DNA of 64,000 nt from Allobosea sp. 117 (lineage in GTDB: Bacteria; Pseudomonadota; Alphaproteobacteria; Rhizobiales; Xanthobacteraceae), in the NCBI RefSeq assembly GCF_000702305.1, contig NZ_JNLC01000012.1, positions 124,001 through 188,000 on the forward strand. Reading direction: 5' to 3'. Positions 1 to 64,000 of this stretch are shown here, piece after piece (positions within the stretch are counted from its first letter, which is position 1; every line of letters starts with the position of its first letter). The notes beneath the pieces are model-generated. The model saw only the letters and a list, made by a program, of their open reading frames with translations. It did no database searches and had not been told where the DNA came from. The translations under genes were made by a program, and so were the position numbers.

Positions 1-1578
1 ATCAACGCGCTGCAGAAGGCGTTCCTGGTGCGCTCCTGCACGGACAGCTTCTACGAAGCGCGCACCCGGCCTTGCCTGCTGTTCCAGATCAAGCGCTGCT
101 CCGGCCCCTGCACCGGCGAGATCTCGCACACCGACTACGCCGCCCTGGCGCAGGAGGCGCGCGACTTCCTCTCCGGCCGCAGCCGCGCGGTGAAGGAGCA
201 CATGGCGCGCGAGATGGAGGAGGCCGCCGAGACGCTGGAATTCGAACGCGCCGCCGCCCTGCGCGACCGTCTCGCCGCGCTCTCTGCCGTGCAGGGCACG
301 CAGGGCATCAACCCGCGCTCGGTCGAGGAGGCGGACGTCTTTGCCCTGCATCAGGAGGGCGGCGCGACCTGCGTGCAGGTGTTCTTCTTCCGCACCGGGC
401 AGAACTGGGGCAACCGCGCCTATTATCCGCGCGCCGACCGCGCGCTGGAGCCGGCCGAGGTGCTCTCCTCCTTCCTCGCCCAGTTCTACGAGGACAAGCC
501 CTGCCCGCGCCTGATCCTGCTCAGCCACGCGGTGGAGGATGCCGAGCTCCTGACCGAGGCGCTCTCCGCCCATGCCGGCCACCGCGTCGAGATCGCCGTG
601 CCGCAGCGGGGCGAGAAGCGCGAACTGGTCGAGCACGCCTTGCAGAACGCGCGCGAGGCGCTTGGCCGCAAGCTCGCCGAAAGCGCCAGCCAGGCCCGCC
701 TGCTGGATGAATTGGCCCGCGCCTTCGAGCTGCCGCGCCCGCCGCGCCGCATCGAGGTCTACGACAACAGCCACATCATGGGCACCAATGCCGTGGGCGG
801 CATGATCGTCGCGGGGCCCGAGGGCTTCGCCAAGAGCCAGTACCGCAAGTTCAACATCAAGTCGGCCGATCTCGCCCCCGGCGACGACTACGGCATGATG
901 CGCGAGGTTCTCCGCCGCCGCTTCTCGCGGCTGATGCGCGAGGCGCCGCGGGCCGACTCACCTCTCCCCGTCGTGGAGAGGTCGACGGCGCCGCCGTCGG
1001 GTGAGGGGGAAGCAACCTTGCTTGCCCCCGCCCCCTCACCCCACCCCTCTCTCCACCGGGGAGAGGGAGAGGAAGCGCGCAACGACGACACCGCCGAGGC
1101 CTTCCGCGAGACCCCCGAAGGCTGGCCCGACCTGGTGCTGATCGACGGCGGCGCCGGGCAGCTCAAGGCCGCCGCCGACACGCTCGCCGAGCTCGGCATC
1201 GCCGACGTGCCGCTCGTCGGCGTCGCCAAAGGGCCGGACCGCGACGCCGGCCGCGAGACCTTCTTCATGGCGGGACGCGCGCCGTTCCGGCTGGAGCCGC
1301 GCGACCCCGTGCTCTATTTCGTGCAACGCCTGCGCGACGAGGCGCACCGCTTCGCCATCGGCTCGCACCGCGCGCGGCGCAAGAAGGACATCGCGCAATC
1401 CGGCCTGCAGGAGATCGCCGGCATCGGCCCCACCCGCAAGCGCGCGCTGCTGCGCCATTTCGGGACGCTGAAGGCGATCGAGCGTGCCTCGCTCACCGAT
1501 CTCGAGGGCGCGCCCGGCATCAATGCTGCAACCGCACGCGCGGTCTACGACTTCTTCCATGCAAGGTCGGGCGGATGA
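1..1578 (+). CDS. uvrC: UvrABC excinuclease subunit C, 5' partial
   Basis: UvrC makes both incisions around a DNA lesion in nucleotide excision repair. The reading frame is open from the first base, so the N-terminal GIY-YIG nuclease domain lies mostly outside the window. Visible in order: the conserved region around '[15 protein letters not shown]'; a UVR motif that binds UvrB ('[12 protein letters not shown]'); the RNase H-like endonuclease core ('[17 protein letters not shown]', '[11 protein letters not shown]'); and C-terminal helix-hairpin-helix repeats ('[17 protein letters not shown]'). Between the two core blocks lies an in-frame, low-complexity insert of about 40 residues, encoded by a palindromic repeat (listed separately). 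pgsA, moaD and moaE follow on the same strand. The identity is certain; only the missing start limits the call. Confidence 0.97.
957..1075. repeat. Palindromic repeat element inside the uvrC reading frame
   Basis: The segment is a series of nested inverted repeats made of CCCTCACC/CTCTCCCC-type words. The arms CCTCTCC and GGAGAGG pair at 961-967 and 975-981, CTCACC pairs with GGTGAG at 957-962 and 1000-1005, CGACGGC pairs with GCCGTCG at 983-999, and a second hairpin spans about 1044-1072. It is read in frame and adds a Pro/Ser/Glu-rich stretch to UvrC in the loop just before the 'PDLVLIDGG' block. A related element lies at the 3' end of phnJ, so it is a dispersed family and not native coding sequence. 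The exact borders are estimates. Confidence 0.75.
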
Positions 1579-1688
1579 TCGCCGGGCCTGGATACCACAG
1601 GCCATGCCGGCCACGAGCGATCGTCAAGCTTTGGATTGACGCCGGCCCCCCGGATGGCTACCTCGGGTGCATTGGAGCCTGACACTTC

Positions 1689-2330
1689 ATGGTCGACGCA
1701 ACCTCCAGTCGAAACGTCGCGCCGGAGCCCGCAGTGGCGAAGCGGGGGCATGCCTTCGCCCTGCCGAACCTGCTGACCTATGGCCGCTGCGCCGCCGTCC
1801 CGCTGCTCGCCGCCTGCCTGTTCTGGTCCGACATCCTCGCCGGCGGGCTCTGGTTGCGCTGGGTGGCGGTCGGCCTCTACATCGCCGCCGCCATCACCGA
1901 CTTCTTCGATGGCTACCTCGCCCGCGCCTGGCAGCAGCAATCGGCGATCGGGCGCATGCTCGATCCCATCGCCGACAAGCTTCTGGTCTCCACCGCGCTC
2001 TTGATGATGGCCTCCGACGGCACCATCCGCGGCTGGTCGCTCTGGGCCGCAATCGTCATATTGTGCCGCGAGATTCTGGTCTCGGGCCTGCGCGAGTTCC
2101 TCGCCGAGCTGCGCGTCAGCGTGCCGGTGACCCAGCTCGCCAAGTGGAAGACCACCTTCCAGCTCGTCGCCGTCGGCGTGCTGCTGGCCGGCCCCGCCGC
2201 CGACAGGCTGCTGCCCGGCACCACGCTCGCCGGCATCGTGCTCTTGTGGATCTCCGCGATCCTCACACTTTATACGGGGTGGGACTATTTCCGGGCCGGC
2301 GCCCGCCACCTCATCGAGGACGACGCGTGA
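1689..2330 (+). CDS. pgsA: CDP-diacylglycerol--glycerol-3-phosphate 3-phosphatidyltransferase
   Basis: This inner-membrane enzyme makes phosphatidylglycerol phosphate, the committed step to phosphatidylglycerol and cardiolipin. The 213-residue protein carries the CDP-alcohol phosphotransferase signature, starting 'DFFDGYLAR' and ending 'GRMLDPIADKLL', with the expected Asp spacing, and several hydrophobic segments. An N-terminal polar tail of about 25 residues precedes 'LPNLLTYGR', the usual start of the domain. The ATG was chosen because it gives this arrangement; a GGAG lies some 12 nt upstream. The stop codon overlaps the GTG start of moaD, which suggests translational coupling. The uvrC-pgsA-moaD-moaE order is common in Hyphomicrobiales. 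Confidence 0.95.
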   Translation: MVDATSSRNVAPEPAVAKRGHAFALPNLLTYGRCAAVPLLAACLFWSDILAGGLWLRWVAVGLYIAAAITDFFDGYLARAWQQQSAIGRMLDPIADKLLVSTALLMMASDGTIRGWSLWAAIVILCREILVSGLREFLAELRVSVPVTQLAKWKTTFQLVAVGVLLAGPAADRLLPGTTLAGIVLLWISAILTLYTGWDYFRAGARHLIEDDA

Positions 2331-2578
2331 AGCTTCTCTATTTCGCCTGGGTGCGCGAGCGCGTCGGGCTGGATTGCGAGAACGTCGATCCGCCCGCCGG
2401 CGTCGGCACCGTCGCCGAGCTGGCAGCCTGGCTCGCCGCGCGCGGCGAGGGCTATGCCCATGCCTTCGAGAACCCAAAGGTGGTGCGCGCCGCCATCGAC
2501 CGGCGCCACGCGCGCCCCGACAGCCCGCTCGCCGGCGCCAGGGAAATCGCCTTCTTCCCGCCGATGACGGGGGGCTGA
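2327..2578 (+). CDS. moaD: Molybdopterin synthase small (sulfur carrier) subunit
   Basis: MoaD carries the sulfur, as a C-terminal thiocarboxylate, that molybdopterin synthase puts into precursor Z (cyclic pyranopterin monophosphate) during molybdenum cofactor synthesis. The 83-residue ubiquitin-like protein ends in the required Gly-Gly ('FFPPMTGG'). The start is a GTG that overlaps the pgsA stop as GTGA, and the coding sequence opens 'MKLLYFAWVRERVG', the normal MoaD beginning. moaE starts six bases after the stop, so both synthase subunits are made together. Confidence 0.95.
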   Translation: MKLLYFAWVRERVGLDCENVDPPAGVGTVAELAAWLAARGEGYAHAFENPKVVRAAIDRRHARPDSPLAGAREIAFFPPMTGG

Positions 2579-2583
2579 GCGCC

Positions 2584-3081
2584 ATGGCCGCGCCTTTCAC
2601 CGTGCGCATCCAGGCCGAGGATTTCGACGCGGCGGCCGACGCGGCGGCGCTCACGTGTGGGCGCACCGATATCGGTGCCGTCGTCACCTTCACCGGCCTG
2701 TGCCGTGCCGATGCCGGCCACCCCGACGGTGCCCTCACGGCGCTGACGCTGGAACATTATCCCGGCATGGCGGAGGAGGAGATCGGCCGCCTCGTCGAGG
2801 AGGCGCGGCAGCGCTGGCCGCTCGACGGCGCGCTGGTGGTCCACCGCTTCGGGCGCATCGTGCCGGGCGAGAACATCGTGCTGGTGGTCACCGCCTCCGT
2901 CCATCGCGGCGCTGCCTTCGCCGCAGCCGAGTTCCTGATGGATTGGCTGAAGACCAGCGCGCCGTTCTGGAAGCAGGAAGAACGCGCCGGCACGCCGGGC
3001 CGCTGGGTCGAGGCGAAGGACCTCGACGATGACGCCGCCGCGCGCTGGGCGCCCCCTGCCCGTCCCGACGCCGCCGAATGA
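2584..3081 (+). CDS. moaE: Molybdopterin synthase catalytic subunit
   Basis: MoaE is the large, catalytic subunit of molybdopterin synthase; a MoaE dimer binds two MoaD chains and converts cyclic pyranopterin monophosphate to molybdopterin. The 165-residue protein has the family blocks 'LEHYPGMAEEEI', 'VVHRFGRIVPGE', 'VTASVHRGAAF' and the Lys-containing active-site block 'LKTSAPFWKQE'. The length is normal for the family. It follows moaD directly and a rho-independent-type hairpin starts at its stop codon. Genes for the first steps (moaA, moaC) are not in this window. Confidence 0.96.
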   Translation: MAAPFTVRIQAEDFDAAADAAALTCGRTDIGAVVTFTGLCRADAGHPDGALTALTLEHYPGMAEEEIGRLVEEARQRWPLDGALVVHRFGRIVPGENIVLVVTASVHRGAAFAAAEFLMDWLKTSAPFWKQEERAGTPGRWVEAKDLDDDAAARWAPPARPDAAE

Positions 3082-3083
3082 AA

Positions 3084-3108
3084 AAAGGCCGCCTCGAAGG
3101 CGGCCTTT
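3084..3108. terminator. Bidirectional rho-independent terminator between moaE and ilvE
   Basis: An 11-bp perfect stem (AAAGGCCGCCT / AGGCGGCCTTT) with a three-base loop sits between two convergent genes. A run of A precedes the stem and T follows it, so the structure works as a terminator on either strand. It begins right after the moaE stop and lies 28 bases from the ilvE stop. Confidence 0.9.
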
Positions 3109-3135
3109 CACTTTGGCGTTTCGACGAGGCCGGCC

Positions 3136-4023
3136 TCAGGCCGCCGCCTTCTTCGGCTGCACCTCGGCCATGTAATCGTCGAACAGGATCTTGGTGACCG
3201 GGCCCGGCTGGAAATGCGTGCCGGCGATCTCCGAGACCGGCGTCACCTCGGCGGCGGTGCCGGTGATGAAGCACTCGTCGAACGTCGCCAGTTCCTCCGG
3301 CATGATCGCCCGCTCGTGCACCGCGATGCCGCGCCGCTTGGCCAGCTCGATCACCGTCTGGCGGGTGATGCCGTTGAGGAACGCATCCGCCAGCGGCGTG
3401 TGGATAGCGCCGTCCTTCACGAAGAAGACGTTGGCGCCGGTGCACTCGGCCACCTGGCCGCGCCAGTCCAGCATCAGCGCGTCAGCGAAGCCCTCGCGCT
3501 CGGCGGCGTGCTTGGAGATGGTGCAGATCATGTAGAGGCCGGCCGCCTTCGAGGTCGAGGGCGCGGTCTGCGGATCGGGGCGGCGATACTTCGCCATGCC
3601 GATGCGGATGCCCTTCAGCCGCTGCGCCGGGTCGAAATAGCTCGGCCACTCCCACGCCGCGATGGCGAGGTGGATCTGGTTGTGCTGCGCCGAGACGCCC
3701 ATCATGTCCGAGCCGCGCCACGCCACCGGGCGCAGATAGGCGTCCTTGAACTTCTGCTTCGCCAGGATCTCGCGGCAGGCCGCGTTGATCTCGGCCTCGC
3801 TGTAGGGGATCTCGAAATCGAGCAGGCGGGCGCTCTCCTTGAGGCGCGCCGTGTGCTCCTCGAGCTTGAAGATCTCCCCGCCATAGGCGCGCTCGCCCTC
3901 GAACACGCAACTGCCATAGTGCAGGCCGTGCGTGAGCACATGCACCTTGGCGTCCGTCCACGGCACGATCGCACCGTCGTACCAGATCCAGCCGTCGCGT
4001 TTGTCGAAGGGTTCGCCTGCCAT
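3136..4023 (-). CDS. ilvE: Branched-chain amino acid aminotransferase
   Basis: A PLP enzyme of fold type IV that interconverts Leu/Ile/Val with their 2-oxo acids using glutamate. The 295-residue length is typical. Visible family blocks include 'HGLHYGSCVFEG' near residue 32, 'YLRPVAWRG' near 96, the PLP Schiff-base lysine K159 in 'APSTSKAAGLY', and the C-terminal 'ECTGANVFFVKDG' and 'NGITRQTVIELA'. A D-amino-acid or aminodeoxychorismate lyase subfamily is less likely because of the length and the BCAT-type blocks. It is transcribed away from the petP-cenR-cenK cluster across a 246-bp divergent spacer, an arrangement common in Hyphomicrobiales. Confidence 0.95.
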   Translation of the reverse strand: MAGEPFDKRDGWIWYDGAIVPWTDAKVHVLTHGLHYGSCVFEGERAYGGEIFKLEEHTARLKESARLLDFEIPYSEAEINAACREILAKQKFKDAYLRPVAWRGSDMMGVSAQHNQIHLAIAAWEWPSYFDPAQRLKGIRIGMAKYRRPDPQTAPSTSKAAGLYMICTISKHAAEREGFADALMLDWRGQVAECTGANVFFVKDGAIHTPLADAFLNGITRQTVIELAKRRGIAVHERAIMPEELATFDECFITGTAAEVTPVSEIAGTHFQPGPVTKILFDDYMAEVQPKKAAA

Positions 4024-4269
4024 GATCGTATCTCCATACCGAGCAGCCGCCGGTCCGGCGCGTCAGCCCGCCTTGCAAATAGGCACCGCCCCGAGGAACT
4101 GCATGCGCCGATTGCACATGTTTTGCCTCGCGGCCCAAGTCCCGTTATCGTTCGCCGCCTGGTTGGGCGAGCAGAATCCGATGCCAACGAGGGGTTCCGC
4201 CGGCCGATGCCGAACGATCCTTTCGTTGTGCGGGACATCTCGGTAACGATCGAAACGAAAAAAGTCAAC

Positions 4270-4881
4270 ATGGCTGACATAAATGTCTCGACCCCTCCCC
4301 GCTCCGGAGAGGCGGAACTGCCGGCCCAGACACGCCAGGGCACCGCGCCCGCGGCCGACCCTATGGTCGACCTGATCGAGCTTTTGTTCTTTGCCTACAG
4401 GAACTTCGTAAGCGACCCCGACGACATTCTGCAACGCTTCGGCTTCGGCCGCGCGCATCACCGCGTGCTGCACTTCGTGAATCGCCACCCAGGCATGCGC
4501 GTGACGGACCTCCTGGACATCCTGCGCATCACCAAGCAGAGCCTCGGGCGCGTGCTGCGCGAGCTCGTCGACCAGGGCTTCATCGACAGCCGCGCCGGCT
4601 CCTCCGACCGCCGCCAGCGCCTGCTCTACCTCACCCCCAAGGGCGAGACGCTGGCCCGCGACTTCGTCGCCCTGCAGTCGCGGCGCATCGAGCGGGCACT
4701 CGCCGAATGCGGCGGCGGCGACGCGCGGGAGAATGCGCGCCGCTTCCTCGTCTCGATGATCGATCCCGAGGACCGCGGGCCGATCGAGAAGCTCATCGCC
4801 CGGGCCGACCGCGCTGCCGAGGAAAGCGCGCGCCGCGCCGCGATGCCCGGCATCGCGCCGCGCCCGCGCGGGCTCGGCTGA
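4270..4881 (+). CDS. petP: MarR-family transcriptional regulator, PetP/LdtR type
   Basis: A 203-residue winged-helix regulator. The MarR DNA-binding region runs from about residue 60 to 130 ('GRAHHRVLHFVNRHPGMRV', 'ITKQSLGRVLRELVDQGFI', 'DRRQRLLYLTPKG'). The pairing with a following OmpR-type regulator matches the petP-petR pair described in Rhodobacter capsulatus, and the sequence is also of the LdtR kind found in rhizobia. I chose the ATG that gives the acidic N-terminus typical of homologues; an upstream in-frame ATG at 4207 would add 21 residues, and neither has a strong ribosome binding site. The stop is 11 bases before cenR, so they are probably cotranscribed. Confidence 0.82.
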   Translation: MADINVSTPPRSGEAELPAQTRQGTAPAADPMVDLIELLFFAYRNFVSDPDDILQRFGFGRAHHRVLHFVNRHPGMRVTDLLDILRITKQSLGRVLRELVDQGFIDSRAGSSDRRQRLLYLTPKGETLARDFVALQSRRIERALAECGGGDARENARRFLVSMIDPEDRGPIEKLIARADRAAEESARRAAMPGIAPRPRGLG

Positions 4882-4892
4882 GGAGACGCGCC

Positions 4893-5624
4893 ATGCTCGA
4901 ATCCAGCCCGACCGTCCAGAAGCCCGCGCGCAAGCCGCTGCCGGACGATGCCCCGCATCTGATGATCGTCGACGACGACCGGCGCATCCGCGACCTGCTC
5001 TCGCGCTTCCTGAGCGAGCGCGGCTACCGCGTCACCACCGCCGCCTCGGCGGCGGAGGCGCGCACGCGGATGACCGGCTTCGCCTTCGACCTGCTGATCC
5101 TCGACGTGATGATGCCGGGCGAGAGCGGCTTCGACCTCGCTCGCGCGGTCCGCACCGAATCCACCGTGCCGATCCTCATGCTCACCGCGCGCGCCGAGCT
5201 GGAGGACCGCATCGAGGGGCTCGAGATCGGCGCCGACGACTATCTGCCGAAGCCCTTCGAGCCGCGCGAGTTGCTGCTGCGCATCGGAAACATATTGAAG
5301 CGCTCGGCGACGCCGCCGCGCCAGGCGATCGAAAGCGTGCGCTTCGGCTCCTTCCTGTTCCATCTGGAGCGTGGCGAGCTGACCAGCGAGGGCGAGCCGG
5401 TGCGCCTCACCGACCGCGAGCGCGAGATGCTGCGCGTGCTCGCCGAGCGGCCGGGCGATACCGTGCCGCGCCAGGCGCTGGTGGCGCCGGGCGCCAATGC
5501 CGGCGACCGCGCCGTCGACGTGCAGGTGAACCGCCTGCGCCGCAAGATCGAGCGCGACCCGGCCAATCCGGCCTTCCTGCAGACCGTGCGCGGCATCGGC
5601 TACCGGCTGGTCGTCACGCCGTGA
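4893..5624 (+). CDS. cenR: OmpR-family response regulator, CenR/PetR/OtpR type
   Basis: A two-component response regulator of 243 residues. The receiver domain has the acidic pocket D27-D29, the phospho-acceptor D71 in 'LILDVMMPGESG', T98 and K120 in 'YLPKPFEPREL'. A winged-helix OmpR/PhoB output domain follows from about residue 145 ('RLTDREREMLRVLAERPG', 'VQVNRLRRKIERDP', 'TVRGIGYRL'). The ATG is preceded by GAGGAGACG, a good ribosome binding site. In Caulobacter CenR is essential and controls cell envelope functions; in Rhodobacter PetR is needed for bc1 synthesis; Brucella OtpR is the same family. Here it lies between the MarR gene and its likely partner kinase. Confidence 0.88.
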   Translation: MLESSPTVQKPARKPLPDDAPHLMIVDDDRRIRDLLSRFLSERGYRVTTAASAAEARTRMTGFAFDLLILDVMMPGESGFDLARAVRTESTVPILMLTARAELEDRIEGLEIGADDYLPKPFEPRELLLRIGNILKRSATPPRQAIESVRFGSFLFHLERGELTSEGEPVRLTDREREMLRVLAERPGDTVPRQALVAPGANAGDRAVDVQVNRLRRKIERDPANPAFLQTVRGIGYRLVVTP

Positions 5625-5662
5625 CGGCACGCTGACGAGGCGCTGGGCGAGGTGATGACGAA

Positions 5663-7150
5663 GTGAGCCTGCTCGACAGCTTCCGTTTCGAGGGGACGCT
5701 CGCGCGCCTGCGCGGCATGCAGGACCGGCTGCGCCCGCGCGCGGACTGGCTGCGGCCCGTCCGGGAGGCGCTCCGCCCGGTCGGGGAGCGGCTGAGCCCC
5801 GTCGCCGAGCACATCCGCCGGCAGAACGAGCGCTTCGGAGCCTGGTTCAACCGCGTCATGCCGAAGGGCCTCTATGCCCGCTCGCTGATCATCATCGTGA
5901 CGCCGATGGTGATCCTGCAATCGGTGCTGGCCTTCGTCTTCATGGAGCGGCACTACAACACCGTCACGCGCCGCCTCTCCGCCGCAGTGTCGCAGGACGT
6001 GACCGCCATCGTCGATCTCGCCACCACCTTCCCCGATCCCGCCGACCGCGAGAAGATCCGCCAGATCGTGCAGGACCGCATGGGCCTGTCGGTCGACATA
6101 CTGCCCGGCGAGCGGCTGCCGCCGCCCGGCCCGAAGCCGTTCTTCTCGATCCTCGATTCGAACTTCACCGGCGAGCTCGGCAAGCGCATGCGCCGGCCGT
6201 TCTGGACCGACACGGTGGGCAATTCGAACCTGATCGAGGTGCGCGTCCAGCTCGACGATTCGGTGCTCCGCATCTTCGCCCGGCGCAGCCAGGCCTATCT
6301 CTCGAACTCGCACATCTTCCTGGTCTGGATGGTCGGCACCTCGCTGGTGCTGCTCGCCGTCGCCATCCTGTTCCTGCGCAACCAGATCAAGCCGATCGAG
6401 GCGCTCGCCGACGCCGCCGAAGCCTTCGGCAAGGGCCGCGAGGCCGCCGGCTTCCGCCCGCGCGGGGCGCGCGAGGTGCGCCGCGCCGCGCACGCCTTCA
6501 TCGAGATGAAGCGGCGCATCGAGCGGCAGATCGAGCAGCGCACCATCATGCTCGCCGGCGTCAGCCACGACATGCGCACCATCCTCACCCGCTTCAAGCT
6601 GGAGCTCGCTCTGCTCGACGACGGCTCCGAGGTGGATGCGCTGCGCAAGGACGTCGACGAGCTGCAGAGCATGCTGGAGGCCTATCTCGCCTTCGCCCGC
6701 GACGACAATGGCGAGGTGCCGGTCGAGGTCGACGTCGCCGCCATGCTCGACGACATCCGCTTCAACGCCGAGCGCCACGGCGCCAGCGCGAATGCCAGCT
6801 TCCGCGGCCCGCCGCTGGTCACCATCCGCGCCGACGCCTTTCGCCGCTGTATCTCCAACCTCGTGGCCAATGCCTGGCGCCACGGGCAGCATGTCGAGAT
6901 CGCCGGCGCCCGCGACGCCCGCTGGCTGATCGTCACCGTCGACGACGACGGCCCCGGCATCCCGCCCGAGCAGCGCGACGAGGTGTTCCGCCCCTTCCTG
7001 CGGCTCGACGATGCCCGCAACCAGGATGCCGGCGGCTCCGGCCTCGGCCTGACCATTGCGCGCGACGCCGCCCGCGCCCATGGTGGCGACATCACCCTCG
7101 GCGACAGCCCGCTCGGCGGATTGCGCGCCACCGTCCGCATTCCCGTCTGA
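5663..7150 (+). CDS. cenK: Sensor histidine kinase, CenK type
   Basis: A 495-residue membrane histidine kinase, probably the partner of the preceding response regulator. Order: an arginine- and proline-rich cytoplasmic N-terminus (1-68); TM1 near 73-94; a periplasmic region of about 120 residues; TM2 near 217-238; HAMP; a HisKA motif with the phosphorylated H302 in 'GVSHDMRTILTR'; then the HATPase_c domain with the N-box around N399-N403, the G1 box 'DDDGPGI' and the G2 box 'GGSGLGLTI'. The start is a GTG 38 bases after cenR. Partnership rests on gene order. The repetitive N-terminal extension is unusual (see findings). Confidence 0.88.
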   Translation: MSLLDSFRFEGTLARLRGMQDRLRPRADWLRPVREALRPVGERLSPVAEHIRRQNERFGAWFNRVMPKGLYARSLIIIVTPMVILQSVLAFVFMERHYNTVTRRLSAAVSQDVTAIVDLATTFPDPADREKIRQIVQDRMGLSVDILPGERLPPPGPKPFFSILDSNFTGELGKRMRRPFWTDTVGNSNLIEVRVQLDDSVLRIFARRSQAYLSNSHIFLVWMVGTSLVLLAVAILFLRNQIKPIEALADAAEAFGKGREAAGFRPRGAREVRRAAHAFIEMKRRIERQIEQRTIMLAGVSHDMRTILTRFKLELALLDDGSEVDALRKDVDELQSMLEAYLAFARDDNGEVPVEVDVAAMLDDIRFNAERHGASANASFRGPPLVTIRADAFRRCISNLVANAWRHGQHVEIAGARDARWLIVTVDDDGPGIPPEQRDEVFRPFLRLDDARNQDAGGSGLGLTIARDAARAHGGDITLGDSPLGGLRATVRIPV

Positions 7151-7162
7151 GAACCCGAGCCG

Positions 7163-7930
7163 ATGCTCACCGACTGGCAACTTCTCGCCGTGCTGACCGG
7201 CGGAACCGTGGTGCTGTGCCTTTCGACCTATGCGATCGCCCGGCTGTTCCTGTCGCGGCACGGCGACGAACACACCAGCCCGCTCTCCAAATCCATCCTC
7301 GATCGCATCGCCACGCTGCTGTCGCTGATCCTCGCGCTGGTCTTCGCGCAGGAGTTCCTGAACTACAACGAGACCCGCGCCGCGGTGGACCGCGAGGGCA
7401 CGCTGCTGAGCAACACCTATTTCGATCTCAAGCGCTACGATCCGGTCGAGACGCTGCAGATGCAGCAGGATCTCGTCGCCTACGCGACCAGCGTCATTGT
7501 CAACGAATGGCCGATCCTGGGCCGCGAGCACCATCTCGACGAGACGACGTGGCAGTTGCGCGAGAACGTCTATCTCGGCGCGCTCGACCTGAAGCCCGCG
7601 AACGACCGCCAGAAGGACCTGCGCGACCGCATCGTCCGCTCGATGATGCAGCTCGGCGACGAACGCGACAAGCGCGGCTACGCCGCCGCGCGCGGCGTCG
7701 GGCCGGCCTTCTGGATCGTCTCCTTCGTCGGCATCTTCCTGGTCTCGATGCTGTTCTTCGTGGTGCCGCCGACGGCGATCAACGTCGCCGTGGTCACCGT
7801 CTTCGCGTTCTATACGGGCATCGTCCTGGCGCTGATCGGCGCCTATGCCGACCCGTTCCAGCGGCCGGGCTACATCCCGCCCGCGCCGATCGAGGCCTTC
7901 CTCAGCCAGGTCGAGCGCGGGGTGCGGTGA
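7163..7930 (+). CDS. Conserved membrane protein, DUF4239-like
   Basis: A 255-residue protein with two hydrophobic segments near the N-terminus (about 7-30 and 48-65), a charged middle region of about 110 residues, and two more near 185-230. The block 'LLSLILALVFAQEFLNYNETRAAVDREG' (in part) and the overall plan resemble DUF4239 proteins, which are of unknown function and sometimes compared to bestrophins. It starts 12 bases after the cenK stop and is probably in the same transcript, which would tie it to envelope regulation. The family call is from memory of its pattern, not from a search. Confidence 0.7.
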   Translation: MLTDWQLLAVLTGGTVVLCLSTYAIARLFLSRHGDEHTSPLSKSILDRIATLLSLILALVFAQEFLNYNETRAAVDREGTLLSNTYFDLKRYDPVETLQMQQDLVAYATSVIVNEWPILGREHHLDETTWQLRENVYLGALDLKPANDRQKDLRDRIVRSMMQLGDERDKRGYAAARGVGPAFWIVSFVGIFLVSMLFFVVPPTAINVAVVTVFAFYTGIVLALIGAYADPFQRPGYIPPAPIEAFLSQVERGVR

Positions 7931-7960
7931 GAGGGCGGCCCGAGCAGGATCGCCGCCCTC
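7931..7960. terminator. Hairpin between convergent DUF4239 gene and csaA
   Basis: An 8-bp perfect inverted repeat, GAGGGCGG and CCGCCCTC, with a 14-base loop lies immediately after the upstream stop and runs into the csaA stop codon. There is no T tract, so it may be a stem-only or rho-assisted terminator serving both strands. Confidence 0.5.
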
Positions 7961-8312
7961 AGAACAGCCGCGCGCCGTTCGGCACCTCGCGGTCGGGGGC
8001 GAACAGCACGACCTCGCCATCCTCGTCGGGGAAGCCGAGGGTGAGCACCTCGGACATGACCGGCCCGATCTGGCGCGGCGGGAAGTTCACCACCGCCGCC
8101 ACCTGCCGACCGACAAGATCCTCCGGCGCATAATGCGCGGTGATCTGCGCTGTGGACTTCTTCACGCCGACATGCGGTCCGAAGTCGATGATCAGCTTGA
8201 TCGCCGGCTTGCGGGCCTCGGGAAACGGTTCGGCCTGGATGATCGTGCCGACCCGCACGTCCACCTTCAGGAAATCGCCGAAGGCGATGGTCTCAAGCGG
8301 TGCGAGGCTCAC
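7959..8312 (-). CDS. csaA: tRNA-binding domain chaperone CsaA
   Basis: A 117-residue single-domain OB-fold protein of the tRNA-binding (MetG C-terminal-like) family. '[20 protein letters not shown]' and '[17 protein letters not shown]' are hallmark CsaA blocks, and the length is right. CsaA has been described as an export-related chaperone in Bacillus and binds tRNA; its role in alphaproteobacteria is not settled. I chose the GTG start because a clear GGGAGGA ribosome binding site lies just upstream and the protein then begins where homologues begin. It lies 22 bases downstream of the TetR gene, likely cotranscribed. Confidence 0.92.
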
Positions 8313-8334
8313 ACCCGTCCTCCCTTTGTGGATT

Positions 8335-9060
8335 TCAGGCCGCGACCGGCGCTTCGGGCTCGGCGTCGGAGGAGGTACGCCGCGAACCGCGTCTGCCGCA
8401 AGTGGCAAGACGGCAGACATCGTGGAGTAGCCCGAGGGCGCGCTCGCCCTTGGCGAGCTCGCCGTCGAGCGCCGCCATGGTGCGGGCGAGGCCCGGGTCG
8501 TCGTCATCGACGAAGGTTCGCAGCACCTTGGTGAACACCACCACCAGCCCCTGCGCGCGCACCGCGCCGCCGAGGCCCGACGTGTCGATACCGGCCTCGG
8601 CAAGCATCCATTGCTGCGAGCGCACCGACAGCCGGTTGAGGCCGAGCGCCAGCAGCGGATTGCGCTTCGCCGATTTGGCCAGCGAGCGGATCACCGCCTT
8701 GTAGGGGGCCAGCGCGTCGAGCCGGCGCATCAGTACGTCGAACAGCCGGTCACGCGCGGGCTGGTCGTCCATATCGCCGCCGCCGGCGCTCAGCACCTTG
8801 GTGTCGGTCCGCTTGATGAAGGCGGCGAGCATGTCGAAGGTCGAGCCATAGGCGGCGCGCAGCTCGCCGAGCGGGACGCCGGCGCGCTGCGCTACCTCCG
8901 ACAGGCTGATGGTCTCGAACCCCTTCTCGGCCAGCAGCGCGAGGAAGGCGTCGAGGATGAGCACGCGGGAATCGGCAGGCGCCGTCGTGTCCTTGGCCGC
9001 CGTGTTCTTCGCCTTGCCGGAGCGTGTGGAAGGGGACCGTGCCGAGGGAGAACGTGCCAT
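8335..9060 (-). CDS. TetR-family transcriptional regulator
   Basis: A 241-residue protein with an N-terminal Ser/Arg/Lys-rich tail of about 30 residues, then a TetR helix-turn-helix ('[28 protein letters not shown]', in part) at roughly 34-80. The ligand-binding half contains '[19 protein letters not shown]' and '[19 protein letters not shown]', a pattern I associate with the COQ9-like C-terminal domain of some alphaproteobacterial TetR proteins; this is uncertain. It precedes csaA on the same strand. The long basic N-terminal tail before the HTH is unusual for TetR. Confidence 0.85.
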
Positions 9061-9200
9061 GGAAGCCTCCTGTGCCGGGCGTTTCCCTCAAGTTAGGGCG
9101 CCCGGCCCGGGAAAAGAAGGGGCGCGGGCGAGATTGGCGAGCAGCCGGAGGTTGGAAGCCAGCATCGGCGCGCTGCCATCTTGAGAGCCCGACGCTATTG

Positions 9201-9314
9201 CGCCGTCATCCTGAAGTGCGAGCGTGAGCTCGCCTCGAAGGATGGGCGCCCAGGCGCGCGAGACGAACATCCTTCGAGGCCCGGCCATTGGCCGGACGCC
9301 TCAGGATGACGGCG
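9201..9314. repeat. Intergenic double-hairpin repeat, copy 1
   Basis: Within the 332-bp spacer between tetR and proC, outer arms CGCCGTCATCCTGA (9201-9214) and TCAGGATGACGGCG (9301-9314) form a 14-bp perfect inverted repeat, and inner arms GCCTCGAAGGATG (9232-9244) and CATCCTTCGAGGC (9268-9280) form a 13-bp perfect one. A related copy with the same inner arms lies at 26351-26455. This type of element, starting GTCATCCTGA and containing CCTCGAAGGATG, is a common dispersed intergenic repeat in Hyphomicrobiales genomes. No gene or other feature is visible in the rest of this spacer. Confidence 0.9.
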
Positions 9315-9392
9315 TCGATGGATGGGACCGAGCTTCGGGCAGGCCCGTCGCATGACGCTGAATGATCAGCGTTTGAGACAGGGCCGCCCCAC

Positions 9393-10217
9393 TCAGCCCG
9401 CCAGCTCGCGCGAGCGACTGGCAGCGGCGGCGACCGCCTCGACCAGCAGCGGGCCGAAACCCCGTTCCTCGTCCATGAGCACGGCGAGCGCCGCCGCGGT
9501 CGTGCCCTTGGGCGAGGTCACGTTCTGGCGTAGCGTCGCTGGGTCTATCCCCGAGCGCAGCATCAGCTCACCGGCGCCCGCCACCGTGGCGCGGGCCAGC
9601 CGGTCGGCCATGTCGGCCGGCAGCCCGGCCGCCGCGCCGGCTTTCGCAAGCTCCTCGGCGAGCAGGAAGACATAGGCCGGCCCGGAGCCGGAGACGGCGG
9701 TGGCAACGTCGATCAGCGCCTCGTCATCCACCCATTCCACGCCGCCGGTGGCGCGCAGCAGCGAGTCGGCGAGGCCGAGCTGGCCCTCGCTCACTGCCGC
9801 GTTCGGCACCGCGACGGTGATGCCGCGCCCGATCGCCGCCGGCGTGTTGGGAATGGAGCGCACCACCGCCGTGCCCGGCGCGAAGGCCGCCTCGAGGAAG
9901 CCGAGCGTGCGCCCGGCCATCACCGAGACGATGAGCGTGTCCGGCCCGGCGAGCGGGGCGACGCGGGCGAGCACGTCGGTCGCCACCTGCGGCTTCACCG
10001 CGAGCAGGAGCACGGCCGGCGGGCCGCCGTTCAGGGGATTGAGAGGTATGGAATGGCGCTCCAGCAGCGCCAGCACCTCGGGCGGCGGGCCGGGATCGAT
10101 CACCGCGGCTTTCGCCGGATCGAGCCCGAGGCCGAGCCAGCCCTCCAGCATGGCACCGCCCATCTTGCCAGCGCCGACGAGGATGACGCGGCCGGGAATA
10201 TCGGAAAGCTCAGGCAT
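9393..10217 (-). CDS. proC: Pyrroline-5-carboxylate reductase
   Basis: Catalyses the last step of proline synthesis, reducing 1-pyrroline-5-carboxylate with NAD(P)H in the cytosol. The 274-residue protein has the Rossmann glycine motif near the N-terminus ('ILVGAGKMGGAMLEGWL', residues about 14-30), 'LAVKPQVATDVL' and 'SVMAGRTLGFLE', and the C-terminal dimer/active-site signature 'ALIDVATAVSGSGPAYVFLLAE' (in part) followed by 'NVTSPKGTTAAALAVL'. It lies downstream of ybjN on the same strand with a 90-bp gap, an order often seen in this order of bacteria. Confidence 0.96.
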   Translation of the reverse strand: MPELSDIPGRVILVGAGKMGGAMLEGWLGLGLDPAKAAVIDPGPPPEVLALLERHSIPLNPLNGGPPAVLLLAVKPQVATDVLARVAPLAGPDTLIVSVMAGRTLGFLEAAFAPGTAVVRSIPNTPAAIGRGITVAVPNAAVSEGQLGLADSLLRATGGVEWVDDEALIDVATAVSGSGPAYVFLLAEELAKAGAAAGLPADMADRLARATVAGAGELMLRSGIDPATLRQNVTSPKGTTAAALAVLMDEERGFGPLLVEAVAAAASRSRELAG

Positions 10218-10307
10218 GGCAGACCCCGCTGACGACGGCGCCGCACCTTTCCGATCAGGTCGCGTGCCCGATCGGAAAGCCGGCTGCCGTCCGACACATC
10301 GCGCCGG

Positions 10308-10805
10308 TCACGCCTCGCCGATGGTCTCGAACAGGGTCGCGTCCATCGCCTCGCGCGCCGACTTGCCAGCCCATACGACGAACTGGAACGCGGGGAAATA
10401 GCGTTCCACTGCCTCCACCGCCGACTCCATCAGCACTTCGCACTGGCGGTCGGTGGCTTCGGCATCAGCGAGCAGCAACGCATGGCGGAACATGATCACG
10501 CCCTCCTTCGACCAGAGGTCGAAATGGCCGATCCACATCTGCTCGTTGATCAGCGCGAGGAGGCGCAGCACCTCGGTCTTGCGCTTCTCCGGCACCTTGA
10601 GGTCGAAGGCGCAGGCGATGTGCAGCGCCTCCACCTCGTCCATCCACTGGAAGGAGACGTGGCAATCGGTCCAGCGCCCTTCCAGTGAAATGGTGATCTC
10701 GTCCTCGGCCGAACGCTCGAACGACCATTCGTTCACCGCCGCCATGCGCTCGACGAGATCGAGCGGATTGAGGCGGGTCTCAGTCTCGAATTCTGTATAG
10801 GTCAT
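10308..10805 (-). CDS. YbjN domain-containing protein
   Basis: A 165-residue acidic protein of the YbjN family. The core 'DCHVSFQWMDEVEALHIAC', 'FDLKVPEKRKTEVLRLLALI' (in part) and 'FDLWSKEGVIMFRHALLL' matches the alphaproteobacterial YbjN pattern. YbjN folds like a type III secretion chaperone and has been linked to stress and motility in E. coli, but its molecular role is unknown. The start was placed at the ATG that opens 'MTYTEFETETRLNPLD'; an upstream ATG would add 14 residues unlike the family. The spacer of 248 bp upstream, towards ubiK, holds a putative promoter only. Confidence 0.88.
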   Translation of the reverse strand: MTYTEFETETRLNPLDLVERMAAVNEWSFERSAEDEITISLEGRWTDCHVSFQWMDEVEALHIACAFDLKVPEKRKTEVLRLLALINEQMWIGHFDLWSKEGVIMFRHALLLADAEATDRQCEVLMESAVEAVERYFPAFQFVVWAGKSAREAMDATLFETIGEA

Positions 10806-10887
10806 GCTCGACCTCGCGAGGGAAGGCGCGGGGAGGGTCGAACGCACGCAACGCGGTCGGCGGAGCGAGAGGATTGAACGGCCAATC

Positions 10888-10922
10888 GAATCACTACGTT
10901 GAACACTATATTGCGCAGATTC
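10888..10922 (-). promoter_or_regulatory. Possible promoter with two GANTC sites upstream of ybjN
   Basis: On the minus strand a TATAGT box (10904-10909) resembles a -10 element in an unusually AT-rich stretch. It is flanked by GAATC at 10888-10892 and GATTC at 10918-10922, which are CcrM methylation sites in alphaproteobacteria and can mark GcrA-dependent promoters. No convincing -35 was found. Confidence 0.3.
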
Positions 10923-11053
10923 ATTACCTCGCTACGACCGTGTGCGGCATGAAGGGAACATGACCGGCCCGGTCAGGTGTGGCGGGATTCGCAGGAGCGC
11001 GGCAAGCGTCCCGGAAAGCGGATGCGGCGGCGTCCACAAGGGATCGGATGCGC

Positions 11054-11335
11054 TCAGCTCGCGGCCCCGAGTTTGTCGGCTTCGAGCTTGGCAAGACGGG
11101 TCTCGACCTCGGCGAGGCGGGCGGAGAGCCGCTCGTTCTCCTCGCGGGCCGCGACGGCGAGGTCCTTCACCGTGTCGAACTCCTCGCGCGTCACCACGTC
11201 GAGCTCGCGCAGCAGCCGCTCAGCCTGGGCGCGCATGACGGTCTCTGCCTCGCGGCGGACGCCGGTTGCGACGCCGGCGGCGTCATTCACCAGTCGGGCG
11301 AACTCGTCGAAGATGCGGCCTGTGGTCTGGGTCAT
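11054..11335 (-). CDS. ubiK: Accessory factor UbiK family protein (BMFP/YqiC)
   Basis: A 93-residue protein with the family pattern 'GRIFDEFARLVNDAAGVATG' at the N-terminus, 'REEFDTVKDLAVAAREEN' in the middle and a C-terminal leucine-zipper-like coiled coil ('LSARLAEVETRLAKLE'). UbiK helps aerobic ubiquinone synthesis as part of the Ubi complex in E. coli, and the BMFP homologue of Brucella is membrane-fusogenic. It is on the same strand as ybjN and proC, and in related genomes these three are neighbours of lgt. Confidence 0.9.
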   Translation of the reverse strand: MTQTTGRIFDEFARLVNDAAGVATGVRREAETVMRAQAERLLRELDVVTREEFDTVKDLAVAAREENERLSARLAEVETRLAKLEADKLGAAS

Positions 11336-11461
11336 GTCACTTCTCCCGGCGTGAGGCGCTCGGCGTATCTCTAAATTGCGCGGCCACTACCCCGTTTAAA
11401 ACAATGGGGCGCGTACTGGTAGTCTGCAAGTGCAGCGCAAAATTTGGCGCGCGACGCGACC

Positions 11462-12397
11462 TCACTGGGAATCTTGTGCAGGCGGCGAACGCGGACCCGC
11501 CCTGTTGGCGCGCGCATAGGCCGCCGGCGAAACGCCGACCTGTCGTGAGAACGCGACGCTGAACGTGCTCGCCGATCCGTACCCCACCCGCTCGGCGACG
11601 TCGGCTATGCCCACGGCTTCCCGGCGCAGCAGGTCCTTGGCGATCGCCATGCGCCACGCCAGCAGATACTCCATCGGGGCCAGGCCGACAGCGTGTCTGA
11701 ACCGCTCGAAGAACATGGAGCGGGAAAGGCCGGCCTCCCGCGCCATCTGCTCCACCGTCCACGGCGCGGTCGGCTGCTCGTGCATCCTCCTCAGCGCGCT
11801 CGCCAGCCGCTCGTCGGAGAGCCCGCGCACCAGGCCCGGCGAAGCCGCCGGGCCGCTCACCGAGCGCAGCGCCTCGATCAGCAGCACTTGCAGCAGATGC
11901 GCGAGGACGATGTCACGCGCCGGCCGCCGCTGGCGCGCCTCGTCGTCGATCAGTTGCACGAGGGCGGCAAGCCGCGTCTCGCCCTGGACTTGGACGAGTT
12001 CGGGCAGCAGCGAGACCAGCAGCGCGGCGTCCGGCGAGCCGAAATCGCAATAGCCGACAACCATGCGCAGTTCGACGGGCCCGTCCAGTTGCCCGAGCCT
12101 GAACTCGCTAGGCCCGACCTGCACGGGCATCACTTCACCATCGCCCGGCGGGGGCGGCCTTAGGCTGGAGGTCGAAAACTCATAGGCGGCGGGAACGAGA
12201 ATGAAATCGCCTCGCCCAAGCTCCATCGTCTCGCGCCCGTGAACGCTCAGGAGACAGCCCCCTTCAAGGATAACAGCATAGAACGGGCGGCCCGCCTCCG
12301 AACGGCTGATGCGCCAGACCCCAGCGGCATTCACCACCTTTGAGAACGAGGCACTGGGTTGCAGCAGCGTGACGATTTCGGCGAGCGGATCTGTCAT
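11462..12397 (-). CDS. AraC-family transcriptional regulator with cupin sensor domain
   Basis: A 311-residue regulator. The N-terminal cupin_6-type ligand domain covers about residues 1-185 ('GRPFYAVILEGGCLLSVHG', 'ELGRGDFILVPAAYEFSTS'). Two AraC helix-turn-helix units follow from about 205 ('WTVEQMAREAGLSRSMFFERF' in part, 'GIADVAERVGYGSASTFSVAF' in part, 'GVSPAAYARANRA'). It is transcribed away from the SDR gene across a 96-bp spacer and probably controls it. The pair separates ubiK from lgt, which are often adjacent in relatives, so it may be an insertion. Confidence 0.92.
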   Translation of the reverse strand: MTDPLAEIVTLLQPSASFSKVVNAAGVWRISRSEAGRPFYAVILEGGCLLSVHGRETMELGRGDFILVPAAYEFSTSSLRPPPPGDGEVMPVQVGPSEFRLGQLDGPVELRMVVGYCDFGSPDAALLVSLLPELVQVQGETRLAALVQLIDDEARQRRPARDIVLAHLLQVLLIEALRSVSGPAASPGLVRGLSDERLASALRRMHEQPTAPWTVEQMAREAGLSRSMFFERFRHAVGLAPMEYLLAWRMAIAKDLLRREAVGIADVAERVGYGSASTFSVAFSRQVGVSPAAYARANRAGPRSPPAQDSQ

Positions 12398-12493
12398 TTC
12401 CGGACTATCGCTAATGAATAACGGACTTACGATGATACAAAGTCCTAAGCTGCCTATCTAGATAAAACTCCTCGATACGTCGCAGGAGCTGAT

Positions 12494-13240
12494 ATGAAAA
12501 CCGTTCTCATCACAGGCTGCTCGTCCGGGTTCGGCCTCGAGACCGCCCGCACTTTCCTCGACCGCGACTGGAACGTCGTCGCCACGATGCGCAATCCGCG
12601 CGCGGTCAATCTTCCTTCGACCGACCGGCTTCGCATCGTCGCCCTCGACGTGACCGACGCGGAAAGCATCCGTCGGGCCGTCGAAGCCGCGGGCGACATC
12701 GATGTGCTCGTGAACAATGCCGGCCTCGGCCTGTTTAACGCTCTCGAAGGCACGCCGATGGACGAGGTACGCTCGATCTTCGAGATCAACACCTTCGGCC
12801 CGATGGCGATGATGCAGGCCGTGTTGCCGCAGTTCAGGGCGCGCAAATCCGGGGTGATCGTCAACGTCTCCTCCAGCGTCACGTTGAAGCCGCTGCATCT
12901 TCTTTCCGTCTACACCGCCAGCAAGACCGCGCTGAACGGGTTCAGCGCGAGCGTGGCGCTGGAACTGGAACCATTCGGCGTCAGGGTGCGCACAGTCCTT
13001 CCCGGCCGCGCGCCGGAAACCCGGTTCGCCGAAAACGCCGCTGCCCGCAATCCGATCGCCGGCATTCCCGAGGCTTATGCCGGGATCGCCCAGAGCGTCT
13101 TCGCGGCTTGGCAGCAACAGCCGGCCAACGAGGTCACCCACGCCGCCGACGTGGCGGAAGCGATCTGGCGCGCGGCCACCGATCCTTCCTGCCCGATGCG
13201 GTTGCCCGCCGGTGCGGATGCGGTGGCGCTCGCCGCCTGA
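12494..13240 (+). CDS. SDR-family oxidoreductase
   Basis: A classical short-chain dehydrogenase/reductase of 248 residues. It has the cofactor glycine motif G8-x3-G12-x-G14 ('TGCSSGFG'), 'NNAG' near 74, the catalytic serine within 'VSSSVTLKPL' near 127 and the catalytic Y140-x3-K144. The arginines after the first strand ('TMRNPRAV') suggest NADPH use. The substrate cannot be told from sequence. The ATG has an AGGAG six bases upstream. The C-terminal part ('GIPEAYAGIAQSV') resembles SDRs commonly paired with AraC regulators. Confidence 0.92.
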   Translation: MKTVLITGCSSGFGLETARTFLDRDWNVVATMRNPRAVNLPSTDRLRIVALDVTDAESIRRAVEAAGDIDVLVNNAGLGLFNALEGTPMDEVRSIFEINTFGPMAMMQAVLPQFRARKSGVIVNVSSSVTLKPLHLLSVYTASKTALNGFSASVALELEPFGVRVRTVLPGRAPETRFAENAAARNPIAGIPEAYAGIAQSVFAAWQQQPANEVTHAADVAEAIWRAATDPSCPMRLPAGADAVALAA

Positions 13241-13389
13241 GACCGGAAAACGGGGTCGGCGGACCATCATAGGCTCCGCCGCCTCTCGGGGCCTTGATCC
13301 CGTCACGCGACGCAGGCAAGACGGCACAGGAAGACCGTGCATCGGCGCGGTCGACCTCGTGGCAAGCCTGCCGCGCCTGGGATTGATCG

Positions 13390-14220
13390 ATGCCGCTTCT
13401 TGCCCTGCCCTTTCCCAACATCGACCCGATCCTGATCGAGCTCGGCCCCTTCGCCATCCGCTGGTATGCGCTGGCCTATGTCGCCGGCCTGCTGCTCGGC
13501 TGGTGGCTGGCCAAGCGGCTCTGCGCCGAAGGCGCGCTGTGGGGCGGGCGCTCGCCCATTCCGCCGGAGGCCTTCGACGACGCGGTGGTGTGGATCGCCT
13601 TCGGCGTCATCCTCGGCGGGCGTATCGGCTACGTGCTGTTCTACAACCTCACCTATTATGTCGAGCACCCGCTGGAGGCGCTGACCGTCTGGCACGGCGG
13701 CATGTCCTTCCATGGCGGCTTCCTCGGCTCGATCCTCGCCATGGGGCTGTTCTGCCGCCGCCGCGAGATTCCCCTGATGTCGATGCTCGACATCGCCGCC
13801 GCGGTGGTGCCGATCGGGCTGTTCCTCGGCCGCATCGCCAATTTCATCAATGGCGAGCTGTGGGGCCGCGTCACCGACGTCGCCTGGGGCATCGTCTTCC
13901 CGACAGGCGGGCCGCTGCCGCGCCACCCGAGCCAGCTCTACGAGGCGGTGCTGGAAGGCCTCGTCATCTTCATCGTGCTGCAGATCGCCATCCGCCGCGG
14001 CGCGCTGGCCCGGCCGGGCCTCGTCGCCGGCCTGTTCGTGCTGCTCTATGGCTGCGCCCGCATCGCGGTCGAATTCGTCCGCGAGCCGGACGCCCAGCTC
14101 GGCTATCTGCTCGGCGGCTGGCTGACCATGGGCATGCTGCTCTCCGTGCCGATGCTGCTCGTCGGCCTCGCGCTGATCCTGCGCGCGCGCCGCCGCCCGG
14201 CGCTGGCGCTCCAGCCGTGA
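13390..14220 (+). CDS. lgt: Phosphatidylglycerol--prolipoprotein diacylglyceryl transferase
   Basis: Lgt attaches diacylglycerol from phosphatidylglycerol to the lipobox cysteine of prolipoproteins in the inner membrane. The 276-residue protein has seven predicted hydrophobic segments, '[13 protein letters not shown]' (the conserved His-Gly region), the signature '[14 protein letters not shown]' and '[14 protein letters not shown]'. Its stop overlaps the GTG start of the next gene. Its lipid donor is the product of the pgsA pathway also encoded here, and a candidate substrate lipoprotein lies at 17370. Confidence 0.97.
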
Positions 14221-15344
14221 CGACGCCGCTGGCAGCGAGGCTGGCGCGCGACATCGCGGCGACCGGACCGATGACGGTGGCCGACTATATGGAACGCTGC
14301 CTGTTCGACCCCGTCGACGGCTACTACACCACCGCCGAGCCCTTCGGCGCCAAGGGCGACTTCGTCACCGCCCCCGAGATCAGCCAGATGTTCGGCGAGC
14401 TGATCGGCCTGTGGGCGGCCGACACCTGGACCCGCCTCGGCAGCCCCACCCCCTTCGTCCTCGCCGAGCTCGGGCCGGGGCGCGGCACCATGATGGCCGA
14501 CATGCTGCGCGCCACGCGCATCGTGCCGGGCTTTCTGGCGGCGGCGCGCATCCATCTCGTGGAAGCCTCGGAGCGCCTTCGCGAGGTGCAGCGGGCGACG
14601 CTGAGCAGCGAGCGCATCGCGTGGAAGGTCTCCCTCACCGAGCTGCCCGCCGGCCCGCTGGTCCTTGTCGCCAACGAGTTCTTCGACGCCCTGCCGATCC
14701 GCCAGTTCGCGCGCACGCCCGAAGGCATCGCCGAGCGCATGATCGGGCTCGACGGCGAACGCCTCGCCTTCGGCCTGCGCCCCGGCGCGCGGCTTGATGA
14801 GGTCGCGCAGGCCCGGCTCGCCGCCGCGTCGGCCGGCGCGATCCTCGAACTCTGCCCCTCGGGGCTCACGATGGCGGCGGAGATCGCCGCCCGCATCGCC
14901 CGCGACGGCGGCGCCGCCCTCATCGTCGACTACGGCCATGCCGGCGCGCGCGAGCCAGCCGGCGGCTTCGGCGACACGCTGCAGGGGCTGCGCGCGCACG
15001 CCTATGACGATCCGCTGGCGCATCCCGGCACCGCCGACCTCACCGCCCATGTCGATTTCGGCGCCCTCGGCGACGCCGCCCGTGCCGTCGGCGCCCGCGC
15101 CTTCGGTCCGGTGGCACAGGGCCTGCTGCTGGAACGGCTCGGACTTTCCACGCGCGCCGCCCGGCTGAAGCGCGACGCGAGCCCCGAGACCGCCGCCACG
15201 ATCGAGGCGGCCCATGCCCGCCTCGCCGGACCGGGACCGGATGGCATGGGGGAACTCTTCAAGGCGCTCGCTCTGGTGCATCCTGCGCTGGATGCACCCG
15301 CGGGATTCGCGCCCGACGAGGAGATGGGGAAAGTCGCCGCATGA
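14217..15344 (+). CDS. Class I SAM-dependent methyltransferase, MidA/NDUFAF7 family
   Basis: A 375-residue protein of the MidA/NDUFAF7 (former DUF185) family. Family blocks: '[20 protein letters not shown]' near the N-terminus, '[16 protein letters not shown]', the SAM-binding '[17 protein letters not shown]' and '[15 protein letters not shown]'. The mitochondrial relative dimethylates an arginine of the complex I subunit NDUFS2; the bacterial role is inferred, not shown. The GTG start overlaps the lgt stop as GTGA and its own stop overlaps the pgeF start as ATGA, so the three genes are translationally coupled. Confidence 0.9.
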
Positions 15345-16102
15345 AGATCCAGTCGCCCGCTTTGGCCGCGCTGCCGGGCATCAGACATGCCTTTTTCACC
15401 CGGCGCGGTGGCGTCTCGCGCGGCATCTACGCCGCGTTAAACGGCGGCACCGGCTCCAACGATCAGCCGGTCTACATCGCCGCCAACCGCGCCCGCATGG
15501 CGGCCTCCCTTGGCGTGTCGCCGGAGCGCTTCCTCACCGCCTACCAGATTCACTCGCCCGATTGCCTGAAGGTGGACGGCCCCTGGGCGGAGCGCCCCAG
15601 GGCCGACGCCATCGCCACGGCGACGCCGGGCATTGCGGTCACCGTATCGGTCGCCGATTGCGGCCCGATATTGTTTGCCGACCCTGAGGCGCGCGTCGTC
15701 GCCGCCGCCCATAGCGGTTGGAAGGGGGCGGTCGGCGGCGTGCTCGACAGCACGGTGAGCCGCATGGAGGAACTCGGCGCAGAGCGCTCCCGCATCGTCG
15801 CCGCCATCGGCCCGCTGATCCGCCAGCCGAGCTACGAGGTCGGCCCCGAATTCGTCGCCAATCTCGAAGGGCTCGATCCCGCCAATGCCCGCTTCCTCGC
15901 GCCCTCCGCGCGGCCCGGCCACGCCATGTTCGACCTGCCCGGCTACATCACCGGACGGCTCGCGGGGCTCGGCGTCGGCCATGTCGAGGACCTCGGCCTC
16001 GACACCTATGCCGACGAGGACCGCTTCTTCAGCTATCGCCGCGCCACCCATCGCGGCGAGCCCGACTACGGGCGCCTGATCGCCGCCATCACCCTCTCCT
16101 GA
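15341..16102 (+). CDS. pgeF: Peptidoglycan editing factor PgeF (laccase-domain protein)
   Basis: A 253-residue YfiH/PgeF-family protein. In E. coli PgeF hydrolyses muropeptide-precursor mistakes in which L-Ser replaces L-Ala; earlier annotations call it multicopper polyphenol oxidase. The metal-site residues are visible: the His in 'YQIHSPDC', the Cys in 'VADCGPILFAD' and the His in 'VAAAHSGWKG'. Other blocks are 'FFTRRGGVSRGIYAALN' and 'FFSYRRATHRGEPDYGR'. It is the third gene of the coupled lgt operon. Confidence 0.94.
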   Translation: MKIQSPALAALPGIRHAFFTRRGGVSRGIYAALNGGTGSNDQPVYIAANRARMAASLGVSPERFLTAYQIHSPDCLKVDGPWAERPRADAIATATPGIAVTVSVADCGPILFADPEARVVAAAHSGWKGAVGGVLDSTVSRMEELGAERSRIVAAIGPLIRQPSYEVGPEFVANLEGLDPANARFLAPSARPGHAMFDLPGYITGRLAGLGVGHVEDLGLDTYADEDRFFSYRRATHRGEPDYGRLIAAITLS

Positions 16103-16127
16103 CATCAGACGCCATCACGCGAGCACC

Positions 16128-17279
16128 ATGACCCTGCACTTCACGCCGGCCGAATTCGACCGCCGCAAGCAGCGGCTCCTCGCCGAGCTCTCCGAACGCC
16201 GCCTCGACGGCCTGCTGATGTTCCAGCAGGAATCGATGTACTGGCTCACTGGCTACGACACCTTCGGCTTCTGCTTCTTCCAGGCGCTGTGGCTCGGTAT
16301 CGACGGAAGGCTGGCGCTGCTCACCCGTTCCGCGGACCTGAGGCAGGCGCAGCACACCTCGCTGCTGGAAGACATCCGCATCTGGACCGACGGACGCGAC
16401 GCAAGCCCGCAGCAGCAGCTCCGTGACATGGTGGAGAGCCTCGGGGCCAAAGGCGCGCGCATCGGAGTCGAATATGAGAGCTACGGCCTCACCGCCGCCA
16501 ATGGCCGCCGACTCGACGCCGTCTTCGAGGGCTTCGCCACGCTCGAGGATGCCTCCGGCCTCGTCGACCGGCTGCGCGCGGTGAAGTCGGCGGCCGAGAT
16601 CATCTATGTGAAGCAGGCCGGCAAGCTGGCCCTCGCCGCCCGCAAGGCGGCGATCGACCTCATCGCGCCCGGCATCGACGAGGGCGACGTGCTCGCCGCC
16701 ATGCAGGGCGCCATCTTCAAGGGCGGCGGCGACTATCCGGCCAATGAGTTCATCATAGGCTCGGACCGCGACGCGCTGCTGTGCCGCTACAAGTCCGGCC
16801 GCCGGCAGCTCGCCTCCGAGGACCAGATCACCCTCGAATGGGCCGGCGCCTTCCGCCATTACCACGCGGCGATGATGGAGACGGTCATCGTCGGCCCGCC
16901 GCGCGACCGGCATCTGGAGCTGTTCGCCGCCGCGAAGCAGGCGATCGAGGCCTGCGCCCACGCCATCGCGCCCGGGCGGACCGCCGGCGACGTCTTCGCC
17001 GCCCATGCCCATGTAATGGACGGGCACGGCCTTTCCGAGCACCGGCTCGCCGCCTGCGGCTACTCGCTCGGCGCCAAGTTCACCCCCTCCTGGATGGACC
17101 CGCCGATGTTCTATGCGGACAATGGCTGGGTGCTGGAGCCGGGCATGGTGATGTTCGCGCACATGATCCTGATGGACAGCACGACCGAGACGGCCATGTG
17201 CCTCGGCCGCACCTTTCTCGTCACCGAGCGCGGCAACGAGCCCGTGACCGACGCCCCGCTGGACCTGATCGTTAATTAG
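16128..17279 (+). CDS. M24-fold (creatinase/Xaa-Pro peptidase-like) protein lacking metal ligands
   Basis: A 383-residue two-domain protein: an N-terminal creatinase-type domain (1-140; 'LDGLLMFQQESMYWLTGYDT', in part) and a pita-bread domain (about 150-375). In metal-dependent M24 peptidases the strand reads as an aspartate, G-A, then a second aspartate before a TRT-like turn. Here the same place reads 'LEWAGAFRHYHAAMMETVI', with Trp and Ala/Met at the two aspartate positions. It therefore resembles creatinase-type, metal-free members more than a true aminopeptidase. Substrate unknown. It starts 25 bases after pgeF and is probably cotranscribed. Confidence 0.85.
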   Translation: MTLHFTPAEFDRRKQRLLAELSERRLDGLLMFQQESMYWLTGYDTFGFCFFQALWLGIDGRLALLTRSADLRQAQHTSLLEDIRIWTDGRDASPQQQLRDMVESLGAKGARIGVEYESYGLTAANGRRLDAVFEGFATLEDASGLVDRLRAVKSAAEIIYVKQAGKLALAARKAAIDLIAPGIDEGDVLAAMQGAIFKGGGDYPANEFIIGSDRDALLCRYKSGRRQLASEDQITLEWAGAFRHYHAAMMETVIVGPPRDRHLELFAAAKQAIEACAHAIAPGRTAGDVFAAHAHVMDGHGLSEHRLAACGYSLGAKFTPSWMDPPMFYADNGWVLEPGMVMFAHMILMDSTTETAMCLGRTFLVTERGNEPVTDAPLDLIVN

Positions 17280-17369
17280 CTTTAACGATTAGCGCGTTAC
17301 CGGCGACAAAGCGGCGTCTCCTCGAGGAGAATGATACGCGGCGCGTCCGGCGATCAGGGGACGGCGCTT

Positions 17370-18023
17370 ATGACCGAACGGCCACGCCGGGGATGGAAAC
17401 GCATGTCGGCCGCCATGGCGGTGGCCTTCGCGCTGGCCGGCTGCCAGACCGGCGGCGGCAACAGCCCCACGGCCAAGGCCGGGATGAGCGCAGGCGGCAG
17501 TCCCGCCATCGCCTTCGAATCGATCGACGGCCCGCCCCAGCCGGTATTCCACAAGCTCGTCGCCAACCTCACGACCGAAGCCGACCAGCGCAATCTGCGC
17601 GTCGTCTCGCGCGAGGGCGAGGCGAGCTACCGCGTGCGCGGCTATCTCGCCGCCACGACAGTGGAGGGCCAGAGCATGGTCGACTACGCGTGGGACGTGT
17701 TCGACCGCGACAAGGTGCGGGTGCTGCGCGTCGCCGGCACCGAGCCGGTCGGCAAGGCCGCGGACATTTGGGCACGCTGCGACGACGCCATGATCCAGCG
17801 TATCGCCAGCCAGAGCCTCGACGAGATCGTCGCCCGCCTCGACGGGAAGCCGGTCCCGAGCCGCCCGGCTCCGGCCGCGCCTGCAGCGAGCCCGAGCGAG
17901 CCCTCCGACGTGCCGGTCGGCGACGGGCCGGCGGTCGCCAGCGCGCCGAGCGACATTCCCGACGATGCCGTCCTGCCGGCGGGCGCGGCGCCCGCCCTGG
18001 CGCTGGCGGCGCCCAGCCGCTGA
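17370..18023 (+). CDS. Putative lipoprotein of unknown function
   Basis: A 217-residue protein with a basic N-terminus, a short hydrophobic stretch and a lipobox 'LAGC' (Cys about 25 in this start), so it should be lipidated by Lgt and exported. The middle part is a compact domain ('[20 protein letters not shown]', '[14 protein letters not shown]', '[18 protein letters not shown]') and the C-terminal 60 residues are Pro/Ala-rich and probably unstructured. I chose the ATG with AGGGG upstream; an in-frame ATG 39 bases earlier would place the lipobox unusually deep. The downstream neighbour is prs. I do not recognise a named family. Confidence 0.8.
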
Positions 18024-18228
18024 GCCCACCCGAGCCGCTCATCCCGAGCCGGGCGCCACCGCCCGCATCGGCCCGATCGTCCATCCGAGCGCACCGATCG
18101 TCCGATCCCTCTCACGGGGGAAAGGCGGCAAACGCACGCTTTACAGGGCGGGCCGGCCCGCCTATCAGGGCTTCGCGACGGCCGTGCGACGGCCGCCGAG
18201 CAGGAAGCACGGCTGGGAGCGCGCCGGA

Positions 18229-19182
18229 ATGTCCAGTAACAACGGGTCGATAAAACTTGTCTCGGGCAATGCAAATCGCCCGCTGGCGGAGGCGATCGGC
18301 GCCTATCTCGCGACCCCGCTGACCAAGGCCGTGGTGCGGCGCTTCGCCGACATGGAGATCTTCGTCGAGATCCAGGAGAACGTGCGCGGCAAGGACGTCT
18401 TCGTCCTGCAGTCGACCTCCTTCCCGACCAATGACCACCTGATGGAGCTGCTCATCATCACCGATGCGCTGCGCCGCTCCTCGGCCCGCCGCATCACCGC
18501 GGTGATCCCCTATTTCGGCTATGCGAGGCAGGACCGCCGCTCCTCCGGCCGCACGCCGATCTCGGCCAAGCTGGTGGCCAACCTGATCACCCATGCAGGC
18601 GCCGACCGCGTGCTGACCGTCGACCTCCATGCCGGCCAGATCCAGGGCTTCTTCGATATCCCGACCGACAACCTCTTCGCCGCGCCGGTGATGGTCCAGG
18701 ACATCAAGGAGCGCTTCGACCTCGGCAACATCACCGTGGTCTCGCCGGACGTCGGCGGCGTGGTGCGCGCCCGCGCGCTGGCCAAGCGCATCGACGCCCA
18801 GCTCGCCATCGTCGACAAGCGGCGCGAGCGCCCCGGCGAGAGCGAGGTGATGAACGTCATCGGCGATGTCGAGGGCAAGCGCTGCATCCTCGTCGACGAC
18901 ATCATCGATTCCGGCGGCACGCTGGTGAACGCCGCCGACGCGCTGCTGGAGCGCGGCGCCACCGAGGTGCACGCCTACATCACCCATGGTGTGCTCTCCG
19001 GCGGCGCGGTGGCCCGCGTCACCGCCTCCAACCTCAAGGAACTGGTGATCACCGACACCATCCAGCCCACCGAGGCGGTGCGCGTCGCGCGCAATATCCG
19101 GGTCGTCTCCGTCGGCACGCTGATCGCCGAGGCCATCGGCCGCACGGCGCATGAGGAAAGCGTCTCCAGCCTGTTCGACTGA
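18229..19182 (+). CDS. prs: Ribose-phosphate pyrophosphokinase (PRPP synthase)
   Basis: Makes PRPP from ribose 5-phosphate and ATP for nucleotide, His and Trp synthesis. The 317-residue class I enzyme shows '[19 protein letters not shown]' (in part), '[12 protein letters not shown]', the PRPP synthase signature '[11 protein letters not shown]' and the PRPP-binding loop '[13 protein letters not shown]'. The ATG was chosen for its GGGAG upstream and normal family length. The 205-bp spacer before it holds a perfect 16-bp palindrome, GGCGGGCC followed by GGCCCGCC, at 18147-18162, and nothing else I can name. PRPP is also the end product of the phosphonate pathway encoded at 52-59 kb. Confidence 0.97.
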
Positions 19183-19282
19183 CCTCACCGTCGCGCCGGA
19201 TCGATTTTTTTTGCACTGCGCCATTTTCGTTCCACGATTGCCGGCGATGATTCCCGCTCGCCGATCGAACGGGGAATATCTC

Positions 19283-20095
19283 ATGCAGCGTGTGTTGTTG
19301 CCTGCATTGCTCCTGCTCGGCCTTCAGGTGCCGGCCCTTGCGCAGACCCGACCCGCGACCGATCCGTGGGCTGGGATTGTCGTCGTGGTGACGCCGGAAC
19401 ATGAGGACGAGGCGGGCGCGGGTACGACCGCCGAGGCGGCCGCCCAGCCCGAGGACGGACAGGCCGTCGAGGCCGCGCAGGCACCCGACGACGAGGCCAG
19501 CGACGTCCCTGCCCCCTCGCTCTTCACCACGCTCGATCTCGGCCTCGGCGATCTCGACGCGGTGCCGGCACCCGAGCCGACCCCGGCCGAAACCATCGCC
19601 CGCCAGAGCCGGAAGGCCAAGACACCGGGCACCCCCGCCTCGATGCCGACGACCGTCGATCTCAACCAGGGACCGGCCAGCCTGTCGCTGAGCAGCAAGG
19701 TCTCGACCAGCGCCCCGGTGTCGTCCGCGCTCGCCACCAAGCCCGGCGGCGCCAATGGCGAATTGAAGGGGCGCGTCGACTATTCGCTCGACAATTTCGT
19801 CGTCTATGGCACTGGCAATGCCGGCGCGGCGAGCAGCCTCGGCAATGTCTCGCTCTACAAGGGCGTCGCGCTCGGCAGCAGCTACAAGGTGCCGCTCGAC
19901 ACGCTCGGCGTCGGCACGCCCGGCGAGAGCCTCGGCACCAGCGTGGAAGTCGCCAACACCACCGAGGTCAAGACCTCGGTTGAACTGCGCAGCCCGCTCG
20001 GCCACTATGAGCGCTTCATCTCCGTCGAGCGCTCCGCCACCCCCGACAGCGCGGCCAGCGGCGCGCTGCGCGCCGGCGTCCTCGGCAAGTTCTGA
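19283..20095 (+). CDS. Secreted protein of unknown function
   Basis: A 270-residue protein with a clear Sec signal peptide ('MQRVLLPALLLLGLQVPALA', cleavage after the final Ala). After it comes an acidic, Ala/Glu/Pro-rich linker (about 25-140) and a C-terminal half rich in alternating Ser/Thr/Val and Gly ('SLGNVSLYKGVALGSSYKV', 'SLGTSVEVANTTEVKTSVEL') that looks beta-structured. It may sit in the periplasm or the outer membrane; no beta-barrel can be proved from this. A GGGGAA lies before the ATG. I do not recognise the family. Confidence 0.8.
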   Translation: MQRVLLPALLLLGLQVPALAQTRPATDPWAGIVVVVTPEHEDEAGAGTTAEAAAQPEDGQAVEAAQAPDDEASDVPAPSLFTTLDLGLGDLDAVPAPEPTPAETIARQSRKAKTPGTPASMPTTVDLNQGPASLSLSSKVSTSAPVSSALATKPGGANGELKGRVDYSLDNFVVYGTGNAGAASSLGNVSLYKGVALGSSYKVPLDTLGVGTPGESLGTSVEVANTTEVKTSVELRSPLGHYERFISVERSATPDSAASGALRAGVLGKF

Positions 20096-20233
20096 CTGGC
20101 GGGCGGCCGCGAGGCGCAGCTTGTGCGCAAGAGGTCCAGAGGCTAGATTGTAAGCAAGGGGTTGATCGCGATTACCCCGTGAGGCGGCAGCCCAAACATC
20201 GCGTCCATGTTCCCGATCAAGGGATGGACGCTC

Positions 20234-21052
20234 ATGCCATCGAACACCGAAATCACCGCATCCCAGCTCATGCGCCTCGTCGGCTTGCCCGGCGTACCGA
20301 CGATCATTGACGTCCGCACGCAGCAGGACGTCGACGCCGATCCGCGACTTCTGCCCGCCAGCCTGCGCCGCGACGCGCTGGGCGTCACCGCATGGGCGCA
20401 CGACTTCGCGGATCAGGCGGTCGTCGTGGTCTGCCAGCGCGGCCTGAAGCTCAGCCAGGCCGTCACCGCCTGGCTGCTCCACGAAGGCATCAGGGCGGAG
20501 ACCCTCGAAGGCGGGTTCGAAGCCTGGCGCGACGCCGGCGGGCCGCTCGTCTCCGCCAAGGCCCTGCCCCCGCGCGACGGCGCGGGCCGCACAATATGGG
20601 TGACGCGCGCCCGGCCCAAGGTCGATCGCATCGCCTGCCCATGGCTCATCCGTCGCTTCGTCGACCCGGACGCCGTTTTCCTCTTCGTCGCGGCGTCGGA
20701 AGTAGCGGCGGTCGCCGAGCGCTTCGGCGCCACGCCTTTCGACATCGACGGCGTGTTCTGGAGCCATCGCGGCGAGCGCTGCACCTTCGACACCATGATC
20801 GAGGAATTCGGCCTGTCCTGCGCGCCTCTGGACCGGCTGGCGATCATCGTGCGCGCCGCCGACACCGCGCGCCTCGACCTCGCGCCGCAGGCGGCGGGAT
20901 TCCTCGCCGCCTCGCTCGGCCTCTCGCGGATGTTCCGCGACGACCTCGAACAGCTCGAGGCCGGCATGCTGCTCTACGATGCGTTCTATCGCTGGTGCCG
21001 CGACGCGACCGAGGAGACCCACAACTGGCCATCCGGCCCGAAGCCGGCGTGA
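20234..21052 (+). CDS. Rhodanese-like/chromate resistance (ChrB C-terminal) fusion protein
   Basis: A 272-residue cytosolic protein. Residues 1-110 form a rhodanese-like domain ('IIDVRTQQDVDADPRLLPAS', in part; C67 in 'VVVCQRGLKLSQAV' is the expected active-site cysteine). Residues 120-270 match the chromate-resistance domain at the end of ChrB ('KVDRIACPWLIRRFVDPDA', 'GERCTFDTMIEEFGL'). chrA follows 11 bases later, so the two form a chromate module. The role is probably in sensing or handling chromate or sulfur; direct activity is not established. An in-frame ATG at 20207 is an alternative start. Confidence 0.88.
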   Translation: MPSNTEITASQLMRLVGLPGVPTIIDVRTQQDVDADPRLLPASLRRDALGVTAWAHDFADQAVVVVCQRGLKLSQAVTAWLLHEGIRAETLEGGFEAWRDAGGPLVSAKALPPRDGAGRTIWVTRARPKVDRIACPWLIRRFVDPDAVFLFVAASEVAAVAERFGATPFDIDGVFWSHRGERCTFDTMIEEFGLSCAPLDRLAIIVRAADTARLDLAPQAAGFLAASLGLSRMFRDDLEQLEAGMLLYDAFYRWCRDATEETHNWPSGPKPA

Positions 21053-21063
21053 GGGAGGCAGCC

Positions 21064-22467
21064 ATGTCGATCTCCCTGACGACGCAAGACGCATCCGCCG
21101 CCCCCGCCGCGCCGAGCCTCGCAGAGGCGACCCGCGTCTGGGCCAGGATCGGCCTGCTCAGCTTCGGCGGCCCCGCCGGCCAGATCGCGCTGATGCACAA
21201 GGAACTGGTGGAGGAGCGCCGCTGGATCGGCGAGCAGCGTTTCCTCCACGCGCTCAACTACTGCATGCTGCTGCCCGGCCCGGAGGCGCAGCAGCTCGCC
21301 ACCTATATCGGCTGGCTGATGCACCGCACCGTCGGCGGGCTGGCCGCCGGAATGCTCTTCCTGCTGCCCGGCGCCCTCGTCATGCTGGGCCTCAGCATCC
21401 TCTACGTGCTTTACCGCCACGTGCCGCTGATCGATGCCGCGTTCTTCGGCGCGAAGGCGGCGGTGCTCGCCGTCGTCGTCGAGGCGGTGCTGCGCATCGG
21501 CCGGCGGGCGTTGAAGAACCGCGTCATGATCGGCATCGCCGTCGCGGCCTTCATCGGCATCTATGTCCTACACGTGCCGTTCCCACTGATCATCCTCGCC
21601 GCCGGCCTCTTTGGCTGGTTCGGCAGTCGGGCGGCGCCGGAGCTGTTCGCCGGCGGCAGCCATGGCGGCAGGGGCGCCGCGGTGGAGATGCCGGGCATTA
21701 TCGACCGCATGTATGAGCGCGGCGAGCTCGCCCATGCCGATCCCTCCTGGCCACGGGCATTTCGTGTGCTGGCGGTCTGGCTGCCGGTCTGGCTCGGTCC
21801 GGTGCTGCTGCTCTGGCTCGCCACCGGCTCCTCCAGCGTGTGGACGCAGATCGGCGGCTTCTTCAGCGCCATGGCGGTGGTGACCTTCGGCGGCGCCTAT
21901 GCCGTGCTCGCCTATGTCGCGCAGGCGGCGGTCGATGGCTTCGGCTGGCTGGCGCCCGGCGAGATGGTGGACGGGCTCGGGCTTGCCGAGACCACGCCGG
22001 GGCCGCTGATCATGGTGCTGCAGTTCGTCGGCTTCCTCGCCGCCTACCGCGCGCCCGGATCGCTCGATCCGCTGCTCGCGGGGTGCCTCGGCGCGCTGCT
22101 GACCACTTGGGTGACCTTCGCGCCCTGCTTCCTCTGGATCTTCCTCGGCGCGCCCTATGTCGAGGCGCTGCGCGGCAACCGGGCGATCACGGCGGCGCTC
22201 TCGGCCATCACCGCCGCCGTGGTCGGCGTCGTCATGAACCTCGCCCTCTGGTTCGCGCTGCATGTCGTCTTCCGCGAGGTGCGCACGCTCGACCTGTTCG
22301 GCGTCGGGCCCGACGTGCCGGTGCCGGACTCGATCGACTGGCGGGCGGCGCTGCTGGCGACGGGCGCGATGGTCGCCATGCTGCGCTTCCGGCTCGGCAT
22401 GATCCCGACGCTTGCGGTCTGCGCGGCGGCGGGAATAGGCCTGAGCTATCTTCCGGCCGCACTCTGA
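21064..22467 (+). CDS. chrA: Chromate efflux transporter ChrA
   Basis: A 467-residue long-form CHR transporter that exports chromate using the proton motive force. Two homologous CHR halves are visible, the first with 'LLSFGGPAGQIALMHKELV' near residue 34 and 'LPGPEAQQLATYIGWL', the second with 'VTFGGAYAVLAYVAQ' near 280 and 'LAETTPGPLIMVLQFVGFL'. About ten hydrophobic segments can be counted. It overlaps no other gene and follows the rhodanese-ChrB fusion on the same strand. I saw no separate full-length ChrB regulator in the window. Confidence 0.96.
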   Translation: MSISLTTQDASAAPAAPSLAEATRVWARIGLLSFGGPAGQIALMHKELVEERRWIGEQRFLHALNYCMLLPGPEAQQLATYIGWLMHRTVGGLAAGMLFLLPGALVMLGLSILYVLYRHVPLIDAAFFGAKAAVLAVVVEAVLRIGRRALKNRVMIGIAVAAFIGIYVLHVPFPLIILAAGLFGWFGSRAAPELFAGGSHGGRGAAVEMPGIIDRMYERGELAHADPSWPRAFRVLAVWLPVWLGPVLLLWLATGSSSVWTQIGGFFSAMAVVTFGGAYAVLAYVAQAAVDGFGWLAPGEMVDGLGLAETTPGPLIMVLQFVGFLAAYRAPGSLDPLLAGCLGALLTTWVTFAPCFLWIFLGAPYVEALRGNRAITAALSAITAAVVGVVMNLALWFALHVVFREVRTLDLFGVGPDVPVPDSIDWRAALLATGAMVAMLRFRLGMIPTLAVCAAAGIGLSYLPAAL

Positions 22468-22500
22468 CGTCGCGTCGGACCCGGCGGAAGCCGCGCATCA

Positions 22501-22527
22501 TTGCCCTGCAACGGCTTTGCTGCTATG
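22501..22527 (+). promoter_or_regulatory. Possible sigma-70 promoter of rplY
   Basis: TTGCCC (22501-22506) followed after 16-17 bases by CTATGA or TATGAG resembles alphaproteobacterial housekeeping promoters. It would give an mRNA leader of about 150 bases for rplY; no structured element was recognised in that leader. Confidence 0.35.
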
Positions 22528-22680
22528 AGCCCGCGTCGCTCGGCCTATCCGCACCCCTGGAGGCGCGCCGGGCGACATCCGTACTGAACCGCCCCGACGG
22601 GAGCGCCGCAAGAGTGGCGGTCTGCCGCCGGGCTCATTTTATTGCCGTGCCGCGAGGCATGGCGCGAAAAGGACGAACCC

Positions 22681-23325
22681 ATGACCGCCATCAAGGAACT
22701 GAAGGCGACGGCGCGCGCGAAGGTCGGCAAGGGGGCCGCTCGTGCAGAACGCCGCGCCGGACGCGTGCCCGCCGTGATCTACGGCGACGGCAAGGCCCCC
22801 CTCGGCATCTCGCTCGACTACACCGAGATCACCCGCACCATCTATGCCGGCCACTTCCTGACGACGTTGTTCAACGTCGACGTCGAGGGCGAGAAGCACC
22901 GCGTGATCCCGCGCGACTACCAGCTCGACCCGATCAAGGACCTGCCGCTGCATGTCGATTTCCTGCGCGTCGCCATTGGCGCGACCCTCGAGGTGGACGT
23001 GCCCGTGCACTTCGTCAACGCCGAAGCCTCGCCGGGCATCAAGCGCGGCGGCACGCTGAACATCGTCAGCCACACCGTTGCGCTGAACGTGCCGGCCGAT
23101 GCGATCCCGGACGCCATCAACGTGGACCTCACCGGCCGCGAGATCGGCGACTCGGTGCATCTGTCGTCCGTCGCCCTGCCGGCGGGCGTGACCTCGGCGA
23201 TCCACGGCGACGACACGCTCGCCACCATCGTCGCCCCGTCGGGCCTCAAGGAGGCGGAGGCTGACGAGGCCGCTGCCGCCGCAGCCGCGGCTGCGTCCGC
23301 CGCGACCCCGGCCAAGAAGAGCTGA
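22681..23325 (+). CDS. rplY: 50S ribosomal protein L25 / general stress protein Ctc
   Basis: Binds 5S rRNA in the large ribosomal subunit. The 214-residue protein is the long TL5/Ctc form: an L25 N-terminal domain (1-95; '[20 protein letters not shown]', 'VIYGDG', '[20 protein letters not shown]'), a beta-rich C-terminal domain (100-190) and an Ala-rich tail ending in lysines. The ATG carries an AAAGGACG site upstream; an earlier in-frame ATG would add 13 residues with no family support. The rplY-pth-ychF order is classical. Confidence 0.96.
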
Positions 23326-23407
23326 TCGCGCGGCATCGACGGTCCGGCATCGCCGGGCCGTCTCATTCTCGGCGGATCGAGGCAAGTCTTCGGGAGGCGC
23401 GCTCTCC

Positions 23408-24016
23408 GTGTTCCTGTTCGCGGGGCTCGGCAATCCCGGCCCGAAATATGCCGGCAACCGGCACAATATCGGCTTCATGGCGGTGGACGCGATCGTCCGC
23501 CGCCATCGCTTTTCGCCGTGGCGCCGGCGCTTTCAGGGCGCGGCCTGCGAGGGCGAGATCGCCGGCGAGAAGGTGCTCGCGCTATTGCCCGAGACCTTCA
23601 TGAACGAGTCCGGCCGTGCCGTCGCCGAGGCGCAGCGCTTCTACAAGGTCGAGCTCGACGACATCTTCGTCTTCCATGACGAGCTCGACCTGCCGCCCGC
23701 CAAGGTGCGCGCCAAGTTCGGCGGCGGAAATGCCGGGCACAACGGCCTGCGCTCGGTGACCGCCCATTGCGGCAACGATTATGGCCGCGTACGCCTCGGC
23801 ATCGGCCATCCCGGTGACAAGAACCTCGTCATGCCCTTCGTGCTGAACGACTTCGCCAAGTCCGAGAAGGACTGGGTGGAGGCGGTGTGCGAGGGCTGCG
23901 CCGATTTCGCCGAGCTCCTGATCGCGCACCGGCTCGACGAGTTCCAGAGCCGGATCCATCTCTTCCTCGAAGCGCGCGGCTTCAACGGCGTGAAGGCGGC
24001 GGGCAAGCCGGGCTGA
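23408..24016 (+). CDS. pth: Peptidyl-tRNA hydrolase
   Basis: Releases tRNA from peptidyl-tRNAs that drop off ribosomes. The 202-residue protein begins with a GTG ('[20 protein letters not shown]') and has the catalytic H19 in 'NRHNIGF', '[12 protein letters not shown]', the Asp in '[13 protein letters not shown]' and '[11 protein letters not shown]'. The GGGAGGCG site is close to the GTG. It lies between rplY and ychF on the same strand with short gaps. Confidence 0.97.
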
Positions 24017-24093
24017 CCGGCGATCCGCTTGCCTATCAGGCCCGACTTGCCTAACCACGGCACAACCTTTTCAGACGACGAGCAGCGACCCCC

Positions 24094-25191
24094 ATGGGCT
24101 TCAAATGTGGCATCGTCGGCCTGCCGAACGTCGGCAAGTCGACCCTCTTCAACGCGCTGACGCAGACGGCGGCGGCGCAGGCGGCGAACTATCCCTTCTG
24201 CACCATTGAGCCGAATGTCGGCGAGGTCGCCGTGCCCGATCCGCGGCTCGACACGCTGGCGGGCATCGCCGGCTCGCAGGCCATCGTGCCGACGCGGCTC
24301 ACCTTCGTCGACATCGCCGGCCTGGTGCGCGGCGCCTCCAAGGGCGAGGGCCTCGGCAACCAGTTCCTCGCCAATATCCGCGAATGTGACGCCATCGCCC
24401 ATGTGGTGCGCTGCTTCGAGGATGGCGACGTCACCCATGTCGACGGCAAGATCGCCCCGATCAACGACATCGAGACCATCGAGACCGAGCTGATGCTCGC
24501 CGATCTCGAAAGCCTCGAGAAGCGCGCGGCGGCGCTGGAGAAGAAGGCCAAGGGCGGCGACAAGGAGGCGAAGGAGACGCTCGACCTCATGAACCGCGCC
24601 CTCGTCCTGCTGCGCGAGGGAAAGCCCGCCCGCCTCGTCGCGGTGAAGCCGGAGGAGGAGAAGGCCTTCCGCATGCTCGGCCTGCTTTCCTCCAAGCCGG
24701 TGCTCTATGTCTGCAACGTCGAGGAGGCCTCGGCGAAGGAGGGTAACGCGCTCTCCGCGCAGGTGTTCGCCCGCGCTGAGGAAGAAGGCGCCAAGGCGGT
24801 GGTGGTCTCCGCCAAGATCGAGAGCGAGATCGCCGTGCTGCCACCGGACGAGCAGAAGGACTATCTCGAAGCCATCGACCTCGACGAGCCCGGCCTCAAC
24901 CGGGTCATCCGCGCCGGCTACGAGCTGCTGCAGCTCGTGACCTACTTCACCGTCGGCCCGAAGGAAGCGCGCGCCTGGACCATCACCGCCGGCACCAAGG
25001 CGCCTGGCGCCGCCGGGGTGATCCATACCGATTTCGAGAAGGGCTTCATCCGCGCCGAGACCATCGCCTATGACGACTACGTCAAGGGCAAGGGCGAGGC
25101 CGGCGCGCGCGACGCCGGGCGGCTGCGGCTCGAAGGCAAGGAGTACATCGTCGCCGATGGCGACGTTCTGCACTTCCGCTTCAACACCTGA
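24094..25191 (+). CDS. ychF: Redox-regulated ATPase YchF (OBG family)
   Basis: A 365-residue universally conserved P-loop protein that prefers ATP over GTP and associates with ribosomes. The G1 box 'GLPNVGKSTLFNALT' is near the N-terminus, 'DIAGLVRGASKGEGLGNQFL' (G3 region) follows, then a helical insert with a coiled-coil look, and the TGS domain at the C-terminus ('LVTYFTVGPKEARAW', 'EYIVADGDVLHFRFN'). The length and start are standard. Confidence 0.97.
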   Translation: MGFKCGIVGLPNVGKSTLFNALTQTAAAQAANYPFCTIEPNVGEVAVPDPRLDTLAGIAGSQAIVPTRLTFVDIAGLVRGASKGEGLGNQFLANIRECDAIAHVVRCFEDGDVTHVDGKIAPINDIETIETELMLADLESLEKRAAALEKKAKGGDKEAKETLDLMNRALVLLREGKPARLVAVKPEEEKAFRMLGLLSSKPVLYVCNVEEASAKEGNALSAQVFARAEEEGAKAVVVSAKIESEIAVLPPDEQKDYLEAIDLDEPGLNRVIRAGYELLQLVTYFTVGPKEARAWTITAGTKAPGAAGVIHTDFEKGFIRAETIAYDDYVKGKGEAGARDAGRLRLEGKEYIVADGDVLHFRFNT

Positions 25192-25341
25192 CCGAGGCCC
25201 TGACGGCGCGCTGCGCGCCGTCAGGCACCGCATTTCTCCCGGCATAGGTGCGGCACGCCGCCGGCCAAACGCAGGAGCGCTTGACCTCGGCGTCCGCCTC
25301 GCCTGTCATGCCCTGACGCAGCGAGGGAGGCCGACGGCGCG

Positions 25342-25800
25342 ATGCTGTTCTGGGAGGATTTCCACGAAGGCCACGTCGCGACCTGCGGACGCTATGTGGT
25401 GGGCCGCGAGGAGATCATCGCCTTCGCGCGGGAATACGATCCCGACCCCATCCATCTCGACGATTCCGCCGCCGAGGCGACGCGGCTCGGCGGCCTGTCG
25501 GCCTCGGGATGGCATGTCTGCGCGATCTTCATGCGGCTGCTCGCCGATGGCCTGCTGATCAACGCCGATTCCATGGGCTCGCCCGGCATCGAGGAGGTGC
25601 GGTTTCTGCGCCCCGTGCATCCCGGTGCGGTGCTCAAGCTGCGCCGCGCCGTGCTGGAGACGCGCGACTCGAAGAGCCGGCCGGAGATGGGGCTGGTGAA
25701 GTTCCGCTTCGAGCTGATCGACGCCACCGATGCGATCGTCTTCGAGCTCATAGGCGTCATCATGTTCGGCCGTCGCAATCCCGGCGCCCGGCTGGCATGA
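25342..25800 (+). CDS. MaoC-family hot-dog fold dehydratase, first of a pair
   Basis: A 152-residue single hot-dog domain. The hydratase-2 type block 'DPDPIHLDDSAAEATRLGGL' with Asp and His, and 'SASGWHVCAIFMRLLAD', match MaoC-like enoyl-CoA hydratases/dehydratases. The opening 'FWEDFHEGHV' is characteristic. The GAGGGAGG upstream of the ATG supports the start. A similar gene follows 13 bases later; hot-dog pairs like this can form heterodimers or a pseudo-double hot dog. Substrate unknown. Confidence 0.9.
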   Translation: MLFWEDFHEGHVATCGRYVVGREEIIAFAREYDPDPIHLDDSAAEATRLGGLSASGWHVCAIFMRLLADGLLINADSMGSPGIEEVRFLRPVHPGAVLKLRRAVLETRDSKSRPEMGLVKFRFELIDATDAIVFELIGVIMFGRRNPGARLA

Positions 25801-25813
25801 GAGGACATCTGCC

Positions 25814-26290
25814 ATGAGGTTCTTCGAGGATGTCGCCATCGGCCTGCGCACGCCGCTCGGTTCGCACACCTTCCTTGCAGCCGAGATCGTCGCCTTCGCC
25901 CGCGCCTGGGACCCGCAGCCCTTCCATCTCGACGCGGCAGCGGCGGCGCGCAGCCATTTCGGCGGCCTCGTCGCCTCGGGCTGGCACACGGCGGCGATCT
26001 GGGCGCGACTGCGCGCGCAGGCACAGCAGCGCCTGCACGACGACATGCGCCGCCATGGCGAGCGCATCCCGCGCGTCGGCCCCTCCCCGGGCTTCAAGGA
26101 CATGAAATGGGTCAAGCCGGTGCTCGCCGGCGACACCATCAGCTTCGAGAGCGAGATCGTCGCCAAGAAGCCGAGCGCCAGCCGCCCGGAATGGGGGCTC
26201 GTCTTCACCCACGAGACCGGCATCAACCAGTATGGCCGCCTCGCCTTCGAATTCGCCAACTGCGTCTTCGTGGAGCGGCTGGAGGCGTGA
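25814..26290 (+). CDS. MaoC-family hot-dog fold dehydratase, second of a pair
   Basis: A 158-residue paralogue of the preceding gene, with the parallel features 'MRFFEDVAIGLRTPLGSHT' at the start, 'WDPQPFHLDAAAAARSHFGG' as the active-site block and 'GLVASGWHTAAIWARL'. The two proteins differ widely outside these blocks, so the duplication is old. It lies 13 bases after its partner and ends before a palindromic repeat. It probably acts on an acyl-CoA; the pathway cannot be read from the neighbours. Confidence 0.9.
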   Translation: MRFFEDVAIGLRTPLGSHTFLAAEIVAFARAWDPQPFHLDAAAAARSHFGGLVASGWHTAAIWARLRAQAQQRLHDDMRRHGERIPRVGPSPGFKDMKWVKPVLAGDTISFESEIVAKKPSASRPEWGLVFTHETGINQYGRLAFEFANCVFVERLEA

Positions 26291-26350
26291 GCGCAGCGCC
26301 GAGAGACGCCTTCGCGCAACGCGATCTTTCCTCCACCGCAATTACACCAC

Positions 26351-26455
26351 GTCATCCTGAGGTGCTCGCGCCAGCGAGCCTCGAAGGATGGTCGTCCGGG
26401 CGCGCGAGACGAGCATCCTTCGAGGCCGGCCTGCGGCCGGGCACCTCAGGATGAC
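26351..26455. repeat. Intergenic double-hairpin repeat, copy 2
   Basis: Outer arms GTCATCCTGAGGTGC (26351-26365) and GCACCTCAGGATGAC (26441-26455) are a perfect 15-bp inverted repeat; inner arms GCCTCGAAGGATG (26378-26390) and CATCCTTCGAGGC (26414-26426) are identical to those of the copy at 9201-9314. The loop carries the shared word GCGCGCGAGACGA. It lies in the 274-bp space between the maoC pair and the petC terminator, facing convergent genes. Apart from the terminator I see nothing else there. Confidence 0.9.
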
Positions 26456-26509
26456 GTTGCTGGGCAGGGAGTTACGTCCACCGTTGGAAATGTTCATCAC
26501 GGCCGGCAA

Positions 26510-26536
26510 ACAAAAAGGGCCCCAATCGGGGCCCTT
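26510..26536 (-). terminator. Rho-independent terminator of the petABC operon
   Basis: Read on the minus strand, a 9-bp perfect stem (AAGGGCCCC / GGGGCCCTT) with a four-base loop is followed by a T run. It lies 28 bases after the petC stop. Confidence 0.9.
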
Positions 26537-26564
26537 CGCATGTGGGAGGCGGGACGCGCCCGGC

Positions 26565-27446
26565 TCAGGCGTGCTCGTCGTGGACCTTCTTCCACACCTT
26601 CTTCTTGGTGAAGTAGAGCAACCCGCCGAAGACGATGAGGAAGATCATCACCTGGAAGCCGATGCGCTTGCGCGCTTCGAGATGCGGCTCGGCGAGCCAC
26701 ATCATGAAGGCGATGACGTCGCGCGAATACTGGTCGACCGTCTGCGGCGTGCCGTCGCTGTAGGTCACCTGGTCGGCCGAGAGCGGCGGCGGCATCTTGA
26801 TCGCGTGGCCGGGGAAGTACTCGTTGTAATGCGCCCCCTCCGGCAGCTTGAAGCCCTCCGGCGGGTCCTTATAGCCGTTAAGCAGGGCGTGGATGTAGTC
26901 CGGCCCCTGCTCCTGGTACTGCCGCACGATGTCGATCAGGAAGCCCGGGAAGCCGACCTCATAGGTACGCGCCTTGGCCAGCACCGAGAAGTCCGGCGGA
27001 AAAGCGCCGCCATTCGAGGCGCGCGCCGCCTGCTCGTTCGGGAAGGGCGAGGGCCAGCGGTCGGACAGGCGGCCGGGACGCTCGAACATGTCGCCGGCGT
27101 CGTTCGGGCCATCCTGGACCTTGTACTCCTCGGCGACCGTCTTGGCCTGCTCCTCGGTGAATCCCGGGCCGCCCTCCTGGGCGAGGTTACGAAACGCGAA
27201 GAGATGCGCGCTGTGGCAGGAGGCACAGACCTCCTTGAACACCTGGAAGCCGCGCTGGAGCTGCGCGCGGTCGTACTTTCCGAACGGACCGGCGAAGGTC
27301 CAGGATTCGCGGTGCGGCTGCGGCGCCCCGTGCTCCTGGGCGGACGCCATGCCGGCGCCGCCGGCGAGCGTGGCGAGCGCCACCGCGCCGGCGAGAACAC
27401 CGCAGCGCAGCGAGACGAAGGAGAGCGAGGACATGAGCTTGTTCAT
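26565..27446 (-). CDS. petC: Cytochrome c1 of the bc1 complex
   Basis: The c-type haem subunit that passes electrons from the Rieske protein to soluble or membrane cytochrome c. The 293-residue precursor has a signal peptide (cleavage near residue 36, 'GMASAQ'), the haem site C74-x2-C77-H78 ('VCASCH'), the likely axial methionine M218 in 'HAIKMPPPL' and a C-terminal membrane anchor ('FQVMIFLIVFGGLLYFTKKK'). In Bradyrhizobium c1 is made as a fusion with cytochrome b; here it is a separate gene 14 bases after petB with a GGGAACAG site. Confidence 0.95.
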   Translation of the reverse strand: MNKLMSSLSFVSLRCGVLAGAVALATLAGGAGMASAQEHGAPQPHRESWTFAGPFGKYDRAQLQRGFQVFKEVCASCHSAHLFAFRNLAQEGGPGFTEEQAKTVAEEYKVQDGPNDAGDMFERPGRLSDRWPSPFPNEQAARASNGGAFPPDFSVLAKARTYEVGFPGFLIDIVRQYQEQGPDYIHALLNGYKDPPEGFKLPEGAHYNEYFPGHAIKMPPPLSADQVTYSDGTPQTVDQYSRDVIAFMMWLAEPHLEARKRIGFQVMIFLIVFGGLLYFTKKKVWKKVHDEHA

Positions 27447-27460
27447 CGTTCTGTTCCCGC

Positions 27461-28690
27461 TCAAGCCTTGGACTTGCCCAGCACGGACTCGGTGATCGAG
27501 GCCGGCACCTGCTTCGGCTTCTCGAACAGGCCGAGCAGCGGCAGGATGATCAGGAAGTGCGCGAAGTACCACACGGTCAGGATGCGGCCGGCGATCACGT
27601 AGCCGCCTTCCGCCGGCTTCGAGCCGAGCCAGCCGAGGCCGATGCACACCGCGATCCAGATCCAGAAGAACTGCTTGAACAGCGGGCGATAGGCCGCAGA
27701 GCGCACCTTCGAGGTGTCGAGCCACGGCACGAAGAACAGCACGATGATCGCGCCGAACATGGTGAGCACGCCGCCGAGCTTGTCCGGCACCGAGCGCAGC
27801 ATCGCGTAGAACGGCAGGTAGTACCATTCGGGCACGATGTGGGCCGGCGTCACCAGCGGGTTGGCCGGGATGTAGTTGTCGGCGTGGCCGAGATAGTTCG
27901 GGATGTAGAACACGAACCAAGCGAAGAACAGCAGGAAGCACACCATGCCGAACGCGTCCTTGATGGTCGCGTAGGGCGTGAAGGGCACCGTGTCCTTCTC
28001 GCTCTTCGGATCGACGCCGGTCGGGTTGTTCTGGCCGACCACGTGCAGCGCCCAGACGTGCAGGACGACGACGCCCGCAATCATGAAGGGCAGCAGGTAG
28101 TGCAGCGAGAAGAAGCGGTTCAGCGTCGGATTGTCGACCGCGAAGCCGCCCCACAGCCATTCCACAATGGTCGGGCCGACGAGCGGGAAGGCCGAGAACA
28201 GGTTGGTGATGACGGTGGCGCCCCAGAAGCTCATCTGGCCCCAGGGAAGCACGTAGCCCATGAAGCCGGTCGCCATCATCAGCAGATAGATGATCACGCC
28301 GAGGATCCACAGCACCTCGCGCGGGGACTTGTAGGACCCGTAATAGAGGCCGCGGAACATGTGAATGTACACCGCGATGAAGAACATCGAGGCGCCGTTC
28401 GAATGGATGTAGCGGATCAGCCAGCCATAGCTGACGTCGCGCATGATGTGCTCGACCGAGTCGAAGGCAAGCGTCACATGCGGCGTGTAGTGCATCACCA
28501 GCACCACGCCCGACAGGATCTGGCAGACCAGCATCAGCGACAGGATGCCGCCGAAGGTCCACCAGTAGTTCAGGTTGCGGGGCGTGGGATAGGCGATGAA
28601 GGAGGAATGGATCAGGCCGACCAGGGGCAGCCGGCTCTCGAACCACTTGAGCGCCGGGTTCTTCGGCTCGAATGTCGCGTGTCCGCTCAT
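27461..28690 (-). CDS. petB: Cytochrome b of the bc1 complex
   Basis: The 409-residue membrane core of the quinol:cytochrome c oxidoreductase, carrying both b haems and the Qo and Qi sites. Eight hydrophobic helices can be followed. Haem-ligand regions are '[20 protein letters not shown]' (in helix B) and '[20 protein letters not shown]' (helix D). The Qo-site PEWY motif is present in '[14 protein letters not shown]'. I chose the ATG that gives '[20 protein letters not shown]', with GAGAGAAC directly upstream, and not the longer frame. Confidence 0.97.
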
Positions 28691-28715
28691 GTTCTCTCGG
28701 GTCCCTTGGGCCGGT

Positions 28716-29276
28716 TCAGCCGATGGAGATCTTCGTGTCGGACACGAACTGATAAGGCGGGATGGGCAGGTTTTCCGGCGCCGGACCGCGGCGCACGCGG
28801 CCCGCGCTGTCATATTCCGAGCCGTGGCAGGGGCAGAACCAGCCGTCATACTCTCCGGAATGGCCGATCGGCACGCAGCCGAGATGCGTGCAGATGCCGA
28901 TGACGACCAGCCACTTTTCCTTGTCTTTGGCGGCGCGGTTCTCGTCCGTCGCCGGCGCGTCGGCCGGCAGGTTGGCGTTGCGCGCGACCGGATCGAGCAG
29001 GGCGGAGAGCTGGACGTCCTTCGCCTTGGTGATGTCGTCCGGCGTGCGGTTCCAGACGAAGATCGGCTTGCCGCGCCACTTCACCGTGACGATCTGGCCC
29101 TCGGCGATCTGCGAGAGGTCCACTTCGGTGGTGGAGAGCGCCAGCACGGATGCGTCCGGCTGAAGCTGTGAGATGAAGGGCCAGATCAGCGCCGCCGCCC
29201 CGACCGCGCCGACGGCGCCGGTGGCGATGTAGAGGAAATCGCGGCGGGTGGTTTCCGCCGTCTCCGTTGTTGCCAC
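28716..29276 (-). CDS. petA: Rieske iron-sulfur subunit of the bc1 complex
   Basis: The [2Fe-2S] subunit that takes the first electron from quinol. The 186-residue protein begins with a twin-arginine signal-anchor ('[11 protein letters not shown]', residues 10-20) that keeps it in the membrane. Cluster ligands are C129 and H131 in 'CTHLGC' and C148 and H151 in 'CPCHGS', with the disulfide pair C134/C150. It is the first gene of petABC. The 206-bp divergent spacer to trmL must hold the operon promoter; no convincing boxes were identified. PetP/PetR homologues control this operon in Rhodobacter, and their genes lie at 4.3-5.6 kb. Confidence 0.97.
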
Positions 29277-29482
29277 GTTCGGTTCCTTTTCCCTCGACCC
29301 CTAACGCCGTGCCCCCGCGCGACGCACCGCGTCGCCCGCATGCGCGCGCAAACGGGCGACGTACCTTCGAGAGCCTCTAATTGCATCGTCGCCGCCCCTT
29401 GTCCAGATGAGCGCAGTGCGGCAGTCCGTCCTGCCCCCGGGACATCCGGGGACACCTGCCGCCGACCGCCGACGGAGCCGCC

Positions 29483-29995
29483 ATGACATCGACCGCCTCA
29501 TCGACCGACGCGCCCGCCGCCGGGCTCGCCCTCGCTCTCTACGAACCCGACATCGCGCAGAACGCCGGCACGCTCGCGCGTCTCGCCGCCTGCCTCGGGC
29601 TCGGCCTGCACATCATCGAGCCCGCCGGCTTCCCCGTGGGCGACGCCGGATTCCGCCGCGCCGGCATGGATTATCTCGACCGCGCCGTAATTGTGCGCCA
29701 TCCGAGCTTTCCCGCCTTCGAGGCATGGCGGCGCGGAGAGGGCCGCCGCCTCGTGCTGGCCACCACGCGCGGAGCGCTCGCCTATGCCGATTTCCGATTC
29801 GCGCCGTCCGACGTGCTGCTGCTCGGCCGGGAGAGCACCGGCGTGCCGGAGGCCGTCCACGAACGTGCCGATGCGCGGGTCATCGTGCCCATGGCAGCGG
29901 GCGCACGCTCGCTGAACGTCGCCGTCGCCGGCGCGATGATTACCGGCGAGGCGCTGAGGCAGACGGGGGGATTTGTCAGGCCTGCGGCGGGTTGA
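29483..29995 (+). CDS. trmL: tRNA (cytidine/uridine-2'-O)-methyltransferase TrmL
   Basis: A minimal 170-residue SPOUT methyltransferase that modifies the wobble base 34 of certain tRNA-Leu. Features: 'LALYEPDIAQNAGTLARLAA' (in part) at the start, 'FRRAGMDYLD', 'DVLLLGRESTGVPEAVHERA' (in part) and the knot region 'IVPMAAGARSLNVAVAGAM', where homologues usually read P-M-x-x-x-x-R-S-L-N. An N-terminal tail of about 12 residues rich in Ser/Thr/Ala precedes the fold. The place beside petA is typical of Hyphomicrobiales. Confidence 0.94.
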   Translation: MTSTASSTDAPAAGLALALYEPDIAQNAGTLARLAACLGLGLHIIEPAGFPVGDAGFRRAGMDYLDRAVIVRHPSFPAFEAWRRGEGRRLVLATTRGALAYADFRFAPSDVLLLGRESTGVPEAVHERADARVIVPMAAGARSLNVAVAGAMITGEALRQTGGFVRPAAG

Positions 29996-30004
29996 GAGCG
30001 ATGG

Positions 30005-31870
30005 TCATTCCGCCGCCATCTCCGTCGTGTCCTCGGCATCGATGAAGCCGCCGGACTGGCGGCGCCAGAGGCGGGCATAGAGGCCGTCGCGGGCGATCAG
30101 CTCGGTGTGGGTTCCGGTCTCGACGATGCGGCCCTTGTCCATCACCACCAGCCGGTCCATGCGCGCGATGGTCGAGAGCCGGTGCGCAATGGCGATCACC
30201 GTCTTGCCGGCCATCAGTTCGTCGAGATTGGACTGGATCGCCGCCTCGACCTCCGAGTCGAGCGCCGATGTTGCCTCGTCCAGCACCAGTATCGGCGCGT
30301 CCTTGAGCAGCACGCGGGCGATGGCGATGCGCTGACGCTGGCCGCCGGAGAGCTTCACACCGCGCTCGCCGACATGGGCGTCGAGGCCCTGCCGGCCCTG
30401 CGGGTCGACCAGGGTATCGATGAAGGCCTCGGCATGCGCACGCCGAGCCGCCTCCGCGATGGCGTCCTCGCTGGCACCGGGATTGCCGTAGCTGATGTTG
30501 TCGCGCACCGAGCGATGCAGCAGCGAGGTGTCTTGCGTGACGACGCCGATCTGCGCCCGCAGCGTATCCTGCGCCACCTCGCGCACATCCTGCCCATCGA
30601 TCAGGATGCGGCCGTCCTCGGCGTCGTAGAAGCGCAGCAGCAGGCTCACCAGCGTCGACTTGCCGGCACCCGAAGGGCCGACCAGGCCGACCCGCTCGCC
30701 CGGCCGGATCGTCAGGTCGAGTTTGTCGATCACCCCCGAACCGCGCCCGTAGTGGAAGCTCAGGTCCTGAAAGCGGATCTCGCCCTTCTGGATCGCCAGC
30801 GCCGGCGCGCCTTCGCGGTCGGTCACGTCCTGCGGCTGCGACAGCGAGGTGATCGCCTCCTGCACCGTCCCGACATTCTCGAACACGCCGGTCACCACCC
30901 ACATGATCCAGCCCGACATGTTGGTGATGCGGATGGCAAGGCCTGTGGAGAGCGCGATGGCGCCGAGATTGATCGCCCCGATCGACCACAGCCACACGCC
31001 GAGCCCGCCGACCCCGCCGAGCATGAGGCTGTTCAGCACGCTCACCGCGAACGCCATGCGGGTGATCTGCCGCTGCTGGCCGCCATTATCCGCGACGTTG
31101 CGCGTGAGGGCGGAGCGCACATAGCCGTCCTCGCGGTTGGAATGAGCGAACAGCTTGACGGTCAGGATGTTGGTGTAGCTGTCGACGACGCGCCCGGTGA
31201 GCGCCGAATTGCTCTCCGAGGTGCGCTTCGACAAGTGCCGGATCTTCGGCACGAAGACCACCAGCGCCAGGACATAGAAGAGGATCCAGCACACCATCGG
31301 CACGGCGAGCCGCCAGTCCGCCTCGGCGAACAGCAGCACCGCACTGCCGGCATAGATGCCCGCATACCAGAGCGCGTCGATCACTTCGACCACCGAGCCG
31401 CGCACCGCGGGGCCGGCCTGCAGCACGCGGGTGGCGATGCGCCCCGCGAAATCATTGTTGAAGAAGCCGACGCTCTGGCGGATCACCCAGCGATAGGACT
31501 GCCAGCGGATCATCGGTCCGAAATTGGCGGTGATGGTCTGGCGCACCAGAAGGTCGTGAAGGAGCTGCGCGCAGGGCCGCGCCACCACCACCACGAACCC
31601 CATCCAGAGCAGCAGCCCGCCATGATCCGCGAAGATCGTCGCCGGCGAGGAGGACTGCAGAAGATCGACGATCCGGCCGATATAGCGGAACAGCGACACC
31701 TCGATGATGGCGACGAGGAAAGCGGCGAAGAGGGCCGCGACGAACACCCGACCGCTCTGCCGCACGAAGTGCCAGTAGAAGGCGATCAGCCGCTCCGGCG
31801 GACGCTCGATCGGCGCCGGCCGGAAGGGATCGACCAGATTCTCGAACCAGGCAAACAACCGTGTCAGCAT
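30005..31870 (-). CDS. ABC exporter, fused membrane and ATPase domains
   Basis: A 621-residue half-transporter of the MsbA/ATM1-like superfamily. Residues 1-345 form a six-helix exporter domain; the ATPase domain has Walker A 'GPSGAGKST' at 398-406, the signature 'LSGGQRQRIAIARVLL', Walker B 'ILVLDEATSALDSE' and the H-loop 'IAIAHRLSTIARMD'. Two copies would make a working exporter. The substrate cannot be told; the neighbours hemF and trmL give no clear clue. Its end is nine bases from the trmL stop on the opposite strand. Confidence 0.93.
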   Translation of the reverse strand: MLTRLFAWFENLVDPFRPAPIERPPERLIAFYWHFVRQSGRVFVAALFAAFLVAIIEVSLFRYIGRIVDLLQSSSPATIFADHGGLLLWMGFVVVVARPCAQLLHDLLVRQTITANFGPMIRWQSYRWVIRQSVGFFNNDFAGRIATRVLQAGPAVRGSVVEVIDALWYAGIYAGSAVLLFAEADWRLAVPMVCWILFYVLALVVFVPKIRHLSKRTSESNSALTGRVVDSYTNILTVKLFAHSNREDGYVRSALTRNVADNGGQQRQITRMAFAVSVLNSLMLGGVGGLGVWLWSIGAINLGAIALSTGLAIRITNMSGWIMWVVTGVFENVGTVQEAITSLSQPQDVTDREGAPALAIQKGEIRFQDLSFHYGRGSGVIDKLDLTIRPGERVGLVGPSGAGKSTLVSLLLRFYDAEDGRILIDGQDVREVAQDTLRAQIGVVTQDTSLLHRSVRDNISYGNPGASEDAIAEAARRAHAEAFIDTLVDPQGRQGLDAHVGERGVKLSGGQRQRIAIARVLLKDAPILVLDEATSALDSEVEAAIQSNLDELMAGKTVIAIAHRLSTIARMDRLVVMDKGRIVETGTHTELIARDGLYARLWRRQSGGFIDAEDTTEMAAE

Positions 31871-31894
31871 GCCGCGCCTTTTCGACCCGCGATG

Positions 31895-31917
31895 CGGCGC
31901 GAGTATGTCGCGCCGCG
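31895..31917. other. Hairpin upstream of the ABC exporter start
   Basis: A 9-bp perfect stem, GCGGCGCGA and TCGCGCCGC, with a five-base loop, lies about 25 bases before the exporter start codon in the 224-bp divergent spacer with hemF. It could be a 5' leader structure or an operator. A weaker inverted repeat (CTTCC/GGAAG) lies at about 32041-32060 on the hemF side. No clear promoter boxes were seen. Confidence 0.4.
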
Positions 31918-32094
31918 GAAAACCTCATGCGCATCGCCCCGCGCCGCCGCTCCCGAAGCGTCGCAGCCGGTCCGCCCCCGCCGAATCGCCGAAGGGAAAA
32001 GCGCCTCTCTTATGTGGTGGAGCATGGTGCGGTCGCAAAGCTCTTCCACCCTTCGCGGAAGATGCTCTAGAAGCCGCGGCGGAAGGAGCGCGCG

Positions 32095-32988
32095 ATGCAC
32101 GATACAGCCGCAGACACACCCGAAGGCCGGAAGGCCGCCGCCCGCGCCTGGTTCGAGGAGCTGCGCAACCGCATCTGCGCCGTCTTCGAGAAGCTGGAGG
32201 ACGAGGCCCCCTCCTTCCTCTATCCCGGCGAGCCCGGCCGCTTCGTCCGCACGCCGTGGCAGCGCACCGACCACACCGGCGCGCCGGGCGGGGGTGGCGT
32301 CACCGCGATGATGCGGGGCCGGCTGTTCGAGAAGGTCGGCGTGCACTGCTCGACCGTCTTCGGCGAATTCGCGCCCGAGTTCCGCAAGCAGATTCCCGGC
32401 GCGGAGGAATCGTCCCTCTTCCACGCCACCGGCATCTCGCTCATCGCCCACATGGCGAATCCGCATGTGCCTGCGGTGCACATGAACACGCGCTATGTCG
32501 TCACCTCCAAGGCGTGGTTCGGCGGCGGCGCCGACCTCACCCCGGTGCTCGACCGCCGCCGCAGCCAGGAGGATGCCGACGCCATCGCCTTTCACGCCGC
32601 CATGCGCGGCGCCTGCGAGGGGCGGCCGAACGTCGACTACGCCCGCTTCAAGCAATGGTGCGACGAGTATTTCTGGCTGCCCCACCGCGCCGAGCCGCGC
32701 GGCATCGGCGGCATCTTCTACGACTGGCTCGACAGCGGCGACTGGGAAGCCGACTTCCACTTCACCCGCGCCGTCGGCCTCGCCTTCCTCGACGTCTATC
32801 CGCGCCTCGTGCGGCACAATTTCGCGACGCCGTGGAGCGAGGCGGAGCGCGAGGAGCAGCTCGTCCGCCGCGGCCGCTATGTCGAGTTCAACCTGCTGTA
32901 TGACCGCGGCACGGTGTTCGGCCTGAAGACCGGCGGCAATGTCGATTCGATCCTCTCCTCCATGCCGCCGGTGGTGAAGTGGCCGTGA
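32095..32988 (+). CDS. hemF: Aerobic coproporphyrinogen III oxidase
   Basis: Oxygen-dependent decarboxylation of coproporphyrinogen III to protoporphyrinogen IX in haem synthesis. The 297-residue length is typical. Blocks: '[20 protein letters not shown]' (in part), '[20 protein letters not shown]' (the conserved region), '[11 protein letters not shown]', '[19 protein letters not shown]' and the C-terminal '[19 protein letters not shown]'. The ATG follows a GGAAGGAG site. Proximity to petABC fits co-location of haem and cytochrome genes. Confidence 0.97.
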
Positions 32989-32994
32989 GCCTAT

Positions 32995-33025
32995 GTCGTC
33001 ATCCCGGACCGACCGGGATGACGAC
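32995..33025. terminator. Perfect 13-bp hairpin between convergent hemF and VOC gene
   Basis: Arms GTCGTCATCCCGG and CCGGGATGACGAC flank a five-base loop. There is no T tract, so the element could be a stem-only bidirectional terminator or a short relative of the GTCATCC-type intergenic repeats at 9.2 and 26.4 kb. Confidence 0.65.
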
Positions 33026-33042
33026 ACCGGGGTAAGCGCCAC

Positions 33043-33456
33043 TCACGCCGCCGGCGGCATCTGGCTCATGTGGAAGATCTCCCACACATGGCCGTCGAGG
33101 TCGTCGAAGCCGTGGGAATACATGAAGCCGTGATCCTGCGCCGCGCGCGGGGCGGTGCCGCCGGCCGCGAGCGCCTTGGCGATCAGCTCGTCGACCTTCG
33201 CGTTGCTCTCCACCTGCAGTGCGATCAGCACCTCGTGGCCCTTGCGGGGATCGGGGATCGGCGTCTTGCTGAAGCCCTCGAAGAAGGGCTCGACCAGCAG
33301 CATCGCGTAGATGTTCTCGCCGATGATCATGCAGGTCGCGTTCTCGTCGGTGAACTGCGGGTTGAAGGTGAAGCCGAGCGCGGTGAAGAAATCCACCGAC
33401 GCCTTGAGGTCCTTGACCGGGAGATTGACGAAGATCTGGCTGGCAACAGGTGACAT
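33043..33456 (-). CDS. VOC-superfamily (glyoxalase/bleomycin resistance-like) protein
   Basis: A 137-residue protein with paired beta-alpha-beta-beta-beta modules. The opening 'QIFVNLPVKDLKASVDFFTA' and 'LGFTFNPQFTDENATCMII' are typical of a VOC group often annotated as lactoylglutathione lyase-like; the C-terminal module ends 'DHGFMYSHGFDDLDGHVWEI'. No specific substrate can be assigned. An AAGGCGG lies before the chosen ATG; a longer in-frame start would add 29 residues with no match to the fold. Confidence 0.9.
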   Translation of the reverse strand: MSPVASQIFVNLPVKDLKASVDFFTALGFTFNPQFTDENATCMIIGENIYAMLLVEPFFEGFSKTPIPDPRKGHEVLIALQVESNAKVDELIAKALAAGGTAPRAAQDHGFMYSHGFDDLDGHVWEIFHMSQMPPAA

Positions 33457-33612
33457 CGGTCCGCCTTTCGCTGGTCTATCCGGCCGCCTAATCCGACGCA
33501 TTGGGAAGATGCCCGGCCGTCCGCAACTCCCTGCCCGGCCCAAGGACGGACCGGTGATACGGCTTCCGACATCGATGACGAAAAATATTTGACGTCACGT
33601 CAGGCGGCCGGA

Positions 33613-34848
33613 TCAGGCCGTCGGCATGGCGTCCCGCACCAGCGCGACCAGCGCCAGCGGGTCCTCGGGAAAGCCGCGCTCGATCCACAGCGCTTCGGCA
33701 CGGCGGAGCGCCGCGCCGACCTCCGGGCCCGGCGGCAGGCCGCGCGCCAGAAAGGCGCCGGCGTTGAGCGGGAATTTCGGCGCGCTCCAGCGCTCCGGCA
33801 GGGCGGCGAGCTCGCGCCAACCCGCATCGTCCGCCGGTGCACCGGAGCGGGCGAAATCGGCGAGCACGCGGTCGCGGTAGCCTTCCGCGCCCATGTGATA
33901 GAGCGCGGCGCGGTGCTCCAGCCCGGAGATGTCCGGTGACAGGGCGAGCCGCGCATCCGCCATCGGCGCGAGCCGCTTCGTCTCGGCATTGGAGAGCCGC
34001 AGCCTATCTTGAAGCGGTTCGCCGCCGGTACCGTCGAGCGCCAGCACGCCGAGCCGGCGCACCGCGTCCGGCGCGAGGCCGAGCCCGGCCTCTATGGCGG
34101 CGAGCCGCGCGAAGGCGGCGACATCGCCCGCGCCGCCGAGCACCGGAGCGAGCAGGCCGGCGGCCTCCATCTCCTCGATCGTGTCGGCCGCGCGTGGCGC
34201 CGTCAGCAGCTTCATAAGCTCCGCCCGCACCCGCTCGCGCGAGAGCTGCGAAAGGCCCTCCCGGCCCCGCATCGCCGCCGCCAGCGCCGCGGGATCGAGG
34301 TCCCCCCGGCCATAGGCGGCGTGGAAGCGGAACAGCCGCAGGATGCGCAGGTAATCCTCGCGGATACGCTCGTCCGCATCGCCGATGAAGCGCACCTTGC
34401 CCGCACGCGCATCCGCGATGCCGCCGACGAGGTCGAGGACGGTGCCGTCGCGCTGCTGATAGAGCGCGTTCATGGTGAAGTCGCGCCGCTCCGCGTCGTG
34501 CCGCCAGCTCCGCCCGAACGCCACCTTGGCGCGCCGCCCGTCGGTCTCGACATCCTCGCGCAGCGTCGTCACCTCGAACGGCTCGCCCTCGGCGATCACC
34601 GTCACCGTGCCGTGCTCGATGCCGGTCGGCACCGCCTTCAGGCCGGCGGCCTCGACGCGGCGGATGACCTCCTCGGGCCGCGCTGTAGTGGCGACGTCGA
34701 CATCGCCACGTCGCGGCAGGCCGAGCAGCGCGTCGCGCACCGCGCCGCCGACCGCGCGGGCCTCCTCGCCGTCATGGTCGAGAAGGGCGAGCACCCGTTC
34801 CAATCCCGGATGGCTCTCGGCGAGCGGGGGAATACGGACCGCGCTCAT
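33613..34848 (-). CDS. cca: CCA tRNA nucleotidyltransferase / poly(A) polymerase family
   Basis: Adds or repairs the CCA end of tRNA. The 411-residue class II enzyme has the catalytic core 'VGGAVRDALLGLPRRGDVDV' with the metal-binding Asp pair, 'RRDFTMNALYQQRDG' and the signature 'RIREDYLRILRLFRFHA'. In alphaproteobacteria this type is usually the bacterial PcnB/CCA hybrid, so either CCA-adding or A-adding function is possible. The start overlaps the stop of the DUF6111 gene as ATGA, making it the last gene of a four-gene operon. Confidence 0.94.
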   Translation of the reverse strand: MSAVRIPPLAESHPGLERVLALLDHDGEEARAVGGAVRDALLGLPRRGDVDVATTARPEEVIRRVEAAGLKAVPTGIEHGTVTVIAEGEPFEVTTLREDVETDGRRAKVAFGRSWRHDAERRDFTMNALYQQRDGTVLDLVGGIADARAGKVRFIGDADERIREDYLRILRLFRFHAAYGRGDLDPAALAAAMRGREGLSQLSRERVRAELMKLLTAPRAADTIEEMEAAGLLAPVLGGAGDVAAFARLAAIEAGLGLAPDAVRRLGVLALDGTGGEPLQDRLRLSNAETKRLAPMADARLALSPDISGLEHRAALYHMGAEGYRDRVLADFARSGAPADDAGWRELAALPERWSAPKFPLNAGAFLARGLPPGPEVGAALRRAEALWIERGFPEDPLALVALVRDAMPTA

Positions 34849-35108
34849 TCGATATGCCCGGGAATGAGGATGCCGTCCTTCCAGGTGGGCGGCACATAGC
34901 GTCCGGTGGTCGGCCCGCGCGTCTCGAATTCGAAGAACACCAGCCCCGCCGCGACCAGCAGCACCGCCGCCAGCGCGCACAGCACGAAGGCGCGCGTCGA
35001 CCAGCCCTCGACCAGGCTGTCGAGGCCGCGGCCGAAGCGCAGATAGAGCGCGAACAGCACGAAGGGCGTGATGAACAGCAGGATCTCGGTGATCGCGACA
35101 CGCAGCAT
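34845..35108 (-). CDS. Small membrane protein, DUF6111 family
   Basis: An 87-residue protein with two hydrophobic helices ('ITEILLFITPFVLFALYLRF' and 'AFVLCALAAVLLVAAGLVFF') and a short conserved C-terminal tail ('GRYVPPTWKDGILIPGHIE'). This pattern is the DUF6111 family of alphaproteobacteria, function unknown. It overlaps the nudix stop and the cca start by a few bases, so translation is coupled on both sides. Confidence 0.88.
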   Translation of the reverse strand: MLRVAITEILLFITPFVLFALYLRFGRGLDSLVEGWSTRAFVLCALAAVLLVAAGLVFFEFETRGPTTGRYVPPTWKDGILIPGHIE

Positions 35109-35758
35109 CAGCCGTACATCCGCTCATAGAGGTTGCGCAAAATGCCGGCCGTCACGCCCCAGATGAAACGCTTCTCATAGGCCATGGCGTGGAAGGTGCG
35201 CACCAGTCCCTCCGCCTCGCGCGAATGGCGCTGGTGGTTGGCCGGGGTCATCAGGAAGTCGAGCGGCACCTCGAACGCCTCGTCGACCTCGCCGGGGTTC
35301 AGCGTCAGGCCGAATTCGGGCCGCACCATCCCGACCACCGGCACTATGCGGAATCCGGTACGGCTGAGATAGGCGTCGAGATAGCCGAGCGGCGAGACGA
35401 GGTCGCGCGCAAGGCCGATCTCCTCCTCCGCCTCGCGCAGTGCGGCAGCGAGCGGGCCGGCATCCTCCGCCTCGATCTTGCCGCCCGGGAAGGCGATCTG
35501 GCCGGCATGGTTCGGCAGGTGGTTGGAGCGCAGCGTGAGCAGCACGGTCGGCTCAGGGCGGGCCACCACCGGGATCAGCACCGCCGCCGCCCGCACCGGC
35601 CGGCCGTCGACCAGAGCGCGAAACTGCGGCGTCAGCTCGTGATCGCCGCGCGGCGGCTCGCCGTCGAGATCGGGCTGGGGGTTCAGCCGGGCATGCGCGC
35701 GGGCAAGGAAATCGCCGAGCGCCGGCGAGGTCGTCTGGGCAGGCACTGCGGTATTCAT
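35108..35758 (-). CDS. CoA pyrophosphatase (nudix hydrolase, NudL type)
   Basis: A 216-residue nudix protein. The nudix box reads 'GGKIEAEDAGPLAAALREAE' and continues EEIGL, with Asp in place of the first Glu as is usual in the CoA pyrophosphatase subgroup, and the upstream UPF0035-type block 'LRSNHLPNHAGQIAFPGG' is present. These enzymes split CoA or acyl-CoA into 3',5'-ADP and (acyl)phosphopantetheine. Its start overlaps the DUF1285 stop and its stop overlaps the DUF6111 start. Confidence 0.93.
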   Translation of the reverse strand: MNTAVPAQTTSPALGDFLARAHARLNPQPDLDGEPPRGDHELTPQFRALVDGRPVRAAAVLIPVVARPEPTVLLTLRSNHLPNHAGQIAFPGGKIEAEDAGPLAAALREAEEEIGLARDLVSPLGYLDAYLSRTGFRIVPVVGMVRPEFGLTLNPGEVDEAFEVPLDFLMTPANHQRHSREAEGLVRTFHAMAYEKRFIWGVTAGILRNLYERMYG

Positions 35759-36348
35759 GTCGGCTCATCCAGCAGGGTCGCCGGCGCCATCGCGAAGAAG
35801 GCGCCGCCGGACGCCACGCCGAGCACCCCCTCCCCCTTTACCGTCTGCTCCTCGACGAGTTCGGCGAGTTCGAGCGCGACGGACCGGGTGAGGCGCGCCC
35901 AAAGGTCGCGGCGTACCCTAATATAGGGACGCAAACCCCCGCCCGCCGCCTCCCGATCGAAGCGCAGCGGATGCGCGGCATCGCAGCGGACCAGTTCGTC
36001 GAGATTGGTGCGGAACACCAGCCCCCGCACGCCTGATTCGTCGGTCTCGCTCGCCATCTCAACGGCGAGGAACGGCGCGTCCTCGACCGTGATCGACAGC
36101 ATTTCCGCCGGCGTGACCAGCACATAGCGCCCGGCGCGGCGGTCGAGCACCGAGGCGAACAGGCGGATGAGCGGCATTCGCCGGATCGGCGCGCCCTCAT
36201 GGAACCAGGTGCCGTCGCGGTCGATACGGATGTCGATTTCGCCACAATCGGGCGGATTCCACCTGTCCACAGGCGCGGGAGAACGGCCACTTGTGGCAGA
36301 TACGGCCCTCATCAATTCCGCAAATCGCGCCGAAGCGTCTGATTCCAT
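35755..36348 (-). CDS. DUF1285 domain-containing protein
   Basis: A 197-residue protein of the DUF1285 family, function unknown, known structurally from Shewanella and Bordetella-type members. Recognisable blocks are 'CGEIDIRIDRDGTWFHEGAP' (in part), 'RMPLIRLFASVLDRR', 'YVLVTPAEM', 'FRTNLDELVRCDAAHPLRF' and 'LRPYIRVRRDLWARL'. It is the first gene of the DUF1285-nudix-DUF6111-cca operon, all coupled by overlaps. A longer in-frame start would add 40 unlikely residues. Confidence 0.92.
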   Translation of the reverse strand: MESDASARFAELMRAVSATSGRSPAPVDRWNPPDCGEIDIRIDRDGTWFHEGAPIRRMPLIRLFASVLDRRAGRYVLVTPAEMLSITVEDAPFLAVEMASETDESGVRGLVFRTNLDELVRCDAAHPLRFDREAAGGGLRPYIRVRRDLWARLTRSVALELAELVEEQTVKGEGVLGVASGGAFFAMAPATLLDEPT

Positions 36349-36465
36349 GAATATTTCCGTGCTGCGGCGCAAAGATCGCGCAGTCGTGATGGTCTGCCCG
36401 ATGGTCGACGCGATGGGAAGATAGCGTAAGCTTGACCTGCCGACAGCCGGCGAGGTGGCGAAGTG

Positions 36466-36496
36466 CATTGCAATGTTTCTTGTTGCAGCGCAACAT
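36466..36496 (+). promoter_or_regulatory. Paired inverted repeats upstream of the moxR operon
   Basis: The palindrome CATTGCAATG (36466-36475) and the inverted repeat TGTTGC-AGC-GCAACA (36482-36496) share a TTGC/GCAA core and lie in an AT-rich pocket of the 174-bp divergent spacer, 26 bases before the moxR ATG. A TTGACC at 36432-36437 could be a -35. This looks like an operator or promoter but no known regulator is assigned. Confidence 0.4.
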
Positions 36497-36522
36497 AGCC
36501 AACGAAGGGTCAGGAGCTCGAT

Positions 36523-37533
36523 ATGACATCAGCCACCGGCGAGAATTTCGAATCCCTCGACACCATGATCATCCGCACCGCGGAAGCGACGGCGGCCAAT
36601 GTGCGCGCCGCCCGCGCCGGCATCGGCGCGGTGATCTTCGGCCAGGAAGCGGTGGTCGAGCGGGCGCTCATCACCATCCTCTCCGGCGGCCACGGGCTCC
36701 TCGTCGGCGTCCCCGGCCTCGCCAAGACCAAGCTGGTCGAGACGCTCGGCACGGTGCTCGGGCTGGATGCGCGGCGCGTGCAGTTCACCCCCGACCTGAT
36801 GCCGTCCGACATCCTCGGCGCCGAGGTGCTGGAGGAGAGCGCAGGCGGGCGGCGCTCCTTCCGCTTCATTCCCGGCCCGGTCTTCACCCAGCTCCTGATG
36901 GCCGACGAGATCAACCGCGCCTCGCCGCGCACCCAGTCGGCGCTGCTGCAGTCGATGCAGGAAGGCCATGTGACGGTCGCCGGCGTGCGCCACGACCTCC
37001 CCAAGCCGTTCCACGTGCTGGCGACGCAGAACCCGCTGGAGCAGGAAGGCACCTACCCGCTTCCGGAAGCCCAGCTCGACCGCTTCCTGATGGAGATCGA
37101 CGTCGACTATCCCGACCGCGACGCCGAGCGGCGCATCCTGTTCGACACCACCAGCGCCGAGGAGACCAAGCCCCGCGCGGTGATGACCGCCGAGGACCTC
37201 GCCGCCGCGCAGCGCCTGGTGCGCCGCCTGCCGGTCGGCGAGTCGGTGGTCGAGGCGATCCTGACGCTGGTCCGCTCCGCCCGCCCTGGCGCCGAGGCCG
37301 GCGCGCTCGGCAAGTTGATCGCCTGGGGCCCCGGCCCGCGCGCCTCGCAGTCGCTGATGCTGGCGGTGCGCGCCCGCGCGCTTCTGGACGGGCGCTACGC
37401 GCCGTCGGTCGACGACGTCGCCGCGCTCGCCGAACCAGTCCTGAAGCACCGCATGGCGCTCACCTTCGCTGCCCGCGCCGACGGCGAGACGGTGAACGGC
37501 CTCGTCGCCAAGCTTGTCGCGCGCATCGCGTGA
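36523..37533 (+). CDS. MoxR-family AAA+ ATPase
   Basis: A 336-residue chaperone-like ATPase. Walker A is 'GVPGLAKTK' (62-70) and Walker B 'LLMADEINRA' (124-133), followed by 'SPRTQSALLQSMQEG' and 'LATQNPLEQEGTYPLPEAQL' (in part), all typical of MoxR. MoxR ATPases act with vWA proteins coded nearby to activate or assemble partner complexes. It opens a run of four genes (MoxR, DUF58, BatA/DUF4159, vWA/GATase-like) with short gaps or overlaps. Confidence 0.96.
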   Translation: MTSATGENFESLDTMIIRTAEATAANVRAARAGIGAVIFGQEAVVERALITILSGGHGLLVGVPGLAKTKLVETLGTVLGLDARRVQFTPDLMPSDILGAEVLEESAGGRRSFRFIPGPVFTQLLMADEINRASPRTQSALLQSMQEGHVTVAGVRHDLPKPFHVLATQNPLEQEGTYPLPEAQLDRFLMEIDVDYPDRDAERRILFDTTSAEETKPRAVMTAEDLAAAQRLVRRLPVGESVVEAILTLVRSARPGAEAGALGKLIAWGPGPRASQSLMLAVRARALLDGRYAPSVDDVAALAEPVLKHRMALTFAARADGETVNGLVAKLVARIA

Positions 37534-37573
37534 CGGCCCTTCCCCGATATCCGAAAGATGGAGGTCCGCACGG

Positions 37574-38500
37574 GTGGAGCTAGACGCCGATAGTGCCGTG
37601 CGCAGCGCGGCGCAGGACGCGGCCGGTCTCGTCGCCGCCATGCCCCGGCTCGTGCTGGAGGCGCGCCGCATCGCTGCCAGCGTCTATCACGGCCTGCACG
37701 GGCGCCGGCGCGCCGGCTCCGGCGAGAACTTCTGGCAGTACCGCCGCTTCGTCGACGGCGAGCCCTCGACCCGCGTCGACTGGCGCCGCTCGGCGCGCGA
37801 CGACCATCTCTATGTCCGCGAGCGCGAATGGGAGGCCGCCCACACCGTGTGGATCTGGCCGGACCTCTCGGCCTCGATGGTGTTCGCCTCGCCTCTGGTT
37901 TGGGAGACCAAGCGCGACCGCGCCCTCGTTGTCGCCTTCGCCCTCGCCGAGCTCTTGGTGAAGGGCGGCGAGCGGGTCGGCATTCCCGGCGTCATGCGTC
38001 CCTCGGCGAGCCGCGCCATCGTCGAGAAGATGGCCGAGGCGCTGGTCCACGCGCCAAGCCTGCCGCAGAGCCTGCCGCCCGCCTTCGCGCCCTCCCCGCT
38101 CGCCGAGGTGCTGATGCTCGGCGACCTGTGGAGCCCGACCCCCGAGGTGGTGGCCAGCATCAACAGCCTGTCCGCCTCCGGCGCGCACGGCCATGTGGTG
38201 CAGGTCTGCGACCCGGCCGAGGAAACTTTCCCCTTCTCCGGCCGCATCGAGTTCCGTGATCCCGAAAGCGGCACCGCGCTCACCATCGGGCGCGCCGAGA
38301 CGGTGCGCGAGGAATATGTCGCCCGCGTCGCCCATCACCGCGCCGCCATCCGCCACGAGGCCGAGCGCCACGGCTGGACCTTCATCGTCCACCGCACCGA
38401 CCGGCCGGCGAGCGAGCTGCTGCTCGCCCTGCACGCCCGCATGAGCGGCGGCGTGCCGCTGGCCATGCTGACGCCGGCAGGAAAGGAGAATGTGGCATGA
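37574..38500 (+). CDS. DUF58 domain-containing protein
   Basis: A 308-residue cytosolic protein. The DUF58 signature is clear: 'GSGENFWQYRRFVDGEPSTR' (in part) followed by VDWRRSARDDHLYVREREWE-like residues, and a vWA-like half with 'WIWPDLSASMVF' (DLSAS, a MIDAS-type sequence). The GTG start has a GGAGG upstream, and its stop overlaps the start of the next gene as ATGA. Together with MoxR it forms the common MoxR/DUF58 pair. Confidence 0.93.
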   Translation: MELDADSAVRSAAQDAAGLVAAMPRLVLEARRIAASVYHGLHGRRRAGSGENFWQYRRFVDGEPSTRVDWRRSARDDHLYVREREWEAAHTVWIWPDLSASMVFASPLVWETKRDRALVVAFALAELLVKGGERVGIPGVMRPSASRAIVEKMAEALVHAPSLPQSLPPAFAPSPLAEVLMLGDLWSPTPEVVASINSLSASGAHGHVVQVCDPAEETFPFSGRIEFRDPESGTALTIGRAETVREEYVARVAHHRAAIRHEAERHGWTFIVHRTDRPASELLLALHARMSGGVPLAMLTPAGKENVA

Positions 38501-41373
38501 TGGGGCTGTTCGGGTCGTTTCCGCTCGCCTTCTCGACGCCGCTGATCCTCGGCGCGCTGGTCGGCCTGCCGCTGCTGTGGTTCCTGCTGCGCCTGGTGCC
38601 GCCGCGGCCGCGCCGCATGGCCTTCGCCCCGACCCGCCTGCTGCTCGACATCCCGCCGAAGGAGGAGACACCGGCCCGCACGCCCTGGTGGCTCACCGCG
38701 CTGCGCCTCTTGCTCGCCGCCCTCGTCATCTTCGCCGCCGCCGGACCGATCTGGAATCCGCCGGTCGCCGGCCCCGCCGCCACCGGCCCGGTGGTGCTGC
38801 TGATCGATTCCGGCTGGCCCGCCGCCTCCACCTGGGAGACCCGCCGCATGGGCGCGGAGGGTGTCGTCGCCGACGCCGACCTCGACGGTCGCGGCATCAT
38901 CCTCATTCCCACCGGCGAGCCACCGCTGGAGCCGCGCGTGCTGCGCCCGAGCGAGGCGCGCGACCGGCTGCGCACCCTCGCCCCGGTGCCGAACGCACCC
39001 GACCGGCAGGCGGCGCTGGCCAGCCTCGAAAAGGCGCTCGCCGCCGCGCCGGACGCCTCCCTCGTCTATCTGTCCGACGCCGTCGCGCTCGACGGCGAGC
39101 AGAACATCGCCGCCGATCTCGCCCGCGTGCTCGGCGACCGGCCCGTCACCACAATGGCCGGAGGCATCACCGAACCACTCGCCCTCGCCGCCGCCGACAA
39201 CGCGGTCGACGCGCTGACGGTGAAGGTGCTGCGCGCCGACCGCGACATCACCGCCCGCGACGGCACGGTGCGCGCGCTCGACATGCGCGGCCTCGCGCTC
39301 GGCGAGGCGCCGTTCGGCTTCGAGCCGGGTGCCAGCGAGACCGAGGCGCGCTTCGACCTGCCGGTCGAGATCCGCAACGAGATCGCGCGGCTGGAGATCG
39401 TCGGCGAGGCCTCGGCCGGCGCCGTGCAACTGCTCGACAAGCGCTGGCGCCGCCGCACCGTCGGGCTGGTCTCCGGCGTCAGCGCCGACCAGCGCCAGCC
39501 GCTTCTCGCGCCGTCCTATTATCTGACCCGCGCGCTCTCGCCCTTCGCCGACCTGCGCCTCTCCGAGGGCCGCGCCTCATCGGAAAGCATCGAGCGCTTC
39601 ATCGATCAAAAGCTGCCGGTCATCGTATTGTCCGACATCGGCACCATTCCGCCGGAGACGCATCAGCGCCTGCAGCGCTGGATCGAGGGCGGCGGCGTGC
39701 TGGTCCGCTTCGCCGGCCCGCGCCTTGCTAATGCCTCCGACGATCTCGTGCCGGTCGTGCTCCGCCGCGGCGGCCGCGTGCTCGGCGGCTCGCTCTCCTG
39801 GGAGCAGCCGCAGAAGCTCGGCGGCTTCTCGGCCGAAGGGCCGTTCCGGGACGTCGCCGTCCCGAACGACGTCACCGTGCAGCGCCAGGTGCTCGCCGAG
39901 CCGGACGCCCTGCTTGGCCAACGCACCTGGGCGACGCTGACCGACGGCACGCCTCTCGTCACCGGCGAGCGGCGCGGCAAGGGCATGCTGGTGCTGTTCC
40001 ACGTCACCGCCGACACCACATGGTCGGACCTGCCGCTCTCGGGCGCCTTCGTCGACATGCTGCGCCGCGTCGTGGCGCTCGGCGGCGGCAGCGCCGCGGA
40101 GGCCGGCGTCGAGGGCGAAAGCGTGGCGGCGACCGGCGAGAGCATCGCCCCGACCCGCCTTTTGGACGGCTTCGGCGCCTTCCGTTCCACCCCGCCCACC
40201 GCCAAGGCGATCCCGGTCGGCTACAATGGCCGCGCCACCGCCGACCATCCGCCCGGCTTCTACGGCCCGCCGGAAGGGCTCGTCGCGGTGAACGCGCTGC
40301 TACCGCGCGACCGGCTGGCGAAGCTCGACCTCTCGGGCCTCGGCCGCGTCGAGCCCTATCGCGACGTCGCCCCGCGCGACCTGCGCGGTCCGTTCCTGCT
40401 GGCGCTGCTCGGCCTGCTCATCGTCGACGCGCTGATCGTCTTCCTGCTGGCCGGCGGCTTCGCTCGCCTGTTCCCGCGCCGCGCCGCAGCCGCCGCGCTC
40501 GCCGGCCTGATGGCGGTCGGCCTCGCCTCCGGCCAGCCGTCGCCTGTCCGCGCGCAGGGCGCGCCGCCGGCCGCCGCGCAGACACCGGCACCTTCCGTGG
40601 CCCAGCCTTCGCCGGCCGACGACGACTTCGCGGTGAAGGCGACCAGCTCGACCCGCCTCGCCTATATCGTCACCGGCGACGCGGAGACCGATGAGGTCAG
40701 CCGCACCGGCCTGAAAGGTCTTACCGAGTTCCTCGGCCAGCGTACCGCGCTGGAGGCCGGCGAGCCGATGGGCGTCGACCCGGCGCGCGACGAGCTCGCC
40801 TTCTTCCCACTGATCTACTGGCCGGTGCTGCCCGGCGCGCCGAAGCCCTCGCCGGCCGCGCTCGCCCGTATCGACGCCTTCATGAAGCAGGGCGGAACCA
40901 TCCTGTTCGACACCAAGGACGCCGAGACCACCCTGCCCGGCTCGAACGGCGCCAGCTCGGCAGCCAACGAGGCGTTGCGGGCGATCCTCGCCGGCCTCGA
41001 CGTGCCCGAGCTGGAGCCGGTGCCTCGCGACCACGTCCTCACCAAGGCGTTCTACCTGCTGCGCGACTTCCCCGGCCGCTTCTCCGGCGGCGCCACCTGG
41101 GTCGAGGCCCTGCCAGCGCCAGAAGACGGCGAGGAACGTCCGGCCCGCGCCGGCGACGGCGTCTCGCCGGTCATCATCACCTCGAACGACCTCGCCGGCG
41201 CCTGGGCGCTGTCCGATACCGGCGAGCCGCTATTGCCGATGTCGCCCGGTGAGCCGCGCCAGCGCGAGATGGCCTACCGCGCCGGCGTCAACCTCGTGAT
41301 GTACGTGCTGACCGGCAACTACAAGGCCGACCAGGTCCACGTCCCCGCGCTGCTTGAGAGGCTCGGGCAATGA
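38497..41373 (+). CDS. Large membrane protein: BatA-type N-terminus plus DUF4159
   Basis: A 958-residue protein. The N-terminus has two membrane helices with the aerotolerance (BatA) pattern ('LILGALVGLPLLWFLLRLVP' and 'LRLLLAALVIFAAAGPIWNP'). A long periplasmic or cytosolic part includes a class I glutamine amidotransferase-like fold ('RWIEGGGVLVRFAGPRLA'). One or two further helices occur near 630-660 ('FLLALLGLLIVDALIVFLLA'), then a linker and the C-terminal DUF4159 domain ('LAFFPLIYWPVLPG', 'RIDAFMKQGGTILFDTKDAE'). Function unknown. It overlaps both neighbours by four bases. Confidence 0.92.
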   Translation: MMGLFGSFPLAFSTPLILGALVGLPLLWFLLRLVPPRPRRMAFAPTRLLLDIPPKEETPARTPWWLTALRLLLAALVIFAAAGPIWNPPVAGPAATGPVVLLIDSGWPAASTWETRRMGAEGVVADADLDGRGIILIPTGEPPLEPRVLRPSEARDRLRTLAPVPNAPDRQAALASLEKALAAAPDASLVYLSDAVALDGEQNIAADLARVLGDRPVTTMAGGITEPLALAAADNAVDALTVKVLRADRDITARDGTVRALDMRGLALGEAPFGFEPGASETEARFDLPVEIRNEIARLEIVGEASAGAVQLLDKRWRRRTVGLVSGVSADQRQPLLAPSYYLTRALSPFADLRLSEGRASSESIERFIDQKLPVIVLSDIGTIPPETHQRLQRWIEGGGVLVRFAGPRLANASDDLVPVVLRRGGRVLGGSLSWEQPQKLGGFSAEGPFRDVAVPNDVTVQRQVLAEPDALLGQRTWATLTDGTPLVTGERRGKGMLVLFHVTADTTWSDLPLSGAFVDMLRRVVALGGGSAAEAGVEGESVAATGESIAPTRLLDGFGAFRSTPPTAKAIPVGYNGRATADHPPGFYGPPEGLVAVNALLPRDRLAKLDLSGLGRVEPYRDVAPRDLRGPFLLALLGLLIVDALIVFLLAGGFARLFPRRAAAAALAGLMAVGLASGQPSPVRAQGAPPAAAQTPAPSVAQPSPADDDFAVKATSSTRLAYIVTGDAETDEVSRTGLKGLTEFLGQRTALEAGEPMGVDPARDELAFFPLIYWPVLPGAPKPSPAALARIDAFMKQGGTILFDTKDAETTLPGSNGASSAANEALRAILAGLDVPELEPVPRDHVLTKAFYLLRDFPGRFSGGATWVEALPAPEDGEERPARAGDGVSPVIITSNDLAGAWALSDTGEPLLPMSPGEPRQREMAYRAGVNLVMYVLTGNYKADQVHVPALLERLGQ

Positions 41374-43436
41374 ATCTCGGCCTCGCCTTCGATCCGCTCG
41401 TCCCGCTGCCCTGGCTGATCGGCGCCGGCGTCGCCGCCGCCATCGTCGCGGTGCTGGTGCTCGCCGCCCGCTCCCGCGGAGCGATCTTCCGCGCGCTCGC
41501 GCTGGCGTTCGCGGTGCTGGCGCTCGCCAACCCCTCGCTGACCCGCGAGGAGCGCGAGCCGCTCTCGACCGTCGTCGCCGTGGTGGTCGACAAGAGTGCC
41601 AGCCAGCAGTTCGGCGACCGCATCGCCATGACCGAGGCCGCCCGCGCCGAGCTGAAGACGCGGCTCGACCGCCTGGCCGGCGCCGAGGTGCGTTGGGTGG
41701 ATGCCGGCGGGGGCGCCGGCGACGTCGACGGCACGCGCCTCTTCAGCGCGCTCGCCACCGCGCTCGCCGACGTGCCGCCCGAGCGGGTCGCCGGCGCCAT
41801 CTTCCTGACCGACGGGCGCGTCCACGACATCCCGGCGACCGCCGCCGCACTCGGCTTCCGCGCGCCGGTGCACGCCATCGTCTCCGGCCATGCCGGCGAG
41901 CGCGACCGCCGCGTCGCGCTGACCTCGACCCCGCGCTTCGGCATTGTCGGCCAGCGCCAGACCGTCGGCTATCGCGTCGAGGACGAGGGCGCTCCTGCCG
42001 GTGCGCGCGTCGGCGTCACCGTGCGCCGCGACGGTGAGGTGGTGGCGCGCCCCATCGTCACCGCCGGCCAGCCGGCCAATGTCGACATTGAGATCACCCA
42101 TGCCGGCGCCAACATCGTCGAGATCGAGGCGGCCGGTCTGGACGGCGAGCTGACCCCGGTCAACAACCGCGCGGCGGTGTCGATCGACGGGGTGCGCGAC
42201 AAGCTGCGCGTGCTGCTCGTCTCCGGCGAGCCGCATGTCGGCGAGCGCACCTGGCGCAACCTGTTGAAGTCCGACGCCAATGTCGACCTCGTCCACTTCA
42301 CCATCCTGCGCCCGCCGGAGAAGCAGGACGGCACGCCGATCAACGAGCTCTCGCTGATCGCCTTCCCGACCCGCGAGCTGTTCCAGCAGAAGATCAAGGA
42401 TTTCGACCTGATCATCTTCGACCGCTACGCCCAGCAGGGCGTGCTGCCGATGATCTATTTCGACAACATCGTGCGCTATGTGCGCGAGGGTGGCGCCGTG
42501 CTGGTCGCCGCCGGCGCTGACTACATCTCCGATGGCTCGATCTTCCAGACGCCGCTCGAATCCATCCTGCCTGCCGAGCCCACCGGCACCATGGCCGAGC
42601 AGCCCTACCGCGCCGCGCTGACCCCGCTCGGCCAGCGCCATCCGGTGACCCGCGCTCTGCCGGGCTCGGAGAGCAACCCGCCGCACTGGAGCCGCTTCTT
42701 CCGCGTCGTCGACACGGTGAACGCCAAGGGCACCAGCGTGCTCGAAGGCCCGGGCAACCGCCCGGTGCTGCTGCTCGACCGGGTCGGCGAGGGGCGCGTC
42801 GCTCTGCTGCTCTCTGACCATATCTGGCTGTGGGCGCGCGGCTATGAGGGCGGCGGACCCTATATCGACCTGCTGCGCCGCCTCTCGCACTGGCTGATGA
42901 AGGAGCCGGACCTCGAGGAGGAAAGGCTGCGCATGACGGCGCATGGCGGCGACATCGTGGTCGAGCGCCAGACCATGGGCGACGCCGTCTCGCCCGTCAC
43001 CATCACCACGCCCACCGGCCAGACCCGTTCGCTGACGCTCGCTTCCGCCGCGCCGGGGCTGTTCCGCGCCACCTTCCCGGCCGACACGCTCGGCCTGTGG
43101 CGGGCGAACGACGGCGCGCTCACCGCCCTCGTCAATGTCGGCCCGCTGAACCCGCGCGAATTCGCCGAGGTCACCTCCAACACCGAGGTGCTGAAGCCGA
43201 TCGCGGAAGCCACCAATGGCGGCGTCTGGCGCATGGCGGACCTTTCCGGCGGCGTGCCGCGCGTCGTCGCGGTGCGCTCGGGCGAGCGCTTCGCCGGCGA
43301 GGACTGGATGGGCCTCGCCATGCGCGACGTGTCGGTGGTGCGCGGCCTCGGCCTGTTCCCGCTCTTCGCCGGGCTCTCGGGCCTGCTCATCCTGATGGCC
43401 GGAATCGCTGCCGCGTGGGCGCGCGAGGGGCGGTAG
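41370..43436 (+). CDS. Membrane protein with vWA-like and glutamine amidotransferase-like regions
   Basis: A 688-residue protein. Two N-terminal helices (about 13-33 and 39-55) are followed by a vWA-like region with a MIDAS-type D74-K-S76-A-S78 and 'FLTDGRVHD'. The middle carries a GATase1-like fold ('LRVLLVSGEPHVGERTW', 'YVREGGAVLVAAGADYI') without an obvious catalytic triad, and a last helix near the C-terminus ('GLFPLFAGLSGLLILMAGIA'). It ends the MoxR operon. Such proteins are conserved in alphaproteobacteria as hypothetical proteins; a role in envelope or metal-centre assembly is only a guess. Confidence 0.88.
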   Translation: MNLGLAFDPLVPLPWLIGAGVAAAIVAVLVLAARSRGAIFRALALAFAVLALANPSLTREEREPLSTVVAVVVDKSASQQFGDRIAMTEAARAELKTRLDRLAGAEVRWVDAGGGAGDVDGTRLFSALATALADVPPERVAGAIFLTDGRVHDIPATAAALGFRAPVHAIVSGHAGERDRRVALTSTPRFGIVGQRQTVGYRVEDEGAPAGARVGVTVRRDGEVVARPIVTAGQPANVDIEITHAGANIVEIEAAGLDGELTPVNNRAAVSIDGVRDKLRVLLVSGEPHVGERTWRNLLKSDANVDLVHFTILRPPEKQDGTPINELSLIAFPTRELFQQKIKDFDLIIFDRYAQQGVLPMIYFDNIVRYVREGGAVLVAAGADYISDGSIFQTPLESILPAEPTGTMAEQPYRAALTPLGQRHPVTRALPGSESNPPHWSRFFRVVDTVNAKGTSVLEGPGNRPVLLLDRVGEGRVALLLSDHIWLWARGYEGGGPYIDLLRRLSHWLMKEPDLEEERLRMTAHGGDIVVERQTMGDAVSPVTITTPTGQTRSLTLASAAPGLFRATFPADTLGLWRANDGALTALVNVGPLNPREFAEVTSNTEVLKPIAEATNGGVWRMADLSGGVPRVVAVRSGERFAGEDWMGLAMRDVSVVRGLGLFPLFAGLSGLLILMAGIAAAWAREGR

Positions 43437-43478
43437 ATTCCTCGACCGCCATCCGTCCTTTCCCGTGAGACGCGCTCG

Positions 43479-43691
43479 TCAGCCGGTGAACGGGACTTCC
43501 TGCTTCTCGAAGGTCTGCGACCCGTAATTCTGCCGGCAGGAGCACAGATGCTGCCGGGCGATCTCCTTCACCAGCGCCGCACGGGAGGCGTTGGTGCCCG
43601 CGATGTGCTTATCGATCCACTCGTCGGGAACGGTCAGCGACATGCCGGGCGCCATACGGCACAGGATCAGTTTCAGCTCTTCGCCCTGCAA
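43479..43691 (-). CDS. Small protein of unknown function with a TTG start
   Basis: A 70-residue reading frame with strong coding-like third-position G/C bias from its start to its stop. A TTG codon has a perfect GGGAGG five bases upstream; the longer frame that begins with ATG lacks one. The sequence includes 'MSLTVPDEWIDKHIAGTNAS' and a C-terminal pair of cysteines in 'HLCSCRQNYG'. I do not recognise a family. It lies convergent to the MoxR operon and downstream of a GNAT gene. Confidence 0.6.
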   Translation of the reverse strand: MQGEELKLILCRMAPGMSLTVPDEWIDKHIAGTNASRAALVKEIARQHLCSCRQNYGSQTFEKQEVPFTG

Positions 43692-43772
43692 GCGAACCTC
43701 CCGAGCACGCGCCCTATCCTGCCGCAGCACCGGTCCGAACCGGGCCGGTGCTGCGAAAACTCTCGCACGAGG

Positions 43773-44315
43773 CTACTCCGCCGCGCGCGGTACCGCCTCA
43801 GCATAGGCCTTGCGCACCGGACCGGCGACATCGGCAACGCCGCCCCCGTCCAGCGCGCAGACCAGCACACGATCGGGATCGACCGGGCCCGGAAGGCTGA
43901 CCTTGCCGCGCCCCACCCGACTGAAGCCCATGCGCCCGTAATAGGGCTCGTCGCCGACCAGCAGCACGAGCCTTGCGGCACTCCCGCCGTCGAGCTGCGC
44001 CCGCGCCGCCTCCAGCGCGCGCTCGACGAGGCGCCGGCCGATGCCGTGCGAGCGGAACGGCGGCTCGACGGTGAGCGGGCCGAGCAGCAGCGCCGGCGCC
44101 GGCCCGATGGTGATCGGCGTCAGCCGCACCGAACCGACCAGCATGGTGCCGATATAGGCGGTGAAGGAGAGATCCAACCGATGCGGGTTGCGCTCGCGCA
44201 GCCGATAGGCGGTGCGCGCGAACCGGCCGGGGCCGAAGGTGCGCGCGACCAGCCGCTCGATGGCGGCGTCGTCGGTGGGTTTCTCGTGCAGGATGGAGAC
44301 GGAAAGCTCGGTCAT
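43773..44315 (-). CDS. GNAT-family N-acetyltransferase
   Basis: A 180-residue GNAT protein of the YhbS-like type. The acetyl-CoA binding loop is 'GPLTVEPPFRSHGIGRRLVE' near residue 90-110, followed by 'LVLLVGDEPYYGRMGFSRV'. YhbS-like members have been linked to acetylation of small molecules or proteins, but no substrate can be given. The 274-bp space upstream, towards the XRE gene, is otherwise empty apart from the XRE promoter. Confidence 0.9.
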   Translation of the reverse strand: MTELSVSILHEKPTDDAAIERLVARTFGPGRFARTAYRLRERNPHRLDLSFTAYIGTMLVGSVRLTPITIGPAPALLLGPLTVEPPFRSHGIGRRLVERALEAARAQLDGGSAARLVLLVGDEPYYGRMGFSRVGRGKVSLPGPVDPDRVLVCALDGGGVADVAGPVRKAYAEAVPRAAE

Positions 44316-44554
44316 TGAGGCACTCGGGCGACAGGGCGACGGCAGGACGCCACGCCGAGCGACCGTTTCCTCAACGTCGCCGGCGCGGACAGGCGAAATC
44401 ACGCAGGCGCATATGCGCCGCGCGGGCTCGCTCGTCTCGTCGTCGCTGAATCGGCCGGGACATCATGACCGTGATCCTGAAGGGTGCGGCCGGATAGCAC
44501 AGGCGTGGGCCGAGGTCGAGACGGTCGCAACGCAATGCAGCGCGGGAATCCGGC

Positions 44555-44590
44555 TTGCTGGGACATTGATCGTTTCGTATAGAATACGAA
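44555..44590 (+). promoter_or_regulatory. Promoter and palindromic operator of the XRE-cupin gene
   Basis: TTGCTG (44555-44560), a 17-base spacer and TATAGA (44578-44583) form a sigma-70-like promoter. The perfect 7-bp inverted repeat TTCGTAT-AGA-ATACGAA (44574-44590) covers the -10 box and ends on the A of the ATG, so a bound protein would block RNA polymerase. The predicted transcription start falls on or next to the start codon, implying a leaderless mRNA. Autoregulation by the XRE protein is the simplest reading. Confidence 0.65.
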
Positions 44591-45153
44591 TGTCTAACAT
44601 AATTGACGATACGGAAATCCGTCTCGCCCGCCGCCTGCGCCTGGAGCGCGACGCGCGAGGCTGGTCGCTGGCCGATCTCGCCGCCCGTTCCGGCGTCTCC
44701 AAGGCGACCATCAGCAAGATCGAGCGCGGCGAGATGAGCCCGACGGCGGTGACACTGGTGCGGCTCGCCGGCGCCTTCGATCTCACACTCGCCGGTCTTC
44801 TGCTGCGCGCCGAGGGCGGCGAGAGGCTGTCACGCGCCGCCGACCAGCCGGTCTGGCGCGATCCGGCCAGCGGCTATGTACGCCGGCAGGTCTTCGCCCG
44901 GCCGGACCATCCGGTAGAGCTGGTAGAGGTCGAGATGCCGCCCGGAGGGCGCGTCACCCTGCCCGCCTCCTCCTACGCCAATATCCGCCAGATCCTGCAG
45001 GTCCGTTCCGGCACGCTGGTCGTCGCCGAAGGCAGCGGGCGCCATGAGCTCGCCGCCGGCGACTGCCTCGGCTTCGGGCCGCCCGCGGAGGTCGTGTTCG
45101 CCAATGAGGGCGAGGCCCCGTGCACCTACATCGTCGCCCTCACCCGCATCTGA
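44590..45153 (+). CDS. XRE-family regulator with C-terminal cupin domain
   Basis: A 187-residue regulator: an HTH_3 domain at about 13-70 ('ERDARGWSLADLAARSGVSK' with 'ATISKIERGEMSPT') and a cupin sensor from about 105 ('VELVEVEMPPGGRVTLPASS' and 'ELAAGDCLGFGPP'). Such proteins usually control nearby metabolic or resistance genes in response to a small ligand. The GNAT gene follows after six bases and is probably its cotranscribed partner. No ribosome binding site precedes the ATG, consistent with a leaderless transcript. Confidence 0.92.
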   Translation: MSNIIDDTEIRLARRLRLERDARGWSLADLAARSGVSKATISKIERGEMSPTAVTLVRLAGAFDLTLAGLLLRAEGGERLSRAADQPVWRDPASGYVRRQVFARPDHPVELVEVEMPPGGRVTLPASSYANIRQILQVRSGTLVVAEGSGRHELAAGDCLGFGPPAEVVFANEGEAPCTYIVALTRI

Positions 45154-45159
45154 GCCGCC

Positions 45160-45684
45160 ATGAACGCCGACGACGCCCTCGCCATCCGCCCGCTCCTGCC
45201 CGATTCCGCCATCGTGGAAGCCCTCGGCGCGCTGCTGGTCGAAACCGTTGCGGCCGGCGGCTCGGTCAGCTTCATGCACCCGCTCGATGCGGCGCAGGCG
45301 CGCGCCTTTTGGGAGAACTCGCTCGAAAGCGCCGCGCGGGGCGAGCGCGTGGTGCTCGGCGCCTTCATAGGCACCGAGTTGGCCGGCACCGTCACCCTGC
45401 TGCTCGCCCTGCCGCCGAACCAGCCGCACCGCGCCGAGATCGCCAAGATGATGACGCTGCCTAGCTTTCGCAGGCGCGGCGTCGCTAGCGCGCTGCTCGC
45501 CGCGGCCGAACGCATCGCCCGCGAACGCGGCCGCACGCACCTTGTGCTCGACACCGCGAGCGACGGCGGTGCAGCGGGGCTCTATGAGAGACACGGCTTC
45601 GTCTTCGCCGGCGAGATTCCGGACTACGCCTTCAAGCCCCATGGCGGCCTCACCGGCACGCGGCTCTACTGGAAACGGCTCTAG
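45160..45684 (+). CDS. GNAT-family N-acetyltransferase, partner of XRE-cupin gene
   Basis: A 174-residue GNAT protein. 'IAKMMTLPSFRRRGVASALL' is the acetyl-CoA-binding V/I-x-x-x-x-R-x-x-G-x-A motif, and 'LDTASDGGAAGLYERHGFVF' follows. This type includes acetyltransferases for amino acids and for antibiotics such as tabtoxin-like compounds; the substrate is not determined. Its six-base distance from the XRE-cupin regulator suggests one operon in which the regulator senses the acetyltransferase's substrate. Confidence 0.9.
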   Translation: MNADDALAIRPLLPDSAIVEALGALLVETVAAGGSVSFMHPLDAAQARAFWENSLESAARGERVVLGAFIGTELAGTVTLLLALPPNQPHRAEIAKMMTLPSFRRRGVASALLAAAERIARERGRTHLVLDTASDGGAAGLYERHGFVFAGEIPDYAFKPHGGLTGTRLYWKRL

Positions 45685-45709
45685 ATAGCCCTTTCGCCGT
45701 CCGTACGGT

Positions 45710-46102
45710 CTATTCCTCGAAGCGGCTCGCGCCGTCGCGGTCGCGCTCGTAATGTCGCGCGAGCGGAAACGGCGGCAGCCAGGACTCGCGCCGTATGGTC
45801 CAGAGCTCATAGGTCGGCGTTAGCTGGTCGGAGGCGTCCAGCGCGCCCAGATTCACCTCGACCTCGTCGCCGGTGCGCCCGAACACCGACGAGCCGCAGC
45901 GCGGGCAGAAGAACCGCCCGGCATAGCCGCGTGTTTCGCCCTCGATCCTCACCGCATCCTCGGGGAACACCGCGGATGCGTGAAACAGCGCCCCGTGATG
46001 CTTGCGGCAGTCGAGGCAGTGGCAAAGGCCGACCCGATAGGGACGCCCCGTCGCCACAAGCCGGATATCGCCGCACAGGCAACCACCCGTGAATCGGTCC
46101 AT
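45710..46102 (-). CDS. GFA (glutathione-dependent formaldehyde-activating)/CENP-V family protein
   Basis: A 130-residue zinc-binding protein. The zinc ligands are seen in 'GGCLCGDIRLV', 'LCHCLDCRKHHG' and 'FFCPRCGSSVFG', the standard GFA pattern. Only some members act on S-hydroxymethylglutathione; most, like this one, have no proven substrate. It faces away from the glutathionyl-hydroquinone reductase gene, which may hint at a shared link to glutathione. Confidence 0.92.
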   Translation of the reverse strand: MDRFTGGCLCGDIRLVATGRPYRVGLCHCLDCRKHHGALFHASAVFPEDAVRIEGETRGYAGRFFCPRCGSSVFGRTGDEVEVNLGALDASDQLTPTYELWTIRRESWLPPFPLARHYERDRDGASRFEE

Positions 46103-46243
46103 GGCGCTCCTCCATCCACACTGCGAAGCGAACATGCGCCGGTTCCCTGCACCCTCGCAATCGCATCTCCCGCTCCGCGCAAGCGGGAATGGCTGGCATC
46201 CGCGCCGGTTCGCCCTAGCTTGGGGAGGATCAGGGAGGACGCC

Positions 46244-47209
46244 ATGGGATTACTCGTCGACGGCAAATGGTCGGACCAGTGGTACGATACCAAGAGCACG
46301 GGCGGACGCTTCGTGCGCACCGTCACCCGCTTCCGCAACTGGGTGACGCCTGACGGCGCGGCCGGGCCGAGCGGCGAAGGCGGTTTCCCGGCGGAAGCCG
46401 GGCGCTATCACCTCTATGTCTCCTATGCCTGCCCCTGGGCGCACCGCACCCTCATCATGCGCAGGCTGAAGAAGCTGGAGAGTGTCGTCTCCGTCTCGGT
46501 GGTCGATCCTTTCATGGGCGAGGAAGGCTGGGTCTTCGCCGACCATGCGGAGCGCCGCACCGAGGGCGCGACGGCCGACGAGGTGCTCGGCAGGCAGCGG
46601 CTCTACGAGGTCTATCTCGCAGCCGATCCGCACTTCTCCGGCCGCGTCACGGTGCCGGTGCTGTGGGACAAGCTGCGCGGCACCATCGTGAACAACGAAT
46701 CCGCCGAGATCATCCGCATGTTCAACGCGGCCTTCGACGCCTTCACGGATGATCGGCACGACTATTATCCCGCGCCGCTGCGGGCGGAGATCGACGCGCT
46801 CAACGCCGAGATCTACGACAAGGTGAACAACGGCGTGTACAAGGCCGGCTTCGCGACGCGGCAGGAAGCCTATGAGGAGGCCGTCAGCGCCCTCTTCGCC
46901 ACGCTGGACGCGCTGGAGGAGCGGCTTTCCACACGCCGCTGGCTGACGGGCGACCAGCTCACCGAGGCGGATATCCGCCTGTTCACCACGCTGGCGCGCT
47001 TCGATCCGGTCTATGTCGGGCACTTCAAGTGCAACATCCGCCGCATCGCCGACTACCCGAACCTGCAGCGCTTCCTATCCGAGCTCTATCACCTGCCCGG
47101 CGTCGCCGAGACGGTGAACCTCACCCACATCAAGCGGCACTATTACGAGAGCCACAAGACCATCAACCCGACGGGAATCGTACCGGTGGGGCCGGAATTG
47201 GAGTGGTGA
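46244..47209 (+). CDS. Glutathionyl-hydroquinone reductase (Xi-class GST, YqjG/EcmB type)
   Basis: A 321-residue enzyme that removes glutathione from glutathionyl-hydroquinones. The signature is the catalytic cysteine C63 in 'YVSYACPWAHRTLIMRRLKK' (in part), with 'WGTSKLRGTIVNNESAEIIR'-like residues (here 'WDKLRGTIVNNESAEIIRMF') and the C-terminal GST helical domain. The final block 'HIKRHYYESHKTINPTGIVP' is also a family hallmark. The ATG has a GGGAGGAC upstream. The 3' end is followed by a transporter relic. Confidence 0.94.
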   Translation: MGLLVDGKWSDQWYDTKSTGGRFVRTVTRFRNWVTPDGAAGPSGEGGFPAEAGRYHLYVSYACPWAHRTLIMRRLKKLESVVSVSVVDPFMGEEGWVFADHAERRTEGATADEVLGRQRLYEVYLAADPHFSGRVTVPVLWDKLRGTIVNNESAEIIRMFNAAFDAFTDDRHDYYPAPLRAEIDALNAEIYDKVNNGVYKAGFATRQEAYEEAVSALFATLDALEERLSTRRWLTGDQLTEADIRLFTTLARFDPVYVGHFKCNIRRIADYPNLQRFLSELYHLPGVAETVNLTHIKRHYYESHKTINPTGIVPVGPELEW

Positions 47210-47211
47210 GG

Positions 47212-47358
47212 GAGGAGCACGCCGGCAATGTCCCGCATGCCTGACACCGGCCCGAGCACGAGCAAGCCGATCGCCGTCGCTGGCAGCAGGGCCAGCATCA
47301 AGGCAAAGCTCTCGCGCGGCATCCGCGACATGGCGATCTGGAGCGGCTGATCGACCAG
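47212..47358 (-). pseudogene. C-terminal relic of an EamA/RhtA-type transporter
   Basis: A frame of about 48 codons with coding-like codon use reads 'PLQIAMSRMPRESFALMLAL' then 'LPATAIGLLVLGPVSGMRDI'. This lines up with the last two-helix unit of RhtA/EamA exporters (pattern P-x-x-L-E-M-x-A-L-x-R-L-P ... L-E-P-x-x-A-A-L-x-G). No upstream part of such a gene is present; the sequence before it has no further match and the frame after it runs into the antisense of the reductase gene. I read it as a deletion remnant. The rest of this 280-bp gap (to about 47489) shows nothing else. Confidence 0.5.
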
Positions 47359-47489
47359 ATCATCCCTGTGCGATGACCAACACCGCGCTCGTCCAGTCGT
47401 CGCCAGTGAAGAAGCACCTGCCGCCCTTGCCGTGCGGGTGAGCGGGGAGTGTCGGGCGCCGTCTTGTTTGCCCGGCGCCGAGGAGAGGG

Positions 47490-47855
47490 TCAGGATTTGC
47501 CGCGTTCGGCAGCGCAGCGCGCGTCGAACTGCGCCCGCGCGTCGTCGATCTCGTCGAGATGGCGCTGCGCCCAGCCTCCGAGTGCCACCACCGGCTCGCG
47601 CAGCGAGCGTCCCAGCTCGGTCAGCTCGTAGTCCACGCGCGGCGGCACGGTGGGAAACACGGTGCGCTTCACCAGCCCGTCGCGCTCCAGCCCTCTCAGC
47701 GTCAGTGTCAGCATGCGCTGGGAAATGCCGCCGACTAGGCGCTTCATCTCGTTGAAGCGCCGCGGCCCGTCGCTCAGCAGCATGACGATCAGCACGCTCC
47801 ATTTGTCGCCGACACGCGCGAGAATCTTGCTCACCCGCGCGCAGTCGCCATGCAT
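47490..47855 (-). CDS. HxlR-family transcriptional regulator
   Basis: A 121-residue winged-helix regulator ('[20 protein letters not shown]', '[20 protein letters not shown]', '[17 protein letters not shown]'). I start it at the ATG with GAGGGG five bases upstream, which gives the usual HxlR N-terminus; a GTG at 47921 would add 22 residues encoded by poorly coding sequence. It is divergent from azoR, and clear paired operators lie between them. HxlR proteins next to azoreductases and quinone reductases often respond to electrophiles, as shown for YodB of Bacillus; a cysteine (C5 here) is available. Confidence 0.88.
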
Positions 47856-47944
47856 GAGCCCCTCGTGATGGGCAGTCACCTGCGTGTGCTCCAGTACAGA
47901 AAATGTGCCTTCTTGCACCACATAGGGGCAGGCACATAGTTAGT

Positions 47945-47981
47945 CCAGTCACAAAACGTAACTGGTCACAAAACGTAACCA
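47945..47981. promoter_or_regulatory. Tandem HxlR-type operators between hxlR-family gene and azoR
   Basis: The 15-mer GTCACAAAACGTAAC occurs twice (47948-47962 and 47965-47979), a 17-base period. Each copy sits in an inverted repeat: CCAGT...ACTGG (47945-47965) and TGGT...ACCA (47963-47981), with the arms extending to near-palindromes around the AAAAC core. A further ACCAGTCGC half follows. This is the likely binding site of the neighbouring HxlR protein and could control both directions. Confidence 0.75.
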
Positions 47982-47996
47982 GTCGCAACCTTTGGC

Positions 47997-48599
47997 ATGG
48001 ACCCAATGAAGCTCCTTCATATCGATTCCAGCATCCTCGGCGATCACTCGGTCAGCCGGCAGGTCAGCGCCGCCGCCGTCGCGCGGCTCCGCCTCGCCGA
48101 TCCCAGCATCGAGGTGACCTATCGCGATCTCGCCCGCGAACCGCTGCCGCACGCCACGCCCGCCAGCATGCCGGCAGACCATCCGCTCTCGGGCGGCACG
48201 GGCGATGCCGCCAGCCAACAGGCGCTGGAGGAATTCCTAGCCGCCGATATCGTGGTGATCGGCGCGCCCATGTACAACTTCTCGATCCCGACCCAGCTGC
48301 GGGCGTGGATCGACCGCATTCTGGTGCCGGGCAAGACCTTCAGCTATGGCGCCGACGGCAAGGTCGCGGGGCTCGCGGGCGATAAGCGCGTCATCGTGGC
48401 GCTCGCGCGCGGCGGCGTCTATTCCGACCCCGCCTTCGCCACCGCGGCCGAGCACGCGGAGACCTATCTGCGCTTCATCTTCGGCTTCATCGGCGTGACC
48501 GCGCCGGAATTCATCGTCGCCGAGGGCATCTCGGCGGGCCTGCGCGAGCCGGCGCTGGAAGCCGCGCTCAGGAGAGCCGAGGAACTGCGGGCGGCCTGA
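47997..48599 (+). CDS. azoR: FMN-dependent NADH-azoreductase
   Basis: A 200-residue flavodoxin-like AzoR enzyme that reduces azo compounds and quinones with two electrons. Blocks: '[20 protein letters not shown]' (in part, FMN phosphate region), '[20 protein letters not shown]' (in part) and '[14 protein letters not shown]'. Two in-frame ATGs occur nine bases apart; I took the first. It is probably repressed by the divergent HxlR protein and relieved by electrophiles such as quinones. Confidence 0.94.
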
Positions 48600-48614
48600 G
48601 CCGAAGCTGCCGCC

Positions 48615-48640
48615 CATGGCCGGAGACATGTCCGGCCATG
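48615..48640. terminator. Perfect 10-bp hairpin after azoR
   Basis: Arms CATGGCCGGA and TCCGGCCATG flank a six-base loop between convergent azoR and the gene at 48727. There is no T tract; it is probably a stem-type bidirectional terminator. Confidence 0.55.
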
Positions 48641-48726
48641 ACGGCCGTCGAAGCCGGCCTTGTCGGCGCCGACTTCGCCGGGGGAGCCGGAACTGGGTGG
48701 TGAAGGAGTAGCTCGCGACCCCTCGG

Positions 48727-49008
48727 CTAGTCGACGTCCCGAAACCTACAGACGCCCGGCGCCGGATATGGCCCCATATCCGGCGGGCGCAAATCCGGAT
48801 GCTCGCGGTAAATGGGCTCCAGCACATAATAGTCGAGGTCGAACACGATGTTGCAGAGATCACCTGTCAATTTCTTGAAGGCTACCTCGTCCAACGTCTC
48901 GCGCAAATCATCAATGGCGACGAACATATCGCTCATCGCCTTCTCGATGCGCTGATTGATCTCGGCTGCAACCGCGCGATCCATCGGAAAGCTCGCAGGG
49001 CGTGCCAT
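48727..49008 (-). CDS. Small conserved protein of unknown function
   Basis: A 93-residue acidic protein, mostly helical in appearance ('EINQRIEKAMSDMFVAIDDL', 'LTGDLCNIVFDLDYYVLEPI') with a proline-rich C-terminal part ('REHPDLRPPDMGPYP'). Start at the ATG eight bases after the pmtA stop on the same strand, with GGTGAGG upstream, so it is probably cotranscribed with pmtA. The longer frame that overlaps pmtA is not supported. Family not recognised. Confidence 0.7.
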   Translation of the reverse strand: MARPASFPMDRAVAAEINQRIEKAMSDMFVAIDDLRETLDEVAFKKLTGDLCNIVFDLDYYVLEPIYREHPDLRPPDMGPYPAPGVCRFRDVD

Positions 49009-49016
49009 AAACGGCC

Positions 49017-49700
49017 TCACCCCGCCAGCGCCACCGCGTCGCTGCCCTCGTCGGCACCGGCCTCCGCCTTCTTCCGGAAACGCACCAGCGTGTAGACGCC
49101 GAGGCCGACATTGCGGGCGATCGGCATCTCGACGGTGCCGTTCTTCCGCGCCCATTCCTGCAGGCGGGCGAACTGGAACTCCGGGCGCCAGCCAAGCTTG
49201 CGCGCCTTGCGGGCAAACCAGCGCTCGAAGGAGGCGCGCGGCCCGTCCTCCGCGCCGAGATGATTGACCAGGACGATCTCGCCGCCGGGCTTGAGCACCC
49301 GGGCCATCTCGTCCAGCGTCTCCTCCGGCTGCGGCACCACGGTGATGACGAACTGCGCGATCACGACGTCGAAGCTCGCATCCGCGAAGCCCATCTGCGC
49401 GCCGTCCATGAGGTAGAGGCCCTCGACATGGTCGAGCCGGTCCTTCTCCACCCGCTCGCGCGCCTTCTGCAGCATGGGTTCGGAGATGTCGACGCCGACG
49501 AGGCGGTTGTGGCGCCTGTAGAGCGGCAGGGCGATGCCGGTGCCGACCCCGAATTCGAGGATGCGCCCGCCCACCCGCTCGGCCGCCGCGATCGCCGCCT
49601 TGCGGCCGGCATCGAACACCGCGCCGAACACCACGTCGTAGACGGGCGCCCAGCGGGCATAGGCCTCCTCGACGGTGGCACGGTCGAGATCGGTCGTCAT
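49017..49700 (-). CDS. pmtA: Class I SAM methyltransferase, probably phosphatidylethanolamine N-methyltransferase PmtA
   Basis: A 227-residue methyltransferase. SAM motif I is 'ILEFGVGTGIALPLYRRHNR' (in part), followed by 'VGVDISEPMLQKARERV', 'VVIAQFVITVVPQPEE' and 'MARVLKPGGEIVLVNH'. This matches the Rhodobacter/Sinorhizobium PmtA pattern, which makes phosphatidylcholine by three methylations of phosphatidylethanolamine at the membrane surface. A more general ubiE-like role cannot be excluded. The ATG has GGGGGGAA upstream. It lies between mnmA and a small unknown on the same strand. Confidence 0.75.
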   Translation of the reverse strand: MTTDLDRATVEEAYARWAPVYDVVFGAVFDAGRKAAIAAAERVGGRILEFGVGTGIALPLYRRHNRLVGVDISEPMLQKARERVEKDRLDHVEGLYLMDGAQMGFADASFDVVIAQFVITVVPQPEETLDEMARVLKPGGEIVLVNHLGAEDGPRASFERWFARKARKLGWRPEFQFARLQEWARKNGTVEMPIARNVGLGVYTLVRFRKKAEAGADEGSDAVALAG

Positions 49701-49734
49701 GCTTCCCCCCAACGCTCTATTTTGTCTAAGCGAA

Positions 49735-50931
49735 TCAGGCCGGATGGATGTCGGCCGGCACTATCGTCGACCCTCGTGTCACTGCCGTGAAGCCCTCGCG
49801 GGCGCGCCGGATGACGCCGCCGCCGAGCAGCCGCGCATTCGCCTCGCCGTCCGCGTAGAGGACGCAGGCCTGGCCGGGCGCCACGCCCTCCTCCGCCGCA
49901 TGCAGATGCACCGCCACCGCGCCGTCCGCCTCCCGCGCCAGATGCCCCGGCACCGGAGAACGGGTCGAGCGCACCTTCACGAAGATCTCGCGCTCGCCCT
50001 CGACAGCCTCGTCGAGCGGCTCGTCGCCGAGCCAGTTCACATCGCCGATCCGCACCACCGAGACGCCGAGCGCCGAACGGGGGCCGATCAGCACCCGCCG
50101 CGCGGCCGCGTCGATGCCGATGACGTAGAGCGGTTCATGCGAGGGAATGCCGAGTCCCTTCCGCTGGCCGATGGTGTAGCGCATCACCCCGTTGTGCCGG
50201 CCGAGCACCCGCCCGTCGAGATGCACGATCTCGCCCGGTTCGGCCGCCTCGGGGCGCAGCTTCTCGACGATGGCCGTGTAGTGGCCGTTCGGCACGAAGC
50301 AGATGTCCTGGCTGTCCGGCTTGTCGGCGACCTTGAGGCTGAAGCGCTCGGCCAGCGCGCGCACCTCGGGCTTGGTGGTCTCGCCCAGAGGGAAGCGCAG
50401 CAGGCGCGCCTGCTCGGCCGTGGTGGCGTAGAGGAAGTAGCTCTGGTCGCGGCTCTCGTCGAGCGGGCGAAACAGCCCCCGCCCACCGCCGGGCAGGGGC
50501 CGGCTGGTGACATAGTGGCCGGTGGCCAGGACATCGGCGCCGAGATCGCGCGCGGTGTCGAGCAGGTCGCGGAACTTGATGGTGCGGTTGCAGTCGACGC
50601 AGGGGATCGGCGTCTCGCCGGCGGCATAGGAATCGGCGAAGCGCTCGATCACTTCGTTGCGGAAGCGGCTCTCATAGTCGAGCACGTAATGCGGGATGCC
50701 GAGCTTCTCGGCGACCATGCGCGCGTCATAGATATCCTGCCCTGCGCAGCAGGCGCCGGGGCGATGGTGCATCGCCTCGCCATGGTCGTAGAGCTGCAGC
50801 GTCACCCCGACCACGTCGTAGCCCGCCTCGGCATAGAGCGCGGCGACCACCGAGGAATCGACGCCGCCCGACATCGCCACGACCACGCGGGTCTGGCTGG
50901 GGCTGCGGTCATCGTCGTCGAGGCGGATCAT
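49735..50931 (-). CDS. mnmA: tRNA-specific 2-thiouridylase MnmA
   Basis: Thiolates U34 of tRNA Lys, Glu and Gln. The 398-residue protein has the PP-loop 'SGGVDSS' at 21-27, the catalytic cysteine C114 in '[11 protein letters not shown]' and its partner C211 in '[11 protein letters not shown]', plus '[13 protein letters not shown]' and '[18 protein letters not shown]'. I chose the ATG at 'MIRLDDDD'; a much longer in-frame start lacks family support. An N-terminal acidic stretch precedes the domain. The sulfur-transfer partners are not in the window. Confidence 0.97.
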
Positions 50932-51150
50932 CGGAACGCTTGCGGTGAATACTGGGACGCGGTGCTCTCTATATAGGACGGTGCGGCGCTTCACGGAACC
51001 CGCCCGTGCGGGAAGGTCCGGACGGCGCGCCGATGCGGCAAGCCTCATCTCCGGGATGTGATGCGGAGCGCGCCTCAGTTGGCTGGGCATTTTGCCGCCC
51101 GCGGCCTTTGATGGCGCCAACATCCGCATTGCTGGAATGGAGGACTACTA

Positions 51151-51798
51151 ATGCTCGCCCCGTATCCGCACCCGCCCCACCGCCATGCCGCGCGCCTGCG
51201 GCCCGCCCCGCTCGTTGCCCTGGCGCTGCTGCTCGGCTGCGGAGCCGCCGTCGCACAGTCGGCTCCGGCGGCGCGGCTTGCCGCCACCGTGGTGGCGCTC
51301 GACGGCAATCGTCTCGACGTCACCGACGCCTCGGGCAAACCGCTGGCGCTGGTGCTTCCCGACAACCTGCGCATCATGGGCGTCACCGCCCTCGATCCCG
51401 CCGCGATCAAGCCGGGCAGCTATGTCGGCAGCGCCGCCGTGTCCCGGCCGGACGGCACGCTCGAGGCGCTGGAGGTCCACGTCTTCCCGCCCGCGCTGCG
51501 CGGCACCGGCGAAGGCCACCGCCCGTGGGGCACGGACGCCGGCACCACCATGACCAACGGCACGGTCGGCGACGTGGTGATGACGCAGGGCCGCACCATG
51601 ACCGTGAAATACGGCGACGGCGGCGTGCAGACGATCTTCGTCCCGCCCGACGCGCCGGTGGTGAGCCTGGAGCCCGGCGACCGCAGCCTGCTGGTGCCCG
51701 GCGCCCACATCGTCGCCGGCTACAGCGGCGCCGACGACGGCACGCTGACCGCCAGCCGCCTCAATGTCGGACGCAACGGCACCGTGCCGCCGATCTGA
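51151..51798 (+). CDS. Secreted protein with DUF5666-like repeats
   Basis: A 215-residue protein with an N-terminal signal sequence (basic start, hydrophobic 'PLVALALLLGCGAAVAQ'; the Cys could also be a lipobox). The mature part is two OB-like beta units ('LAATVVALDGNRLDVTDASG', 'PGSYVGSAAVSRPDG' and 'TVGDVVMTQGRTMTVKYGDG'), a pattern seen in DUF5666-type proteins. Role unknown; periplasmic location is inferred. The 219-bp spacer before it, shared with mnmA, shows nothing else I can name. Confidence 0.75.
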   Translation: MLAPYPHPPHRHAARLRPAPLVALALLLGCGAAVAQSAPAARLAATVVALDGNRLDVTDASGKPLALVLPDNLRIMGVTALDPAAIKPGSYVGSAAVSRPDGTLEALEVHVFPPALRGTGEGHRPWGTDAGTTMTNGTVGDVVMTQGRTMTVKYGDGGVQTIFVPPDAPVVSLEPGDRSLLVPGAHIVAGYSGADDGTLTASRLNVGRNGTVPPI

Positions 51799-51837
51799 GC
51801 GCGCGGGGCTGCCGCGCTGCAATGCAAAATTAGCACG

Positions 51838-51929
51838 TTAACGATTTTAGTTTGAATTCAGAAGTAAACGAGTCGTTTCGCAACTATTAATAAATTTCTA
51901 CGAGCAAGCCGCTCAAAGAACCGTGATTC
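51838..51929 (+). promoter_or_regulatory. sciP upstream region: CtrA-like box and GANTC site
   Basis: An AT-rich stretch stands out here in the high-GC surroundings. TTAA-N7-AGTT (51838-51852) matches six of eight bases of the CtrA full-site consensus TTAA-N7-TTAA, and a GATTC (51925-51929) is a CcrM (GANTC) site 69 bases before the sciP start. In Caulobacter, sciP belongs to the CtrA/CcrM network, so both elements fit. Confidence 0.5.
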
Positions 51930-51997
51930 GCTTAGGGAAATATTCATCGCTCTCGCGTAGGGTTCATAGTCGATTGGGTGTCTTTAGTGAGCGTACC

Positions 51998-52273
51998 ATG
52001 ACCGAACCCTATCGCCCGAGGGTGAAATACGTCATCGGGCCGGACGGCAGTCCGTTAACCATTGCCGACCTGCCTCCACCGGAAACCAAGCGGTGGGTGA
52101 TCCGCCGCAAGGCGGAGGTGGTTGCGGCTGTGCGTGGTGGCCTGCTGAGCCTCGAGGAAGCCTGCAAGCGCTATACGCTGACCACGGAGGAATTCCTCTC
52201 CTGGCAGGCCTCGATCGACCGCCACGGCCTCGCCGGCCTGCGCACCACGCGCATCCAGCAATATCGTCAGTAG
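51998..52273 (+). CDS. sciP: CtrA inhibitor SciP (DUF1153)
   Basis: A 91-residue DUF1153 helix-turn-helix protein that binds CtrA, and in some reports DNA, to shut off CtrA-dependent genes in the early cell cycle. The whole sequence is the family consensus ('MTEPYRPRVKYVIGPDGSPL', 'TKRWVIRRKAEVVAAVRGGL', 'LTTEEFLSWQASIDRHGLAG'). The start at the ATG of 'MTEPYRP' is conserved. The presence of SciP marks the window as alphaproteobacterial chromosome. Confidence 0.96.
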   Translation: MTEPYRPRVKYVIGPDGSPLTIADLPPPETKRWVIRRKAEVVAAVRGGLLSLEEACKRYTLTTEEFLSWQASIDRHGLAGLRTTRIQQYRQ

Positions 52274-52319
52274 TTCTTGAGCTCTCGCGGCAGTATTGCG
52301 CCGCCGGCCATCTTCGGCC

Positions 52320-52928
52320 TCAAAGCTCCGACAGGAACGCCACCAGCCGCTCGCCGGCCGCCTCGACCGCGCCGTCATTGACGATGGTGAGATCGGGCGG
52401 CGCGTCGAGCGCCGGGTCCCGCGCGAGCCGCTGCTCGATCCGCTCGCCGGCTTCGCGGCCGCGCGCGGCGATGCGGGCGGCAAGCAGTTCCGGCGGCGCC
52501 GTCACCAGCACCAGCCGCACATTCGCGAAGCTGCGCCGCGCCTGCCTCACCGCCGCGCGCGAGCCGTTGGCGACCACCACGCGGCCGGCGGCGATATCCT
52601 CGGCCACCTCGGCGCCGAGCGCGTAGTGCAGCCCGTTGGCCCGCCAGTAGAGCGGGAAGGCGCCGAGCGCCACCTGCCGCGTGAAGGCAGCCTCGTCCAG
52701 CGGCAGATGATCCTCGCTGGCTTCGGCCGGCCGGGTGATGCGGCGGCGGGCGAAGCGGATGTCCTCGCGCCCGCGCAGGCGATCCCGCGCATAGCTGAGC
52801 AACGTGTCCTTGCCGGAGCCGGACGGCCCGACCACGAACACCAGCACGCCGGTGCCGCTCTCCGCCCCGCCGAGACGGTTCGCCTGCCCACGCTCCACCG
52901 TGTCCTGCCCCATCGCGCGAACCTTCAC
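52320..52928 (-). CDS. phnN: Ribose 1,5-bisphosphate phosphokinase PhnN
   Basis: Last enzyme of the C-P lyase route: phosphorylates ribose 1,5-bisphosphate to PRPP. The 202-residue P-loop kinase of the guanylate kinase fold has Walker A 'VGPSGSGKDTLLSYA', 'RFARRRITRPAEASEDHLPL' and 'YWRANGLHYALG'. The start is a GTG overlapping the phnM stop; an ATG five codons in is also possible. It closes the phnGHIJKLMN operon and faces sciP. Confidence 0.95.
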   Translation of the reverse strand: MKVRAMGQDTVERGQANRLGGAESGTGVLVFVVGPSGSGKDTLLSYARDRLRGREDIRFARRRITRPAEASEDHLPLDEAAFTRQVALGAFPLYWRANGLHYALGAEVAEDIAAGRVVVANGSRAAVRQARRSFANVRLVLVTAPPELLAARIAARGREAGERIEQRLARDPALDAPPDLTIVNDGAVEAAGERLVAFLSEL

Positions 52929-54067
52929 GCCACCCGTTCGCCGCTACGCCACACCGTGCGGACCACCGGCACACCGTCGGCGAGGCGCACGCGCACCAGG
53001 TCCGCCCGCAGCCCTTCCGCCAGCCTCCCGCGGTCGGCAAGCGAGGTCGCCGCCGCCGGATTGGCGCTCACCATGGCGACCGCCGCGGGCAGGTCAATGC
53101 CCTCGACGCGCTGCGGCAGCGCGAAGGCGGCTATCATGAGGCTCGCCGGCACATAGTCCGAGGAGAGGATGTCGAGCGTGCCCTCGCGCGCCAGCGTCTC
53201 GGCGGCGATGTTGCCGGCATGCGAGCCGCCGCGCACCACGTTCGGCGCACCCATCAGCACGCGGATGCCGGCCCGGTGCGAGCCGGTCGCCGCCTCGGTG
53301 GTGGTGGGGAACTCCGCGATCGCGACGCCGTCCTCGACCGCCTCAGCGACATGCGCGTCCGTGGCGTCGTCATGGCTCGCCAGCACGATGCCGCGTTCGC
53401 GCGCCAGCGCGACGAGGCGCGCGCGGTTGGGGGCCGAATAGAGCTCGTGGGCATGCAGCCGCAGCGCCACGATCTCGTCCATCTCGGCGTCGGTGATGCC
53501 GCTCTTCTTCTGGTAATAGCTGCGGAAATGCGTCTCGGTGAGGAACTGCCGCTGGCCTGGAGTGTGATCCATCAGCGAGATCAGCCGCACGTCGGCCTGT
53601 CTCATCAGCGCCTCGGCGTCGTCCGCCACGCGCTCGGCCGCCACCTCGCAGCGCAGATGCACATGGTGATCGGCGCGCAGCAGCCCCTGCCCGCCGAGCG
53701 CGGCGATGATCTGCGCGAGCGGGCCCGCCTCGCCGTCGATGCTCGGTGCCTTGTCGTCCGGCCACACGCGCAGCGAGTCGAACACGGTGGTGATGCCCGA
53801 GGCGGCGATCTGCGCGTCATAGGCGAGCACGGCGGCCTGCGGGTTCCACTTCACTCGCGGGCGCGGGAAGAGGTGGCTCTCGACATGGTCGGTGTGCAGC
53901 TCGACGAGGCCGGGCAGCAGATGATCGCCCTCGAAATCGATGGCGCCGGCCACATTGGCCCGCCCCTGCCCGATCGTGGCGATGAGCCCGTCGCGCACCA
54001 CCAGATGGCCGGAGACGACCTCGTCGGTAAGCACCAGCGTGGCATTGTCGAGGACGGTTTCGTTCAT
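52925..54067 (-). CDS. phnM: Alpha-D-ribose 1-methylphosphonate 5-triphosphate diphosphatase
   Basis: A 380-residue amidohydrolase-fold enzyme that removes pyrophosphate from ribose methylphosphonate triphosphate. Metal ligands are visible in 'LLPGLVELHTDHVESHLFPR' (in part; the HTDHxE pattern), 'DHHVHLRCEVA', 'SLMDHTPGQRQF' and 'VLASHDDATDAHVAEAV'. It follows phnL after seven bases. The product is the substrate of the PhnJ C-P lyase. Confidence 0.96.
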   Translation of the reverse strand: MNETVLDNATLVLTDEVVSGHLVVRDGLIATIGQGRANVAGAIDFEGDHLLPGLVELHTDHVESHLFPRPRVKWNPQAAVLAYDAQIAASGITTVFDSLRVWPDDKAPSIDGEAGPLAQIIAALGGQGLLRADHHVHLRCEVAAERVADDAEALMRQADVRLISLMDHTPGQRQFLTETHFRSYYQKKSGITDAEMDEIVALRLHAHELYSAPNRARLVALARERGIVLASHDDATDAHVAEAVEDGVAIAEFPTTTEAATGSHRAGIRVLMGAPNVVRGGSHAGNIAAETLAREGTLDILSSDYVPASLMIAAFALPQRVEGIDLPAAVAMVSANPAAATSLADRGRLAEGLRADLVRVRLADGVPVVRTVWRSGERVA

Positions 54068-54074
54068 CTTCCCC

Positions 54075-54782
54075 TCACGCCGCCGCCGCGAATTCGGTCA
54101 CGTCGATCACTCGGTCGCAGACGGCATCCCGCACCTCGGCGTCGTGGAAGATGCCGAGAATGCCGACGCCTGCCGCCTTCTTCTCCTCGATCAGCCCGAT
54201 CACCACCGCCCGGTTGGCGGCGTCGAGCGAGGCGGTCGGCTCGTCCATCAGCAGCAGCGGGCGGTGCGCGATCAGCCCGCGCGCGATGTTCACGCGCTGC
54301 TGCTCGCCGCCCGAGAAGGTCGCCGGCGGCAGGGCCCAGAGCCGTTCCGGCAGGTTCAGCCGGGCGAGCAGCGCACCGGCGCGCACAGTCGCCTCCTCGC
54401 GCGGTATGCCGTCGCCGACCAGCGGCTCGGCCACCACGTCGAGCGCGGAAACGCGCGGGATCACCCGCAGGAACTGGCTAACATAGCCCATGGTCCCGGC
54501 GCGCAGCCGGATTAGCCGGCGCGGATCGGCGCTCGCGACGTCCACGATCTGGTCTTCGTCACGCACACGGATATGGCCCGCATCCACGCGGTAATTGCCG
54601 TAGACCATTTTGAGCAACGAGCTCTTGCCCGCGCCGGACGGCCCGCCGAGCGCGACGCATTCGCCGGGGAACAGCTCGAAGCCGGCGCCTGCCACCACCG
54701 GCAGCCGCGCCCCGCCGCGCAGATGCAACACGAAGGTCTTGGAGAGGCCGGAGACGGAAAGGAGTGGTGTCATGTCGCTCAC
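54075..54782 (-). CDS. phnL: Phosphonate C-P lyase system protein PhnL
   Basis: A 235-residue ABC-type ATPase without a membrane partner that assists the C-P lyase complex. Walker A is 'GGPSGAGKSSLLKMVYG', signature 'FSGGEQQRVNIARGLI', Walker B 'LLLMDEPTASLD'. Its ATG overlaps the phnK stop as ATGA. PhnK and PhnL are thought to remodel the core complex during catalysis, as cryo-EM studies of the E. coli proteins suggest. Confidence 0.96.
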   Translation of the reverse strand: MSDMTPLLSVSGLSKTFVLHLRGGARLPVVAGAGFELFPGECVALGGPSGAGKSSLLKMVYGNYRVDAGHIRVRDEDQIVDVASADPRRLIRLRAGTMGYVSQFLRVIPRVSALDVVAEPLVGDGIPREEATVRAGALLARLNLPERLWALPPATFSGGEQQRVNIARGLIAHRPLLLMDEPTASLDAANRAVVIGLIEEKKAAGVGILGIFHDAEVRDAVCDRVIDVTEFAAAA

Positions 54783-55555
54783 GCCGCCAGCACCGAGGAA
54801 ACCAGAAGCTGCGTGTAAGCCTCGCGCGGGTCGTCGAGCACCTGGTCGGTGAGCCCGGTCTCGATCACCCGCCCGTGCCGCATCACCACCATGCGGTGGG
54901 AGAGCAGCCGCGCCACTGCTAGGTCGTGGGTGACGATGACCACCGCCAGCCCCAGCTCCGCCACCAGCGAACGCACCAGGTCGAGCAGGCGCGCCTGTAC
55001 CGAGACGTCGAGGCCGCCGGTCGGCTCGTCCATGAAGACGAGGCGCGGGCGCGTGACGAGGTTGCGGGCGATCTGCAAGCGCTGGCGCATGCCCCCGGAG
55101 AAGGCACGCGGATCGTCGTCGATGCGGTCGGCCGCGATCTCGACGCGGGCGAGCCAGTCCAGCGCTTCGGCGCGGATGTCGCCGTAGTGGCGCCAGCCGA
55201 CCGCCATCAGCCGCTCGCCGACATTGCCGCCGGCCGAGACCGCCATGCGCAGCCCGGCTTCCGGGCTCTGCCGCACAAAACCCCAGTCCGTACGCATCAG
55301 CAGGCGCCGTTCGGCAGGACCGAGGGTGGAAAGATCGGCGAGGCGCCCGTCGCGCATGCGATAGGAGACGCGGCCCGCGTCCGGGGTGAGTTCGGTGGAG
55401 AGCAGGCCGAGCAGGGTCGACTTGCCCGAACCAGATTCCCCGACCACCGCCAGCACCTCGCCGGGATGGACGGCGAGGCAGACGTCGCGGCAGCCGATAC
55501 GCGCGCCGTAGTTCTTGGAAAGGCCCTCGGCGACGAGGAGGGGTTGGTCGGTCAT
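54779..55555 (-). CDS. phnK: Phosphonate C-P lyase system protein PhnK
   Basis: A 258-residue ABC-type ATPase that binds the PhnGHIJ core. Walker A is 'GESGSGKSTLLGLLS', signature 'FSGGMRQRLQIARNLV', Walker B 'LVFMDEPTGGLDVSVQ'. The central 'TDWGFVRQSPEAGLRMAVSA' is typical of PhnK. Its ATG overlaps the phnJ stop as ATGA, and its ribosome binding site lies in the repeat-derived 3' end of phnJ. Confidence 0.96.
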   Translation of the reverse strand: MTDQPLLVAEGLSKNYGARIGCRDVCLAVHPGEVLAVVGESGSGKSTLLGLLSTELTPDAGRVSYRMRDGRLADLSTLGPAERRLLMRTDWGFVRQSPEAGLRMAVSAGGNVGERLMAVGWRHYGDIRAEALDWLARVEIAADRIDDDPRAFSGGMRQRLQIARNLVTRPRLVFMDEPTGGLDVSVQARLLDLVRSLVAELGLAVVIVTHDLAVARLLSHRMVVMRHGRVIETGLTDQVLDDPREAYTQLLVSSVLAA

Positions 55556-56571
55556 GGCAATTTCTCCGCGCCGGAAGCCCCCTCGCCCGCCCCTACGGGG
55601 CGACCTCCTCCCCTCGGGGAGAGGTGAGGAGTGCCGCCTGCTACACCCTCTCCCCGAGGGGAAGAGGGTCGGGGTGAGGGGGAACCTCCCGCCACCCCCA
55701 TCTCGCCGACATGCCCCTCGGCCTGTCGGCCCTCGCAATGGTCGGTGTCGGAACACACGAACATCCGCCCGCCGCGATCGTCGAGGATCACCTCGTCGAG
55801 ATAGACGCCCTCGGCGCCGCACAGTGCGCAAGGCTTGTCGAAGCGCTGCACGCGGAACGGATGGTCGTCGAAATCGAGCGAGCGCACGCTTGTATAGGGC
55901 GGGATGGCATAGATGCGCTTCTCGCGCCCGGCGCCGAAAAGCTGCAGCGCCGGGCAGTCGTCCATCTTCGGGTTGTCGAATTTCGGGATCGGCGAGGGAT
56001 CCATCACATAGCGCCCGGCCACCTCGACCGGATAGGCGTAGGTGGTGGCGATGTGGCCGTGCCGGGCGATGTCCTCATAGAGCTTCACATGCATGAGGCC
56101 ATATTCGGCCAGCGCGTGCAGCGCGCGCGTCTCGGTCTCGCGCGGCTCAAGGAAGCGCAGCGGCTCCGGGATCGGCACCTGATAGACGAGGATCTGCTCC
56201 TCGGAGAGCGCCGTCTCCGGGATGCGATGGCGGGTCTGGATGATCGTGGCCTCGCGCGTCGCGGTAGTGGTCGCGACACCCGCCGTCTTCTCGAAGAAGC
56301 CGCGAATGGCGACGGCATTGGTGGTGTCGTCGGCGCCCTGGTCGATCACCTTCAGCACGTCATCGGGACCGAGCACGGCGGCGGTGACCTGCACGCCTCC
56401 CGTGCCCCAGCCATAGGGCATCGGCATCTCGCGCGCGGCGAACGGCACCTGATAGCCGGGAATGGCGATCGCCTTCAGGATCGCGCGGCGGATCATGCGT
56501 TTCGTCTGCTCGTCGAGATAGGCGAAGTTGTAGGTTATCGCCGGCATCGCGCCGGTCGGGGCGGCGCTCAT
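55552..56571 (-). CDS. phnJ: Alpha-D-ribose 1-methylphosphonate 5-phosphate C-P lyase
   Basis: The radical-SAM enzyme that breaks the C-P bond. The expected residues are all here: cluster cysteines C248, C251 and C273 ('CALC', then 22 residues on), the thiyl cysteine C279 six residues later ('SDTDHC'), and the glycine G39 in 'IPGYQVPFAAREMPMPYGWG' (in part). The 339 residues exceed the usual 280-300; the extra tail (from about 294) is Gly/Pro/Ser-rich and is encoded by a palindromic repeat, so the natural C-terminus was probably near residue 292. It overlaps phnI and phnK by four bases each. Confidence 0.97.
   Translation of the reverse strand: MSAAPTGAMPAITYNFAYLDEQTKRMIRRAILKAIAIPGYQVPFAAREMPMPYGWGTGGVQVTAAVLGPDDVLKVIDQGADDTTNAVAIRGFFEKTAGVATTTATREATIIQTRHRIPETALSEEQILVYQVPIPEPLRFLEPRETETRALHALAEYGLMHVKLYEDIARHGHIATTYAYPVEVAGRYVMDPSPIPKFDNPKMDDCPALQLFGAGREKRIYAIPPYTSVRSLDFDDHPFRVQRFDKPCALCGAEGVYLDEVILDDRGGRMFVCSDTDHCEGRQAEGHVGEMGVAGGSPSPRPSSPRGEGVAGGTPHLSPRGGGRPVGAGEGASGAEKLP
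55577..55690. repeat. Palindromic repeat element at the 3' end of phnJ
   Basis: Two adjacent imperfect hairpins of CCCTC/GAGGG words: CCCTCTCCCC with GGAAGAGGG (about 55647-55668) and CCTCCCCTCGGGG-type words with GAGAGGTGAGG on the other side. It is made of the same words as the element in uvrC (CCCTCACCCC, CTCTCCCC, GGGGAGAGG). It replaces or extends the C-terminal tail of PhnJ and supplies the sequence in front of the phnK start. Borders are estimates. Confidence 0.75.
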
Positions 56572-57680
56572 TCGGCGGCCTCCTGCATGTCGTCGTCGGC
56601 ACCCATCTCGCGGCGCATGCGGCGCACCAGGTCGAGTTCGGCCTGGAAGTCGACATAGTGCGGCAGCTTCAGGTGCTCGACGAAGCCGGTTGCCTGCACG
56701 TTGTCGCAATGGGAGAGCACGAACTCCTCGTCCTGCGCCGGCGCGCTGCGCTCCTCGCCGAGGTCGGACCAGCGCAGCGCCCGCTCGACGAGGGCCATCG
56801 ACATCGCCTTGCGCTCGCACTGCCCGAAGACGAGGCCGTAGCCGCGAGTGAACTGCGGCGGCGAGGTAGCCGAGCCCTTGAACTGGTTGACCATCTGGCA
56901 CTCGGTGACCTGCACCCGGCCGAGCGGCACCTCGAAACCGATCTCCTCGGCGAAGAACGAGACCTCGACATCGCCGAAGCGGATCTCGCCGACGAAGGGA
57001 TGCGAGCGGGCATAGCCGCGCTGGGTGGAATAGCCGAGCGCGAGCAGGAAGCCCTCGTCGCCGCGCGCCAGCGTCTGCAGCCGGGTGGCGCGGTCGACCG
57101 GGAAGCTCACCGGTGCGCGGGTGATGTCGAACGGCTCGCCGCCATCGTCCTCCGGCGAAGGCTCGATCAGCCCCTCCTGCCCGATCAGGTCGGTGACGCG
57201 CGGCATCGCGGGAGGCTGCACATCGATGCCACCGTCGGCGCTATCCGGCACACTGCCTTCTTCGCCACCCTCCGCCTCCGCGAGGGAGGGGTCCAGTAGG
57301 CGGTGCGTGTAGTCGAAGGTCGGCCCCAGAAGTTGCCCGCCGGGCAAATCCTTGTAGGTCGCCGAAACGCGCCGGCGCACCAGCATGACGCCGGTGTCGA
57401 GCGGTAGGGTAGAACCGAAGCGCGGCAGGGTGGTGCGGAAGGCGCGGATCAGGAAGATCGCCTCGATCAGGTCGCCGCGCGCCTGCTTCACCGCCAGCGC
57501 CGCGAGATCGACGTCGTAGAGCGAGCCCTCCGCCATCACCCGGCCTACAGCCAGGGTGAGCTGGGAGGCGATCTGGTCGAGCGTGATCGAGGGCAGGCTC
57601 CTGTTGCCGCGCCGATGCTTGGCGAGAAGCTTATGGGCGTTGCGGATCGCCGTCTCGCCGCCCTTGGCCGCGACATACAT
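56568..57680 (-). CDS. phnI: Carbon-phosphorus lyase complex subunit PhnI
   Basis: The 370-residue nucleosidase subunit that, with PhnGHL, replaces adenine of ATP by phosphonate. Family pattern: 'MYVAAKGGETAIRNAHKLLA', 'LGYSTQRGYARSHPFVGEIR' and 'HCDNVQATGFVEHLKLPHYV'. An acidic, Gly/Ser-rich loop in the middle ('AEAEGGEEGSVPDSADGGID', in part) looks longer than usual. It overlaps phnJ by four bases and starts four bases after phnH. Confidence 0.96.
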   Translation of the reverse strand: MYVAAKGGETAIRNAHKLLAKHRRGNRSLPSITLDQIASQLTLAVGRVMAEGSLYDVDLAALAVKQARGDLIEAIFLIRAFRTTLPRFGSTLPLDTGVMLVRRRVSATYKDLPGGQLLGPTFDYTHRLLDPSLAEAEGGEEGSVPDSADGGIDVQPPAMPRVTDLIGQEGLIEPSPEDDGGEPFDITRAPVSFPVDRATRLQTLARGDEGFLLALGYSTQRGYARSHPFVGEIRFGDVEVSFFAEEIGFEVPLGRVQVTECQMVNQFKGSATSPPQFTRGYGLVFGQCERKAMSMALVERALRWSDLGEERSAPAQDEEFVLSHCDNVQATGFVEHLKLPHYVDFQAELDLVRRMRREMGADDDMQEAAE

Positions 57681-57684
57681 GGCT

Positions 57685-58302
57685 TCAGCCCTCCAACACG
57701 GTCACGGAACGCGGCAGCGCCGCGACGCGCCCCGCTCCGGCCAGAACCAGATCGACGCCGCGCGGGAACAGCGCCCGGTTCGCCCGCAGCCGCGCCGCGA
57801 TATCGGCGGGCAGCGGATCGGCGCCGAAGCCGAGGCGGCCCCTGATGCCCGGACCTTCCAGCAGAAGGCCGTCGTCGCGGTATTTTTCCACCTGAACAAC
57901 AAGCGTGGTGGAGGCGTCCGGATAGTCCGGGGAACCCTGGGCGAAGACCGAAAAATCCGGCATGGCCGAGGGATCGGCGATCAGCGCGAAGCGTGCGGCG
58001 GCGGGGTCGGCGGTCAGTGGAGCGCCGGTATGGAAGCGCAGATAGCGCGCCACCTCCGACGAGGCCGCGAGCGCCGGATCAAGCCAGATCGGCGTCTCGT
58101 AGTCGCACAGCGCCAGCGCCACGGCCGCCGCCTCGGGCGCCAACGGCGCAGGCGGAGCCAGATGCACCGGCATCGCGCGAGTCAGGCCCGGCCGGGCCAT
58201 CGCCCACATCACCGCGCCGAACGCCGCCTGCGCATCGAAGACGGCATCGGCGAAGCCCGGCGCGAGAGCCTCGCGAGAGGCGCTTTCGGCTTGAGAAAGC
58301 AC
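57685..58302 (-). CDS. phnH: C-P lyase complex subunit PhnH
   Basis: A 205-residue core subunit, related in fold to PLP enzymes but without catalytic lysine. Family blocks 'GFADAVFDAQAAFGAVMWAM' (in part), 'ALALCDYETPIWLD' and 'GPGIRGRLGFGADPLP'. The GTG start lies one base after the phnG stop, with GGGGAGGA just before. A longer in-frame start overlaps phnG and is not supported. Confidence 0.95.
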   Translation of the reverse strand: MLSQAESASREALAPGFADAVFDAQAAFGAVMWAMARPGLTRAMPVHLAPPAPLAPEAAAVALALCDYETPIWLDPALAASSEVARYLRFHTGAPLTADPAAARFALIADPSAMPDFSVFAQGSPDYPDASTTLVVQVEKYRDDGLLLEGPGIRGRLGFGADPLPADIAARLRANRALFPRGVDLVLAGAGRVAALPRSVTVLEG

Positions 58303-58303
58303 G

Positions 58304-58768
58304 TCAATCCTCCCCGCGCACGAGGGTGAAGAATTCGACCTTGGTGGCCGCCGTCTCGTGCACCGCTTCCGAGCGCTCGGCCGCGAGCCGGGCCGCGATG
58401 GGCTCAATCGCCGCCTCGACCTGCGCGCGCCGGGCCGCGTCGTGCCACAGCGCATCGATGACGGCGGCGGCGCGGGCGGCGGCCGGCGAGCGGCCGAGCC
58501 GGTAGGAGAAGCCGTTCGCACCGCCCTCCAGCCGCACCGCCGCGCGGCTCACCGTCGCCTCGCCGAGATTGAACGGCGCCCCGTCGCCTCCGACACGTCC
58601 GCGCAGCATGACGAGCCCCATCTCCGGCGCCCGGAGATCGGTCGCCGGCGGAACCGGCGCGAGTTGCGCCAGCACGGCGTCGAGCTCCGCGCCCCTCGCC
58701 TCGGCAAGCACGCCCATCACCCGACGACGGGCTGCCGCCTCGGCCGTAATCTCACTGGAAACACTCAT
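58304..58768 (-). CDS. phnG: C-P lyase complex subunit PhnG
   Basis: A 154-residue core subunit. The block 'LRAPEMGLVMLRGRVGGDGA' with 'PFNLGEATVSRAAVRLEGGA' is the PhnG pattern, followed by 'GFSYRLGRSPAAARAAAVID'. It is the first gene of the phnGHIJKLMN operon, and its promoter lies in the 139-bp divergent region with phnF. No phosphate-regulon box was found there (see rejected items). Confidence 0.95.
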   Translation of the reverse strand: MSVSSEITAEAAARRRVMGVLAEARGAELDAVLAQLAPVPPATDLRAPEMGLVMLRGRVGGDGAPFNLGEATVSRAAVRLEGGANGFSYRLGRSPAAARAAAVIDALWHDAARRAQVEAAIEPIAARLAAERSEAVHETAATKVEFFTLVRGED

Positions 58769-58849
58769 GAATTATCCCGACAGGCAATCGGCAGCCGCAA
58801 CGGGACCTGTCGCGGCGGGACCATCAACATCTCTCGACAAGGTCGCAGG

Positions 58850-58873
58850 ATTTGTATATTGATCTAGACAAAT
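58850..58873. promoter_or_regulatory. Candidate PhnF operator
   Basis: A 24-bp near-perfect inverted repeat: left arm ATTTGTATA (58850-58858), six-base spacer TTGATC, right arm TAGACAAAT (58865-58873), nine-bp arms with one mismatch. It is of the TGTATA/TAGACA type seen for HutC/PhnF-group GntR regulators and lies between the divergent phnG and phnF starts, so PhnF could control both. Confidence 0.65.
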
Positions 58874-58907
58874 AGGCAATAGTGCCGTCGCGCTTTCGGA
58901 CAGAAAC

Positions 58908-59678
58908 ATGCCCGCGAACGACAACAGCTCGATGACGACCGAGGATGCCGGCAGCGATGCCATCGCGCGCGGCAGCGGCATCGCGCTGTGGAAGCAGATC
59001 GCCGAGCGGATCGAAGCCGACATCGCCGCCGAACGGCTGGCGCCCGGTGCCCGGCTGCCGATCGAGGCGGAACTGGCGGAGCGCTTCGGCGTCAACCGCC
59101 ACACGCTGCGCCGCGCTCTGGCCGAGCTCACCGAGCAGGGCATCATCGAGGCGACGCCCGGACGCGGCACCTTCGTGAAGGAGCCGCCGATCCGCTATCC
59201 CATCGGCGCGCGCACCCGTTTCTCGGAAATCGTCTCGGCGGAAGGCCGCGCGCCCAGCGGCCGGGTGGTCGGCTCGCGCCTCGAGCCCGCCAGCGCGCAG
59301 GTCGCTGCCGCGCTGCGCATCGCGCCGGGGGAGGAGGTGCTGCGCGTCGATATGGTGCGCGAGGCCGACGGCGTGCCGATCACCTGCGGCACCCACTGGT
59401 ATGTCGCCGCCCATTGCCGCGACCTCGATCTCATCATGGCGGCGACCGGCTCGGTCACCCGCGCACTGGAGGCGCTCGGCCTCGGCGACTACCGGCGGCT
59501 CGAGACCCGCATCACCGCCCGCCTCGCCGACGAGGAGGAGCGCCGCCTGCTCGCCCTCCCCGCCGGCCGGACCGTGCTGGTGGTGGAAAGCCTCAACGGC
59601 GACCCGCAGCGCCGCCCGATCCAGTTTTCGCGTGCGCGCTTCTCGGCGGATCGGGTACAGCTCGTCGTGAAGAACTGA
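58908..59678 (+). CDS. phnF: Phosphonate metabolism transcriptional regulator PhnF (GntR/HutC)
   Basis: A 256-residue regulator: GntR winged helix at about 25-90 ('ERIEADIAAERLAPGARLPI', 'ELAERFGVNRHTLRRALAEL', 'EATPGRGTFVKEPPI'), then a UTRA ligand domain with 'RLADEEERRLLALPAGRTVL'. The N-terminal 20 residues are extra polar sequence. It is divergent from the C-P lyase operon it probably controls, with a candidate operator in between. The ligand is likely a phosphonate or phosphate compound. Confidence 0.93.
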   Translation: MPANDNSSMTTEDAGSDAIARGSGIALWKQIAERIEADIAAERLAPGARLPIEAELAERFGVNRHTLRRALAELTEQGIIEATPGRGTFVKEPPIRYPIGARTRFSEIVSAEGRAPSGRVVGSRLEPASAQVAAALRIAPGEEVLRVDMVREADGVPITCGTHWYVAAHCRDLDLIMAATGSVTRALEALGLGDYRRLETRITARLADEEERRLLALPAGRTVLVVESLNGDPQRRPIQFSRARFSADRVQLVVKN

Positions 59679-59701
59679 ACCGAATCCGCCGCGAGACCGA
59701 C

Positions 59702-60310
59702 ATGCCCCGCATCACCACCGTCGAGCAGTTGCGCAACCTCTATGGGGAACCGCGCGAGCGCAGCCGCCGCAAGGTGTTGCCCGCGCTCGACGTGCACTGC
59801 CGGCGCTTCATCGCGCTCTCGCCGCTGGTGATGGTGGGCAGCACCGGGGCGGACGGGCGCGCCGACGTGACACCGCGCGGCGACGCGCCCGGCTTCGTGC
59901 AAGTGGCGGACGAACGCACGTTGCTGATCCCCGACCGGCCGGGCAACAACCGGCTGGATACGTTGACGAATCTCGTCGCCAATCCGGCCATTGGCCTGCT
60001 CTTCCTCATCCCCGGCGTCGACGAGACGCTGCGGGTGAACGGCACCGCCGGCATCTTCGACGACGAGGAGCTCCGCCTCCCCTTCGCGATGGAGGGCCGC
60101 CTGCCCGCCACCGTGCTGAAGGTCAAGGTGGCGGAATGCTATCTCCACTGCGCCAAGGCTTTCATGCGCTCGCGCGCCTGGGATCCCGAGAGCCATACCC
60201 CGCGCGATGCCTTGCCCAGCATGGGCGAGATGCTGCGCGACCAGCTCGGCCTCGCCACCGCCGAGACGCAGGCGGAGATGCTCGTGCGCTACCGCGAGAC
60301 GCTGTACTGA
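59702..60310 (+). CDS. Pyridoxamine 5'-phosphate oxidase-fold protein (MSMEG_1061-like)
   Basis: A 202-residue FMN-binding split-barrel protein. The N-terminal 'RSRRKVLPALDVHCRRFIAL', 'TPRGDAPGFVQVADERTLLI' and 'DRPGNNRLDTLTNLVANPAI' match the group of PPOX proteins related to MSMEG_1061, whose substrates are unknown. It begins 23 bases after phnF on the same strand. Its 3' end overlaps the oxidase gene on the other strand by 22 bases. Confidence 0.88.
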   Translation: MPRITTVEQLRNLYGEPRERSRRKVLPALDVHCRRFIALSPLVMVGSTGADGRADVTPRGDAPGFVQVADERTLLIPDRPGNNRLDTLTNLVANPAIGLLFLIPGVDETLRVNGTAGIFDDEELRLPFAMEGRLPATVLKVKVAECYLHCAKAFMRSRAWDPESHTPRDALPSMGEMLRDQLGLATAETQAEMLVRYRETLY

Positions 60311-61407
60311 GGCGGGCCGCGCCAGATCACCTGCGGGCCGATATCGGCCAGCGTCCGGCAGCCGGTCAGCACCATCGCCATCTCGAACTCGCAGCGCAGC
60401 ACGTGGAGCACATGCGCGACGCCCGCCGGCCCCGCAACCGCGAGCGCGTGGAGATAGGGCCGGCCGAGCAGCACCGCGGAGGCGCCGAGCGCCAGCGCTT
60501 TGAGCACATCGGTGCCGCGCCGGATGCCGCCATCCGTCAGCAGCGGCACGCGGCCCGCCACCTGCTGCGCGATGGCCGGCAGGACATCGATGCTGGGCGG
60601 CAGCGTGTCCAGCACGCGACCGCCATGGTTCGACACGACGATGCCATCCGCGCCCTCGGCGATCGCCCTCTCGGCGTCCTCCGGCGCCATGATGCCTTTC
60701 AGGATCAGCGGCAGCCGCGTGAAGGACTTCAGCCAGGCGACGTCCTCCCAGCGCGGCATCACGTCCATATAGCCCTTGAACATCAGGCTTTCGCCGAGCT
60801 CGGCATGGGCGAAATGGGTGGTGTGGAGGCCGCGCAGATTGGCGAATTCCGAGAGCTTGGGGCTCACATAGCCGGCGCGCTGCTCGCGGTTGCGTGCGCC
60901 GAACACCGGCGCGTCGACGGTGAGCACCAGTGCCTTGTAACCCGCCCGCTCCGCCCGCCCGACCAGCTCGCGGGTGAAGCCGCGGTCGTGCTGGATGTAG
61001 AGCTGGAACCAGAGAGGCGTCTTCGCCGCCGCCGCGATCTCCTCCAGCGTGAAATCGGATTCCGTGCTCACCACCATGCCGGACTTCGCGCCGCCAGCAC
61101 CGACCACCGTGGCGATCTCGCCATCCGGGCAGGCGAGCTTGTGGCGCGCCGCGGGGGCAACGAAGATCGGATGATCGAAATGGTCGCCGAACAATTCCAG
61201 CGTGGTGCCGCCGCCGGAAAAATCGCCGAGCGCGCGGCCGACCAGTTCGATGCGGTCGAAAGCTTCGCGGTTGCGGCGCATGGTCAGCTCGTCGGCCGCG
61301 CCGCCGGCGATGTAGGCCCAGCCTTCCGGCGTCATGCGGGCGCGGGCGAGTTCCTCGTAATCGGCGAGCGCCTCCACGCCTTTGGGAATCTCATAGGTCT
61401 GCGCCAT
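60289..61407 (-). CDS. Alpha-hydroxy-acid oxidase/dehydrogenase, FMN-dependent
   Basis: A 372-residue member of the lactate/glycolate oxidase family. The FMN-binding and active-site signature 'VSNHGGRVLDTLPPSIDVLP' holds the catalytic His and Arg, and 'LLTDGGIRRGTDVLKALALG' binds FMN phosphate. 'LYIQHDRGFTRELVGRAERA' is also typical. Lactate, glycolate or 2-hydroxy acids are possible substrates. I chose the ATG with GGAGAGGG upstream; an earlier in-frame ATG would add nine residues. Confidence 0.93.
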   Translation of the reverse strand: MAQTYEIPKGVEALADYEELARARMTPEGWAYIAGGAADELTMRRNREAFDRIELVGRALGDFSGGGTTLELFGDHFDHPIFVAPAARHKLACPDGEIATVVGAGGAKSGMVVSTESDFTLEEIAAAAKTPLWFQLYIQHDRGFTRELVGRAERAGYKALVLTVDAPVFGARNREQRAGYVSPKLSEFANLRGLHTTHFAHAELGESLMFKGYMDVMPRWEDVAWLKSFTRLPLILKGIMAPEDAERAIAEGADGIVVSNHGGRVLDTLPPSIDVLPAIAQQVAGRVPLLTDGGIRRGTDVLKALALGASAVLLGRPYLHALAVAGPAGVAHVLHVLRCEFEMAMVLTGCRTLADIGPQVIWRGPPQYSVSR

Positions 61408-61505
61408 CACCCTCTCCGCACCGAACCGCATCACGCCGCATCTGGCACAGCCGGCCGCCGCCCGCTAGTCTCTCCTCCCGGTCCGGGGAGCGTGGGTAGA
61501 GTAGT

Positions 61506-62096
61506 ATGGACGAGACCGAGCGTCCGCGCGGCCAGCCGCTCTCGCTGCGCGATGCCCTTCGCGCCGCGCGGGTCGAGGCCGCCGAACAGGCGAGCGTGGT
61601 GGTGGAGCTGCGCGATGCCGAGCTCGCCCGCCTCGCCATGCTCAACGAGATGCTGGAGCCGATCTTCGCCGAGCTGCCGCTCGAGCATGCCGACATGTTC
61701 GATCGCGGGCTGATGCCCGGCGCGACGCCGCGCCTGTTCATCGACATGGTGGCCCATGTGTCGATGGCACATGACAAGCGCACCTATCGATTCATCCAGG
61801 ACACGCGCTCCGGCCGGCGTATCCTCGCCGAAAGCGCGAGCCCGACCGACATCGCCGATGCGGTGACCCGATACGTCGCACGCCGCCTCATCGCCCGCGA
61901 GCAGGCGATGACCGGCTACGCGCCGGATGATCCGGCGCTCGCTCCGCGCCCGCTGCCGCACGCCGCCAGACGCCTGCAGGCGGAGGAGGACGCCCCTGCC
62001 CCGCCCTCCCGTCGCGGCGCCGTCGTCGCGCTGGTGGTCGGATTGTGCGCCGGCGCGCTGCTCGCCGCCGCGGCGCTGACCTTCATCCCGCGCTGA
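61506..62096 (+). CDS. Membrane-anchored protein of unknown function
   Basis: A 196-residue protein with a long soluble, helical N-terminal part and a single C-terminal transmembrane helix ('VVALVVGLCAGALLAAAALT') preceded by a Pro/Ala-rich linker. The conserved-looking core is 'LFIDMVAHVSMAHDKRTYRF' followed by IQDTRSGRRILAES. A tail-anchored topology is inferred. I do not recognise a named family. It stops nine bases from the metallophosphoesterase stop. Confidence 0.75.
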   Translation: MDETERPRGQPLSLRDALRAARVEAAEQASVVVELRDAELARLAMLNEMLEPIFAELPLEHADMFDRGLMPGATPRLFIDMVAHVSMAHDKRTYRFIQDTRSGRRILAESASPTDIADAVTRYVARRLIAREQAMTGYAPDDPALAPRPLPHAARRLQAEEDAPAPPSRRGAVVALVVGLCAGALLAAAALTFIPR

Positions 62097-62104
62097 GCCC
62101 GCAA

Positions 62105-63034
62105 TCAGATCGCGCGTCGCGGCGGCGCCGTGAGCACCCGCACAGTGCGCAGCGCGACCGCATGGTCGCCCGGCGCGAAACCGTGCGCCTCCATGGTGCA
62201 GCGCCAGCCGGCCTCCAGCCGCTCGATGCGGTAGAGGTTGTATCCCCCGGGCCAACGCTTGTCGTCCGGCCCTGCTGCCGAGGACGGCGCCTCGACCACC
62301 GGGATCAGCCCGTGCGGCCCTTGGATCTGCTCGACCATCAGGTGATGGTCGTGGCCGCAGATGACGAGATCGGCACCATGCCGGGCAAGGCAGGCACGGA
62401 CCGCCTCGGCGTCGATCAGCCGCTTGTGCGTCGCCCGCGGCCCGCACGGAGGATGGTGGATCAGCACCACCCGGAACAGGTCCTCCCGCGCGAGCTCGTC
62501 CAGCACCCGCCCGAGCCGCACGAGCTGGGCGCGGCCGACGCGCCCGGTCGCCATGAACGGATTGGTCGGCACCGCCGTCGACACGCCGATCAGCGCCACC
62601 TCGCCGCGCCGCCGCACGAACGGGAAGGCGCTCTCGGCCGTGACGTCGCCGCCGGCAGCGTCTCCGCGCATGTAGTCGCCCCAGTTGAGCAGCGCGTGAT
62701 GGGCGGTGGAGCGCACATAGGCGTCGTGATTGCCCGGCACCACCGTCACATCGTGCCCGTCGCCGAGCGACTCGAGGAAGGCAAGGCCGGTCTCGTATTC
62801 CGCCGGCAGGCCGACATTCACCAAATCGCCAGTAACCGCGATATGATCGGGCGCCTTGGCCTTGATATCGGCGATCAGCGCCTCGATGGTCGAGGCGATG
62901 AAGCGTCGCCGGCGATTGCGCAGGTTCAAAATGCCGAGCGCGCGCTTGCCGGCAAGCTCGCGCAGTCGCGCGCGTGGCGTGGGGCCGAGATGAGGGTCGG
63001 TGAGATGGGCGAGAACGAACACGGCCGTTTCCAT
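62105..63034 (-). CDS. Metallophosphoesterase (calcineurin-like)
   Basis: A 309-residue phosphoesterase with the dimetal ligands in order: 'LAHLTDPHLG' (D-x-H), 'HIAVTGDLVNVG' (GD), 'TVVPGNHDAY' (GNHD), 'VVLIHHPPCG' (H) and 'LVICGHDHH' (GHxH). This is the CpdA/Icc-like group, which includes cyclic-nucleotide phosphodiesterases, but specificity cannot be given. The ATG start overlaps the 5' end of the divergent nudix gene; a GTG five codons downstream, giving 'MFVLAHLTDPH', would reduce the overlap to 18 bases. Confidence 0.93.
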   Translation of the reverse strand: METAVFVLAHLTDPHLGPTPRARLRELAGKRALGILNLRNRRRRFIASTIEALIADIKAKAPDHIAVTGDLVNVGLPAEYETGLAFLESLGDGHDVTVVPGNHDAYVRSTAHHALLNWGDYMRGDAAGGDVTAESAFPFVRRRGEVALIGVSTAVPTNPFMATGRVGRAQLVRLGRVLDELAREDLFRVVLIHHPPCGPRATHKRLIDAEAVRACLARHGADLVICGHDHHLMVEQIQGPHGLIPVVEAPSSAAGPDDKRWPGGYNLYRIERLEAGWRCTMEAHGFAPGDHAVALRTVRVLTAPPRRAI

Positions 63035-63559
63035 ATCAGCCCCTACCGGCCGAGGGAAAGCGATCCGCCGCTGAATCACGAGCGCCCGCCCGATGAGCCG
63101 CGGCGGCCGCGACGGCTGCAGCGCATGATGCATGTGTGGTGGCGCTTCGCCCGGGGCATGACGCTCGGGGTGCGCGGGGTCGTGCTGGCACCGGACCAGC
63201 ACGTCCTGCTGCTGCGCCACACCTATTCGCCCGGCTGGCAGTTTCCCGGCGGCGGCGTCGAGCCCGGCGAGACGCTGATGGAGGCGCTGAGGCGCGAGCT
63301 GGAGGAGGAGGCGGCGATCCACGTCGTCGGCGAGCCGCGTCTGCACGGCGTGTTCTTCAATTCCTTCGCCTCGCGGCGCGACCATGTGGCGGTCTATGTG
63401 ATCGAGCACTTCCGCGCCGGGGCGCCGATGGTGCCGAACCGCGAGATCGCCGAGGTCGGCTTCTTCCCGCTCGACGACCTGCCGCCGGAGACGACGCCCG
63501 GCACCCGCCGGCGCCTGCATGAGATCGTCGGCCAGCAGCCGGCGGCGCCGCGCTGGTAG
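63005..63559 (+). CDS. Nudix hydrolase
   Basis: A 184-residue nudix protein. The nudix box 'GGGVEPGETLMEALRRELEE' continues EAAIHV, with all required Gly, Glu and Arg. An upstream arginine-rich stretch ('HERPPDEPRRPRRLQRMMHV') precedes 'FARGMTLGVRGVVLAPDQHV'. The start is uncertain: the first ATG overlaps the divergent phosphoesterase by 30 bases, while a pair of ATGs at 63125/63128 would give a shorter protein that begins at the usual family start. Substrate unknown. Confidence 0.88.
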   Translation: MGENEHGRFHISPYRPRESDPPLNHERPPDEPRRPRRLQRMMHVWWRFARGMTLGVRGVVLAPDQHVLLLRHTYSPGWQFPGGGVEPGETLMEALRRELEEEAAIHVVGEPRLHGVFFNSFASRRDHVAVYVIEHFRAGAPMVPNREIAEVGFFPLDDLPPETTPGTRRRLHEIVGQQPAAPRW

Positions 63560-63568
63560 GATGGCGCC

Positions 63569-64000
63569 TCAGACGCGCTCGCAGAAGAAATAGTGCGAGC
63601 GCCCGCCCCATTCCGGGGAATGATCGAGCACCCTGAAATTGCTCGCCTCCAACATGCCAATCATGGTGCTCGGCGCGTAGAGCCACCACCACGGTCCGTA
63701 ATTGGCCTTGCCGTCGACGCGGAACGGCTCCGACTCGGCACGGTTGAAGTGCATGATCTCGATGCCGCTCAGCCGGAAATGCTCGGACATGATGGCACGC
63801 TTGCGCTCGTTCACAGCCGGGATGAACAGGGTCTGCCCGCCGCTGAAGTCGATGGCCCCGACCTCGTTCTCCACCCGCTCCGGCACCACCATCGAGCCGA
63901 GCAGCAGATATCTGCGCGTCACGCTGGCGAGCCGGTCCAGCGTGTGGACCGGCGAGGGCGCGTGATAGATGATCCCCGAGCAGTGCACGACATCGAAGGT
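63569..64000 (-). CDS. Class I SAM methyltransferase, 5' partial
   Basis: Only the C-terminal 143 residues are in the window; the frame is open to the last base. The visible part starts 'TFDVVHCSGIIYHAPSPVHT' (a post-I motif with the CmoB-like 'YHAPSP'), then 'LDRLASVTRRYLLLGSMVVP' and the tail 'YAPSTMIGMLEASNFRVLDH'. It resembles DUF1698/class I methyltransferases that act on glycans or lipids, but the SAM-binding motif lies outside the window, so the family is tentative. Confidence 0.8.
   Translation of the reverse strand, partial: TFDVVHCSGIIYHAPSPVHTLDRLASVTRRYLLLGSMVVPERVENEVGAIDFSGGQTLFIPAVNERKRAIMSEHFRLSGIEIMHFNRAESEPFRVDGKANYGPWWWLYAPSTMIGMLEASNFRVLDHSPEWGGRSHYFFCERV

Follow-up and report, generated by a model that had tools for sequence, protein, structure and literature searches.

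A dispersed palindromic repeat read in frame within the UvrC loop of Ancylobacter, very probably tolerated as a disordered linker at a site that is repeatedly refilled

The window analysed here, a 64-kb stretch (64,000 nucleotides) of contig C11 in an Ancylobacter-type genome of 4.6 Mb, opens inside uvrC, whose product scores above the cut-off of TIGR00194 and contains the PF08459 domain at residues 240-453 together with PF22920, HHH and UVR domains. In the RNase H half of this protein the reading frame passes through a palindromic element of about 110 nt (~37 codons, encoding residues ~320-357), which consists of two 9-bp hairpins flanking a spacer (Table 1). A first-pass annotation of the sequence had located a repeat of about 40 residues at 957-1075, and this was right; the profile gives 960-1069. 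Its description of nested hairpins in a uvrC gene with intact frame and flanks was likewise borne out by the inverted repeats, the open frame and the UvrC alignment, in which the conserved blocks on both sides of the insert are intact, D382 in the block that follows being, we assume, a catalytic residue. The presence of an in-frame palindromic repeat inside uvrC is confirmed. Codon shuffles of the window loop reached 2.6 bits at best in 100 trials compared with 53.9 bits for the real sequence, and the portion of uvrC lying 5' of the loop gave no match to the element profile. Elsewhere in the window, positions 20153-20236 (+) give a 67.9-bit match to chrB-a (RF03078), an established family of cis-regulatory RNA motifs.

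Table 1. Coordinates of the features described in the text (window positions, except for the ligase loci)
Feature	Position	Strand	Evidence or remarks
uvrC	1..1578	+	open frame, read through the element; gene 5' end beyond the window
Dispersed palindromic element	960..1069	- (vs intergenic consensus)	profile match, 53.9 bits (L001:1511-1620)
Outer hairpin 1, CCTCTCCCC-GTC-GTGGAGAGG	961..981	.	inverted-repeat search; one mismatch; pairs distally with 1046-1066 (81%)
Inner hairpin CGACGGCG/CGCCGTCG	983..999	.	inverted-repeat and pattern search
Nested stem GTCGGGTGAGGGGG / CCCCCTCACCCCAC around a small hairpin (1005-1015/1018-1028)	996..1044	.	inverted repeats, RNA fold
Outer hairpin 2, CCCTCTCTCC-ACC-GGGGAGAGGG	1045..1067	.	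inverted-repeat search
Conserved block after the loop, residues 375-384	1123..1152	+	alignment; D382 invariant in 42 UvrCs
Second, partial element copy in the window	55646..55687	+	26.9 bits (L008:1501-1542); BLAST G000:C11:179646-179682; non-coding by classifier
Ligase loci	L255-L284		filled in G018, G013, G023, G004, G007, G010, G027, G024, G016, G021

The element profile was built from 48 copies lying outside coding frames, and the consensus of that alignment reads CTCCCTCTCCCCGnCGGGGAGAGGGttGGGGTGAGGGG, about 20-25 variable bases, then CCCCTCACCGACCCGCttCGCGGGCCACCTCTCCCCGnCGGGGAGAGGGAA. Among 30 congeners, a perfect end hairpin occurs 0-171 times per genome (1134 in total), and the reversed control of the same hairpin was found 0 times in each. 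In the source genome, which has six perfect hairpins, BLAST at E<=0.001 places the element at eight sites including uvrC; by a home-made coding classifier, trained on the uvrC genes themselves, seven of the eight lie outside a coding frame and uvrC alone is coding on both sides. Across 58 loci, this classifier put 75 of 76 element rows outside a shared coding frame; a few of these rows are duplicates in which overlapping loci (such as L005/L007 and L179/L184) caught the same copy twice. A search of the whole genome, as the first-pass annotation had suggested, thus reveals a dispersed and mostly intergenic element; being palindromic, repeated in the genome and mostly intergenic, it is a REP in the broad sense. 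Order-wide, 32 of 121 genomes have the element, in a patchy distribution, and 40 plasmid records match it (32 from Azospirillum and six from Sphingobium), mostly at full length with 72-76% identity. At locus L319 (G030:C170), three elements stand in tandem at a spacing of 167-168 nt, non-coding by the classifier. At L220:1500-1610, a 140-aa frame runs across the element, and its two flanks score weakly positive for coding (4.5 and 4.1).

A UvrC protein search of 61 genomes gave a match in 60, and loops were scored for 37 of these (30 congeners and seven from outside the genus), further relatives being read by sequence or left uncut. The loop contains the element in 21 of the 30 congeners, with scores of 8.4-85.2 bits that each exceed those of the loop's own 100 codon shuffles, and by profile in none of the seven outgroups. 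Seven congeners (G005, G006, G009, G011, G014, G015 and G029) have no countable element and two, G008 and G023, have what look like short remnants of it; rows under 8 bits that beat their own shuffles (G008 at 4.6, G023 at 6.0, G011 at 0.6) were counted as unfilled. Cut in the same way, the loops measure 37-54 aa in the nine unfilled congeners and 48-169 aa in the 21 filled ones. From named genomes, 80 further UvrC loci provided 78 cut loops, of which three score above 8 bits: those of A. radicis and A. sonchi (already counted as G013 and G003) and that of Rhizobiales bacterium YIM 77505 (L081, 9.7 bits; 0/300 codon shuffles matched at E<=10). Occupancy in 21/30 congeners and 0/7 outgroups, together with the shuffle controls, identifies the segment as an insertion. 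It would have been an ordinary loop had close relatives all carried similar linkers devoid of the repeat words, which the 21 filled congeners contradict. In one Rhodoplanes genome, the UvrC loop (L083:3485-3680) contains a different genome-wide palindrome that scores 3.0 bits with the element profile, has a fold z of -5.1 and gives 110 BLAST matches in its own genome, arms being counted separately.

In the solved UvrC structures 3c65 and 2nrt, two residues separate the aligned blocks that flank the insertion site. Modelled by AlphaFold2 from 42 UvrCs (mean pLDDT 75), the protein of the window has a pLDDT below 50 at residues 321-366, and its confident flanks are a helix (296-314) and a strand (378-382). 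Sequence evolution in the loop is loose, with dN/dS of 0.28-0.88 compared with 0.04-0.19 in the core (ratios of computed values for 13 species pairs, of which G006/G009 is element-free and the plus/plus pairs perhaps do not go back to one insertion). According to the available text of PMC7835731, the UvrC domain that holds the loop makes the 5' incision. These data fit an insert that is tolerated as a predicted disordered linker in the 5'-incision domain.

The first-pass annotation had offered two options, a permissive loop or a mobile element that tends to land as whole codons. The modelled disorder, the loose evolution, the two residues in 3c65/2nrt and the variability among relatives speak for the former, whereas the latter is contradicted by the intergenic copies: the lengths of 71 distinct copies are evenly distributed modulo 3 (remainder 0/1/2 in 23/21/27), and the two element halves stand in no fixed phase to each other (19/20/11 among the 50 copies in which both marks were found). 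In-frame reading is therefore the survivor of selection and not the aim of the element. Such survival is helped because 3-4 of the six frames are stop-free in most copies; frame by frame, three are open in 59-63 of the 71 copies, one in 42 and two in 6-7. With three frames open in most copies, an open frame alone carries little information.

In-frame copies were also found in the ATP-dependent DNA ligase TIGR04120 (cisplatin damage response), where 10 of 29 congeners are filled; a thirtieth loop, that of G017, could not be cut and was dropped. A short, empty 53-residue allele of the stretch occurs in 15 of the 29, including G014, the well-supported sister of the filled G018 in the uvrC tree, and the G016 ligase has three near-tandem copies of one element half. 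Codon shuffles for 16 ligase loops gave no matches. The ligase element is commoner in genomes with more hairpins (p 0.008, with kinship ignored and the copies themselves in the counts). In cobN, pairs of half-elements are in frame in G013, G018 and G022 (L308, L309, L323), in different reading frames; NCBIfam names the gene in G013 and G022, with scores under the cut-off that reflect its truncation at the locus edge, and the G018 case is based on one of two element rows and on likeness to G013. A glgX-malQ fusion in G020 (L202:1480-1603), also cut by the locus, has a minus-type element in frame. Many loci behind the cobN and glgX-malQ results were chosen for long open frames, and no rates can be derived from them. 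By being read in frame in unrelated open genes (uvrC, the TIGR04120 ligase, cobN and glgX-malQ), the element behaves like the Rickettsia palindromic elements (RPEs).

PF01797, the family of RAYT-type Y1 transposases, is absent from the 30 congeners, while the control search was positive in 5 of 14 named genomes; mobilisation by RAYT is accordingly rejected. Direct repeats of at least 5 nt, the target-site duplication expected of a MITE, adjoin 6 of 98 copies compared with 5.0 in shuffled pairings. With neither a RAYT-type gene nor a target duplication, we infer that copies arise when palindromes recombine with each other or a template switch occurs from one to another. A second palindrome family occupies hairpin tips of the element (CCCTCTCC-insert-GGAGAGG; L044, L041, L181, L187, L192, L195, L236). 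Composite copies with this palindrome at a hairpin tip are present in uvrC of G007 and G020, their frames open, and 14 of 69 BLAST rows from G007 start from element position 18 or stop at 96-97, beside the hairpin tips.

Turnover at the UvrC site was followed on a gene tree computed from the core of uvrC itself, which recombination within uvrC could distort. On it, orientation (6 minus, 12 plus) requires at least six changes, the maximum for six minority rows, element presence (21 vs 9) at least seven and presence in the ligase (10 vs 19) at least eight. Sisters of opposite orientation with starred support are G004/G016, G024/G003 and G001/G010; further such pairs are G026/G019 (support 95/65) and G007/G027 (83/53). 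The inner hairpin CGACGGCG/CGCCGTCG marks the minus-type uvrC allele and is also present in G024, G007, G001, G004 and G026. When 30 genomes were searched for this pattern (25 nt, up to three mismatches), 12 places were found, six in uvrC and six elsewhere. Those with 0-1 mismatch are in uvrC only (G007, G024 and G000); two mismatches separate the pattern from uvrC of G001 and G004 and from non-uvrC places in G016, G022 and G014, and three from uvrC of G026 and from non-uvrC places in G005, G020 (the glgX-malQ copy) and G004. Paired stem changes in five of the six non-uvrC places (the exception being G005) indicate that the inner hairpin is kept outside uvrC. The pattern points to, short of proof, one old minus insertion that may have survived here and there in the tree or moved from lineage to lineage. 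Plain inversion in place is unlikely for the minus type, as its inner hairpin is unlike that of plus copies.

Mean identity to intergenic copies is 88-91% for plus uvrC copies and 79-85% for minus ones, although the minus copies are another subtype, which lowers their identity to a mostly plus-type intergenic set. The plus copies may thus be younger, and plus probably replaced minus at uvrC. Local gene conversion left no clear trace, since the uvrC copies are not clearly nearer to copies of their own genome (based on 11 loops, for 10 of which the same genome supplied one or more copies). An empty counterpart was sought in G004 for five intergenic sites of its sister G016; the four that could be assessed are all occupied in the same orientation, unlike uvrC, and yielded no insertion boundary. 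The uvrC element score rises with the hairpin count of the genome (Spearman 0.52, p 0.003, with kinship ignored and uvrC hairpins counted in), and the contrast of filled uvrC genes with the rest runs the same way (p 0.03, again ignoring kinship and with uvrC copies included).

We consider it highly probable that a REP/RPE-like Ancylobacter palindrome was inserted in the UvrC loop, is tolerated there as a disordered linker and has refilled the site repeatedly. The element would insert in the loop joining a helix to the strand PDLVLIDGG of the 5'-nuclease domain and be translated as a disordered linker rich in Pro, Ser, Gly and Glu, which the enzyme presumably tolerates. It would spread chiefly between genes, with genic copies lasting only where the loop is flexible and the frame is kept and free of stops; the surviving genic sites would be the UvrC loop, the DNA ligase, CobN and GlgX-MalQ. 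The UvrC site would have gone through repeated rounds of filling, erosion and replacement, in both orientations and to a greater extent in copy-rich genomes, with copies probably made through recombination or template switching. A more daring version, which we regard as doubtful, is that the UvrC loop is a standing cassette, whose resident hairpins serve as homology or target so that the insert is exchanged, flipped and nested between sisters faster than intergenic copies. If true, repeat DNA, including the second palindrome family at hairpin tips, would be rewriting a protein linker.

It is improbable that the in-frame repeat is retained for changing UvrC or ligase activity, for example in more mutable lineages, as Di Nocera et al. 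speculated of repair-gene REPs. Two of the four host genes encode DNA damage enzymes and the published survey also includes many repair genes (PMC3733652, available text), but no role in repair is known for cobN or glgX-malQ, and a set of four genes is too small to test for enrichment. The element is present in uvrC of 9 of the 10 species with a ligase element, as it is anyway in 21/30 overall, and both the loose evolution of the loop and the frequent flips in its presence argue against a retained function.

Very unlikely, too, is that the hairpin acts as RNA or DNA inside uvrC (translation pause, mRNA stability, cruciform) with the peptide as a by-product. The predicted RNA fold reaches -81.4 kcal/mol where shuffles average -59.8 (z -5.3; 0/200 shuffles equal it), the window loop has a z of -4.5 against codon shuffles, and hairpins of dispersed copies show paired variants. 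However, the uvrC copies do not all fold this well, z against codon shuffles ranging from -6.8 to +1.0 among congener loops, and 9/30 congeners are without the element or have a remnant only. Fold z alone is a poor detector of the insert: values of -3 or less occur in 1/78 loops and 1/78 control windows of the named genomes and in 11/37 of the other set, two of these being element-free (outgroup G032, z -4.0; congener G015, z -3.4). These folds, and the long element-free loops of the outgroups G049 (79 aa) and G032 (67 aa), indicate that linkers can also become long or structured by other routes. A last alternative, a low-complexity linker of ordinary origin whose Pro/Ser/Glu composition makes it look like the repeat, might draw on high GC, similar residues in element-free loops and the two long outgroup loops. 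It is refuted by the codon-shuffle control and is further opposed by the two-hairpin architecture and by the 21/30 versus 0/7 distribution, leaving it next to no probability.

Prior listings of in-frame repeats in repair genes come from scattered genomes and leave chance and selection as rival accounts. The natural alleles of 30 related species of Ancylobacter, which we take to be free-living bacteria, make tolerance, turnover and any effect on repair testable. An inserted repeat of this kind offers a route by which noncoding repeats turn into protein linkers, and accounts for odd PSP/GEG-rich inserts that are otherwise mistaken for lineage-specific protein sequence.

The nearest published counterparts are the intragenic REPs of the GTAG and CGTC superfamilies, described in the available text of PMC3733652 as dispersed palindromes that are mostly intergenic, often dimers and in some cases within ORFs. 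The repair genes that bear them include uvrA, uvrB, recBCD and those for DNA polymerase I and a DNA ligase, and two Xanthomonas recB genes have REPs at about the same site; Di Nocera et al. discuss flexible loops and mutator effects for such copies (PMC3733652). CGTC REPs are common in alphaproteobacteria and apparently have no dedicated transposase (PMC3733652). These REPs and the Ancylobacter element are alike in being mostly intergenic palindromes with some copies in repair-gene ORFs. Compared with the CGTC description in the same text (a terminal tag, 8-9 bp stems, A/T at positions 1-2, loops of 4-5), the consensus does not fit, although tags vary (CCTC is allowed); the Ancylobacter stem CCTCTCCCC/GGGGAGAGG, with a loop mostly of 3 nt, is without A/T pairs at positions 1-2. 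No GTAG tag was seen in the consensus, and Xanthobacter and Starkeya are unnamed in the main text of PMC3733652. A further difference from the REPs described there is that one UvrC loop is occupied in 21/30 species, in either orientation.

The likeness to RPEs and to the Wolbachia elements is one of behaviour. RPEs are palindromes of ~100-150 bp, likewise from an alphaproteobacterium, that interrupt genes of unrelated kinds in frame; in the available text of PMC10969869 they lie in ORFs in nearly half of cases, compared with one of eight places for the Ancylobacter element in the source genome. The Wolbachia palindromic-like elements in addA, addB and priA are in frame and, with one exception, stop-free (PMC4224334, available text); they too are in-frame palindromes of recombination genes, and differ in genes and host. 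A literature search found no paper on an in-frame palindromic insertion in UvrC, nor did one on Ancylobacter palindromic repeats, judged by title and the start of the abstract, find any on the UvrC insert. The Ancylobacter case belongs with the known in-frame palindromes, namely RPEs, the Wolbachia elements and repair-gene REPs. The reuse of a single UvrC site is unusually frequent, and what is new here is a genus-wide series for one UvrC and one ligase loop, with states that range from filled through flipped, nested and decayed to empty.
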